This document shows positions 1 to 50,437 of a stretch of DNA of 50,437 bases, one piece after another. The first letter of the stretch is position 1; the number at the start of each line of letters is the position of its first letter. The stretch lies in assembly GCA_016188475.1 (NCBI GenBank), contig JACPHT010000003.1, positions 1-50,437 on the forward strand. Direction: 5' to 3'. The position numbers and the translations under genes were made by a program. The notes beneath the pieces are model-generated. The model did not search any database, had not been told where the DNA came from, and was given only the letters and a program-made list of their open reading frames with translations. The DNA is from Candidatus Uhrbacteria bacterium (GTDB lineage: Bacteria > Patescibacteriota > Patescibacteriia > UBA9934 > GWF2-40-263).

Positions 1-224
1 GGAACAGATTTGACTGTTACGTCAGGTCAGAGAATTGGAACAGGATCAGTGCCGGACAATCTTGTCGCTCTTGCTGACGATTCATTATTCGTTGAAGGCA
101 CTGCCGAAATCGATGGCGGTTTGTATGTTGATGGAGCGGTTGACTTTGATTCTTCACTTGATGTTGCTGGAACAGCGACAGTTAGTGATCTTTCATGTGT
201 TGACTGTTTAGACTTCACAGAACT
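1..224 (+). repeat. Copy 1 of a ~224-bp near-identical intragenic direct repeat
   Basis: ggaacagatttgactgttacgtcaggtcagagaattgg... recurs at 934 with offset 933 bp (311 codons). Confidence 0.9.
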
Positions 225-3200
225 CTCTGACACTCTTGCGCTTGACACAAGCACTTCAATCACTCAAGACGGGGCAGAGGTATTAACAATTACGAACAGT
301 GGAACAGGAAATACGATAGTTAATCTTTCAAGTACAGGGGACTTTATTATCCAAGATAATGGTGTTGCCGCATTTACTGTAAATGATTCTGGAAATGGAA
401 CATTTGCAGGTACTCTTGGTGTAACTGGAGCTGTCACTCTTACAGACGATCTTGCAGTTAACGGCGATGATGTAACTTCAGATGGAAACTTGAGTTTGTC
501 TGCGACCGGATATACTCGAGTTGGTGACACTGGAGTTCCTGGGGATGCAACCACCGATGACTCACTCTATGTTGAGGGTGCATTCGAGGTTGATGGGACA
601 GCTTATTTTGATAGTGCACTCACGATTGATGCAAATAACATTGATGGAACAAATTTTGATGTGACAGGTTCTACTGGAGCTGTTTCAGCGGCCGCAGGCG
701 CTTTTGATATTGATAGCTCTGGAAATATAACCGACGGCGGAAACGTATTGATTGATCCAAGTTCGCGAGTGGATGCAAACGCGGCAGGCGTACTAAGTTT
801 TGGAACAACAACAGCGACTTCACTTGCATTCGGTTCTGCTTCTGTAACAGCGATAACAATAACAACAGATGCTAATGCTTCGAATGACGTTTCAATTACA
901 GGCGGTGTTTCAACAACCCGCGATGTCACTGTCGGAACAGATTTGACTGTTACGTCAGGTCAGAGAATTGGAACAGGATCAGTGCCGGACAATCTTGTCG
1001 CTCTTGCTGACGACTCGTTATTTGTTGAAGGCACTGCCGAAATCGATGGCGGTTTGTATGTTGACGGAGCAGTTGACTTTGATTCTTCACTTGATGTTGC
1101 TGGAACAGCGACAGTTAGTGATCTTTCATGTGTTGACTGTTTAGACTTCACAGAACTTGAAGATATTCTCAATTTAGATGTGGCAACAGAAATCGATAAT
1201 GGCCTTGCTGATGGCAACCTATTTTCCATCAACCTTTCAAGCACTGGTGATTTTACGATTGAAGACAGTGGTACAGCATTTGTAACTTTCAACGATGATC
1301 GTTCGATTGATTATTCATCAAACCAAACAACAACAGATCCATTTGATTTTACGGCCGACAGTGTTTCGTCTGCGAACGCGCTTGATTTTAGTGTTGACGG
1401 ATTAACAACGGGTCGAGGAATTTATTTGACAACAACTTCTGGTGTTGCGACGTCTGGAGATTTATTTGTAGCTTCAGAAACAGGTCAATATACAACCAAC
1501 GGAGTGTCTGTTTCCGGAAACGTGCTAGATATTTCTAGATCGCTTGATGTCAACGACGGAATTGGAGGAGCGATCGCTGTTTCTGTTGTATCGCCTGTTG
1601 TTGCAATTTCCGATAACTGTACTTCAACTGGAGACGATACGTGTACGCACACAGGAAATGTTCTTTCCCTTACTCAAAACTACACATCTTCAACTGGCAA
1701 TACTCTTGCTATTTCAAGCGCGGGTTCAGGAGACGCAATAAATATAGCTGGATCAGGAACAGGGAACGCTATTGATATTGACGCGACAACTTACGGAATT
1801 GATATTGAACTTCAAAACGCGGAAACTATAAGCAATGACACGAACGGACAAATCATTTTTGGAATAAGTAGTGCCAATGAGTTGAGTTTGAACTCGACAG
1901 AACTTTTTCCTTCATCTGATTCAGGACTTGATCTTGGATCTTCAACAAGCCAATTCGCAGATTTATTTTTGGACGGTGGAAATATCAATTTGGATAACGC
2001 GACTGATATTGATATTGATGACAATACAGTGTCAGCGTTTACGATAACTGAAGGCTCAACAAATTATCTTGACATAACAACATCAAATACTTTGGAAACA
2101 ATAACACTTGGATCAGCTTCGCTTACACGACTGACAATAACAACAGCAAACAGTGGAGCAACTGATGTTTCATTGACAGGCAGTCTTGCTATTTCAAACG
2201 ATCTTGCTGTTGTCGATGATGTTAACTTCCAAGGAGATGCCAACTTCACTCTTGATGATGGAGACTCAATGGATTTGATTGGAGATGGCTCGTCCACTTC
2301 AACATTGCTTAGTATTGTGCAGACCACACTCACAGCAGATGTTGATGCGCAATATATAAGTTTGACTCAAAATGACGGAACCGCAGCAGGTGCAGATAAT
2401 GTTGGTGTCAACATTAACCTAACTGGAAATGATACAGATGGCGATATGTTTGGAATTCGTATTATTGGAAATTCAACTGCAAATGCTACTTCTGGAACAT
2501 ATGAAGCTGGAATTTCGATCCAAAATTCAGAGGCCTCTTCCAACTCAATGCCTGATGCAATAATAGTGAATGCTACAGGCGGAAGCGGGGTTATCACAGA
2601 CGCTCTTGACGCCGCTGAATCAAACATTACGAATGCTGTTAATGCCGGAACGAATTTTTACACAATGGATGGCATTCGGTCTTTCGAGGGTGTAACAGGA
2701 ACTCTTACATTTGAAGATACATCTGGTAATGATCTGATGAGGTTGGTCGACGCAAGCGACACTGGTGTAATGACTTTGACAGGGGCATTGATCGCACAAG
2801 CCGGTTCTCCATTCACGGATTATTCAGCAGTTGCCGCATCAGGCGTTGTGATTGGTCAGCAAACAAACAGCACCGCTCTTTCGGCGAATCGAAACGATAT
2901 GGGCGGATATTTTAGTGTAACATCAGACGCAAATCCAGGAGCATTTACACACACACTTTATGGAGCAGAAGGAATTGTAACTTATACGCGCAGTTCAGGT
3001 TCTGCCGCAAACGCAATCTATGGTGTCAGTGGTGTTGCAAATCATTCATCAAGTGCTCTTACGATGGGAACATCAGCTGGAATTCTCGGAAGAACAGGCT
3101 CAAATACAGCTGGAGGAACAATTACGAATGCGATCGGAGTTGATGGATATATAACAGCCGGTGACGGGGCGATTACAAATGGCTATGGAGGAAATTTTTC

Positions 3201-6012
3201 AAACACAGCAGACGGAACAAGCCGATTTGGAATTTATGCTGAAGCGAGCGGCGGAACAAATAATTTTGCTGGGTATTTTGCAAGCGCGCCAGTTCACATT
3301 GCGGTAGATTCATCGCCGACAACACCGGATTTCGCAACAGGAGCTGGTGATCTTTATGTTGAATCAGATCTTGAAATTGACAGTGACTTGCGTGTTGATG
3401 GCGGAGATTTAACTTCAAGTAGTTCAACTTTTAACTTTTTTGATTCCTCAAGTAATTCCACAACACTTGATATAGGCGGTGTTACAACTGATTTGGCTAA
3501 CGTGATTAGTATTGCAACAAATGGAACATCAGCAGATACGATTAGTATTGGCAATACAAATGCGTCAACAACTTTGGCTTTGAATGGAGGGGATGATTGG
3601 AATATGTCAACAGGAGGTGTACTGACGATTTTACCAGCAGCGACAGGAACATTTTTAGATTTCGACTTGGAAACAGAATGGACAACAGGAGATCTTATCA
3701 ATGCTGATTTCGATTCTGCTACAACACAAACAGGAAGAATAAACGTTTTAGATATTGATTTGAGTGGACTGACTCCTGACGGAGTTAATTTTCTGTATGG
3801 TATTCATGTTGATGACCCTGCTTCAGCGCAGGCTGCAAATCAATACGGTGTTTATATAGAAGGAACAAATTGGGACTACGGTTTGGTGTCAGCGGATCTT
3901 GTTTCTGTCGGACTTGGCGCAACATCTAGCACAACTGCAGTATGTTCTTCGCTTGCAGGCGCAACACCGCCAAGTGCAGGCACTGCATATGAGCTTCGTG
4001 ACTGCGATGGAGGTCCGTCTGCTGACTATGCCGAGCAATATCCTGTTGCATCTGGAATTTCATATGGCGATATCGTTGTTCCAGGAAACAGCGCGGTTGT
4101 AACAGAAGATGGTCAAACGATCGTTCAACTCGTTAAATCTTCAACGCCATATCAGGGCCCTGTTGCCGGTATTGTTTCAAACAACTACGGCGACTTTACT
4201 TCAGCTGGATATAACGTAAACGATTCTGACAATCCAATGCCTGTCGCGCTTGTTGGACGTGTGCCAGTCAACGTCACAAACGAAAACGGTTCAATTCAAG
4301 TTGGTGACTATTTGACGACTTCGTCAACTCAGGGATTTGCAATGAAAGCAACAGAAGTTGGGCGCGTAATTGGAATGGCTCTTTCTGATTTCAGCGGACC
4401 AACCGGACAGGTTATGGTTCAAGTGAACAACGGATGGTATTTGGGAAATGTGATTGGAAGCGATGGAAGCTCAACCGTTGTAACTGACAAAGCCGTGATG
4501 GCGCCGCTTGGAACAGCAAGCGTTTCACAACCAAGTTTTGATTCATACGGATTTGCGCTTCGCGGTTCAGCTTGGGATGGAAATGAAGCTCAAGCAGTTG
4601 AGATGATGCTCAAAGCAAGTGTTACAGATCAAGACAATTATCGTTTGTCTGTTCGAAATACAACAGACACGGAGGTCGCTTATATCACTGACAAAGGAAC
4701 AATGCAGATTGCTGGAGACATGGTAATAAGCGGGCGCCTTTATCCATCAGATCGCGGTGTCGCGCAAACAGAAAAATATATTTACTACGATGGTTCTGAA
4801 GGCGCTGGAGGAGATTATATGCGGACAAATGCGAAAGGCTGGTCAACTGGTTCTTATGATTTTGCAGAGATGTTCCCTTCAAGTGAAATTCTTTCGCCAG
4901 GGGAAGTTGTCGTGTTTTCAGGTGAAGGAGAAAAAGTTCGTCGTTCAGTTGAGGTTGATGAATCAGGATTAGTTGGAATTGTCTCTACACGCCCAGGATT
5001 TTTGGCTGGAGAAAATTCAGCAGGATCATATCCGATCGCTCTTTCCGGTCGTGTTCCGACTTTTGTAACAACAGAAAACGGCGAAATCAAAATTGGTGAT
5101 CCGCTTACAGCATCTTCAAAATCAGGATACGCGATGAAAGCGACAAAATCTGGAATTGTTGTTGGTTATGCGCTTGAATCGCTCTCATCTGGAGAAGGCT
5201 CGATATTGAGTTATGTAAATGTTGGATATTGGAATGGTGGAAAAACATCGAGTACTCCAGGTGTAAATAATCAAGCATCTGGATTTGCAATGAACACAAA
5301 CACGAATTTTTCTTCACTTGAAATGACAGGAAATATATTTATGGCAGGGCATGAGATTATGAGTATTGGTCGCTTGGCTGGAATAAGCGATGTTTGGGAA
5401 ATTTCTCAAGATGGAACGATTAAAACTGAGGCATTATTGAAAACAGTTATTCGTTCTTACACTGACGAAAAAGTTGAAACAATTGCGGTTACTTCTCCTG
5501 AAGCCGTTATCACGCTTTCGGGAACGTCAAAACTTTCAGGGGGAACTTCAGAAGTGCGATTTGAAAGCGTTTCTCAGGAGTTCAACGATGTTATCGCGGC
5601 TGATGCTCCAATTCGAGTATTTGTAACACCGAACAGTCCAGTTTCACTCTATGTGTCTGAAAAAGACAATAATCATTTTGTTGTGAAACAGTTCGGCGGA
5701 GAAGTAGTTGACGCTGAGTTTGATTGGATGGTGACGGCTTACAGAAAAGGATATGAACCGAAAGAGCAGGTATCAGATGTCGGAGATCAGATATCGGAAG
5801 TATTATCCCCTGAGCTTGTCGAATGGGTAATTGGTGAAATGGATATCCCCATGGTAGATGGATTACAAGTTGAGTCTGTAGACCCTGCATCTCCGGCGAG
5901 TCCGGACACAACCATTATCGATCCAGCAGTCGAAGTTGAAGGCGGCGAACAAGCCGAGGAACCAACAGAGACGCTAATCGAAACAATATCGTCCGCACAG
6001 GAAGATGAGTAG
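1..6012 (+). CDS. Very large repetitive, Gly/Thr/Ser/Asp-rich surface or fibre-like protein, 5' truncated by window edge
   Basis: Open frame from base 1 to a stop at 6012; the ORF-track start at 10 is an internal TTG. Low-complexity beta-strand-type repeats (GTGNAIDI, LTVTSGQRIGTGSVPDNL...). Two paralogous C-terminal modules (DYAEQYPVASGISYGDIVVPG... and DFAEMFPSSEILSPGEVVVFSG...). Confidence 0.85.
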   Translation, partial: GTDLTVTSGQRIGTGSVPDNLVALADDSLFVEGTAEIDGGLYVDGAVDFDSSLDVAGTATVSDLSCVDCLDFTELSDTLALDTSTSITQDGAEVLTITNSGTGNTIVNLSSTGDFIIQDNGVAAFTVNDSGNGTFAGTLGVTGAVTLTDDLAVNGDDVTSDGNLSLSATGYTRVGDTGVPGDATTDDSLYVEGAFEVDGTAYFDSALTIDANNIDGTNFDVTGSTGAVSAAAGAFDIDSSGNITDGGNVLIDPSSRVDANAAGVLSFGTTTATSLAFGSASVTAITITTDANASNDVSITGGVSTTRDVTVGTDLTVTSGQRIGTGSVPDNLVALADDSLFVEGTAEIDGGLYVDGAVDFDSSLDVAGTATVSDLSCVDCLDFTELEDILNLDVATEIDNGLADGNLFSINLSSTGDFTIEDSGTAFVTFNDDRSIDYSSNQTTTDPFDFTADSVSSANALDFSVDGLTTGRGIYLTTTSGVATSGDLFVASETGQYTTNGVSVSGNVLDISRSLDVNDGIGGAIAVSVVSPVVAISDNCTSTGDDTCTHTGNVLSLTQNYTSSTGNTLAISSAGSGDAINIAGSGTGNAIDIDATTYGIDIELQNAETISNDTNGQIIFGISSANELSLNSTELFPSSDSGLDLGSSTSQFADLFLDGGNINLDNATDIDIDDNTVSAFTITEGSTNYLDITTSNTLETITLGSASLTRLTITTANSGATDVSLTGSLAISNDLAVVDDVNFQGDANFTLDDGDSMDLIGDGSSTSTLLSIVQTTLTADVDAQYISLTQNDGTAAGADNVGVNINLTGNDTDGDMFGIRIIGNSTANATSGTYEAGISIQNSEASSNSMPDAIIVNATGGSGVITDALDAAESNITNAVNAGTNFYTMDGIRSFEGVTGTLTFEDTSGNDLMRLVDASDTGVMTLTGALIAQAGSPFTDYSAVAASGVVIGQQTNSTALSANRNDMGGYFSVTSDANPGAFTHTLYGAEGIVTYTRSSGSAANAIYGVSGVANHSSSALTMGTSAGILGRTGSNTAGGTITNAIGVDGYITAGDGAITNGYGGNFSNTADGTSRFGIYAEASGGTNNFAGYFASAPVHIAVDSSPTTPDFATGAGDLYVESDLEIDSDLRVDGGDLTSSSSTFNFFDSSSNSTTLDIGGVTTDLANVISIATNGTSADTISIGNTNASTTLALNGGDDWNMSTGGVLTILPAATGTFLDFDLETEWTTGDLINADFDSATTQTGRINVLDIDLSGLTPDGVNFLYGIHVDDPASAQAANQYGVYIEGTNWDYGLVSADLVSVGLGATSSTTAVCSSLAGATPPSAGTAYELRDCDGGPSADYAEQYPVASGISYGDIVVPGNSAVVTEDGQTIVQLVKSSTPYQGPVAGIVSNNYGDFTSAGYNVNDSDNPMPVALVGRVPVNVTNENGSIQVGDYLTTSSTQGFAMKATEVGRVIGMALSDFSGPTGQVMVQVNNGWYLGNVIGSDGSSTVVTDKAVMAPLGTASVSQPSFDSYGFALRGSAWDGNEAQAVEMMLKASVTDQDNYRLSVRNTTDTEVAYITDKGTMQIAGDMVISGRLYPSDRGVAQTEKYIYYDGSEGAGGDYMRTNAKGWSTGSYDFAEMFPSSEILSPGEVVVFSGEGEKVRRSVEVDESGLVGIVSTRPGFLAGENSAGSYPIALSGRVPTFVTTENGEIKIGDPLTASSKSGYAMKATKSGIVVGYALESLSSGEGSILSYVNVGYWNGGKTSSTPGVNNQASGFAMNTNTNFSSLEMTGNIFMAGHEIMSIGRLAGISDVWEISQDGTIKTEALLKTVIRSYTDEKVETIAVTSPEAVITLSGTSKLSGGTSEVRFESVSQEFNDVIAADAPIRVFVTPNSPVSLYVSEKDNNHFVVKQFGGEVVDAEFDWMVTAYRKGYEPKEQVSDVGDQISEVLSPELVEWVIGEMDIPMVDGLQVESVDPASPASPDTTIIDPAVEVEGGEQAEEPTETLIETISSAQEDE
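934..1157 (+). repeat. Copy 2 of the ~224-bp intragenic direct repeat
   Basis: Near-identical to 1-224, with a few synonymous differences. Confidence 0.9.
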
Positions 6013-6309
6013 TTTCAGAATCCACATAAGCCATCTTCCTGCGTTGACGAAACGTTCTTTCGACAACGCTAACAACCAAATAGCGAAAAGGACGAGCACC
6101 CCACACTCGTCCTTTTTGCGTATCCAACTTGCTGATATAATTAGATAAGTGTAATCAGAGTTATTGCCTGAGCCTTGTTATTGCCTGAGCCTGTCGAAGG
6201 CAGAAATGTCTTATGAATAGTTATTGCCTTAGCCTTGTTATTGCCTGAGCCTGTCGAAGGCAATAACTTTATCGAAGTCGAAGGGCTCAGGACATAAAAT
6301 TTTTTGTTT

Positions 6310-8586
6310 ATGACCCGACTTTTATCTGCGACGCGTTGGCTTTTGTATATAAACATTTTTTTTGTTCCCCTTTTTTTCCTTCCATTTACGATTGATTTTT
6401 TGGAATTAAATAAACAAACATTCTTTCTTGTACTAACTTTTGCAGCAGCACTTGCATGGATTGCTGGAATGATTGTCCAAAAACGTTTTTCGTTTCGCAA
6501 AGGGTGGATCAATGTTTTACCGTTGTTATATCTTGCCACGTTTATAGTTTCAGCATTCTATTCAAGTTCTCCTTTTATTTCTTGGGTTGGAACTTCATCA
6601 CAGGAATATACAAGCGTTATCACAACATTCGGTTTCGTTGTTTTGTTTTATCTTATCGTCAACATTTTATTTGATAGATATGGCATTGTTTATTTTCTAC
6701 TTTTGCTTTCCGCGGTTTTTACAGGTTTGTTTTCTATAATCAGTTTGTTCACACAAAACAGTTCTTTTAATACAATCGGAACAATCAATTCCGCGGGATT
6801 TTATTTGGTCGTGATGAGTATGTTTGCGAGTGTACTTTGGTTGTTTCATACAAAAGATTGGTTGCTGTCAAAATTTTCAGGTGTGATTGAACGAATCGCG
6901 ATCGTGTGCCTACCACTAGTCACATTTGTTTATCTTTTATTAGTTGATTATTGGTTGCTATGGTTTGTGTTTGTTCTTGGTCATGTTATTTTATTTGTTT
7001 TTATTTTACCTCGCATTCGCGATCTAACAAACAGTTTTCGTTCCATTTTGCCAATCGTGCTTGTTACCCTTGCTTTACCATTCTGGTTCTTTTTACCATC
7101 TCCTTTGTCAGTTCCTATTCCTGCCGAACTTGCTCCAAATTCTGCGATTAGCACTGAGGTCGCGCAAAAAACATTTGATGAGTTCTCGCCTTTATTTGGT
7201 TCAGGGCCTGGAACATATATGTTTGACTTCGCGTCGTTTCACAGCGCTGACATAAATCAAACAGAGTTTTATAACACTCGTTTTGATCGAGCATCATCAT
7301 ATTTTCTAACACTTCTTCCAACGATCGGATATTTAGGTTTGAATGTTTTTTTCATTTTACTTTTTGCGCTCGGTGTTCAAAGTATTGTTATTTGGATAAA
7401 AAGTAATTCGCGCGATGACAGCATGCAAATTTTTGTCGCGTTGATTCCATGGCTGACTTTGATACTTGTTGCTGATTTGTATCCGTTCAATTTCACTCTT
7501 ATTTGGCTTCTTTTTCTTTTTTCAGGACTGCTTGGATCGCGTCTTTTTTCAAAAAACATAGTTGAATACAAAACCAAATCATTGATGAGTTTAGTATCTT
7601 TAATAATTTTTTCAGTAGGAACGCTTGCATTTTTGGTTGGGATATTTTTTACAACTCAACGCTACATCGCAGAAATCGCATTTGCAAAAGCAGTGCGTTC
7701 AGACAGAAAAGACGTGCCACTCACTCAAGTTGTTGCTTATCTTGACACGGCCGCGACACTCAATCGTTTTGACGATCGTTTTTATCGCACGCTTTCTCAA
7801 GCGCTCCTTTTACGCGCAAATGAAAAGTTAACAACAATGGATTCAGAGACAAAACTTTCGCAAGAAGATCGTCAGTATTTACAATCACTTGTTGCCGCGT
7901 CTGTAAACGCCGCTGTTCGCGCAACAGAACTTTCACCTCGCAATACGTTAAATTGGCTCGAGCGTGGTTTGGTTTACAGAGAACTTATTGATCTTGTTCC
8001 AGATGCCGCAAAGTTTTCTGTCGAGTCACATAAAAAAGCCATTGAACTTGAGCCATTAAATCCAGCGGTCTTGAACGAACTTGGAATTACTTATTTAGCA
8101 ATAGTCAAAAAGAAAACTGTTGTGACAGGTATTGACGATCCTGGTGTTTTTGCTGAAAAGACATTCCAAAAAGTGATCGAACTTAAAGCAAATTATGCGC
8201 CAGCTCATTATCAACTTGCGCTATTGTATGAACAGCAAGGAAGGCTTAGTGACGCGATTGGTAAAATGGAAAGTGTTGCGAAATATAATATGAAAGATGT
8301 TGGAGTTGCGTTTCAGTTGGGTCAGTTGTACATGCGCAGAAATGTAGAAGGTGATTTAGCTCGCGCGAAAAACGCATTGAGTTACGCTGTGTCGCTTGCT
8401 CCGTCATTTAGCAATGCGCGATGGTTTCTTGCTACTGTTTTTGAGAAAGAAGGGAATACGGATGCGGCAATTGAACAAGTGCAAAAAGTTTTAGAGTTGA
8501 ATCCTGATAATGCGATTGTTAAATCTCGTCTTGACAGACTCCTCAAAGGAAAACTATCATCGTCTGTGCCAGAAGTGATTGAGTAA
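6310..8586 (+). CDS. O-antigen ligase/polymerase-like multi-pass membrane protein with C-terminal TPR repeats
   Basis: Many hydrophobic TM segments, then TPR-like helices (LNWLERGLVYRELIDLVPDAAKF..., PAHYQLALLYEQQGRLSDAIGKME). ATG at 6310. Confidence 0.7.
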   Translation: MTRLLSATRWLLYINIFFVPLFFLPFTIDFLELNKQTFFLVLTFAAALAWIAGMIVQKRFSFRKGWINVLPLLYLATFIVSAFYSSSPFISWVGTSSQEYTSVITTFGFVVLFYLIVNILFDRYGIVYFLLLLSAVFTGLFSIISLFTQNSSFNTIGTINSAGFYLVVMSMFASVLWLFHTKDWLLSKFSGVIERIAIVCLPLVTFVYLLLVDYWLLWFVFVLGHVILFVFILPRIRDLTNSFRSILPIVLVTLALPFWFFLPSPLSVPIPAELAPNSAISTEVAQKTFDEFSPLFGSGPGTYMFDFASFHSADINQTEFYNTRFDRASSYFLTLLPTIGYLGLNVFFILLFALGVQSIVIWIKSNSRDDSMQIFVALIPWLTLILVADLYPFNFTLIWLLFLFSGLLGSRLFSKNIVEYKTKSLMSLVSLIIFSVGTLAFLVGIFFTTQRYIAEIAFAKAVRSDRKDVPLTQVVAYLDTAATLNRFDDRFYRTLSQALLLRANEKLTTMDSETKLSQEDRQYLQSLVAASVNAAVRATELSPRNTLNWLERGLVYRELIDLVPDAAKFSVESHKKAIELEPLNPAVLNELGITYLAIVKKKTVVTGIDDPGVFAEKTFQKVIELKANYAPAHYQLALLYEQQGRLSDAIGKMESVAKYNMKDVGVAFQLGQLYMRRNVEGDLARAKNALSYAVSLAPSFSNARWFLATVFEKEGNTDAAIEQVQKVLELNPDNAIVKSRLDRLLKGKLSSSVPEVIE

Positions 8587-8592
8587 ACACAT

Positions 8593-8668
8593 GGGCCGTT
8601 AGCTCAGCTGGTAGAGCGCTTCCATGGCATGGAAGAGGTCGCGGGTTCGATCCCCACACGGTCCACCA
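8593..8668 (+). tRNA. tRNA-Ala(GGC), CCA encoded
   Basis: gggccgtTAgctcagctggtagagc...cttcc-atGGCat-ggaag...gggttcgatcccc..acggtccACCA. Anticodon GGC; G3:U70 pair typical of Ala. Confidence 0.95.
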
Positions 8669-9149
8669 GCCTTCGCCAAGGCTTCGGCCGGCATAGCCAG
8701 CAAGAAGGTTTGGTGAAGTTTTTTGTTAGAAAGAAAAAGACTCGAGAAGATCTCGAGTCAGGAGCACAACGCTTGTTGTGTGGTTTGGTGAAGTGGTCCT
8801 TTAGTGCCAGCACCGAATCTTCCGCCTTTTACGCCCTGGCAACTTGCGGGAAGCAAAAGCGCCGGGGAGGAAGATCGGTTCAGGCCATTCAGGCGCGCGA
8901 GCTCCACCAGGACCCACATTGTAGGGCACGACGTACTCTAACATTTGAACCCCCTAACGCACCTGAGACAGCGACATGCCGTCTTTGATGCGGGAGCTTT
9001 CCCCACTTTTAGTTCAGTGTTTGTTTGGTAAGTTCCAGCTTGGTGCTTTTGAGGTTTGTTGAGTGTCGTGTAAGCGAAGCGCTTGCACGAGGATAACACA
9101 ACACATTTCTCTTCACAAGAACTGTAGCGATAGGTATACTCGAGCCAAT

Positions 9150-10202
9150 ATGCTTCAAGTCGGAATTGTTGGGCTTCCAAATGTTGGTAAATCCACACTT
9201 TTCAAAACACTCACCAAAAAGCAAGTTGATTGCTCGAATTTTCCGTTTTGCACTATTGAACCAAACATTGGTGTTGTTGAAGTGCCAGACGTGAGACTTC
9301 ATGAACTTTCGCGCGTGAGTAAATCAAAAAAAACAATTCCAACAGCGATTGAATTTGTAGACATAGCCGGTTTGGTCAAAGGCGCTCATAAAGGTGAGGG
9401 TTTAGGCAATAAATTTTTGACAAACATTCGCGAAGTTGACATGATCGTTCACGTTGTGCGCGCTTTTGAAGATACAAACGTTCATCATGTGGAAGGATCC
9501 GTGAATCCACAGCGTGATGTTGAGACAATTGAAACAGAACTTGCAATGGCGGATTTGAGCGCAACAGAAAAACGTTTGGATACTGTGCGAGGAAAAATGA
9601 AATCCGGTCGCACAAAAGAATTGGAACTTGAAGAATCCGTGGTTTCGCGTTTGTTTGACACTCTTTCTCAAGGCAAAATGGCAAATACGATTACTTTGAA
9701 CGAGGATGAATTGAAAATCGCTAAGTCTTTGAATCTTCTTACCCTCAAACCAATTTTGTATGTGCTGAATGTTTCGGAAAGTCCATCCCATTCAGCTTCT
9801 TCAACTTCTTTTTTACCTCTCTCAATCAAACTCGAATCAGAGATCATTGAAATGCCCGAAAACGAACAATCTGTTTTTTTGAAAGAACTCGGACTTGAAC
9901 AATCAGGACTTGATCGGCTCATTACAAAATGTTACGAGCTTTTGAATTTAATCACGTTTTTTACTTCAGGTGAAAAAGAATCCCGAGCATGGACAATAAC
10001 GCGCGGAACAAAAGCTCCGCAAGCCGCCGGAACAATTCATACTGATTTTGAAAAAGCATTTATTCGCGCCGAAGTTATTTTTTGGAAAGATTTTGTGGAA
10101 CTAGGCGAAGCAGGAGCACGCGAAGCAGGGAAGTTACGAGTTGAAGGAAAAGAATATGTGATGCAAGACGGCGATACATGTCATTTTAGAGTTGGAGTCT
10201 GA
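9150..10202 (+). CDS. ychF: Redox-regulated/ribosome-binding ATPase YchF
   Basis: MLQVGIVGLPNVGKSTLFKTLTKKQ (G1), NFPFCTIEPNIGVVEVPD, C-terminal TGS-like GTIHTDFEKAFIRAEVI... Confidence 0.95.
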   Translation: MLQVGIVGLPNVGKSTLFKTLTKKQVDCSNFPFCTIEPNIGVVEVPDVRLHELSRVSKSKKTIPTAIEFVDIAGLVKGAHKGEGLGNKFLTNIREVDMIVHVVRAFEDTNVHHVEGSVNPQRDVETIETELAMADLSATEKRLDTVRGKMKSGRTKELELEESVVSRLFDTLSQGKMANTITLNEDELKIAKSLNLLTLKPILYVLNVSESPSHSASSTSFLPLSIKLESEIIEMPENEQSVFLKELGLEQSGLDRLITKCYELLNLITFFTSGEKESRAWTITRGTKAPQAAGTIHTDFEKAFIRAEVIFWKDFVELGEAGAREAGKLRVEGKEYVMQDGDTCHFRVGV

Positions 10203-10235
10203 ACGATTTTTTTTGTAAAAAATTATCAAATAATC

Positions 10236-11504
10236 ATGCCAAAAGTTCCAAGATACGAATTAGAAAGACATCTCGATCCTGATTCAGAGGATTTTTCTCC
10301 AACAAATAAAGATCTTGCTGAAGAGCAAGGCATGGAATCTCGCGCGATTGATGAGCTTACCGAAATTGAACTTGAACTTGCAGATCCAAGCATGTTTGAT
10401 TTTGATGGTGATGAAAGAAAATTTAACGCAACTGATCCAGAAAATATTTGGGGGCGCCTTGCATCTTTGCAAAGAGATTTTCGTAGCACAGTTAAGGATC
10501 CGGATTTGAGGAAAAAATTAGACGCAAGAATATTAAAAATCGAACAAAAGGTTTACAAGCAATATGTTCCATTTATAGAATCAAGAATCAATCGTTTTGG
10601 TTTTTTAAATTCACCGCTTGAAAATGCATATGGTGGAAAACTAAGTGCCAGTGAAGCCGCTTCATATTTTGCGCAAGCTCGTTCGGTTATGGGCCGTTTC
10701 AAGATTTCTGAAAAAGAACAAATAGATTTTTTGAGCGAACTTGATCGACTTCAAGAAAAACTTGAACGTTATCGAAGCGAACTGACACTTTTCACTTTTG
10801 AAAGGATTGAGGAAGAGTTGCAAAAAGAGATATTCAGCAGAGATGATTATGACAGTTTTGAAAGACCAAATGAATCTGTGCGAACTTTTGGAAATGAAGA
10901 TGCAGAAAAACGAAATCGTCTGAAGTTTGATTTAATGTTAGCGAAAGCGCACTCGTTGAAAGAAATTGCGAGCAAGATGCTAAATGAATCAACCAGAAAA
11001 TTTTGTGAAGAAAGAGCAAGGTCGCTTTTTGAATACGTTGAATATCTAAAAGAAAAAAGCGAAGCGCCGCGTGAGTTGTTTGCGTTTGAAGCTGAATTGA
11101 AAGATTTGTTTCAAAGAGTTAAAGATGGAGAAAAGATCTCCGCAAAAATTGTTGAACAAGCTAGTCGGAAATTGTCAGACATGAAAGAAAAAAGACTATG
11201 GATCGATTACGGTCAAATGATCAGAAAATTAGAAAAACTTTTGAAGAAAATAAACCGAGTTATTTCTGGTGAAACAGTTGAAGCAGATGACGATCGTTTT
11301 GAAGTTGATAGAACCGGAATTAACTGGGCATGGGATTTAATAGGAGTTGAAAGAGGCGCGTCAAAGGAAAAAATAAAAGAGGCGCATCGTCAGTTAGTCT
11401 TAAAATACCATCCAGATAGAAACAAAAATCCAGAATCAGAGAGAAAAATGAAAGATATCAACGAGGCTTATGAATTGATCAGGAGAGTTGAGAATTTTAA
11501 GTGA
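10236..11504 (+). CDS. Protein with C-terminal J domain (DnaJ-like)
   Basis: C-terminal NWAWDLIGVERGASKEKIKEAHRQLVLKYHPDRNKNPESERKMKDINEAYELI with HPD motif; long charged helical N-terminal part. Confidence 0.85.
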   Translation: MPKVPRYELERHLDPDSEDFSPTNKDLAEEQGMESRAIDELTEIELELADPSMFDFDGDERKFNATDPENIWGRLASLQRDFRSTVKDPDLRKKLDARILKIEQKVYKQYVPFIESRINRFGFLNSPLENAYGGKLSASEAASYFAQARSVMGRFKISEKEQIDFLSELDRLQEKLERYRSELTLFTFERIEEELQKEIFSRDDYDSFERPNESVRTFGNEDAEKRNRLKFDLMLAKAHSLKEIASKMLNESTRKFCEERARSLFEYVEYLKEKSEAPRELFAFEAELKDLFQRVKDGEKISAKIVEQASRKLSDMKEKRLWIDYGQMIRKLEKLLKKINRVISGETVEADDDRFEVDRTGINWAWDLIGVERGASKEKIKEAHRQLVLKYHPDRNKNPESERKMKDINEAYELIRRVENFK

Positions 11505-12702
11505 GCACAAAAATTTCACGCGCGACGATTTGGTTTTCTCGGTAATAGAGAAATGTTTGCGAAACAGAAAATCCGATTTTTTTGAAAAACGATTCCAAGT
11601 TAAGTCGTTTATATTCGTTTCCAACTTTGAACGCTGGAACCGCGACAACCATCACACCATCTTTTTTGAGAAGCTTTTTAATCGTTTGAAAAGATGGTTC
11701 ATAAATTTCCATGAGTTCTTTTTTTGTTTGATTAAATTCTGTTTCCGAAAGCGGTTTTGATTTTGGTTTTCCTAAAAATGTTTCCGTGACAACAACGTCT
11801 ATTTCTTCATTTACGATTTCATCGATTTTTTGTGCTGGACTTGTATGCAAAGAAACTGAAATTTCTGGCAGCCTAAAATTTTGAATAAGCCAATTCCAAT
11901 TTTTCTTTGAATCGTGAATTGCTTTTTCTGAAATGTCAGAGCCGATCAATTTTTTGCATCCAAGCAATGCCGCTTCCATTAGAATTGTTCCTGATCCAAC
12001 AAATGGATCAAGTAAAGTAACTTTTTTTGGATCAATTCCAGATAAATTTATCATCATGCGCGCGAGTTTTGGCGGAAGCATTCCGGATTTTGCATCTCGT
12101 TCTGGACGACCATAGTCGCGCTTTGACCATGCTTTGTAATCTTGTACAGTTTCGGTTTGTCCGATTAGGATTTTGTCTCCACTTGCTAAAAATACGAACT
12201 CACCGCCGGATTCCAGTAGATGATTTTCTTTTACGATTACAGAAGAGAGTTGAGGTTCGCGACTTGAAACATATCGAACCGGACGACCGGTTTGTTTCAC
12301 TTGTCTTTTTATTTCTTTCCCGATTGTTGAGAGATCTTGCTTAATACCATAATCACTCAAACCAAATTCAATTTTATTTTTTCCAGCAGCTTCCGAAACA
12401 ACGCTTGCGATGAGCGTTGCGGCTTCGTCCATATTCCATTCATTCATTTCACCAATGATTCGTCCGATTTTGATTGTTCCAGCCAGTCGTTCTTGAAGTT
12501 TGCCCATGTTTTCGTCCACGTCTTCAAGTAGCAAAACGTTTTTTGAAACACTAAATTTATGACGTGGATCTGAAGTCATCCTGAGCGAGTCCGAACCCAA
12601 GGTCGGACGAGTCGAAGGATCTCTTACTCCAGTTACCGCCATAATCTCCGCGATAGATATTTCCGGATGCGAACCAAGAATAAAAAAAGTCATATTGTGC
12701 AT
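11497..12702 (-). CDS. Putative Trm11-like RNA/DNA methyltransferase
   Basis: LLDPFVGSGTILMEAALLGCKKLIGSDISEKAI motif I region and downstream VVTETFLGKP. Start codon uncertain. Confidence 0.75.
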   Translation of the reverse strand: MHNMTFFILGSHPEISIAEIMAVTGVRDPSTRPTLGSDSLRMTSDPRHKFSVSKNVLLLEDVDENMGKLQERLAGTIKIGRIIGEMNEWNMDEAATLIASVVSEAAGKNKIEFGLSDYGIKQDLSTIGKEIKRQVKQTGRPVRYVSSREPQLSSVIVKENHLLESGGEFVFLASGDKILIGQTETVQDYKAWSKRDYGRPERDAKSGMLPPKLARMMINLSGIDPKKVTLLDPFVGSGTILMEAALLGCKKLIGSDISEKAIHDSKKNWNWLIQNFRLPEISVSLHTSPAQKIDEIVNEEIDVVVTETFLGKPKSKPLSETEFNQTKKELMEIYEPSFQTIKKLLKKDGVMVVAVPAFKVGNEYKRLNLESFFKKIGFSVSQTFLYYRENQIVAREIFVLT

Positions 12703-12807
12703 TATGCCTCGCTCTTGACCTTTTTACCAGAATTCTTTAGTATTACCACACTTAATTCTTTATCTGTCCATAACCCTTTGGGCTGTTTGGAATCAACCAA
12801 ACCAGAT

Positions 12808-13344
12808 ATGAACAAATACGAACTCTTATTTATTGTCTCAAGCCAATACACTGAAGCCGAAATCGAAAAGATTCAGGCACAGATTGTTGCGGAAGTTGAG
12901 ACTGTTGGTGGCACGATCGTGAAAACCGAGAATCTCGGAAAGATACACCTTGCATATCCGATTAAAAAACAAAATCACGGAACGTACATTCTTGTTTATT
13001 TTGATGCTGAAAGTTCAGCAATTGAACAACTCATTCGCAAACTTACTCTCACGGATGAAATTTTGCGCCATTCAATAACAATGCGACCGTCGTACGCAGA
13101 GACGAGCAAGTTTGAATTGTCTTCTTATGTTGCTCCTCTTTCAGAAGAAGCCCGCAAAGAACATTTCACACCGCAAGGCGCTACAACTGGTGCGCGTCCT
13201 GTTCGTCGAAGAATTGAAAAAGTCGCAGAGGCTGTTCAGCCGGTTTTGTCTCAAGCTCCTTCAGTTGAATCAAAGATGAGTATGGAAGAACTCGATAAAA
13301 AATTGGACGAGATTTTAAAAGCTGACGTAACTGAAAATATCTAA
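12808..13344 (+). CDS. rpsF: 30S ribosomal protein S6
   Basis: MNKYELLFIVSSQYTEAEIEKIQAQI...; followed by ssb and rpsR (classic order). Confidence 0.93.
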   Translation: MNKYELLFIVSSQYTEAEIEKIQAQIVAEVETVGGTIVKTENLGKIHLAYPIKKQNHGTYILVYFDAESSAIEQLIRKLTLTDEILRHSITMRPSYAETSKFELSSYVAPLSEEARKEHFTPQGATTGARPVRRRIEKVAEAVQPVLSQAPSVESKMSMEELDKKLDEILKADVTENI

Positions 13345-13345
13345 T

Positions 13346-13813
13346 ATGTTTTCATTAAATCGAGCTACAATTCTTGGAAATCTAACTCGTGATCCTGAAG
13401 TCAAACAAACTCCATCTGGTCAGAAAGTTTGCACACTTGGTGTTGCAACAAACCGTCAGTGGAATGATGCTTCAGGAAATAAACAAGAAGCAACAGAATT
13501 TCACAATGTTGTTGCTTGGGGACGTTTGGCTGAAATTTGTGGACAGTATCTGGCAAAGGGGAGAAAAGTTTATGTTGAAGGCAGACTTCAAACAAGAGAT
13601 TGGGAAGGACAGGATGGAATCAAAAGATATAAAACAGAAATTATCGCTGAAAATATAATCATGCTTGATCGCGCAGGAACTCCTGCTTCTGGCGCACAGG
13701 TTTTTCAGAGCAAATCAGGAAGTGCTTTTGTTCCACCAGAACCAAAGATTGCGCAAGACGATGCTCCAGTAAATCGCGATGATGAAATTCGCGTTGAAGA
13801 CATTCCTTTTTAA
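13346..13813 (+). CDS. ssb: Single-stranded DNA-binding protein
   Basis: MFSLNRATILGNLTRDPEVKQTPSGQKVCTLGVATNRQW...; acidic C-terminus VEDIPF. Confidence 0.97.
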   Translation: MFSLNRATILGNLTRDPEVKQTPSGQKVCTLGVATNRQWNDASGNKQEATEFHNVVAWGRLAEICGQYLAKGRKVYVEGRLQTRDWEGQDGIKRYKTEIIAENIIMLDRAGTPASGAQVFQSKSGSAFVPPEPKIAQDDAPVNRDDEIRVEDIPF

Positions 13814-13856
13814 TTAGTTTGAGATACCTCGGCTTCGCTCGGGATGACACAAAACT

Positions 13857-14090
13857 ATGAACAACAACAAACCACAACAACAAAAAAAGAAAAAACAATG
13901 TTATTTTTGCGCAAATAACAATGTTCATATTGATTACAAGGACGTAAAAAATTTGCGCAGGTATCTTTCTTCGTTTGCAAAGATTGTCGCGCGAAAGCGT
14001 TCTGGTGTGTGTATGAAACATCAACGCGAGCTTTCAAACGCAATCAAGCGCGCTCGCGTGATGGCATTGATTCCATTCACTCAAAGATAA
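13857..14090 (+). CDS. rpsR: 30S ribosomal protein S18
   Basis: KKKKQCYFCANNNVHIDYKDVKNLRRYLSSFAKIVARKRSGVCMKHQRELSNAIKRARVMALIPFT. Confidence 0.95.
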   Translation: MNNNKPQQQKKKKQCYFCANNNVHIDYKDVKNLRRYLSSFAKIVARKRSGVCMKHQRELSNAIKRARVMALIPFTQR

Positions 14091-14093
14091 AAA

Positions 14094-15077
14094 ATGCGGC
14101 CGTTTGGAAACATCATTCAAGAACGACAAATATTGAATAATTCCATTCGGTCGTTTTTTAATTCTCGAGGATATTTGGAAGTTGAAACTCCGATTCTCGT
14201 TCAGTCGCCTGGAATGGAACCTAATCTTTCACCATTTGAAACAATCGTTCGAGAACCAAATGGAACCGAACATCGCGGTGCTCTTATTACAAGTCCAGAG
14301 TATTCAATGAAAAAACTTTTGGGGCATGGGCTTAAGAAATTTTTTACAATCACAAAAGTTTTTCGAAATGATGAAACGTTTGGTGGAAATCACAATCCAG
14401 AATTTAGCATGCTTGAGTGGTATCAGCAAGGAGCTGATTATCAGAAGTGTATGGAGGAGACAGAGGAATTGATTCGTTCACTCAAGAGTGTCATCCAGAG
14501 CCCTTCGACCACACCAACTCAAGATGGCAGGTTTGAACGTGTTCGAGTTCGCGATTTGTTTTTACAATACATTGGAATTGATCTGGATAATTCTGATCAA
14601 AAAACATTACTTAATGCATGCAACACATATGGAATTCATATAACATCAAATGACACAGAAAGCGATTTATTTTATCGTTTATTTTTGTCAAAAATCGAAC
14701 CGAAACTTTCCGGAAATATTTTTGTATATGACTATCCTAAATATCAAGCCTCGCTTTCACGGTTAACTTTAGATGGAAAATACGGCGAACGTTTTGAGTT
14801 ATATATGAATGGTCTTGAATTATGCAATGGATTTACAGAATTGACTGACGCAACCGAACAGCGCAGACGTTTTGAAGAAGAGGCAGAAGAAAGAAAACTA
14901 TCTGGCAAGATGGTCCATCCCATTGACGAAGAATTATTGTCTCTGCTACCATCCGTGCGAACTCCGACATTGGGAAACGCGCTCGGCATTGATCGTCTTC
15001 ACATGATTTTGACCGGCAAAACGAAAATAGAAGATGTTATCTTGTTTCCCGCGAATGAATTATTTCGAGATTATTAA
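14094..15077 (+). CDS. epmA: EF-P lysine ligase-like (EpmA/PoxA, class II lysyl-tRNA synthetase paralog)
   Basis: RGYLEVETPILVQSPGMEPNLSPFETI, KVFRNDETFGGNHNPEFSMLEWY, GIDRLHMILTG; lacks the anticodon-binding domain; directly upstream of efp. Confidence 0.85.
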   Translation: MRPFGNIIQERQILNNSIRSFFNSRGYLEVETPILVQSPGMEPNLSPFETIVREPNGTEHRGALITSPEYSMKKLLGHGLKKFFTITKVFRNDETFGGNHNPEFSMLEWYQQGADYQKCMEETEELIRSLKSVIQSPSTTPTQDGRFERVRVRDLFLQYIGIDLDNSDQKTLLNACNTYGIHITSNDTESDLFYRLFLSKIEPKLSGNIFVYDYPKYQASLSRLTLDGKYGERFELYMNGLELCNGFTELTDATEQRRRFEEEAEERKLSGKMVHPIDEELLSLLPSVRTPTLGNALGIDRLHMILTGKTKIEDVILFPANELFRDY

Positions 15078-15130
15078 ATCGATTCTTCCGACCTTTTGGT
15101 CCTTTCAGACCTCTCGGTCCTTTGTCTATT

Positions 15131-15694
15131 ATGTCCTCCCCAAACGATATCAAAAAAGGCACTGTTGTTAACATAAATGGCGAGCTTTGGCTTGTAACTT
15201 ATTTTCAACGAGTGAGTCCTGGGAAAGGAAGCTCTTTTGTTAGAACAAAAATGAAGAATATCAAGACCGGAAAGGTTCAGGAAACAAATTTCAAATCATC
15301 AGAGTCGCTTACGTTTGAAGATGTTCAATATAAAAAAATGCAATATCTGTATACTGATGGAAATTTATACACATTCATGGATAATATGACGTATGAGCAA
15401 GTTTCAATTGCAAAAGCAGATATGGAAGATAGTATTCAATATTTGAAAGAAGGCTTAGAAGCAAATGTGGTTATGCATGAAGGGCAAGCGCTAAGTGTCG
15501 CGCTTCCACAAAAAGTTGAGTACATTGTTGTTTACACAGAGCCAGCAGTCAAAGGCGATACAGCTTCAGGAAACGTTTTGAAAGAAGCAGAACTTGATAA
15601 TGGTTTGAAAGTGAGAGTTCCGTCGTTTATTACACAAGGCGATCATGTTTTGGTAAATACAGATACAGGAGAATATACAGAAAGGGTCAATTAG
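15131..15694 (+). CDS. efp: Elongation factor P
   Basis: DIKKGTVVNINGELWLVTYFQRVSPGKGSSFVRTKMKN...; PGKG loop lysine conserved. Confidence 0.93.
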   Translation: MSSPNDIKKGTVVNINGELWLVTYFQRVSPGKGSSFVRTKMKNIKTGKVQETNFKSSESLTFEDVQYKKMQYLYTDGNLYTFMDNMTYEQVSIAKADMEDSIQYLKEGLEANVVMHEGQALSVALPQKVEYIVVYTEPAVKGDTASGNVLKEAELDNGLKVRVPSFITQGDHVLVNTDTGEYTERVN

Positions 15695-15820
15695 TCTATT
15701 GAGATCATTGAAAAATTTGTTCGCAAGCCAAATTTTATTCCCTGAGCTTGTCGAAGGGATAAAATTTGGCTTATTTGTTTACAGCCTTCGACAAGCTCAG
15801 GCAATAAATCTTACGGCTTT

Positions 15821-16846
15821 TTATTCTTCCGGTGTTAATGCGAGAACTTTCAAAATCTCTTCACGTATATTTTTCATCAATTCAGGACTTTGTCGAAGAG
15901 TGAGTTTTGCGTTTTCTCGGCCAAGACCGAGTTTCTCTTCATTGAAATAATAGTTGTTTCCACTTTTTTTAATTACTTCCATTTGGGTTCCAACATCAAT
16001 AAGGTCGCCGGAAATTGAAATCCCCTCGTTATACATGATGTCGAATTCACATGTGCGAAAAGGTGGCGCCACTTTATTTTTTACAATTTTAACTTTCGTT
16101 CTATTCCCGATAATTGCTTCTGCTTGTTTTATTTGTGCGCTACGTCGAATTTCGATTCGAATTGAAGAATAGAATTTGAGCGCGTTTCCACCAGGGGTTG
16201 TTTCTGGATTTCCAAACACGACCCCAATTTTCATTCTGATTTGGTTAATGAAAATAACAGTTGTTTTTGATTTACTGACAATTGCGGCAAGCTTTCTAAG
16301 CGCTTGGCTCATCAAACGAGCCTGAAGTCCCATGTGTGAGTCACCCATCTCTCCTTCAATTTCTGCTTTTGGAGTGAGTGCCGCAACAGAGTCAATCACG
16401 ACCACATCAACCGCGTTTGAACGAACAAGTGTTTCAACAATTTCAAGAGCTTGTTCTCCATTATCTGGTTGTGAGATAAAAAGTTCATCAATATTGACGC
16501 CGATTTTTTGAGCGTACTCTGGGTCAAGCGCATGTTCTGCATCTACATATGCCGCGAGTCCGCCGATTTTTTGAACCTCAGCAACAATGTGTTGAGCAAG
16601 AGTTGTTTTTCCAGATGATTCAGGTCCGTAAACTTCAATAATTCGTCCGCGCGGAACTCCCATAACTCCAAGCGCGAGATCAAGCGACAGACATCCTGTT
16701 GTTATTGCATCAACCTGCATGGTTTTTGCCTCACCTAGTCGCATGATCGATCCTTCTCCAAACCTTTGTTTGATTTGCGAGATTGCGTCAAATGCCGCGC
16801 GTGATCTTGCGTCTGTTTCAACATCTTTTGAAATTTGTTTGGACAT
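15821..16846 (-). CDS. recA: Recombinase RecA
   Basis: [70 protein letters not shown]. Confidence 0.98.
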
Positions 16847-17132
16847 ATAAAAGCAGTAGAGTAGACAGTAGCAGAGTACCAGAGGGTTGTAAAATGAAAG
16901 ATTTTTAGAATTCTTTGCTACTTTGCTACTATGCTATCTTACTACTTTCTCCAATAAAATCAAGGGTTTTGTTTGTTTTTTTAGACATGAACACAAAAGA
17001 ACCGCTCAAGTGAGCGGAGGTTTCGTGTTACGTTTTTTTGACATTGTTTGAAATCGAGTTATTTATCCACAAGTCATGAATCGCGAGATGTTGTTATCCC
17101 CTGAGCTTGTCTAAGGGAGAACGACGAAAAGT

Positions 17133-17885
17133 CTAAAAATTTATTCCTTCGACAGGCTCAGGAAATAAATTTTTTGATTGTGTAATTGTGACGGTTCGAT
17201 CTTGATTTAGAACAACCCGTCTGTATTCAACCGCTGGTTTTGAGTAGCGCTTCATACCTTCAATTTTGATGATATTGAGTCCTCTCTCAAGAGCGATTTC
17301 GAGTTTGAATGTTCCATCTTTTTCCATTAAAACTTCAGTCCCATTTATTTTTACACCAGCGCCGTTTTCAGCTTGCCCAGAAACAGAAATCGTTGCATCT
17401 TGAGTTGCTATTCCGTCAAGCGGCTCAAAAATTGAAAGTTTTGGTGGCATGATTATTGTGCGGATTTGTATTCCAAAATAAAAAACGACACTTAAAGCCA
17501 TAAAACTAAATAATCCAATTTTTATAAATCTGCTCGCAACAAAAAATCGAAGACTGCGCGTTCGTTGGCGCGGCAGACACGCTTGTTTAATAAAATCACA
17601 TGTTCCACGCTCATGTTCAAATAAATCTAAAAAATATAAATCTTCTGTATTTAGAATATGCAGATACACTTTCAAGAAATTTCGTGTGTAAATTGGATCA
17701 GGTAGTTTATCGTACTGACCAGATTCAAGCTGTTTCAAAAATTGTTTTCGGATTTTTGTTTTTTCCGCCATTTGTGTTAGCGTCAAATTAGCTTCTTTTC
17801 GAAGCGCTTTAAGTTTATCACCAAGACGTTCTTGATGATTGAATTGTCTAATAGTAAATGGCACAAGTGATTTTATTTTATCCAT
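17133..17885 (-). CDS. RodZ-like protein: N-terminal HTH, one TM segment, periplasmic domain
   Basis: LGDKLKALRKEANLTLTQMAEKTKIRKQFLKQLESGQYDKLPDPIYTRNFLKVY..., TM, Glucodextranase-B-like domain. The last residues (NLFPEPVEGINF) are encoded by a palindromic repeat. Confidence 0.75.
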   Translation of the reverse strand: MDKIKSLVPFTIRQFNHQERLGDKLKALRKEANLTLTQMAEKTKIRKQFLKQLESGQYDKLPDPIYTRNFLKVYLHILNTEDLYFLDLFEHERGTCDFIKQACLPRQRTRSLRFFVASRFIKIGLFSFMALSVVFYFGIQIRTIIMPPKLSIFEPLDGIATQDATISVSGQAENGAGVKINGTEVLMEKDGTFKLEIALERGLNIIKIEGMKRYSKPAVEYRRVVLNQDRTVTITQSKNLFPEPVEGINF

Positions 17886-20224
17886 TCATCATCAATTTTT
17901 TCTTCCCAATCAACTTCTTCTTCATCTGAAATTTCGTCAGTAGATCCTTCGGCTTCGCTCACTTCGTTCGTTTCGCTCGGGATGACATTGGAGTTTGTTT
18001 GATCCACTTCAGCTTCTTCAACCTCTTCAGCTTCTTTAACTTCCTCCCCCCACGCTTCTTCATAGTCATCTTGTGCGATCGGCATTCCTTCTTTTATATT
18101 TCCTCCAGGCGGCCACTCGTCAATCAATACCTCACGCGGTCTTGAACCGTCAGGTGGCCCTATAACACCTGCTTGTTCGAGCAGATCCATTATTCGAGCG
18201 GCTCGCGAATATCCAATACGAAGTCGTCTTTGAAGCAAAGACGTTGAGGCTTTTCCAGATTGTAAAACAACTCGAACAGATTCCTCAAGCATAGGATCGC
18301 TGTCTTCTGGATTATCAAAAACAGTTCCTGCTTTTGTAATTTCTGTGATTGCCAAGTTGTAATCAGGTTCTCCTTTTTTGCGTAGGAAAGAAACTATCCG
18401 TTCGATTTCTTTTGATGAAACAAACGCGCCTTGCAAGCGTTTTGGCTTTGATATTTCAGCGCTTGTGAAAAGCATGTCGCCGCGGCCTAGAAGTTTTTCA
18501 GCCCCTGATTGGTCAAGGATCGTTCGCGAATCAGTTTGTGAAGCAACAGCAAACGCGATTCGTCCTGGAATGTTTGCTTTGATGAGGCCAGTTATTACAT
18601 CAACACTTGGACGCTGAGTTGCAAGCACAAGATGAATTCCAACAGCCCTCGCCATTTGCGCAATGCGAACAATTGTTGCTTCAACTTCACGTCCGCTTGC
18701 TGACATTAAGTCAGCGAGTTCATCAATCAAAACAACAATTTTTGGCATTCGTTCTTCAACTTTGGCATTGTAATCATCGATGTTTCGCGCGCCGTGTTTT
18801 GAAAGCATGTCAAGGCGTCGTTCCATTTCTCGCACAGTCCATTTAAGAGCGTTTATTGTGTCATCAACTCCAATGATAGGTGGAACAAGCAGGTGTGGAA
18901 TTCCAGCATACACTGTTAGTTCAACGCGTTTTGGATCAACCAAAACGAACTTCAAATCATCCGGGCCGTATTGATAAATAAGAGACAAAATAATTGTGTT
19001 AAGGCACACGCTTTTTCCAGAACCAGTTGCTCCGGCAACAAGAAGATGAGGCATTTTATCAAGAGAGATCATGCAAGTTCCGCCAGACACATCTTTTCCA
19101 AGCGGAATTGCAAGAGCGCCTTTCCATTCACGATATGCTTTGGTCTCCATAACATCGCGAAGCGTAACTGTTGCGACTTTTGTATTTGGAACTTCAATAC
19201 CAACCAAGGATTTTCCTGGGATCGGGGCTTCCATACGAATTGGATGCGCTGCAAGAGCAAGAGCGAGATCATTTTGCAAACTCACAATTCTAGCGAGCTT
19301 TATTCCTTGTGCAGGACGAAGTGTATATTGCGTAACTGTTGGCCCGACAGAAATATTTCCCATTTCAACATCAATTCCAAATTCATGAAATGTTTTTTCG
19401 ATTATTTGTTTGTTGCGTTCAATGTCGCCGGATTGAGCTTTTGAAGTTGAACGATCAAGAAGCGTTAGCGGAATGTTTATTTGGCGCCGTTGTTTTGTCG
19501 CAAGAAGAGTTTCTTGTTGCGTGGTTGCCTTTACAGGGGTCGCATGAAATTCGTGTTCCTCCTCCTCTTCAACCCCATCTTCTTCTTCAACTTCTCCAGC
19601 TTCTTCTTCTACTACTCCAACCTCTTCAGCTTCTTCAACTTTTCTTTTAAACATTCCACAAATCCAACCTGTCAGATGAGTTTGTGTTGGAGCAAAATGA
19701 CGAAGGGAAGCGTTAAACGCGAGCATGATTGAAATGAAAAGCAAAGCGATCGCGATTACGATTGCTCCCCAGTAGCCTACAAACATCGGTAAAAGCAAAC
19801 CCAAGAATTGACCAAGATATCCGCCAGCAGAGGAAAGATTTTGAGTAAACGGATCAGGCTTGTTAACAAGCAAAAGATTCAGTATTGAATTGAATGACAA
19901 GAAAAAGAAAAACAGTCCGAGTAAATTCCAAGTTGAAAAAGTGCCGCGCTCTGGATATGCAAGAGTCGCGCCTATCATTATCAAAACAATTGGAACAATA
20001 AAGCGATCAAATCCGAAAAATTGAGATAAACCGGAATTTATGATCGTTCCAAGACTTCCAGCAATTTGAAAAAATGACAAGAACATTAGCGCCGCGATTG
20101 CAAAAAGCAACACGACAATAATGCCGCGTTTTGTTTCTTGGTTTAGCTCGATTCCAAGGATAGAAGCCTTATTTTCCTCCTCTGCTCGTTTATATGAGCG
20201 TTTTCGTCGTCTTGACATGTGCAC
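17873..20224 (-). CDS. ftsK: DNA translocase FtsK/SpoIIIE
   Basis: N-terminal TM segments, HLLVAGATGSGKSVCLNTIILSLIY, IVVLIDELADLM, VHLVLATQRPSVDVITGLIKANIPGRIAFAV, C-terminal winged-helix (gamma-like) region. Confidence 0.97.
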   Translation of the reverse strand: MHMSRRRKRSYKRAEEENKASILGIELNQETKRGIIVVLLFAIAALMFLSFFQIAGSLGTIINSGLSQFFGFDRFIVPIVLIMIGATLAYPERGTFSTWNLLGLFFFFLSFNSILNLLLVNKPDPFTQNLSSAGGYLGQFLGLLLPMFVGYWGAIVIAIALLFISIMLAFNASLRHFAPTQTHLTGWICGMFKRKVEEAEEVGVVEEEAGEVEEEDGVEEEEEHEFHATPVKATTQQETLLATKQRRQINIPLTLLDRSTSKAQSGDIERNKQIIEKTFHEFGIDVEMGNISVGPTVTQYTLRPAQGIKLARIVSLQNDLALALAAHPIRMEAPIPGKSLVGIEVPNTKVATVTLRDVMETKAYREWKGALAIPLGKDVSGGTCMISLDKMPHLLVAGATGSGKSVCLNTIILSLIYQYGPDDLKFVLVDPKRVELTVYAGIPHLLVPPIIGVDDTINALKWTVREMERRLDMLSKHGARNIDDYNAKVEERMPKIVVLIDELADLMSASGREVEATIVRIAQMARAVGIHLVLATQRPSVDVITGLIKANIPGRIAFAVASQTDSRTILDQSGAEKLLGRGDMLFTSAEISKPKRLQGAFVSSKEIERIVSFLRKKGEPDYNLAITEITKAGTVFDNPEDSDPMLEESVRVVLQSGKASTSLLQRRLRIGYSRAARIMDLLEQAGVIGPPDGSRPREVLIDEWPPGGNIKEGMPIAQDDYEEAWGEEVKEAEEVEEAEVDQTNSNVIPSETNEVSEAEGSTDEISDEEEVDWEEKIDDEWIK

Positions 20225-20246
20225 ATTTTATCAGTTGGATCGGTTC

Positions 20247-20275
20247 TTGACAAAATCCGGATTTTGTGATAGATT
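20247..20275 (+). promoter_or_regulatory. Sigma70-type promoter
   Basis: TTGACA (20247-20252), 17-nt spacer, TAGATT (20270-20275). Confidence 0.7.
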
Positions 20276-20281
20276 TTATCG

Positions 20282-20394
20282 TTCTTAAACAATTATAAAA
20301 AATTTTCGCGTTTCTGGAGAGAGTCGCGAAAAATTAAGGAAATCCCGTGTTTGGCGATATATTCGCTATCTCTCCAGACATGGGATTTTTTTTT
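20282..20394 (+). ncRNA. Candidate structured leader/sRNA ending in a U-tract hairpin
   Basis: Hairpin aattttcgcg-loop-cgcgaaaaatt; loop tctggagaga is exactly complementary to tctctccaga inside the second hairpin; second hairpin aatcccgtgtttgg...ccagacatgggatt followed by T9. Confidence 0.5.
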
Positions 20395-20632
20395 CAAAGT
20401 GAACTTTTAAAACCGTTTATGGAGGACGAGAACCCACCCTGACGCGATCCCTGATGCAAATAAGGTGAAAACTTTCTTTGCACCTTGTGGATTCGTCACG
20501 TTACTTATATCTACGGCCATGCCTAGATCACTATGTAACATTCTCGACCTCCATGAGCGGTTTTATTGTAGGAGAATAAACATTGGTTCAACAAATTCCT
20601 TGATGAGACGATTGAGGATGAAGGAGGGGATA

Positions 20633-21754
20633 ATGGAGATTAGGACAACGCCAAAGCCGCAGGTTGCGGCGGCAACGCCAAAGGTTCGTACAACGCAAGT
20701 TTCTGTTGCGCTTGGTGCTTCAAAGTTCGTTCCCGGAACAAGGCCGGCAGGAGTTGACAATATGGAAAAGGCGGTTGAGAGAAGACCGTCGCAGTTAGCT
20801 CACAGCACGATCGGTGAGACGGTCGGAACACAGCTCAATACAGAGGTCGCGCGACAAAAGCGAATCGATCGCGCGAAGTTCGCTGGGGTGATCGGTAGCG
20901 CTAAGAAAGCACTGATTCGAGCGCGCGCACAGAGTTCAACGACCACAGTCGAACTTGCAGTCGATGAGATTTGTGAGCGTCTAGGAGAAGCTGTAAAGCT
21001 CGACGCAAAGCGTCGTTCGCGATCAGAGCTTGTCGCGTTCATTGGATCAGACTGGAGCGAGCTCGATCGTTTGCTTCTCAAAGTCTACATGACTGTCACA
21101 GTTGTTCCTGATTCGCTTCTAGGTTCTGTGACTGTTCCTCAGTGTAGATATCGTCTTCACAAAGACGGACCTCCAAGAGAAGTGAATGGACATATTTCTC
21201 TGAATGGTTCTGATAATAAGATCGAGGTCGTCCGTCTCAAAGGAAAACGCCCGACGTCTATCCCGGAGCCTATTCGACAGATATCTTCGTCAGAACCGGT
21301 CGATCCGCCAAAGGCGCGAATCATTTACAGGGACGGCGATCACTACGGTTCTGGTCCTTTGCTCGAACTGCCGGACGATCGCCATGCATTTATGGGGGAG
21401 ATCGACGGCAAGCCCGAACGGCTTATGGGCGCAGGTCATGTCGCGTACATGAAGTGTGTCGATGGTGTGTGGGTCTACTATCCTTATGCCACTGACCGAA
21501 AACACTGTTCTGATGTTCCGCTTATAGGATCATTCCGTCGCAGATTTATAGATCCAAGTCAGCTTAAGTGCGACTACGATCCGATCAAAATTCCGCTCTT
21601 TACTTTCATTTATGAAGTTCGAGGAAAAATTCAAGCGCAACTTATTGGCTTGAACGAACTCGGCCTTGTGAAGTCAGTAGAAGTTCCTTGGAGCGATGAT
21701 CTTGTCGCAGAGGAATTTGTCGAGATCACACATGGCTTCTCGACTGTGCAGTAA
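20633..21754 (+). CDS. Hypothetical protein, GC-richer composition, SD-led
   Basis: ATG at 20633 with aaggaggggata just upstream; long open frame to 21754; no family recognised. Confidence 0.7.
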   Translation: MEIRTTPKPQVAAATPKVRTTQVSVALGASKFVPGTRPAGVDNMEKAVERRPSQLAHSTIGETVGTQLNTEVARQKRIDRAKFAGVIGSAKKALIRARAQSSTTTVELAVDEICERLGEAVKLDAKRRSRSELVAFIGSDWSELDRLLLKVYMTVTVVPDSLLGSVTVPQCRYRLHKDGPPREVNGHISLNGSDNKIEVVRLKGKRPTSIPEPIRQISSSEPVDPPKARIIYRDGDHYGSGPLLELPDDRHAFMGEIDGKPERLMGAGHVAYMKCVDGVWVYYPYATDRKHCSDVPLIGSFRRRFIDPSQLKCDYDPIKIPLFTFIYEVRGKIQAQLIGLNELGLVKSVEVPWSDDLVAEEFVEITHGFSTVQ

Positions 21755-21900
21755 TTGGGCAGGGTCCACCCTCTCTTGGACCCACTTTTTCTTCTCTCCA
21801 CAATTCGTTTTAGACGATATTATAGTGAGAAGATTGGGTGATTAACTTGATATTTTTCAAAAAGTCACTAAAATATCAAGTGTTATTGCGCTTCCTTTTT

Positions 21901-22112
21901 GCAAGGCTGCGATGTGGGGTACGATATTTCCGAATGAAAACCGCGAGCATAGCTGTGTTCCTAACGGGATGCGGCAAAATCTCTCTCCTCATGCTCAGAT
22001 GTTTTGACTCGGTAACTCTTTCGTGGCTTCACTTCGCAGCCTTGGGAAAAGGAGGCTGTGGATAAATCCAAGCTAACAAAGGACCTGAAAACGGTCTTTT
22101 TGCTTTTTTTAG
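21901..22112 (+). ncRNA. Candidate structured RNA with long-range closing stem and intrinsic terminator
   Basis: caaggctgcgatgtg near 21900 pairs with cacttcgcagccttg near 22030-22045 (one mismatch); later aaaggacc-tgaaaac-ggtcttttt terminator; no convincing ORF. Confidence 0.35.
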
Positions 22113-22342
22113 CCAAAAAACAATAACTCTTGACAATCCACTGAAAGTTAACATATAGCACTTGACGACAATACTGGCGCATGTTACTATCTCGTTGCTT
22201 TCGTCATTTTTTAGCTGATTTAAGCTAAACTTGACAAAAAATTTGATGCCTCGTTTGTGGCTGAACGGTCAACCAGGCAGTTTTCCATCTAAAGAACTCA
22301 CCCACTCTTTGATGGCCCTCTCAACCCACAAACAAAATAAAT

Positions 22343-22375
22343 AAAGGAGCCCACTATAATTGGGTTTCCTTTTTG
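22343..22375 (+). terminator. Hairpin with U-tract directly upstream of rpoB (candidate attenuator)
   Basis: aaaggagccca-ctataat-tgggtttcctttttg, ending ~10 nt before the rpoB ATG. Confidence 0.6.
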
Positions 22376-22384
22376 TTTAATTTT

Positions 22385-25300
22385 ATGCCTATATACCGCC
22401 GCACTCAGGTTCAGAAACGAGAACGTAAAGTCTTCAATAGAGCTGTGGATGCCTTGGAGCTCCCTGATTTGATTGAAGTTCAACGACGTTCGTATCGCTG
22501 GTTTTTTGATGAAGGAATAAGAGAGTTATTCAAAGAAGTCACGCCAATTCGTGATTTTATCGGTCGTGATCTTGAACTTTATTTTGACGATTATTATTTG
22601 GACGAGCCGAAGTTTGATGAAAAAACATCACGCATGAAAAACGTAACTTTTGAAGCTCCGCTTCGAGTGAAAACGCGTCTTGTAAACTTGCGAACAAAGG
22701 ATGTTAAAGAGCAGGAAATCTATTTAGGCGATCTTCCAATTATGACTCCACGTGGAACTTTTGTTATCAACGGAGTTGAGCGTGTTGTTGTTTCCCAACT
22801 TGTGCGAAGCGCTGGGGCATTTTTTACAGCAGAGATTTATCGTGGACGTCGCTATTATGGTGCAAAGATAATTCCAAACCGTGGAGCGTGGCTTGAATTT
22901 GAGACTGATCCAAAAAATGTGATTTGGGTAAAGATTGATCGAAAACGCAAAGTCCCTGTCACCGCTCTCATGCGTGCGTTTGGTATTTCAACCGATGAAG
23001 AAATCCTGTCTTTCTTCAAAGACATAGACACACATCCAATCAATCATTATATCGAAGCGACTCTAAATAAAGACATATCTAAAAACGAAGACGATGGTTT
23101 GATTGAAGTGTATAAGCGTATTCGCCCAGGAGATCGCGCAACGGCTGATAATGCAAAAAGTCTTATCCATTCAATGTTTTTTAATTTTGATCGATACGAT
23201 TTGGGAAAAGTCGGGCGATACAAATTTAATTTACGTTTTAATGATGATGTTTCACCAGAAGCAGTTGCTGAAGAACAGAAGCGCATTATCAGAAAAGAAG
23301 ATCTCGTAAAAATTATTCGCGAAATTATCAATCTAAACATCACACAAGGTGATCCTGACGATGTTGATCATTTGGGTAATCGTCGCGTGCGAGCTGTTGG
23401 AGAGCTCATCCAAGGACGGTTCCGAGTTGGACTTGCTAGAATGGAGCGCATTATCAAAGACCGAATGTCAACTCAAGACATCGGCGCTTTGACTCCTGGC
23501 AAGCTTATCAACGCTCGTCCTGTTATTGGAGCTGTGCGAGAATTTTTCATGAGCTCACAGCTTTCTCAATTCATGGATCAAACAAACCCGCTTGCAGAGC
23601 TCGAACACAAACGTCGACTTTCTGCTATGGGGCCAGGCGGTCTTTCACGCGAGCGTGCAGGTTTTGAAGTTCGCGATGTCCACCCAACTCACTATGGTCG
23701 TATTTGTCCTATTGCAACTCCTGAAGGTCCGAACATCGGGCTTATCGGTCACCTAGCGTCCTATGCGATCATCAATGATTATGGATTCATTGAAACCCCA
23801 TATCGCAAGGTTGTAAAAGAAGAAAAAAATGGCAAAAAAGTTGCAAGAGCGACTGAGGAAGTTGAATTTATTAACGCGTTTAAGGAAGAGCGATCAGTTA
23901 CGGTTCCTTCAACAGTGCCAATCGATGAAAATGGATATTTTGTTGACGAATTTATTGGTGGACGCAAATACGGCGAGCCGAAAGTTGTTTCACAATATGA
24001 AATTGATTACATGGACGTTTCTTCAAAGCAGATCGTTTCAATTGGGACAGCTCTTATTCCATTTTTGGAACACGATGACGCGACCCGCGCGCTCATGGGA
24101 ACAAACATGCAACGCCAAGCTGTTCCAACTATTAAACCTGATGCGCCAATTATTGGAACCGGCGTTGAAAAACGTTCAGCAAAAGATTCAGGCCACGTTG
24201 TTGTTGCGGAACAAGAAGGGGAAATCACACGAGTTGATTCAAGTGGAATTCAAATCACAGATAAACACAATAATGTGTTTGATTATGAGTTGAAAAAGTT
24301 TTTGCGTTCAAACAATTCAACAGCGATCAATCAACGACCAGTTGTTGATAAAGGACAGAAAATTAAAAAAGGCGATGTTGTTGCTGATTCATCTGCTGTT
24401 GACCATGGTGAACTCGCGCTTGGTCAAAATTGTTTGGTTGGATTTATGGCATGGGATGGATATAACTTTGAAGACGCGGTCATTATTTCCGAAAGGCTTG
24501 TGCACGACGACAGATTTACTTCAGTTCACATTGAAAACTACACAATTGATGTTCGCGACACAAAACTTGGTCCTGAAATTGTAACATCTGACATCCCGAA
24601 CGTTTCAGAAGAAAAATTAAAACATCTTGATGCTGAAGGAATAATCCGTATCGGAGCTGAAGTTAAATCAGGAGATATCTTGGTTGGAAAAATTACTCCA
24701 AAAGGTGAAACAGAACTTTCAGCTGAAGAAAAATTGCTTCGAGCAATCTTCGGAGAAAAGGCGCGTGATGTTCGCGACTCTTCTTTGTATCTTGAGCATG
24801 GCGAACACGGAAAAGTTGTTGATGTAACAATATTTTCACGAGAAGCCGGAGACAAGCTTTCGCCAGGTGTAATCAAATCAATTCAAGTTACCATTGCTGA
24901 TCTAAGAAAAATTCAAGTCGGTGACAAGGTCGCTGGACGTCACGGAAACAAAGGCGTTATTTCTAAGGTCGTTCCAATGGCTGACTTGCCGTTTTTGGCT
25001 GACGGAACCCCGCTTGATGTGATTCTCACACCTCTTGGCGTTGTTTCACGTATGAACCTTGGACAGATTCTTGAAGTCCATTTGGGTCTTGCGGCAAACG
25101 CGCTTGGATACAACGTAACAACCCATGTTCTAAATGGTGTGACAGAAGAACAAATTCATGAAGAATTGAAAAAAGCCGGTATGTCAACAACAGGTCAAGT
25201 TGAACTTTATGACGGAAGAAATGGAGAAAAGTTTGAAAACCCTGTGACGATCGGATACATGTACATTCTAAAACTTTCTCACATGGTTGAAGATAAAATG

Positions 25301-25639
25301 CATCAACGCTCAATCGGCCCTTACTCGCTCATCACACAGCAACCGCTTGGCGGAAAAGCGCAATTCGGAGGACAACGTTTCGGAGAAATGGAAGTGTGGG
25401 CTTTGGAAGCATACGGAGCCGCGCACACTCTTCAGGAAATTCTAACTATCAAATCAGATGACGTTCCAGGTCGCTCAAAAGCATATGAATCAATCATCAA
25501 AGGCGATCCAATAAGAAAAGTTAATATTCCAGAATCATTTAACGTGCTTGTTCGCGAGCTCAAAGGACTGTGTTTGGATGTTGAGCTTATGAAAGATAAT
25601 AAAAAGGTCGAATTACCAGGGGAGAAAAAGTCAAAGTAA
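22385..25639 (+). CDS. rpoB: DNA-directed RNA polymerase subunit beta
   Basis: Strong RpoB motifs ([64 protein letters not shown]). Confidence 0.99.
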
Positions 25640-25645
25640 AAATAT

Positions 25646-28600
25646 ATGTTCAAAAAACAAGACTCGCTTAAGTCAACAGACTTTGACTCGATCCGCCTAC
25701 GCTTGGCTTCGCCTGAGGTCATGCGTTCTTGGTCATTCGGAGAAGTGTCAAAACCTGAAACAATCAATTACCGCACACAGAAACCTGAAAAAAGCGGTTT
25801 GTTTGCTGAAGAAATTTTTGGACCATCAAAAGATTGGGAATGTTATTGTGGAAAGTACAAGAAAATTCGTTATAAAGGAATTGTTTGCGACAAATGCGGG
25901 GTTGAAGTTACACACTCAATTGTTCGGCGTGAGCGCATGGGGCACGTCGAGCTCGCATGCCCGATCACGCACATTTGGTTTTTGCGCGGTGTGCCTTCCA
26001 AAATCGGAACAGTGCTTGACATGTCAATTCAGAATTTGGAAAAAGTTATTTATTTTGCGAGCTTCATAATCACCAACATAAACGAAGAAGCAAAAGAACA
26101 AACTATTGAACAAGTTAAACAAGAAAAAAAGAGCAAAGAGAAAATGATCGAAGGGGAATTCAAACGCGATATTGGACGCCTTGAAGAAAAATTTGGAACT
26201 GACGAAAAGAAAATCAAACAAGAAATGCATCGTCTTGAAGAAATTCGAGATCAAAAAACAGAGGAGCTGACTTCGGATTATGAACAGGTTATGAATGATC
26301 TCGAAGACATGAAAGTTTTGTCTATTATTTCTGAACAGACATATCATGATTGGTCGCTCAAGTATGGCCATATTTTTGAGGCTGGAATTGGAGCGGGAGC
26401 TGTTCAAGAAATGTTAAGGCGCGTGAATGTTGAGGAAACTATGAAGGCGCTTGAAGAGGAACTTGAAGATGCGACAAAAACAAAACGCGATCGTTTGCTT
26501 AGACGTCTTAAACTTCTCAAGTCCCTTCACATCAACAACATCAAACCAGGATGGATGGTTTTGGAAGTCGTTCCAATTATTCCTCCGGATCTTCGTCCAA
26601 TGGTTCCGCTTGATGGTGGCAGATTTGCTACTTCGGATTTGAACGATCTTTATCGCAGAGTAATAAACCGTAACAATCGTCTAAAGCGTTTGTATGAACT
26701 CAACGCGCCTGAAGTTATTTCTAGAAACGAAAAACGCATGTTGCAGGAAGCTGTTGATGCGCTTATTGATAATAGCGCTCGTCACAGCAAAACTGTTATT
26801 GCGGCAACAGGGAAAAAGCGCCAGCTTAAATCTCTGGCTGATCAGTTAAAAGGAAAGCAAGGTCGTTTTCGACAAAATTTGCTTGGAAAGCGTATTGATT
26901 ATTCTGGACGAAGCGTCATTGTTGTTGGTCCTCATCTTAGACTCGATCAATGCGGGATTCCAAAGAAAATGGCGCTTGAACTTTTCAAGCCGTTTATTAT
27001 TTCAAAATTGATTGAGCGTGAGTACGTTCACAATATCAGAAGCGCCAATCGTTTTATCGAGTCAGACAGACCAGAGACTTGGGATATTTTGGAAGAGATT
27101 ATTAAGGACGCGTTTGTTCTGTTGAACCGCGCTCCAACTCTTCACCGTCTTGGTATTCAAGCATTTCGTCCAACACTTATCGAAGGAAAAGCAATTCAGA
27201 TTCATCCGCTTGTTTGTGATGCGTACAACGCAGACTTTGACGGTGACCAAATGGCAGTCCATGTTCCACTCACAGAAGAAGCGCGTGCAGAAGCTCGAGA
27301 GATAATGCTCTCATCCAAAAACTTGCTTAAGCCAGCGCACGGTGGCCCTGTTGCAACGCCTGGAAAAGATATTGCTTGGGGAATTTTTTATCTTACAATG
27401 GAGCTCACACCAATGCCGAAAGAAAAAATAGGTCTCCCGATTTTTTCAGATGAAACAGACGCGCTTTATTCTGTTCGAACAGGCCATCTTAAATGGAGAG
27501 ATTGGTGTGTTGTCCGTTTGAAAAACGGCGAAACGCTTATCACAAGCCCAGGCCGTGTGATCGTGAACATGCAGTTTCCTCCAGAAGTTCCATTCATGAA
27601 TCAAACACTTGGGAAAAAGGAGCTTTCAAACATCGTTAAATACTATCTAGAACTTAACGGCTCTGAACTCACAGCGCAGTTCCTCGACCGTTTGAAAGAG
27701 CTTGGGTTTGAGTATTCGACTCAAGCAGGTTATTCATGGGGAATGTCAGCTCTGCCAACTGTCAAAAACAAGCCAGCATTAATTGCTGAAGGAGAAAATC
27801 GTTTGCGTGAAACTGAAGAATTTTTTGCGCAAGGGCTTCTCACTTCAACAGAGAGGCACTCGTCAATTATTAAAATTTGGAGTGAGATCAAAGATCGTAT
27901 TGCCGACGAAGCCAAAAAATCTTTGCCTAAAGATAACCCAGCATACACAATGATCGAGTCGGGCGCGCGCGGGACTTGGGGTCAGATGACGCAGATGGTT
28001 GGAATGAAAGGACTTGTCGCAAACCCAGCCGGAGAAATTATTGAACTTCCTGTTAAGTCATCATTCAAAGACGGTTACGACGTTCTTGAATTCTTTATCT
28101 CTTCTCACGGTGTTAGAAAAGGTTTGACTGACACAGCTCTTCGTACAGCCAACGCTGGATATCTCACTCGACGTTTGGTTGATGTTGCGCAAGACGTGAT
28201 TGTTAGAGAGGAAGATTGCGGAGACGATCAAGGAGTTCATCTTTCAAAAGAAGAATCAGAAGAAATTGGCGAACCGCTTCTTGTTCGTATTCTTGGACGT
28301 TTTGCTCTGTCTGACGTTAAAAAACCTGGCGGTCGAAAAGTTATAGTCAAAGCCGGAGAGATAATTACAGAGGGACATATTCGTGAACTTGAAGCCGCAG
28401 GAGAAAATCTTGCGGAGGCTCATGTTCGAAGTGTTACAACATGCCGCTTGCGCAGAGGTGTTTGCCGAAAATGTTATGGATACGACCTTGCGTTCAACAA
28501 GCTTGTTCGTATGGGAACTGCCGTTGGAATCATGGCCGCTCAATCAATCGGAGAACCAGGTACACAGCTTACGATGCGTACTTTCCATACAGGAGGTGTT

Positions 28601-29668
28601 GCTGGAAAAGATATCACACAAGGTTTGCCTCGCGTTGAAGAATTGTTTGAAGCTCGCAATCCAAAACAGAAAGCGATTATGTCTGAAGTTTCAGGAAAAG
28701 TTAGCGTTGAAATTGCCCAGCGTGAGATTGTTCAAGCTGGAACCGGCAAACAGATTGTTGATATACGTCCTGGACAAAAAGCGGTCAAAGTTTCATATAC
28801 AGCGATTGAAGAAGAACCGCATATTGTTGGAAAGGCTTCAAAGATTTTGGTGAAAGACGGAGAATCGGTTATCAAAGGTCAAGCTTTGGCAGAAAAATCT
28901 TCCGGTGTGATCGAGTCAAAAGTTGACGGAGTTGTTAAACTCGGAAAAGCAGGAGTCGTGAATGTTATCAGTGAAGTTGAAAAAATTCGCGAGTATATTA
29001 TTCCACCAGGATACACACTTTACATTAAGGACGGAGATGAAGTTCAGGCTGGGGATCCGCTGACTGATGGAAATTTGGACTTGCAAGTTTTGTTCAAACA
29101 CAAGGGCCAAGCCGCTGTTCAAAAATATCTATCAAAAGAAATTCAATTCATTTACGCGAGCCAAGGTCAAAAGCTAAACAATAAACACATTGAGATTATC
29201 ATTCACCAAATGTTTTCTCGTGTACGTGTGCTTGATCCGGGTGACACGGATCTCCTCCCAGGTGAGATTATTGAAAAAGCAACATTCCTTGACGCAAATG
29301 ATGAAGTCGGAAAAGGAAAAGAAGCAACATCAGAGGAACTTTTCCTTGGAATCACGAAAATTTCTCTCTCAACTGACTCATGGTTGTCTTCGGCATCTTT
29401 CCAAGAAACAGCAAAAGTTCTTATCAGCGCGGCTGTAACTGGAAAGGTGGATCGTTTGGAAGGTTTGAAAGAAAACGTTATTATCGGACGGCTTATTCCA
29501 GCAGGAACAGGGTATGAAGGAATGCAAAAAGAAATGATCGGTGATATCAACCTTCCTGAAGAACTTGAAATAACGATGCCAATAAAGGAAATTATTGGAG
29601 AAATTGAGGAAGCGTTTTCAGAGAATAAAGTGATTGGAGAGGAAGACAAGAAAGAATTAGCGGAATAA
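25646..29668 (+). CDS. rpoC: DNA-directed RNA polymerase subunit beta'
   Basis: [68 protein letters not shown]. Confidence 0.99.
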
Positions 29669-29671
29669 TTA

Positions 29672-29712
29672 AAAAGAAAACCGTTGTCTTGAAAAGACGG
29701 CGGTTTTTTGAT
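29672..29712 (+). terminator. rpoBC terminator
   Basis: aaaaccgttgtctt-gaa-aagacggcggttttttg. Confidence 0.8.
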
Positions 29713-29785
29713 AAGATTACAACGGTCTTTCAATTTTGTCATTGCGAGGCCAAAGTTTTCGAATGGCCGAAGCAATCTATTAAAT

Positions 29786-30268
29786 ATGAATGAAGGTTAT
29801 ATTCTCATGGGACTTGATCCTGGATATGGACGAATGGGTTTTGGGGTTGTCTTTGTAAATACAGGAAAAGTTGAGCTTGTTGATTATGGAGTTATGGTCA
29901 CAACAAGCGGAGACGCGTTTGAAATTCGTCTTTTAAGTTTGGCAAATGATTTAAGCGATTTGTTCGCGCAACACAAACCTCACGCGGTTTCGATTGAAAA
30001 ATTATTTTTCGGAAAAAGTTCTTCAACAGCAATGTGTGTTGCGGAAGCGCGCGGAGTTGCAATGCTCATGGCCGCTCAAGCCGGAACGCCTGTGTTTGAA
30101 TTCACACCAGCTCAAATCAAAAAAGCTGTGACAGGAAATGGTGCCGCCACAAAATCCGGAATGCAAAAAATGGTGAAAGAATTGTTGCACCTGCCTCAAA
30201 TTCCAAAACCCGATGATGCCGCAGACGCTCTTGCCGCCGCTATCGCTGTGTCAAATAAAAAGTGGTAG
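29786..30268 (+). CDS. ruvC: Crossover junction endodeoxyribonuclease RuvC
   Basis: ILMGLDPGYGRMGFGVV, VSIEKLFFGKSSSTAMCVAEARGVAMLMAAQAGTPVFEFTPAQIKKAVTGNGAATKSGMQ..., DDAADALAAAIA. Confidence 0.93.
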   Translation: MNEGYILMGLDPGYGRMGFGVVFVNTGKVELVDYGVMVTTSGDAFEIRLLSLANDLSDLFAQHKPHAVSIEKLFFGKSSSTAMCVAEARGVAMLMAAQAGTPVFEFTPAQIKKAVTGNGAATKSGMQKMVKELLHLPQIPKPDDAADALAAAIAVSNKKW

Positions 30269-30277
30269 AATAAATTT

Positions 30278-30661
30278 ATGGAAAATCAAAGAAAAAATGT
30301 TTTATTAGTTGTCGAAGACGACACGCCACTTTTGAAGGCCTTAAAAATAGCGTTCGAAGATGGTGGTTTTTCAGTTTTAGAATCAAAAGATGGAAAAGAA
30401 GGTTTGAATACAGCATTGGAAAAACATCCAGATATAATTTTACTCGATATAATCATGCCAGTGATGGATGGAATTACAATGTTGCAGAAACTGCGTGAAG
30501 ATCCTTGGGGAAAGAAAGTTGGTGTCATTATTTTGACGAATTTAAGCGATAGCGAGAAGGTCGTTGAAGCTTTGAATGCCGGAGTTCATGATTATCTAGT
30601 TAAGACAGATTGGTCTATCAACGAAGTAGTTGAAAAAGTGAGAGAAAAATTGAAGAAATAA
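30278..30661 (+). CDS. CheY-like response regulator receiver protein
   Basis: NVLLVVEDDTPLLKALKIAF..., PDIILLDIIMPVMDGITML, GVIILTNLSD, HDYLVKTDW. Confidence 0.92.
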   Translation: MENQRKNVLLVVEDDTPLLKALKIAFEDGGFSVLESKDGKEGLNTALEKHPDIILLDIIMPVMDGITMLQKLREDPWGKKVGVIILTNLSDSEKVVEALNAGVHDYLVKTDWSINEVVEKVREKLKK

Positions 30662-30833
30662 CAGAGCCAGTTCTTGGTTTCTAATGTTTGGAAATCAAGA
30701 GCTGTCTTGGTTGTTATTCGAAAACACTCTCAGAAAGGAGGCGGAGACTGAAGGTTTTTGGATAACATTGGAAAGATAGCTGGTGTCACAGGGGTTCTTG
30801 TTTAGGGACAACTGCAAGCGAGAAGGAGAATCA

Positions 30834-31256
30834 ATGAAAAAGATTCTTGGAATCCTTGCGGTGGTTCTGCTAGTCTGTGGAACGGCGAATGCCGCCAGAC
30901 CACAGAAGGCAGAAACCACCGGACCTCCGTCCTTGACGGGGGTTATTGGAAGTGAAATCGGCGTGATCTTCGGAAGATTGAGCGTTGCAGAAGACAACGA
31001 CATCTTCATGAGCATCAATCGGCTCGCTGTATCCATGTCAAACATCGGCGTGCAAGTCGGCGACACAGCGATCTTCATGGGCGAGAACGAGACGACCACC
31101 CGGCCGATGCCCGGAGCAGTGTTCGACTCGGTCATCTCGATATGCTTCAAACAAGCGGCTGTCGCGGTTATCCATACCGGGAAAGGGACAGAGGTCAACC
31201 AACTGCTCAAAGGTCCTCGATCTATTGCTCTCATACACGCGCGGCAGTCCGTGTAG
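30834..31256 (+). CDS. Hypothetical secreted protein (signal peptide)
   Basis: ATG after agaaggagaatca; N-terminus MKKILGILAVVLLVCGTANAA looks like a signal peptide; GC-richer codons. Confidence 0.65.
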   Translation: MKKILGILAVVLLVCGTANAARPQKAETTGPPSLTGVIGSEIGVIFGRLSVAEDNDIFMSINRLAVSMSNIGVQVGDTAIFMGENETTTRPMPGAVFDSVISICFKQAAVAVIHTGKGTEVNQLLKGPRSIALIHARQSV

Positions 31257-31366
31257 CACTGCTGAAGGCGGGTTCGTGGAGGGGGTTACTCTGAAGCAAT
31301 CAAACTCGATTGCTTCTTTTTTATTCAAACAAAAACCCCCGGTAATAGCCGAGGATTTTTGTTTGG

Positions 31367-31385
31367 AGCGGGTAGCGGGAGTCGA
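31367..31385 (-). pseudogene. Truncated duplicate of the tRNA-Gly 3' end, with its downstream terminator also duplicated
   Basis: agcgggtagcgggagtcga plus flank caaacaaaaacccccggtaatagccgaggatttttgtttgg occurs at ~31326-31385 and ~31467-31525. Confidence 0.8.
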
Positions 31386-31507
31386 CTCGCCATGCCGTCT
31401 GCTGACGGCATATGGCTCCGGCGTTCGACTCCCTACGCAAGCCACACTTGTGGCTTGCTCTACCATTAAACAAAAACCCCCGGTAATAGCCGAGGATTTT
31501 TGTTTGG

Positions 31508-31579
31508 AGCGGGTAGCGGGAGTCGAACCCGCATCATCAGTTTGGAAAACTGAGATAATAACCGCTATACGATACCCGC
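31508..31579 (-). tRNA. tRNA-Gly(TCC)
   Basis: Minus: GCGGGTA...TCAGT-TTTCCAA-ACTGA...GCGGGTTCGACTCCCGC-TACCCGC-T. Confidence 0.93.
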
Positions 31580-31597
31580 ATTTAAATTTTTGTTAAT

Positions 31598-31618
31598 TGG
31601 TCGGGGCGACAGGACTTG
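31598..31618 (-). pseudogene. 3' fragment of tRNA-Pro
   Basis: tggtcggggcgacaggacttg is identical to the 3' end of the intact tRNA-Pro at 31710. Confidence 0.85.
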
Positions 31619-31709
31619 GTCGGTGAGGATAGCGAGGACAGTGGCAAACCACAAGTTTGATCACTGTCGAGCGACGCAACCGACTCTGGAACAAACAATG
31701 ATATAGCTT

Positions 31710-31786
31710 TGGTCGGGGCGACAGGACTTGAACCTGCGGCCTCCTGGTCCCAAACCAGGCGCTCTAGCCGACTGAGCTACACCCCG
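31710..31786 (-). tRNA. tRNA-Pro(TGG), CCA encoded
   Basis: Minus: CGGGGTGTAGCTCAGTCGGCTAGAGC..CCTGG-TTTGGGA-CCAGG..GCAGGTTCAAGTCCTGTCGCCCCGACCA. Confidence 0.95.
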
Positions 31787-31814
31787 ACCAAAGCTATATC
31801 ATTGTTTTTCCAAC

Positions 31815-31870
31815 ACCTGCGGCCTCCTGGTCCCAAACCAGGCGCTCTAGCCGACTGAGCTACACCCCGA
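31815..31870 (-). pseudogene. 5' three-quarter fragment of tRNA-Pro
   Basis: acctgcggcctcctggtcccaaaccaggcgctctagccgactgagctacaccccga is identical to the 5' part of the intact tRNA-Pro. Confidence 0.9.
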
Positions 31871-31930
31871 CAATGCGAAGAATATATCAGGTAGCCCATT
31901 TTTTTTCAAGTGATGATATAATACTTACAT

Positions 31931-32458
31931 ATGTTGCATTCTAAAAATCAAAATGGTTTTACTCTTATTGAGTTATTGGTCATTATAGCGATTATTGGAA
32001 TTTTGGTCGCGGTCGTGTTTGTCGCTTTGGATCCAGCAACTCGATTCCAGCAAGCGCGTGATGCGGTTCGTCAGAACGATGTGCAGGAAATTTTGTCCGC
32101 AGTAAAACTACACCAAGTTGAAAACGACGGAAATTATCTAGCATCGGTTGCCGCAATGACAGCCGGACAGGTTTACATGGTGGTTGATGGAGGGCTTATG
32201 GTTGCAGGATGTGACGACAACAACGACAGTTGTGATACGGATGTCAGCGCTGATGGAAACTGTGTCAATTTAGCTGGGCTCGTTGATCAGTATTTAAACA
32301 ACGTTCCTGTGAGTCCTGCAGGAGCTGTGACATGGGATGATGGAAATGCAGTTGGTGAAGAGGGAACAGGCTACACGCTAGAACGTGATGCTCAAGGAGC
32401 GATTCGCGTGCGCGCTTGCGAAAGTGAGCAAGGAGCGGAAATCATGGCGAGCCGATAA
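31931..32458 (+). CDS. Type IV pilin-like/prepilin protein
   Basis: NGFTLIELLVIIAIIGILVAVVFVALDPATRFQQARDAVR: class III signal peptide with E5. Confidence 0.9.
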   Translation: MLHSKNQNGFTLIELLVIIAIIGILVAVVFVALDPATRFQQARDAVRQNDVQEILSAVKLHQVENDGNYLASVAAMTAGQVYMVVDGGLMVAGCDDNNDSCDTDVSADGNCVNLAGLVDQYLNNVPVSPAGAVTWDDGNAVGEEGTGYTLERDAQGAIRVRACESEQGAEIMASR

Positions 32459-32731
32459 TTTAAAAAGAAAAACCGCTCTCAAACAAGGGCGGTTTTTGTT
32501 TTTGTGTCATCCTGAAGTAGCGAAGTGAGTCGAATGATCTATCTTGTCAGGTTTCTATTATTTTGTTATATTACTGTCGCATTCTGAATTATTGCCTGAG
32601 CTTGTCGAAGGCAGTAAATCATCGATTGTTTATTCATTTCGCTCGTTTCGGGCGTGTAGCGCCTCCCTTTAGTCGGGGCTACAGCCTTATTCGGAAATGT
32701 CCAAGCATGGCTTGGCCATTTCGCTCATTTC

Positions 32732-32808
32732 GGGCGTGTAGCTCAGGTGGTTAGAGCGCAACACTGATAATGTTGAGGTCGATGGTTCGAGTCCATCCAC
32801 GCCCACCA
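32732..32808 (+). tRNA. tRNA-Ile(GAT), CCA encoded
   Basis: GGGCGTGTAGCTCAGGTGGTTAGAGC..CAACA-CTGATAA-TGTTG..GATGGTTCGAGTCCATC-CACGCCC-ACCA. Confidence 0.95.
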
Positions 32809-32864
32809 GCCGTTGTAACAGACGGTTTTTTATTTTCAACAAGTCGTATTAGTATATTTAACAT

Positions 32865-34079
32865 ATGAATCGAACTGTTTGTCTCAAGAGAAATCAAAAC
32901 CTTCTTTTTTGGGGAAAAGCATTGAGCAGATTGAACATTTTAAATGCAATAGTTACTCTTTTTTATTTACACCGCGGTGTTGAAATTAATGAGATTTTTT
33001 ACTTAAGCATTGTTTGGTCGCTTTCAACTCTTCTTTTTGAAGTTCCAACTGGTTATCTTGCAGACAAATTCGGCAGAAAACGTACATTGCTTCTCGGGGC
33101 ATTTTTGCTCGCACTCTCTTGGGTAGCAACTTTGTTCGCATCAGGTTTTCCTGCTTTCATATTCGTCTTTGTAATCATGTCAGCTTCTTTTTCTTGTTTT
33201 TCAGGAACGGAAGAAGCGTTTCTCTATGATTCGCTCAAAGAGCTTGGGGAAGACAAAGAAATGACAAAACACAATGGACGCCTTCATTCAGCGCAACATT
33301 TTTTTAACATCATTGTTCCGACTCTTGGCGCTTGGATCGCCAAAGATCTAGTTGAATTTCAGTTTGATGTTCTTATTATCATCAATATTATAGCGACTGT
33401 TGGTGGATTGTTTGTTTTTATTTTTCTCACTGAACCAAAACACACACAGAACGTTACCGAATATGAAAAAGGAATTTTTAGAGAAAGCGTTGAAACGATT
33501 TTACACGAACCATTTCTTTTTCGTGCCGCGATGAACAAGCTTTTGATATTCATCTCGAGTTTTCTTGTTTGGCGAGCGTACCAGCCGTTTCTTTCTGAAC
33601 ACGGTGTTGGCATTTTTTGGCTTGGGGTTTTTTATTTTTTGATGCACGGAATTTGTTTTGCCGTCCATCAACGGATTGGTCAGATTGAAAAAATTATTGG
33701 AACAACTCGTTCGCTTTTTTGGAGTGTTGCTTTGATGATCGTTGCACTTGTCGGAGTTTTTGTCACAAACGTTTCTTGGCTTCTTTTTATTTTTATCTTA
33801 ACAACGATTGTTCTTGAAACGGTTCGTGAACCAATATTTGCCAATTCTATGAATAATCGCATCAACTCTCGAAGTCGTGCGACAACGCTTTCCAACCTGA
33901 ATGTTTTTAAGGCAATACTTGATATACCGATTTTATTTTTCGCCGGATGGATCGCGAAAATAAATCTTGAATATATTTTTTTAGTTTCGATCGGACTCTG
34001 TGTAATAACACTTTTGTTCTTTTCCATCCGCAAACGTGATCTGATTATTTCTAGCGTTCCAGAGGAGTTTGCGCCGTGA
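32865..34079 (+). CDS. MFS transporter
   Basis: Multi-pass TM; FEVPTGYLADKFGRKRTLLLG loop 2-3 motif. Confidence 0.85.
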   Translation: MNRTVCLKRNQNLLFWGKALSRLNILNAIVTLFYLHRGVEINEIFYLSIVWSLSTLLFEVPTGYLADKFGRKRTLLLGAFLLALSWVATLFASGFPAFIFVFVIMSASFSCFSGTEEAFLYDSLKELGEDKEMTKHNGRLHSAQHFFNIIVPTLGAWIAKDLVEFQFDVLIIINIIATVGGLFVFIFLTEPKHTQNVTEYEKGIFRESVETILHEPFLFRAAMNKLLIFISSFLVWRAYQPFLSEHGVGIFWLGVFYFLMHGICFAVHQRIGQIEKIIGTTRSLFWSVALMIVALVGVFVTNVSWLLFIFILTTIVLETVREPIFANSMNNRINSRSRATTLSNLNVFKAILDIPILFFAGWIAKINLEYIFLVSIGLCVITLLFFSIRKRDLIISSVPEEFAP

Positions 34080-34249
34080 GATTTCATTTTTCGAATTATC
34101 GCCTGAGCCTGTCGAAGGCTGTAGGCGATTATGCCAAATTTTAAGTTTAGGCTCGTATTGCTTGACATTTCCTCGATTTTTTGCTATCCTTTCTCGGTTA
34201 TGAGAAAGCGCTCATAGCGATTCGTTGGTTAGAAACGGAGGAATTCGAA

Positions 34250-34411
34250 ATGTCGGAAATAAGCAGATCTATCCTTTTTGTGGTATCGCTTCTAGGAATT
34301 GTGCTTATAATGACGACAACCACACTTATCAGGGTAAGGCACATCGAAGATAGTCTCAACAAGTGCTGTCCGAGCCATGTCGAAGTTGTGACCACTGACG
34401 TTCAACCATAA
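34250..34411 (+). CDS. Small single-TM hypothetical protein
   Basis: ATG after acggaggaattcgaa; MSEISRSILFVVSLLGIVLIMTTTTLIRVRHIEDSLNKCC; promoter TTGACA-17-TATCCT upstream. Confidence 0.6.
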   Translation: MSEISRSILFVVSLLGIVLIMTTTTLIRVRHIEDSLNKCCPSHVEVVTTDVQP

Positions 34412-34426
34412 AAGGAGGGAAGAATC

Positions 34427-34633
34427 ATGAAGTACAACGTCCAGTGTACCAACGGTCACGTGTTCACTGCGCCAAAGGGAAGCGAGCTCGAGAGGCGGTG
34501 CAAGGAACGCGCGAAGAAAGGCTACCTAGACGCTCTGATTCTGAATTCGTCGGAGTGCGATGAGTGCCAAGCAGAACGCGACGAGCGAATGCTCGACGAG
34601 GCTAATGATTTCGACGCGTGTTTTCACGCCTAG
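34427..34633 (+). CDS. Small Cys-containing hypothetical protein
   Basis: SD aaaggagggaagaatc before ATG; MKYNVQCTNGHVFTAPKG...ECDECQAERDER; terminator follows (gccctgaacca-aacg-tggtttagggctttt). Confidence 0.6.
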   Translation: MKYNVQCTNGHVFTAPKGSELERRCKERAKKGYLDALILNSSECDECQAERDERMLDEANDFDACFHA

Positions 34634-34871
34634 TTTCTCGCCCTGAACCAAACGTGGTTTAGGGCTTTTCATTTTTGGCGGGCGTTGGTATACTTTTTTC
34701 GCTTGTTGCCATTCTGAATTAGACCGAGGCTAGGCAGAGAATCTCTTGATAAAACACCTGATTCTTCACGGAGTTTATACCCTGAGAGAAGGTAAAGTTA
34801 TGCCCTTCGACAGGCTCAGACAATAATTTTAACGAGGTCGAAGGGCTTAGGATAATAGAAGAAATACATCT

Positions 34872-35327
34872 ATGCAATTTTCTGACATGATCGTTCGTCT
34901 CATTGTTGCTATTATTCTAGCTGGTGCGATTGGGTATGAGCGAGAATATCGTCACAAGCCATCAGGCATGAGAACAAATATGTTGGTTGGTCTTGGCACA
35001 GCGCTTATCACAATAGTCTCTTTAGAGATTGTTCGCCAAGAAGGCGCGACATCAGCAACTGATATTTCAAGAATTATCTCGAGCGTTCTGCCAGGGATTG
35101 GTTTTATTGGAGCAGGAATGATAATTCAATCACGCGGCCATGTTCAAGGACTGACAACAGCCGCAAGTTTGTGGCTTGTTGCTGGAATCGGAATAACGGT
35201 TGGAATGGGAATGTTTGCGCTTGCAACAGTTGCAACTGTGCTTGGACTTATCGCGCTTGTGTTGTTGCGTTCAGTTCACGTTGAAGATTCAGAAGAAAAT
35301 ACTATTTCGAAGAAGCTATTGAATTGA
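34872..35327 (+). CDS. MgtC/SapB family membrane protein
   Basis: IVAIILAGAIGYEREYRHKPSGMRTNMLVGLGTALIT..., GIGFIGAGMIIQSRGHVQGLTTAASLWLVAGIGITVGMG. Confidence 0.92.
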   Translation: MQFSDMIVRLIVAIILAGAIGYEREYRHKPSGMRTNMLVGLGTALITIVSLEIVRQEGATSATDISRIISSVLPGIGFIGAGMIIQSRGHVQGLTTAASLWLVAGIGITVGMGMFALATVATVLGLIALVLLRSVHVEDSEENTISKKLLN

Positions 35328-35341
35328 TTTAAATTTTTTTT

Positions 35342-35557
35342 ATGGAAACTCCACAATTAGAAAGAGGAGAGATTGGAAGAAAGTTGAGAAAGTTTGTTTA
35401 CCGAGATAATTCTGATGGACGCAAAGTTATCTTTGAATGCGTTACTGAAAGTATTCTTGATGCAGATAAAATGTACGAGGAAAAAACAGGGAAAGATCCT
35501 GAAAAGCAACCACATGTTGGTTGTTCTATAGAAAAAATTGAAGATGATCAAACTTGA
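35342..35557 (+). CDS. Hypothetical protein
   Basis: 71-aa ORF on the coding strand between mgtC-like and GIY-YIG genes. Confidence 0.5.
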   Translation: METPQLERGEIGRKLRKFVYRDNSDGRKVIFECVTESILDADKMYEEKTGKDPEKQPHVGCSIEKIEDDQT

Positions 35558-35595
35558 GTTTATATTTGTCGAGGTAGCACGGAAAATGTCGAGAT

Positions 35596-35835
35596 ATGTT
35601 TTACACATACGTTTTGAAATGTTCAGATTGGGATTTCTATATTGGAAGTACAGAAAATTTAAAACGTCGGGTGTATGAACACAAGATTGGGAACGTTGAT
35701 TCGACGAAACATTGCCTTCCTATAGAATTAGTTTATTATGAGGCATGTTACTCAAAAAGTTCAGCACAAAAAAGAGAAAGATATTTTAAGACAGGCTTCG
35801 GACGAGCGTATTTGAAGAGTAGACAAAGTGAATAA
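35596..35835 (+). CDS. GIY-YIG nuclease superfamily protein
   Basis: FYTYVLKCSDWDFYIGSTENLKRRVYEHKIG...; typical small UPF0213-like protein. Confidence 0.88.
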   Translation: MFYTYVLKCSDWDFYIGSTENLKRRVYEHKIGNVDSTKHCLPIELVYYEACYSKSSAQKRERYFKTGFGRAYLKSRQSE

Positions 35836-35864
35836 CAAAAAAATAAAACCGGTCTCTTTAATCG

Positions 35865-35939
<75 letters not shown>

Positions 35940-35951
35940 CACAATAAAAAC

Positions 35952-35985
35952 AAATACACCCTTCGACTAGCTCAGGGTGTATTTT
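35952..35985. terminator. Bidirectional terminator made from a palindromic repeat, between tRNA-Phe and 16S
   Basis: aaatacacccttcgactagctcagggtgtatttt; contains the CCCTTCGAC.AGCTCAGGG repeat core. Confidence 0.7.
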
Positions 35986-36877
35986 ATAATTCAGGATGAA
36001 AATAATTTCTTCTCTACTCTATGATTGCAATGTTTGTCCGAATATTTTCTCGGCCCGAGGGCCGAGTCCGACCAACCTAATAGATTGATCTCGACCTGGG
36101 ATCATGTCCTTCAAAGCTCTAAAAGAGCGAAGGAGGAAATATCCCTAAAAAGGAGGTGATCCACCCACAGCTTCCGCTACGGGTGCCTTGTTACGACTTA
36201 GTCCTTATCATCAGCCCCACCTTCCGTCGCCCTACGGCGACGTTCGGGTGTTGCCAACTCTCTTGACTTGACGGGCGGTGAGTACAAGACCCGAGAACGT
36301 ATTCACGGCCGCGTGGCTGATCGGCCGTTACTAGCGATTCCGGCTTCATGAGGTCGAGTTGCAGACCTCAATCTGAACTGGGACCGGCTTTGTGGGATTA
36401 GCTCCATCTTGCGATTTGGCTGCCCATTGTACCGGCCATTGTAGCGCGCGTGTCGCCCTGGACATAAGGGCCATGCTGATTTGACGTCATCCTCACCTTC
36501 CTCCCTCTTGCGAGGGCAGTCTCCCGTGACACTTATAACGCGGGATAAGGGTTGCGCTCGTTACCCCACTTAAGGGAACAGTTCACACCACGAGCTGACG
36601 ACAACCATGCAGCACCTAGACAGCACCCTCGAAGGCGTCCCGACTTTCATCAGGATTGCAGCTGTCTTTCAAGCCCAGGTAAGGTTCCTCGCTTACCATC
36701 GAATTAAACCGCACGCTCCACCGCTTGTGCGGGTCCCCGTCTATTCCTTTGAGTTTTAATCTTGCGATCGTACTTCCCAGGCGGAATGCTTAACGTGTTA
36801 ACTTGGTTGAACGGCTCCGAGAGGGTCGATACTCCCGAAACCTAGCATTCATAGTTTACGGCGTGGACTACTGGGGT

Positions 36878-37154
36878 CATTTTGTTACTTGGACGAGTCA
36901 TTTCTGCTCGTCTCTTTGTGTCGCCACAAAGTTCGGACTATATCTTCATCCATATTTTTGATATGGAGATCGGCATGTAGTCTCTGAGGATTCCCTTTAA
37001 TCAAGGGTCTTTCCTGCGGATTGTCCGCACTCAAACTGTGTTAGGGGTCGTTTTAACATTGGTGTTAAAATATCCTCGTTTGAGATACTCGGATGTTCCC
37101 GCATATAGCCGATTGACTCTGTACTGTCTCCAGTACAGGAGACACTTTTGTAGT
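36878..37154 (-). other. Group I self-splicing intron (ORF-less, ~277 nt) in 16S, near E. coli position 793
   Basis: Interrupts GGGATTAGAT|ACCCCAGTAGTCC. Core strings TGCGGGAAC (P), AATCCGCAGG (Q), CTCAGAGACTACATGCC (R), AAGATATAGTCC (S). P1 AGAU^AC with GUGUCU puts U.G at the splice site; last intron nt is G. Confidence 0.92.
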
Positions 37155-37830
37155 ATCTAATCCCATTCGCTACCCACGCTTTCGTCTCTGAGCGTCAGAA
37201 ACGTTCCAGTGCACTGCCTTCGCCTTTGGTGTTCTTGCCGATATTAACGCATTTTACCGCTACACCGGCAATTCCGTGCACCTCTCCCGTCCTCTAGTCC
37301 GATAGTCTCACCCGCAGCCTCCAGGTTGAGCCTGAAGATTTGACGAATGACACATCGAACAGCCTACAGACGCTTTACGCCCAATAAATCCGGACAACGC
37401 TTGGGGCTCACGTATTACCGCTGCTGCTGGCACGTGATTAGCAGCCCCTTATTCATAAGGTACTGTCATTTGTTCGTCCCTTATAAAAGCCATTTACGAC
37501 CCGAAGGCCTTCGTCTGGCACGCGGCATAGCTCCTTCACACTTTCGTGCATTGAGGAATATTCTTGACTGCAGCCACCCGTAGGTGTCTGGGCCGTGTCT
37601 CAGTCCCAGTGAGCCGGGCCACGCTCTCGCGCCCGGTAATCGTCATAGCCTTGGTGAGCCATTACCTCACCAACTAGCTGATAATGCATAGGCCCCTCCC
37701 GAGCCACCGGAGTTTTCAATGAGAATGACTTGCGTCCCCTCATCAATATCGTGTATTAGTCCACCTTTCGGTGAATTATTCACGAGCTCGGGGTAGGTTA
37801 CCAATGTGTTCCGCTCCCGTTTGCCACTAA

Positions 37831-38267
37831 CAGATGTCGGACATCGGAGGTCGGAAATCGGAGTAAAATTATTTCCAATTTTCGCGCAAACGGTAAATTT
37901 GTTTGCCGATAATAATATATTCTTCAAGCAATTTTTTCCCTTCGTCATTTGAAACAACACCAATCTGTACACAGTCATCAATATGACTTTTAGTTTCATT
38001 GCAAGAACCAAGTGCTCTTTGAAGATACATTTTGAATTCAGCCACACTTCTTCCAAAACCCTCTGCGATATTTGCATGGATTGAATTTGAAGATCGACAC
38101 AATTGATCTCTTATATGTCGACAGTGTGGTGGAAAAGTTTTTGCTAACTTTATAATATGTGGATACAGTTTTTTCGATCGTTTATACGCATCGATGTCTT
38201 CGTAGCTGTGAATCATATATTATTAGTATAGCATTTCCGACTTCTGATTTCTGAAGTCCGACTTCTG
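37831..38267 (-). other. Intervening sequence (IVS) in 16S helix 6/V1, flanked by ~32-nt imperfect inverted repeats
   Basis: cagatgtcggacatcggaggtcggaaatcgga ... tccgacttctgatttctgaagtccgacttctg; 16S sequence resumes on both sides. Confidence 0.88.
37869..38216 (-). CDS. Four-helix-bundle protein of the 23S-rRNA-IVS ('S23') family
   Basis: SYEDIDAYKRSKKLYPHIIKLAKTFP...RDQLCRSSNSIHANIAEGFGRSVAEFKMYLQRALGSCNETKSHID: typical family signature. Confidence 0.93.
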   Translation of the reverse strand: MIHSYEDIDAYKRSKKLYPHIIKLAKTFPPHCRHIRDQLCRSSNSIHANIAEGFGRSVAEFKMYLQRALGSCNETKSHIDDCVQIGVVSNDEGKKLLEEYIIIGKQIYRLRENWK

Positions 38268-38557
38268 TTCGTTCGACTTGCATGCCTTAGACCTGCCGCC
38301 AGCGTTCGTCCTGAGCCAGGATCAAACTCTCAGTAAAGATCCCTACTCCGAAGAGTCGGGATTCTGTCATTGCAAAGAGCCACTGAGAAGGCTTCTTTGC
38401 GTGAACAAACATTACAATCACACAACAGAGAAGTTCATATTATGTGATGTTATTCAATTGTAATGGACGTCTAACTTCAAGCGTAATGAAAACTCTCACG
38501 AGGCCTCCCTCGGGAGAGTGTTTGGGTGAATTGGGTGCTTGAACTAGTAGTGGTGGC

Positions 38558-38586
38558 ATTTTATAAAAGAGGCGGAAACCTGTCAA
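38558..38586 (-). promoter_or_regulatory. 16S rRNA promoter
   Basis: Minus: TTGACA, 17-nt spacer, TAAAAT; ~220 nt upstream of the 16S 5' end. Confidence 0.7.
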
Positions 38587-38622
38587 GGCCGAAGATGCTG
38601 TAAATTGGGGAAATCCTGAGGA

Positions 38623-38651
38623 TTGACAATTGACCCCAAATTCGGTATTCT
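38623..38651 (+). promoter_or_regulatory. Promoter toward the KH-protein gene
   Basis: TTGACA, 17-nt spacer, TATTCT. Confidence 0.6.
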
Positions 38652-38718
38652 GTAAGCATTCCAAACCATCTATCTGGCACGCACCATGCGCGCGAGGTCG
38701 ACAGGCAAACAGATGGTA

Positions 38719-38897
38719 TAGTCATCACATTATGAAATAGGATTTATCCACCCTTGCCTGTGGCGGTCTGCTTGTCCTTCGCAAGATAAAATCCTCAATG
38801 TATCTACGGATACATTTGCGGTTTTATCTTGTTGCAGGACTTCGCATCCCATCCACATGCAAGTCGTCTAAAGTCACATTTTATAATGTGATGACTA
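38719..38897 (+). mobile_element. MITE-like element, copy A (179 bp)
   Basis: TIRs TAGTCATCACATTATGAAAT / (rc) TAGTCATCACATTATAAAAT, flanked by TA on both sides; matches the reverse complement of 48456-48634 over its full length. Confidence 0.88.
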
Positions 38898-38933
38898 TAG
38901 GAAAACAGTTAAGAAATTTTTGTTGCAACTGAT

Positions 38934-39305
38934 ATGGCAGACAAACTGTTCGATCAAGAGTTCGTTGAGTACATTGTGCGCGCGATCGTCAACCATCCGG
39001 ATGACGTCCGCACAGAGCGTATCGTTGACGAACGTGGCGTGCTCATTACCCTTCACATTCATCCGGAGGACATGGGCTATGTCATCGGTCGACAAGGACA
39101 AACAGCCCGCGCGGTTCGCACACTGCTCAAGATTGTTGGCGCAAAGGAAAACGCGCGCGTCAATTTGAAGATCTTTGAACCAGAAGGATCTCGTGGTCCA
39201 CGACCACGTGCCGACTTTGCAGGTGGTGCAAACGCAGGAGGTTATGCAAGTGGTGCAAACGCAGGGAGTGATCGCGATTCGTCAGTAGACGATCTAGGAA
39301 TATAA
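38934..39305 (+). CDS. KH-domain RNA-binding protein (KhpA-like) with Gly/Ala-rich tail
   Basis: VDERGVLITLHIHPEDMGYVIGRQGQTARAVRTLLKIVGAKENARVNLKIFEPEG. Confidence 0.88.
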   Translation: MADKLFDQEFVEYIVRAIVNHPDDVRTERIVDERGVLITLHIHPEDMGYVIGRQGQTARAVRTLLKIVGAKENARVNLKIFEPEGSRGPRPRADFAGGANAGGYASGANAGSDRDSSVDDLGI

Positions 39306-39381
39306 AAAATAGAAACCAGTCGCTGGAAGGTGACTGGTTTTTGTATTCAATAAAAAAGATCCGCAGTTGCGGATCAAGAGA

Positions 39382-39723
39382 TCAGAGTGGGTACCATGAC
39401 CCATCACCTCCACCTTCGTGTCTGACTTGGCACCCTTCATTCCAGCGTTTGTTCGCGCGTTCAGTAGCGTCGCGAGTGAGTTCTTCTGGAACTTTGAGAA
39501 AATGAATCTGCTTTTCTCGTGGAAGTTTGCACAGAATATCAGATGATACTTCGAGGCCGCGATTTATTGTGGATACCGCTGTCTCCATTGTACATCCGCA
39601 CGGACAGTTAGTAACAACATAGATCTCTCCATTCAGAGTGTCGATCTGTAGAATCCAAGTCCTGCCGGCTGCATCAACAAACGTTCTCGAGTTTGTTCTG
39701 TGAGGGTGACTGAAAGCTGACAT
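39382..39723 (-). CDS. Hypothetical protein under SAM-I riboswitch control
   Basis: ATG (complement 39721-39723) after AAGGAGGAAGTA; MSAFSHPHRTNSRTFVDAAGRTWILQIDTLNGEIYVVTNCPCGCTMETAVS... Confidence 0.75.
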   Translation of the reverse strand: MSAFSHPHRTNSRTFVDAAGRTWILQIDTLNGEIYVVTNCPCGCTMETAVSTINRGLEVSSDILCKLPREKQIHFLKVPEELTRDATERANKRWNEGCQVRHEGGGDGSWYPL

Positions 39724-39744
39724 TACTTCCTCCTTGGCGAAACA

Positions 39745-39768
39745 AAAATCGCCTTTCAATTGGCGACG
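39745..39768 (-). terminator. Intrinsic terminator of the SAM-I expression platform
   Basis: Minus: GTCGCC-AATTGAAA-GGCGATTTTTG. Confidence 0.8.
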
Positions 39769-39783
39769 CATCAAGAGTTTCAT

Positions 39784-39885
39784 AGTATCTGTCCCAACTT
39801 GGGATGGACTTCGCACCTTGCCTTTCGACAGGTTGCGGGCGGAGCATTGGGCCATTCCCTTAACATCTCCACTCTCTTGATACGT
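39784..39885 (-). promoter_or_regulatory. SAM-I (S-box) riboswitch aptamer
   Basis: Minus: GTATCAAGAGAGTGGAG..GGGAATGGCCCAATGCTCCGCCCGCAACC..GGCAAGGTGCGAAGTCCATCCCAAGTTGGGACAGATAC; matches the conserved S-box string order. Confidence 0.93.
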
Positions 39886-39901
39886 TTTTAATTGTGAAAT
39901 T

Positions 39902-39930
39902 ATATTACGTCAGGATTTCTCTATTGTCAA
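39902..39930 (-). promoter_or_regulatory. Promoter of the riboswitch transcript
   Basis: Minus: TTGACA, 17-nt spacer, TAATAT. Confidence 0.75.
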
Positions 39931-39961
39931 GAGTTAATGCTTTTCGTAGGATGAGTGTACT

Positions 39962-40624
39962 ATGCACCGAGCAAAAAAACGTTTGATAGATGTTGTTACG
40001 ATTTTTCCAGAAACGATCGCGCCTTATACTGACGCATCAATTTTGGGTCGTGCGCAGAAAAAAAGTTTGATAAAAATTTCGTCACATGATTTACGCAATT
40101 GGACGACTGATAAACATCACAAAGTTGATGACACTCCGTACGGTGGTGGAGCTGGAATGCTCATGAAAGTTGAACCGTTTGATAAAGCTGTGAAAAGTCT
40201 GAAAGGTCGGAAAGGAATAAAAACACGAGTGATACTAACATCTGCGAGTGGAAAATTGTTTACACAAAAAGACGCGCGGCGTTTGGCAAAATACGATCAG
40301 TTAATTTTTTTGTGTGGGCGATATGAAGGAGTTGATCATCGAGTTGAAGAACACGTCGCTGATGAATCGTTCTCGATTGGAAATTATGTTTTAACTGGCG
40401 GTGAACTTCCAGCGCTTGTAATGATAGACGCGATAGCGCGCATGGTGCCAGGAGTATTGGGTTCAAAAGAATCACTTGAAAGTGAATCGCATGATGAGGA
40501 AGGTTTGCTTGAATATCCTCAATATACAAAACCTGAAGTTTACAAAAAATGGAAAGTGCCGAGAGTGCTTCTCTCTGGCGATCATAAAAAAATTGAAGAG
40601 TGGAAAAAGAAGAACCCGCGTTAG
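39962..40624 (+). CDS. trmD: tRNA (guanine-N1)-methyltransferase TrmD
   Basis: DVVTIFPETIAPYTDASILGRAQ, HKVDDTPYGGGAGMLMKVEPF, LCGRYEGVDHRVEEHVADESFSIGNYVLTGGELPALVMIDAIARMVPGVLG. Confidence 0.96.
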   Translation: MHRAKKRLIDVVTIFPETIAPYTDASILGRAQKKSLIKISSHDLRNWTTDKHHKVDDTPYGGGAGMLMKVEPFDKAVKSLKGRKGIKTRVILTSASGKLFTQKDARRLAKYDQLIFLCGRYEGVDHRVEEHVADESFSIGNYVLTGGELPALVMIDAIARMVPGVLGSKESLESESHDEEGLLEYPQYTKPEVYKKWKVPRVLLSGDHKKIEEWKKKNPR

Positions 40625-41016
40625 TTCGCGGGTTCTTCTTTTGCAGGTTCTTTTGGTGTTTCAACTTCTTGTTTTGCAGTCTCTTGTTTTTCAGTTTCAG
40701 CTTTTGCTTCGTTTGCTTTTGTTTCAAGCTTGCCAGCATGAGTGTTGCTGATATGAGTGGTTGACCGCTTTTTGCCTTCAACAATTTTTTCATCAACAAG
40801 CATGTTCCAAACCGTGTCTGTTGCTTCAGCTCCTTGTGAGAGCCAGTATTTGACGCGGTCGTTTTTGATTACGATTTCTTTTGGCTCTTTTCGTGGGTTG
40901 TAGTGGCCGAGAATTTCAATTGCCGGAGACCATGGATCGCGATGTTTTGGTTGGACAACAATGCGATAAACAGGTGCTCGTGTTTTTCCAACGCGTGAGA
41001 GACGAATTGAGATCAT
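40621..41016 (-). CDS. rpsP: 30S ribosomal protein S16
   Basis: MISIRLSRVGKTRAPVYRIVVQPKHRDPWSPAIEILGHYNPRKEP; low-complexity KETE-rich tail. Confidence 0.93.
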   Translation of the reverse strand: MISIRLSRVGKTRAPVYRIVVQPKHRDPWSPAIEILGHYNPRKEPKEIVIKNDRVKYWLSQGAEATDTVWNMLVDEKIVEGKKRSTTHISNTHAGKLETKANEAKAETEKQETAKQEVETPKEPAKEEPAN

Positions 41017-41211
41017 AGTGTTTGCGTAGCCCACGGCTTTAGCCGTGGTTGTATGTATCCGCAGGCTTTAGCCTGCGCTTAAGAAATTGAATGTTTATAC
41101 GATTGATAGTGAGGAGAGTGTATGTGATTTGATTTCTTCTGTCAAGTCAACCACCTTTTTTGTTTTCGGCTAAATTTAGCGAAGTATTGTACGCAGGTTT
41201 GACACAAGGGC

Positions 41212-41240
41212 TTGACACAGAAGAGCAGATGTGATATGAT
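41212..41240 (+). promoter_or_regulatory. Sigma70-type promoter
   Basis: TTGACA, 17-nt spacer, TATGAT. Confidence 0.65.
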
Positions 41241-41256
41241 TCTGCTCAACAGTGCA

Positions 41257-41514
41257 ATGACGACGCATTGTGAAGCATCGAGCGATCCGAAAAAAATAAA
41301 AAAAAGACCGCGAAAAAAAGAAAAAAATAAAAAAATCGTGCTCGGTGCTAAAAAAGCCGAAATGGCTAGGGGGGTCGTCAAAGTGGGATGTGCGACGGAC
41401 GACGCGCATTTCTTGGAAAATGATCGTCCTGCAACAACGCATACAAGAAAGAGGAGGGTATCGAGAAGACCACCTAGAAGCGTACGGGATAATCATCCAC
41501 CCGTACGTGGATAA
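41257..41514 (+). CDS. Putative small Lys/Arg-rich protein
   Basis: MTTHCEASSDPKKIKKRPRKKEKNKKIVLGAKKAEMARGVVKVG...; promoter just upstream; no homolog recognised. Confidence 0.35.
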   Translation: MTTHCEASSDPKKIKKRPRKKEKNKKIVLGAKKAEMARGVVKVGCATDDAHFLENDRPATTHTRKRRVSRRPPRSVRDNHPPVRG

Positions 41515-41944
41515 TGATGGATGACGGCGTACCATGCGCAGCTGCACTAAGACGGAGAGTTAGGAAAGTGAAACCGCGTAAAACGGTTAAACAAGTACGA
41601 AGCGATACCGTCAAAGTGGCTCCTCGGTTATGGGCTCGAATAGGCTTTTTGAGCCTGTGAGATCATACCGAGACGTCGATCGTATTTTCAAAGCATGGCA
41701 GGTTTAATTCTGGACCTGAAAGGTGAACTCCCAAGTTATATGGCTAGTTCTCGGGGAGATTCCACAGAGTTGGGCGACTGCTGAGCCCACGCCAACGCGA
41801 GCGTACGTGGCCACGTCGGGCAATGTCCCGCGGAGGCTAGCGCTAATGGCGGAAAGTCGGCACTCTTGGGCGGGGACACTCTGTCCTCGCCCCGTACCCC
41901 GAGCGTTTGAAAGATAGTTCAAACATTCAGGAAACCAAACAACC

Positions 41945-41975
41945 GTCTCATCTAGGACGGTTGTTTTGTTTATAC
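41945..41975 (+). terminator. Intrinsic terminator
   Basis: caaccgtc-tcatcta-ggacggttgttttgttt. Confidence 0.75.
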
Positions 41976-42043
41976 TTGAATAGAAGTAAATTACGGCCTT
42001 CGACAGGCTCAGGCAATAATTTACTACAGTCGAAGTCATAATT

Positions 42044-44272
42044 TTATCTCCTTGCTGTTCCGTTTTTTGCCAAATCTTCCAAATGCACACTTAACAAATT
42101 TGAAATTCCATCATCGCCCATTGTCACTCCATAAAGCACATCTGCTTTTTCCATTGTCGCGCGATTATGAGTGATGATAATGAATTGACTTTTTTGTGAA
42201 AGTTCATCCAAGATCGCGGCAAACCGAATTGTGTTTGCTTCGTCAAGCGCAGCATCGACTTCATCCAATACAACAAACGGGGAAGGGTTTACATCCATGA
42301 TTGCGGAAAGAAGCGCGATCGAAGTAAGTGCGCGTTCTCCACCAGACAAAAGGTTCAAAGCCTTCAAGCGTTTTCCAGGTGGAGTTGCTTGGATCTCGAC
42401 CCCTTCTTGCTGTGTCATCTCTGGCTTACCGAGAGATCTATCGACTTGATCGGCTGTGCCTTCCTCGTTCGAAACGACAGAATGTATTACTTTCACCAGC
42501 GAACAACTTCCACCACCAAAAAGTATTTTGAAATAGTGTTGGAATTTTTTATTGATCTCTCCAAATATTTTTTTTGATTGTTGTTCAATTTTTTCGTCCA
42601 GTTCTTTGATGATTTTTTCGGTCGAATGCATTGCTAGTCGTAAATCTGTCACATGCGTATTTAGAAAATCAAAACGTTCTTGAATTTCAGTATATTCTTT
42701 CATAACTTCAGGATCAATTCCGCCGATGAGTTCGAGTTTGTAGCGAAGCCGTTGAATCTCTGGATATGCATCTTCTGTTTGTTTGTCTGGCTTCACGCGC
42801 TGATTTCGCAGATTAACCGCGCGCTCTTTTATGAATTCATCCATTTCTCGAATCAGACCTTGTTGACGTTCTTCAATGCGCGCAAGCTCGATTTCAGATT
42901 GGTTGCGTTCTTGTTCAAGAGGGTGGAGATCTTGTTGTTTCGCGCGCAAAGATCGTTGTGTTTCAATAAGTTCTGTTCGCGCTTTTTTTTCTTTTTGCGC
43001 GTACGAATCGATTTCTTTTTCAATTCGAGCAAGCTCTTTGCTCAATTTTTCCTCTTCTTGTTTAAGGTTTGAAAGTTTTGCAACAAGTTTTGGATCAGGT
43101 TTCATGTCAGTTGCATTTGGTCTTTGCAATTGTGAAACCAGTTTGTTTGAAAATGTAAAAGTCTCATCAGCGATTTTCGCGAGTTGTTCAAAACTCTCGA
43201 GATCCCTCGACTTCGCTCGGGATGACAAGAAAGAAAGTTTCTTTTTTATTTCCTCGATTCCTTCAATAATTTTTATCAAAGGAAGCGGAGCCCAATTTGA
43301 CTGCGCTTTGATTTTTGCAAGTTCGATTTCTTTTTCAGCTTCAAATTGTGTGTGGCGAGCTTGTCCTAGTTTGTGCTGAATTTCACGGTATGTTTTTTGA
43401 AGAGCGCGAAGACCATCATCTGCTGTTTCAGATTTCTCAATTTCAACCATTTTTTTCTCAAGATCGCTCAACTCTTTTTCAATTGTTTTGATTTTTTTGT
43501 TAACTTCAGAAACAGTGAGTTTGCGCTCACTCATATCATCCACGAGTTGCCACCAAAGATTTCCGTAATATGTTTGTTCAAGCGCGTGAAGTTGCGTTTC
43601 GACTTCTTCTCGTTTTTCAAGACGAGACGCTTGGCGCTTAAGTGAGCGCAAACGCGGTTCAATTTCTTGAAGAACCATTTCTGCATCAGCGAGGTTTTCA
43701 AGTGTGCGATTGAGCTTCAACATCGCTTCGTGTCGTTTGATCTGAAATTGTTTTACACCAGTTGCGTCATCGAAAAATTGTTTGCGTTCTTCAGGAGTTG
43801 AAACCAAAATATGGTCAACCATTCCTTGTCCGATAACAGAGTATGAGCGTTGGCCAACATTTGCTTGCGCGAGAAGAAGTTGGATGTCGATTAACCTAAC
43901 ATGGCTTTCGTTGAGAAGATATTCTGAAGTTCCATCGCGATAAAGACGGCGTGTGATAACAATGTTTTCGTATTCGATCGGCATTGATTTATCCTCGTTG
44001 TTGAGTTGAAGTGTGACCTCTGCAAAACCAGCGCGAGCTTTTCCTTCGGCTCCAGAAAAAATAACATCATCTGATTGTTTACCGCGCAAAAGTTTCAAAC
44101 TTTGTTCTCCCAAAACCCAACGAATCGCGTCAGCGCTGTTTGATTTTCCTGAACCGTTTGGACCAACAATCGCTGTGACAGGAAAACGGCCTCCTTTTGG
44201 AGGGAGAAACGTCAAAATTGTCTTCTTGGCAAAGGTTTTGAATCCTTGGATTTCTAAACGTTCAAGATGCAT
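42044..44272 (-). CDS. smc: SMC-family chromosome segregation ATPase, short (742 aa)
   Basis: Walker A IVGPNGSGKSNSADAIRWVLGEQS; signature LNLLSGGERALTSIALLSAIMDVNPSPFVVLDEVDAALDEANTIRF. Confidence 0.93.
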   Translation of the reverse strand: MHLERLEIQGFKTFAKKTILTFLPPKGGRFPVTAIVGPNGSGKSNSADAIRWVLGEQSLKLLRGKQSDDVIFSGAEGKARAGFAEVTLQLNNEDKSMPIEYENIVITRRLYRDGTSEYLLNESHVRLIDIQLLLAQANVGQRSYSVIGQGMVDHILVSTPEERKQFFDDATGVKQFQIKRHEAMLKLNRTLENLADAEMVLQEIEPRLRSLKRQASRLEKREEVETQLHALEQTYYGNLWWQLVDDMSERKLTVSEVNKKIKTIEKELSDLEKKMVEIEKSETADDGLRALQKTYREIQHKLGQARHTQFEAEKEIELAKIKAQSNWAPLPLIKIIEGIEEIKKKLSFLSSRAKSRDLESFEQLAKIADETFTFSNKLVSQLQRPNATDMKPDPKLVAKLSNLKQEEEKLSKELARIEKEIDSYAQKEKKARTELIETQRSLRAKQQDLHPLEQERNQSEIELARIEERQQGLIREMDEFIKERAVNLRNQRVKPDKQTEDAYPEIQRLRYKLELIGGIDPEVMKEYTEIQERFDFLNTHVTDLRLAMHSTEKIIKELDEKIEQQSKKIFGEINKKFQHYFKILFGGGSCSLVKVIHSVVSNEEGTADQVDRSLGKPEMTQQEGVEIQATPPGKRLKALNLLSGGERALTSIALLSAIMDVNPSPFVVLDEVDAALDEANTIRFAAILDELSQKSQFIIITHNRATMEKADVLYGVTMGDDGISNLLSVHLEDLAKNGTARR

Positions 44273-44402
44273 AGGAAAATATTATAGCCTGAGCTTGTCG
44301 AAGGCTGTAGGGATTTACCCATTCGACAGGCTCATGGGATAAATCTTGTCGAATTATATCACGATTGACCATTTTTACTTTGTTTTGTACACTATCCCAC
44401 TT

Positions 44403-45380
44403 ATGGAATCATTCAGAAACAAACAAATCCACGAAGAACTCATGCGCGCTCGTAATCCTGTGTTTATTTCTGATGAGCGTGTTGATGGAGACAGTCTGGG
44501 TTCATCGCTTGCAATGGTAGATTTTCTACAAACAAGTGGAAAACCAAAACCATTTGTGTATGTAGCAACTCAAGTCCCAGAGATTTACAAGTCAATGCCT
44601 TTTATTGACAGGTGTACTCAAAACATAGAAATTTTTTCTGATCCAACCATTGATCTTGTTGTTTCATTTGATTGTTCTGATTCGGAGTTCATAAAACGTC
44701 TTATCGCGCTTATTCCAAACACCCCACGAGTTATAAACATTGATCATCACAAAACAAATTCTTTGTACGGTGATATAAATCAAGTTATTGTTGATGCTTC
44801 TGCAACCTCCGAAGTCGTTTACGGATTTTTTGAAAGCCATCATTTACCAATTAGCAAAGACGCCGCGACTTGTTTGTTTGCCGGACTTTGTTTTGATACT
44901 TCCGCGTTTACAAACTCTGCGACAAATGATCGTGCGCTCGATATCGCTTCCAAATTGATTTTATCAGGTGCGCGAATTCAAGACGCTATTCGCATGTTGT
45001 TTAAGAATCGCTCAGTTGCGGCTTTGCGCGTTTGGGGACTTGCGCTTGAGCGACTTCATTTTCACCAAGATTTCGATTCTGTTATTACGTGTCTCACACG
45101 AAAAGATATTGAGGAAAATCAAGTCAGCGAAGAAGAAATTGAAGGATTGTCGAATTTTTTGAGTCTTGTCACAGACACAGAAACAATTTATGTTTTGCGA
45201 GAAACTTCAGAGCAAGGCGTGAAAGTCAGTATGCGTTCATCAACACGCGACGTGAGCGCTATTGCAAAGTCAAATGGCGGAGGTGGACATGAAAAAGCGG
45301 CTGGATATACTGTGAAAGATGCGCATTTGGTGTGTGGAGACGACAGATGTTGGAGGATTGAAAAGATGATAGCAAAGTAG
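44403..45380 (+). CDS. DHH/DHHA1 phosphoesterase (NrnA-like)
   Basis: VFISDERVDGDSLGSSLAMVDFL, VVSFDCSD, NIDHHKTN, GGGGHEKAAGYTV. Confidence 0.9.
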   Translation: MESFRNKQIHEELMRARNPVFISDERVDGDSLGSSLAMVDFLQTSGKPKPFVYVATQVPEIYKSMPFIDRCTQNIEIFSDPTIDLVVSFDCSDSEFIKRLIALIPNTPRVINIDHHKTNSLYGDINQVIVDASATSEVVYGFFESHHLPISKDAATCLFAGLCFDTSAFTNSATNDRALDIASKLILSGARIQDAIRMLFKNRSVAALRVWGLALERLHFHQDFDSVITCLTRKDIEENQVSEEEIEGLSNFLSLVTDTETIYVLRETSEQGVKVSMRSSTRDVSAIAKSNGGGGHEKAAGYTVKDAHLVCGDDRCWRIEKMIAK

Positions 45381-45643
45381 TAAAGTAGTTGTGAATTACG
45401 AAACGTCGTTATTCCCTGAGCTTGTCGAATGGAGTCGAGGAGGAGTAAAGAAGCCAACTGCTTGGCTTCATACATCCGAGACGGGTTGGACGATGTCTGG
45501 CTGAAAGCCAGACCGTACAACACCAACGACGAATTCGTCAAAAATTTATTCCTTCGACAGGCTCAGGAGATAAATTTTCTGAATTTCGTAGTTCACAGCG
45601 AGAAGTTCGTAGTTAGTAGCTATGGAAATAAATAATCAAAAGT

Positions 45644-46237
45644 ATGTCAACTACAAAAAACCAAATTCTTATTCCAACTGTTATTGAAAAAACACACATG
45701 GGTGAGCGGGCTTATGATATTTATTCACGCTTGCTCAAAGATCGTATAATTTTTCTTGGAACAGAAATCGATGATAATGTCGCGAACCTTGTGATCGCGC
45801 AAATGCTTTTTTTGGAAAGTCAAGATAAAACAAAAGACATTAAACTTTATATAAATTCACCTGGTGGTTCTGTTACTGCCGGGCTTGCGATTTATGATGC
45901 AATGCAATATGTCAAACCAAACGTTTCGACAATTTGCGTTGGACTTGCCGCGTCAATGGCGGCAGTGCTTCTTGCGGCAGGAGAAAAAGGGAAGCGATTT
46001 GCACTTCCAAATTCTGAAGTCATGATTCACCAAGTTCTTGGCGGAGTTCAAGGACAAGCAACCGATATTAAAATTCACGCAGAACGGATTTTGAAAATAA
46101 AAGATCGTCTTAATCAAATTCTTTCAAAACACACCGGGCAAAAAATTTCAAAAGTCGCGGCAGATACAGAGCGCGATTACTTCCTTGATCCAGAAGATGC
46201 GGTCAAGTATGGTCTTATTGATAAGGTGATAAGCTAG
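45644..46237 (+). CDS. clpP: ATP-dependent Clp protease proteolytic subunit
   Basis: [98 protein letters not shown]. Confidence 0.98.
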
Positions 46238-46362
46238 GGACAAACTCTGGATAAATACATGATTTTTGTCGTTTTTGACAAAAATAAAAGGACTTTTCCA
46301 AGAAAAGTTCTTTTGCTTGCAAAAGCCGTCAAATCGCTGTAACATTCATTTGGTGTAAGCCA

Positions 46363-46391
46363 TTGACAATTTTTTTGCACTCTGCTAAACT
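46363..46391 (+). promoter_or_regulatory. Sigma70-type promoter of candidate sRNA
   Basis: TTGACA, 17-nt spacer, TAAACT. Confidence 0.7.
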
Positions 46392-46397
46392 TAGGCG

Positions 46398-46543
46398 TTC
46401 TTCAATAAGAAATTGTCTTGAAACAGACAGTGATCTGCAGGCACGACAAGCATGGGATTTCAATTTATGGAAGTTCCGGTCTCCGGACTTGACCTTCCCA
46501 TAAATGAAATTTCTTGCCTGCAGATCAGTGTCTGTTTTTTTTT
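46398..46543 (+). ncRNA. Candidate rod-shaped small RNA with terminal U-tract
   Basis: AAACAGACAGTGATCTGCAGGCA pairs 22/23 with TGCCTGCAGATCAGTGTCTGTTT; inner stems ATTTCAATTTATGG/CCATAAATGAAAT and AAGTTCCGG/CCGGACTT; ends in T10; no ORF. Confidence 0.6.
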
Positions 46544-46642
46544 GAAAAAGGGAGAATGGGTGAAATGGGGCGGGTGGTAAGTATCTGTGTTTGATATTAC
46601 GTCCATTCAGAAAACATAAGCAAGAGTTCTCTGTGGATAGAT

Positions 46643-48454
46643 TCATTGAATATTCTCAAAAGATCCCTCGGCTTCGCTCGGGATGACAGGAGGTGGCGCA
46701 ATCCCTATCAAACATATTTTTGGCAAAGGACGATAATGAGAAGTGAAAGTTGTTTCTTCAACAGTTCCATCAGGACGAACAATCGTGTAAACAAACGACG
46801 CATCAGCACCGATATGCGCGTCTTGGCATTTTTCTTCTCCGGGTTTCAAATCTGTTGTTTCAATTTTTTGAGGTTCTGCAACTGGAATCCATCGTAAAAC
46901 TGCTGGGGCAGAGTACGACCCCTTGCGTCCATCTGGTGTGCCCCAAAAAGTAAATCGCAATTCTTGTGTTTCTGTAAGATTTTCAGCTTGAAATAAAATA
47001 TAATTTCCAGTGTCATTTAGGAATTTGAAATCCGGAGAAGGCTCGTAGATCGTTGCGTCAGTTCCCGGATTTCCATTTGCCGGGTCATTGTAATAGGAAA
47101 CAACAAGTGAATGGTTTTGTCTTTCAACAATCGGGAGACCGGAGTTCATTGCGGCGCGGAAAGTGGTTGTCCCTATTTGGCAAAGTCCGCCACCAAGTTC
47201 GGGTGTGATTTTGTCGCCTTTGATTACGAGCTCTGGCAGATAACCGTTTTCTTGATCGAATGGTTTAAGCGCATCCAAAAGAGAGAAAGTTTGTCCTGGT
47301 GCAATTAAAATTCCATTCAACAAACGAACTCCGTTTTGAATATTCTTACGGCGATTCATCGGACTGCCACGATAACTTGAAGTTCCAAAACCAAGAATTT
47401 CTTGAATACCAAGATCATTTACGTCTCCGGTTTTTACCAAAGGTTCCTCAACAATAAGAGCAAGTTGAATTGGAGCATTGATTGGTTCTTGAATTGCTTG
47501 TGAGAGAAGATTAAACATTACAACCCGATCAATTTTTATCCCTGATTTGCTTTCAGTAAATTCAATGACGCGTCCGTTATCAATTACAAACCTGGCGTCT
47601 TGAGCAGGTCGTTCGAATGTCTTTGCAAAATCATCTAGGAAAAGATTAAATTGTGCTTCATCGATTCCAACTTTTCCGCTTTGAGTTGGGATAAGCATTT
47701 TTGAAAGCGCCCATTTTGTGAGTTCAAAAGTTCGTGGTGTTTTGTACGCATCCAAATACGCTATTTTGATTCGGTCATTTTCCAAAATCGATTTTATTTG
47801 GTCAACTTGTTGTTCTGCTATTTGTTTTGTTACCGAAGTCGTTTTTTCGATAACTGTTAGAACGATTTCTGAATCATCAAGATTCATGAGTTGAGTTTCC
47901 AACGTTTGAAAGAATGGATCCCAGTTCAATTCGTTTCCTGCTCTATCTTCAATCACTTGAACTGACCATTCATTATTCACAGCAGTTGGGACAATTAGAA
48001 ATCGCGCGTCTTGAACCGGTATTTCTGCACTTGGAAACAAAGCAGAAATATTTTTTTTCAAATTTTCTTTTGCGACAGAAACTGTCAGTGGAATTATTTT
48101 TTTATTCCATAATCGAGACGAAACGAGCGGCACAGCCTGAGCTTCCTGCATTGCACGATCCAAATCAAAAGTTACTTCCTCATTCAAATCGGATGAAACA
48201 AGCGTTGCAAGCGCGAGAGGTTTGCTGATTCCATTGATCTGTATTGGAATTCCATTTGTAACAAGTGAATCAATTTGTGTTTGCAAAGTTTCGCGTGCTG
48301 TTTGCGGATCAAGTCCGCCAATATCCACCGGACCAATCCATACATTTGGTGAAATATGATTTTTGTACGGAAGTGACCAAACATAAAAAAGCGCAGTCAC
48401 AAAAATAATTATGACTGCCAAACCAATACCAACAAACAAGATTGTCTTTTTCAT
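46643..48454 (-). CDS. VanW family protein with N-terminal TM and peptidoglycan-binding-like domains
   Basis: FGTSSYRGSPMNRRKNIQNGVRLLNGILIAPGQTFSLLDALKPFDQENGYLPELVIKGDKITPELGGGLCQIGTTTFRAAMNSGLPIVERQNHS. Confidence 0.93.
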   Translation of the reverse strand: MKKTILFVGIGLAVIIIFVTALFYVWSLPYKNHISPNVWIGPVDIGGLDPQTARETLQTQIDSLVTNGIPIQINGISKPLALATLVSSDLNEEVTFDLDRAMQEAQAVPLVSSRLWNKKIIPLTVSVAKENLKKNISALFPSAEIPVQDARFLIVPTAVNNEWSVQVIEDRAGNELNWDPFFQTLETQLMNLDDSEIVLTVIEKTTSVTKQIAEQQVDQIKSILENDRIKIAYLDAYKTPRTFELTKWALSKMLIPTQSGKVGIDEAQFNLFLDDFAKTFERPAQDARFVIDNGRVIEFTESKSGIKIDRVVMFNLLSQAIQEPINAPIQLALIVEEPLVKTGDVNDLGIQEILGFGTSSYRGSPMNRRKNIQNGVRLLNGILIAPGQTFSLLDALKPFDQENGYLPELVIKGDKITPELGGGLCQIGTTTFRAAMNSGLPIVERQNHSLVVSYYNDPANGNPGTDATIYEPSPDFKFLNDTGNYILFQAENLTETQELRFTFWGTPDGRKGSYSAPAVLRWIPVAEPQKIETTDLKPGEEKCQDAHIGADASFVYTIVRPDGTVEETTFTSHYRPLPKICLIGIAPPPVIPSEAEGSFENIQ

Positions 48455-48455
48455 A

Positions 48456-48634
48456 TAGTCATCACATTATGAAATGGGACTTTAGGCGACTTGACTGTGG
48501 ATGGGATGCGAAGTCCTGGAGCAAAATTAAACCGCAAATGTATCCGTAGATACATTGAGGATTTTATCTTGTGAAGGACAAGCAGACCGCCACAGGCAAG
48601 GATGGATAAATTCTACTTCATAATGTGATGACTA
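48456..48634 (-). mobile_element. MITE-like element, copy B (179 bp), opposite orientation to copy A
   Basis: Same TIRs, TA flanks at 48454-48455 and 48635-48636; reverse complement aligns without gaps to 38719-38897 by eye, about 13 differences. Confidence 0.88.
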
Positions 48635-49024
48635 TAAATCTTCAAGATCAAGCACTGGAACATGTTTGTCCATTTCGATTTTTTTCATAACAACCGTTAA
48701 TATACCGCGCTGAAGAGTCGCTTTTGTTTTGTTTGGATCGACATGTGATGGAAGAATGATTGATCGAGAAAATGCGCCCCAATGACATTCTTGAATATGA
48801 GCGCGTGCGCCTTTTTTTGTTTTTGATTCATCATGTCGTGATCCGCGAATTGTTAGTGTATCGTTACTGACGACGATTTCAAGGTCTTTTGATAGAACAC
48901 CAGCGATAGCTGAACGAACAATAATTTCAGATGGAGTTTCATGAACGTCAACTGAAAGCTGACCTTCTGGAATTGAAAGCCATTGTGAGTCAAGAAAAGA
49001 ATTTGCGTGTTGTTTTGATTCCAT
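48632..49024 (-). CDS. Hsp20/alpha-crystallin small heat-shock protein
   Basis: LSVDVHETPSEIIVRSAIAGVLSKDLEIVVSNDTLTIRGSR...GAFSRSIILPSHVDPNKTKATLQRGILTVVMKK. Confidence 0.93.
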   Translation of the reverse strand: MESKQHANSFLDSQWLSIPEGQLSVDVHETPSEIIVRSAIAGVLSKDLEIVVSNDTLTIRGSRHDESKTKKGARAHIQECHWGAFSRSIILPSHVDPNKTKATLQRGILTVVMKKIEMDKHVPVLDLEDL

Positions 49025-49113
49025 AGTCTGATTATAACACAACCCTTGACGTTTTTCAGTGTATTCCATAAGCTGACAACGTCGTGAGAATGTTCACGAA
49101 TTTGGAGGTTCTG

Positions 49114-50220
49114 ATGAATCGAGATATGGGGATGCTGTGCCCCCAGAAAGGGGGCAACATCACGGTTGAGGCTGTTGGGCCGGGACATCCGGACAAGGTC
49201 TGCGACCAGATCAGCGACGCAGTGCTCGATGCCGCACTCGAAGGAGATCCGAACAGCCGTGTCGCAATCGAGACGTGCGGAAAGGGTCGAATCAAGCTCG
49301 TTGGCGAGATGACGACCGCAAGCGTGATCGATCTTCACGAGCTCGCAATGCGGGTTCACCGCGAGATCGGTTACAACGACGACGAGGTCGGCGGTGTCGA
49401 TATCGACGTCGTTCAGCAGTCGCCTGACATTGCCATGGGCACGAACGTTCAGCGCAAAGGCGCTGGTGACCAGGGCATCATGGTCGGATACGCGGTAAAC
49501 ACACCAGAGTACGAGTACATGCCGATCGCCTATGCCATCGCGCAGAGGCTAGTGCAAAAACTCGTCGAGGTTCGCGAGCAGGGAAAGCTCACATGCTTGC
49601 GTCCTGACAACAAGAGCCAGGTCGTGATGAAGGATGGAAAAGTAGTTCACGTCACGATCGCGACACAGCATACGGACGACGTGTCGATCGAGGATTTGCG
49701 CGAAATGGTTCACAGATATGTGATCATGCCTGTGATCGGCGAGGTCCCGTTCGAGGCGTGTACTATCAACGGTACTGGCAAGTTCGTCAAGGGTTCCTTC
49801 GCGGCAGACGCTGGAGTGACCGGTCGCAAGATCGTCTGTGACGCATACGGACCATGGGTTCCGGTCGGCGGCGGCGCGTACTCGGGCAAGGATCCGAGTA
49901 AGGTGGATCGTACGGCGGCCTACATGGCGCGCTACATCGCAAAGACGATCGTGGCTCGAGGCATGGCCGAGGAAGCTCTCGTCCATCTCGCGTACACTAT
50001 CGGTCAGACAGATCCGGACTCGGTTGACGTGTGTGTGTACAACCCGTCCGATCCCGAGTTCGACTTCAAGAACTGGGTCCGTGACAACTTCCCACTTTCC
50101 CCGGGCGGCATGATCGACCTCTTCGATCTTACCAAACCACAGGGGTGGTCCTACCGTGAAACGGCCGCCTACGGCCACTACGGTCGTCCTCAATTCCCCT
50201 GGGAGAAAGTGGTGCTCTAA
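49114..50220 (+). CDS. metK: S-adenosylmethionine synthetase
   Basis: TVEAVGPGHPDKVCDQISDAVLDAAL, GAGDQGIMVGYAVNTPEYEYMPIAYAIAQRL, FVKGSFAADAGVTGRKIVCDAYG, GGGAYSGKDPSKVDRTAAYMARYIAKTIV; SD tttggaggttctg. Confidence 0.97.
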   Translation: MNRDMGMLCPQKGGNITVEAVGPGHPDKVCDQISDAVLDAALEGDPNSRVAIETCGKGRIKLVGEMTTASVIDLHELAMRVHREIGYNDDEVGGVDIDVVQQSPDIAMGTNVQRKGAGDQGIMVGYAVNTPEYEYMPIAYAIAQRLVQKLVEVREQGKLTCLRPDNKSQVVMKDGKVVHVTIATQHTDDVSIEDLREMVHRYVIMPVIGEVPFEACTINGTGKFVKGSFAADAGVTGRKIVCDAYGPWVPVGGGAYSGKDPSKVDRTAAYMARYIAKTIVARGMAEEALVHLAYTIGQTDPDSVDVCVYNPSDPEFDFKNWVRDNFPLSPGGMIDLFDLTKPQGWSYRETAAYGHYGRPQFPWEKVVL

Positions 50221-50342
50221 GCGACGTCTTGTCGCGCAACTACGACCATAACTGGTCGTTTTTTCTTTTGATTTATAGAATTATCCACTGAGCATTCTGC
50301 ATAAGGCCACATACATATTGCACTCTCTAAACAAAAGAGATT

Positions 50343-50437
50343 ATGCAATATATCTGGGTTGGATCTGGAATTCGAGGATTTGGACGACTCTGCGACTTCG
50401 CTCTACGGTGGGGTCGTATGATTACAGAAGAAGCAAA
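50343..50437 (+). CDS. Partial hypothetical CDS running off the window
   Basis: Open frame MQYIWVGSGIRGFGRLCDFALRWGRMITEEA to the window end. Confidence 0.35.
   Translation, partial: MQYIWVGSGIRGFGRLCDFALRWGRMITEEA

What the first reader, a model, noticed from the sequence alone, without database searches (positions are those of the whole stretch)
39382..39930. SAM-I riboswitch controlling an uncharacterised 113-aa protein
A complete aptamer plus transcriptional terminator and consensus promoter lies upstream of a small protein with a CPCGC motif and no recognised Met/Cys metabolism family. metK itself lies 9 kb away and has no S-box in its ~33-nt leader. Linking SAM sensing to an unknown gene in a CPR-type genome suggests a new S-box regulon member. 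CTCTTGAT after the aptamer can pair with ATCAAGAG, giving an alternative fold.
Basis: partly seen in the sequence, partly recalled or inferred. Interest (0 to 1): 0.78.

Follow-up and report, generated by a model that had tools for sequence, protein, structure and literature searches.

The report
SAM riboswitch controlling an orphan protein
In a tiny-genomed Patescibacterium, a genuine SAM-sensing RNA switch sits in front of a small gene of unknown function, and related bacteria put the same kind of switch in front of other genes without known families, pointing to an unexplored set of genes switched by SAM levels.

Summary
RF00162 matches window 39886-39782 (minus) at 49.4 bits (cut-off 44.4), the only S-box in the 893-kb genome. 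Promoter, aptamer, terminator, Shine-Dalgarno and a 113-aa ORF follow in order. The protein has no Pfam or NCBIfam family and one strong relative: a 34%-identical protein in Parcubacteria bacterium SG8_24, also in an operon behind an S-box (66.8 bits). 105 of 383 relatives carry S-boxes. Of 91 retrieved, 52 precede metK; many others precede small proteins without families. Two such families (B, D) turned up only in or beside S-box operons. The proposed alternative helix is real: 12 pairs here, with compensatory changes in non-metK S-boxes of the same bacterial family, and not seen at this strength in its metK S-boxes. Four of those six non-metK S-boxes lie near trmD, so the switch seems retained there while the genes behind it differ. 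Most likely a SAM-I OFF switch for a small, probably zinc-binding protein made when SAM is scarce. Weak points: the alternative helix removes only two terminator pairs in the model, the protein's function is unknown, nothing is experimental. The riboswitch class is known; its targets and this lineage are new.

The parts
39902..39930 (-). sigma-70-type promoter TTGACA-17 nt-TAATAT, just upstream of the aptamer
   Evidence: 10 of 12 consensus matches
39782..39886 (-). SAM-I (S-box) aptamer, complete
   Evidence: RF00162 49.4 bits, model 1-108; P1 GUAUC 39883-39879 with GAUAC 39789-39785
39874..39885 (-). 5' arm of the alternative (anti-aptamer) helix, ACGTATCAAGAG; overlaps P1 5' strand and J1/2
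39766..39777 (-). 3' arm of the alternative helix, CTCTTGATGCGT
   Evidence: 12 pairs with one G-U; 0 of 1000 shuffles as good; compensatory changes in relatives
39740..39767 (-). terminator of the switch, GTCGCC-8 nt-GGCGAT then TTTTGTTT
   Evidence: folds with P1
39729..39734 (-). Shine-Dalgarno AGGAGG, 5 nt before ATG
   Evidence: sequence
39382..39723 (-). 113-aa orphan protein P0001, conserved CxCG...C...C and C-terminal GGxGxWYPL
   Evidence: no family; predicted six strands plus C-terminal helix, pLDDT 73
39358..39375 (-). terminator after the gene, making a single-gene transcription unit

Best explanation
A SAM-I riboswitch acting as a transcriptional OFF switch for one small orphan gene. 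With SAM bound, P1 forms, CTCTTGATGCGT is free, and the full 6-bp terminator stops transcription. Without SAM, that segment pairs with the 5' strand of P1 and J1/2, dismantling the SAM site and taking the two basal pairs of the terminator; a 4-bp stem set back from the U-tract lets polymerase through to the 113-aa protein. The protein is probably a small zinc-binding protein, made when SAM (or methionine) runs low. It is the window genome's version of a lineage of non-metK S-boxes that mostly drive family-less genes in these Patescibacteria. Shown: aptamer, gene order, homolog under an S-box, covariation of the alternative helix. Inferred: SAM binding, OFF direction, the fraying step, zinc binding, and the protein's role.
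For: Aptamer above the curated score. Ordered promoter, aptamer, terminator, SD, ORF, terminator. Only strong homolog, 34% identity over 94 aa, E 1e-13 among 361 ORFs, is in a second genome's S-box operon. Searches of 381 class and 333 phylum genomes added only one weak paralog and chance matches. Alternative helix: 0/1000 shuffles for this site, p 0.001-0.003 for three relatives with CUGAAUACG/CGUAUUCAG in the same register; three pair types at one position, and sliding the partner removes the signal. In the model the closing terminator pair falls from 0.87 to 0.12 when the alternative helix replaces P1.
Against: The terminator core (4 pairs) is predicted in both states, and helix plus 5-bp terminator costs only 0.3 kcal/mol more than the best fold. 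In L038 and L044 the alternative helix does not weaken the first hairpin. P1 plus terminator is 12.7 kcal/mol less stable than the alternative fold, a large gap for SAM to bridge unless folding is kinetic. One protein family member (G305:C28) has no S-box within the 3.2 kb held. The covariation test has only five distinct sequences.
Confidence: 0.72

Rival explanations
1. The aptamer binds SAM but acts as an ON switch or mainly on translation: the alternative helix abuts the terminator and may even stabilise it by stacking, so SAM would relieve rather than cause repression, or the GGCGA/UCGCC hairpin before the SD would matter.
For: Only two nucleotides overlap between the alternative helix and the terminator; the core hairpin forms in both states. 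In the longer transcript GGCGA pairs with UCGCC next to the SD. One relative has a phosphorylase-superfamily protein that looks like an MTA/SAH nucleosidase behind the switch, which could make sense when SAM is high.
Against: SAM-I switches as described are OFF switches (general knowledge); metK, the SAM-making enzyme, is the commonest gene behind S-boxes in the same bacteria. The terminator gains its two basal pairs in the P1 state.
Confidence: 0.15
2. The protein acts on SAM-dependent RNA modification: the S-box genes of this bacterial family sit beside trmD and rlmN, two SAM-using RNA methyltransferases, and the small proteins tune or replace them when SAM is scarce. (A reading of the protein's role; compatible with the OFF-switch model.)
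For: S-box between khpA and trmD here; between trmD and rlmN in G016, G020 and G028.
Against: Neighbourhood alone; the genes behind the switch differ between genomes, and the S-boxes of G003 and G008 are on other contigs than trmD, with that of G305 next to a DEAD-box helicase.
Confidence: 0.12
3. The S-box is a relic: it moved or stayed after its original target was lost, and the small ORF behind it is incidental or not functional.
For: The genus mate G002 lacks both S-box and ORF between khpA and trmD, and the genes behind the switch differ among relatives.
Against: The protein is conserved at 34% identity in a distant family, again in an S-box operon; aptamer score, SD and promoter are intact; the alternative helix shows compensatory changes.
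Confidence: 0.06

Closest known systems
SAM-I riboswitch (S-box leader), Rfam RF00162
   Same: Full-length aptamer above the gathering score, followed by an intrinsic terminator before the gene
   Different: Controls a protein with no known family instead of a methionine/cysteine/SAM gene; the alternative helix uses the 5' strand of P1 and J1/2, whereas the classical S-box antiterminator is described as using the 3' strand of P1 (general knowledge)
metK S-boxes of the same bacterial family
   Same: Same aptamer class and aptamer-terminator layout
   Different: None of 13 shows the alternative helix at the level of this site (best p 0.009); none starts with AACGTAT and none has GTGCGA
S-box operon of Parcubacteria bacterium SG8_24 (LJNP01000010)
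   Same: S-box followed by a homolog of the 113-aa protein
   Different: A second orphan gene (family B) lies between switch and homolog; different expression platform
DUF6527 (PF20137)
   Same: Short stretch around CPCGC, residues 36-52
   Different: E 0.074, 13.4 bits against a cut-off of 23.6; not a member by the curated score

Membership tests
SAM-I riboswitch (RF00162) | Covariance-model score above the gathering threshold over the whole aptamer | tested here: met
   49.4 bits against 44.4, positions 1-108
SAM-I riboswitch (RF00162) | Four helices P1-P4 around the junction | tested here: met
   CM alignment and fold of the aptamer alone
SAM-I riboswitch (RF00162) | Pseudoknot between the P2 loop and J3/4 | tested here: inconclusive
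   Sequence reading: AUGG/CCAU here, CUAG/CUAG in L040, UCGG/CCGA in L035 and L018 (sequences); fits by eye, not scored formally
SAM-I riboswitch (RF00162) | Binds SAM | not testable with these tools
   needs in-line probing or ITC
S-box transcriptional attenuator | Intrinsic terminator before the gene and a mutually exclusive alternative helix | tested here: inconclusive
   Terminator present; alternative helix supported but removes only two basal pairs in the model
S-box regulon gene (methionine, cysteine or SAM pathway) | Target gene in such a pathway | tested here: not met
   No Pfam, NCBIfam, PDB sequence or PDB fold match
DUF6527 | Score above Pfam cut-off | tested here: not met
   13.4 bits against 23.6
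Zinc-ribbon protein | Conserved cysteine ligands | tested here: inconclusive
   C40, C42, C65, C98 conserved between the two homologs; no zinc-ribbon family or fold match

The most novel reading that the evidence does not exclude
Patescibacteria run a SAM-starvation regulon made of small protein families that exist only behind S-boxes. In the window's bacterial family, one S-box lineage with its own alternative helix has stayed near trmD while the genes behind it were exchanged, one of them being this 113-aa protein.
Probability: 0.45. Interest if true: 0.75.

Novelty: new variant of a known kind. Interest (0 to 1): 0.6.

Why it matters
Riboswitches are among the few direct clues to gene function in uncultivated Patescibacteria: they say which metabolite a gene answers to. 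Here they tie several protein families without any annotation to SAM. I found no paper in the held library that describes SAM riboswitches in these bacteria. If confirmed, the switch is testable in a tube at once, and it turns 'hypothetical protein' into 'made when SAM is low', a concrete start for function. It may also offer a natural metabolite-tunable control element in a group where inducible expression still has to be developed (PMC11665869).

Tried and rejected
Weak hits to the protein in G001 (EF-Ts) and G080 are chance; G384, G285 and G093 hits likewise. No relative in viral contigs, phages or plasmids, so a phage or plasmid origin has no support; family D has none in viral contigs either. 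DUF6527 membership rejected on score. Fold search against PDB gave nothing below E 0.5. L036 and L038 were suspected of holding the same CxCG domain; profile E-values (0.02-0.14 for L036 with the three-row model, above 1 for L038) do not establish it. An aptamer tree had too little signal to prove a single S-box lineage. A zinc-knuckle theme across all non-metK S-box genes is only partial, a minority of them. The idea that either metK carries a hidden S-box was tested at low threshold and rejected.

Full report
Observation. The minus strand from 39930 to 39382 carries, in order, a promoter, a full SAM-I aptamer, an intrinsic terminator, a Shine-Dalgarno sequence and a 113-aa ORF, followed by a second terminator. 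RF00162 scores 49.4 bits over the whole model against a gathering score of 44.4. It is the only S-box in the 893,411-base genome, which is 97.7% complete. The gene lies between khpA and trmD; rpsP follows trmD. metK of the window (49084-50220) has no S-box, and neither has a second, divergent metK paralog on contig 1.

The protein. P0001 has no Pfam or NCBIfam family, no PDB sequence relative and no PDB fold match. Plasmid, phage and viral collections hold no relative. Among 361 ORFs behind 91 S-boxes (this one and 90 from relatives), one protein matches it at 34% identity over 94 residues, E 1e-13. That protein belongs to Parcubacteria bacterium SG8_24 and is the second gene behind an S-box of 66.8 bits. 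The pair shares C40, C42, C65, C98 and the ending GGxGxWYPL. Whole-genome searches of 381 class members and 333 phylum members added only a weak paralog in the SG8_24 genome, without an S-box in the stretch held, and chance matches. AlphaFold2 on the two-row alignment gives six strands and a C-terminal helix, pLDDT 73, pTM 0.63. Zinc binding is inferred from the cysteines.

What S-boxes control in these bacteria. 105 of 383 relatives have RF00162 matches. Of 91 retrieved, 52 precede proteins of one BLAST cluster with the MetK motifs. One precedes a phosphorylase-superfamily protein read here as an MTA/SAH nucleosidase; others look like MetF, a DNA C5-methyltransferase and another methyltransferase by inspection. 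Many precede small proteins; ten proteins behind non-metK S-boxes, scanned against Pfam, reached no curated cut-off. Family D (A3) was found in 7 of 367 genomes, each time behind an S-box. Family B (A4) was found behind S-boxes in G174, G020 and G305, plus two weak matches flanking the S-box of G016. A caution: these profiles were built from S-box-linked members, so the result shows that no other members turned up in these genomes, not that none exist.

The alternative helix. ACGUAUCAAGAG (39885-39874) pairs with CUCUUGAUGCGU (39777-39766), 12 pairs with one G-U, directly before the terminator arm. None of 1000 shuffles of the downstream 30 nt was as good. In the same bacterial family, three other non-metK S-boxes (L036, L038, L044) have CGUAUUCAG with CUGAAUACG in the same register (p 0.001-0.003), while of 13 metK S-boxes the best is 0.009, and 1 of 71 elsewhere is below 0.05. 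Counting pairs over five distinct sequences (hand-cut segments in the register of the terminator arm) gives 83% paired cells and three pair types at one position; sliding the partner by 1-3 columns drops the paired cells to 45% or less. AACGTAT at the start and GTGCGA are shared by L001, L036, L038, L040 and L044; GTGCGA occurs in one further aptamer, L050, whose gene is off the contig. The tree of aptamers is too weak to prove common descent, but position helps: in G000, G016, G020 and G028 the S-box lies within about 10 kb of trmD. In the genus mate G002, khpA and trmD are adjacent and no S-box is there.

Mechanism. With P1 enforced the terminator forms all six pairs. With the alternative helix, the closing pair drops from 0.87 to 0.12 and the next from 0.98 to 0.45, leaving a four-pair stem two bases away from the U-tract. 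That is a plausible switch but not a clean exclusion, and in L038 and L044 the first hairpin is not weakened. The alternative fold is 12.7 kcal/mol more stable than P1 plus terminator, so the decision would have to be made while the RNA is being transcribed. I therefore hold the OFF-switch model as most likely and the ON or translational readings as live rivals.

Novelty. The aptamer belongs to SAM-I by the tested features. The target gene fails the usual regulon definition, having no methionine, cysteine or SAM function that can be recognised. No paper found in the held library describes SAM riboswitches in these bacteria; the two Patescibacteria papers that mention riboswitches concern riboflavin switches (PMC4508563) and riboswitches as expression tools (PMC11665869). 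Subscription papers and preprints were not searched.

Noticed in passing
G000 contig 1, 133686-133928 region; L153:712-1755 (-): A second MetK paralog (347 aa) with altered catalytic motifs (GQPDK for GHPDK, GAGDQGIM replaced, GGGAxSGKDPxKVDRS replaced): looks like a degenerate or repurposed MetK.
   Followed up: partly
window 36149-38337 (-): 16S rRNA gene interrupted twice: a group I intron at 36914-37164 and an insertion of about 420 nt near the 5' end that encodes a 115-aa 23S_rRNA_IVP-family protein (37869-38216).
   Followed up: partly
window 39370-39381: The terminator after the gene is preceded by another TCTCTTGAT, also complementary to the aptamer's 5' strand (11 of 12 bases); chance or a leftover of duplication.
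   Followed up: no
L013, L026, L032, L035, L056, L062, L070: Families C and E, further small proteins without Pfam family behind S-boxes; C, D and E appear fused in one protein in L070.
   Followed up: partly
G267:C28, G079:C10, G174:C8: Tandem S-boxes in one leader (two RF00162 matches within about 200 nt).
   Followed up: no
L146:3459-5201 (-): A bacterial homolog of the major vault protein (MVP shoulder and vault repeats) near the S-box island of G028.
   Followed up: no
L086 (G144:C1:156452-156548): S-box upstream of a DNA C5-cytosine methyltransferase with a helix-turn-helix-like N-terminus (by inspection).
   Followed up: no
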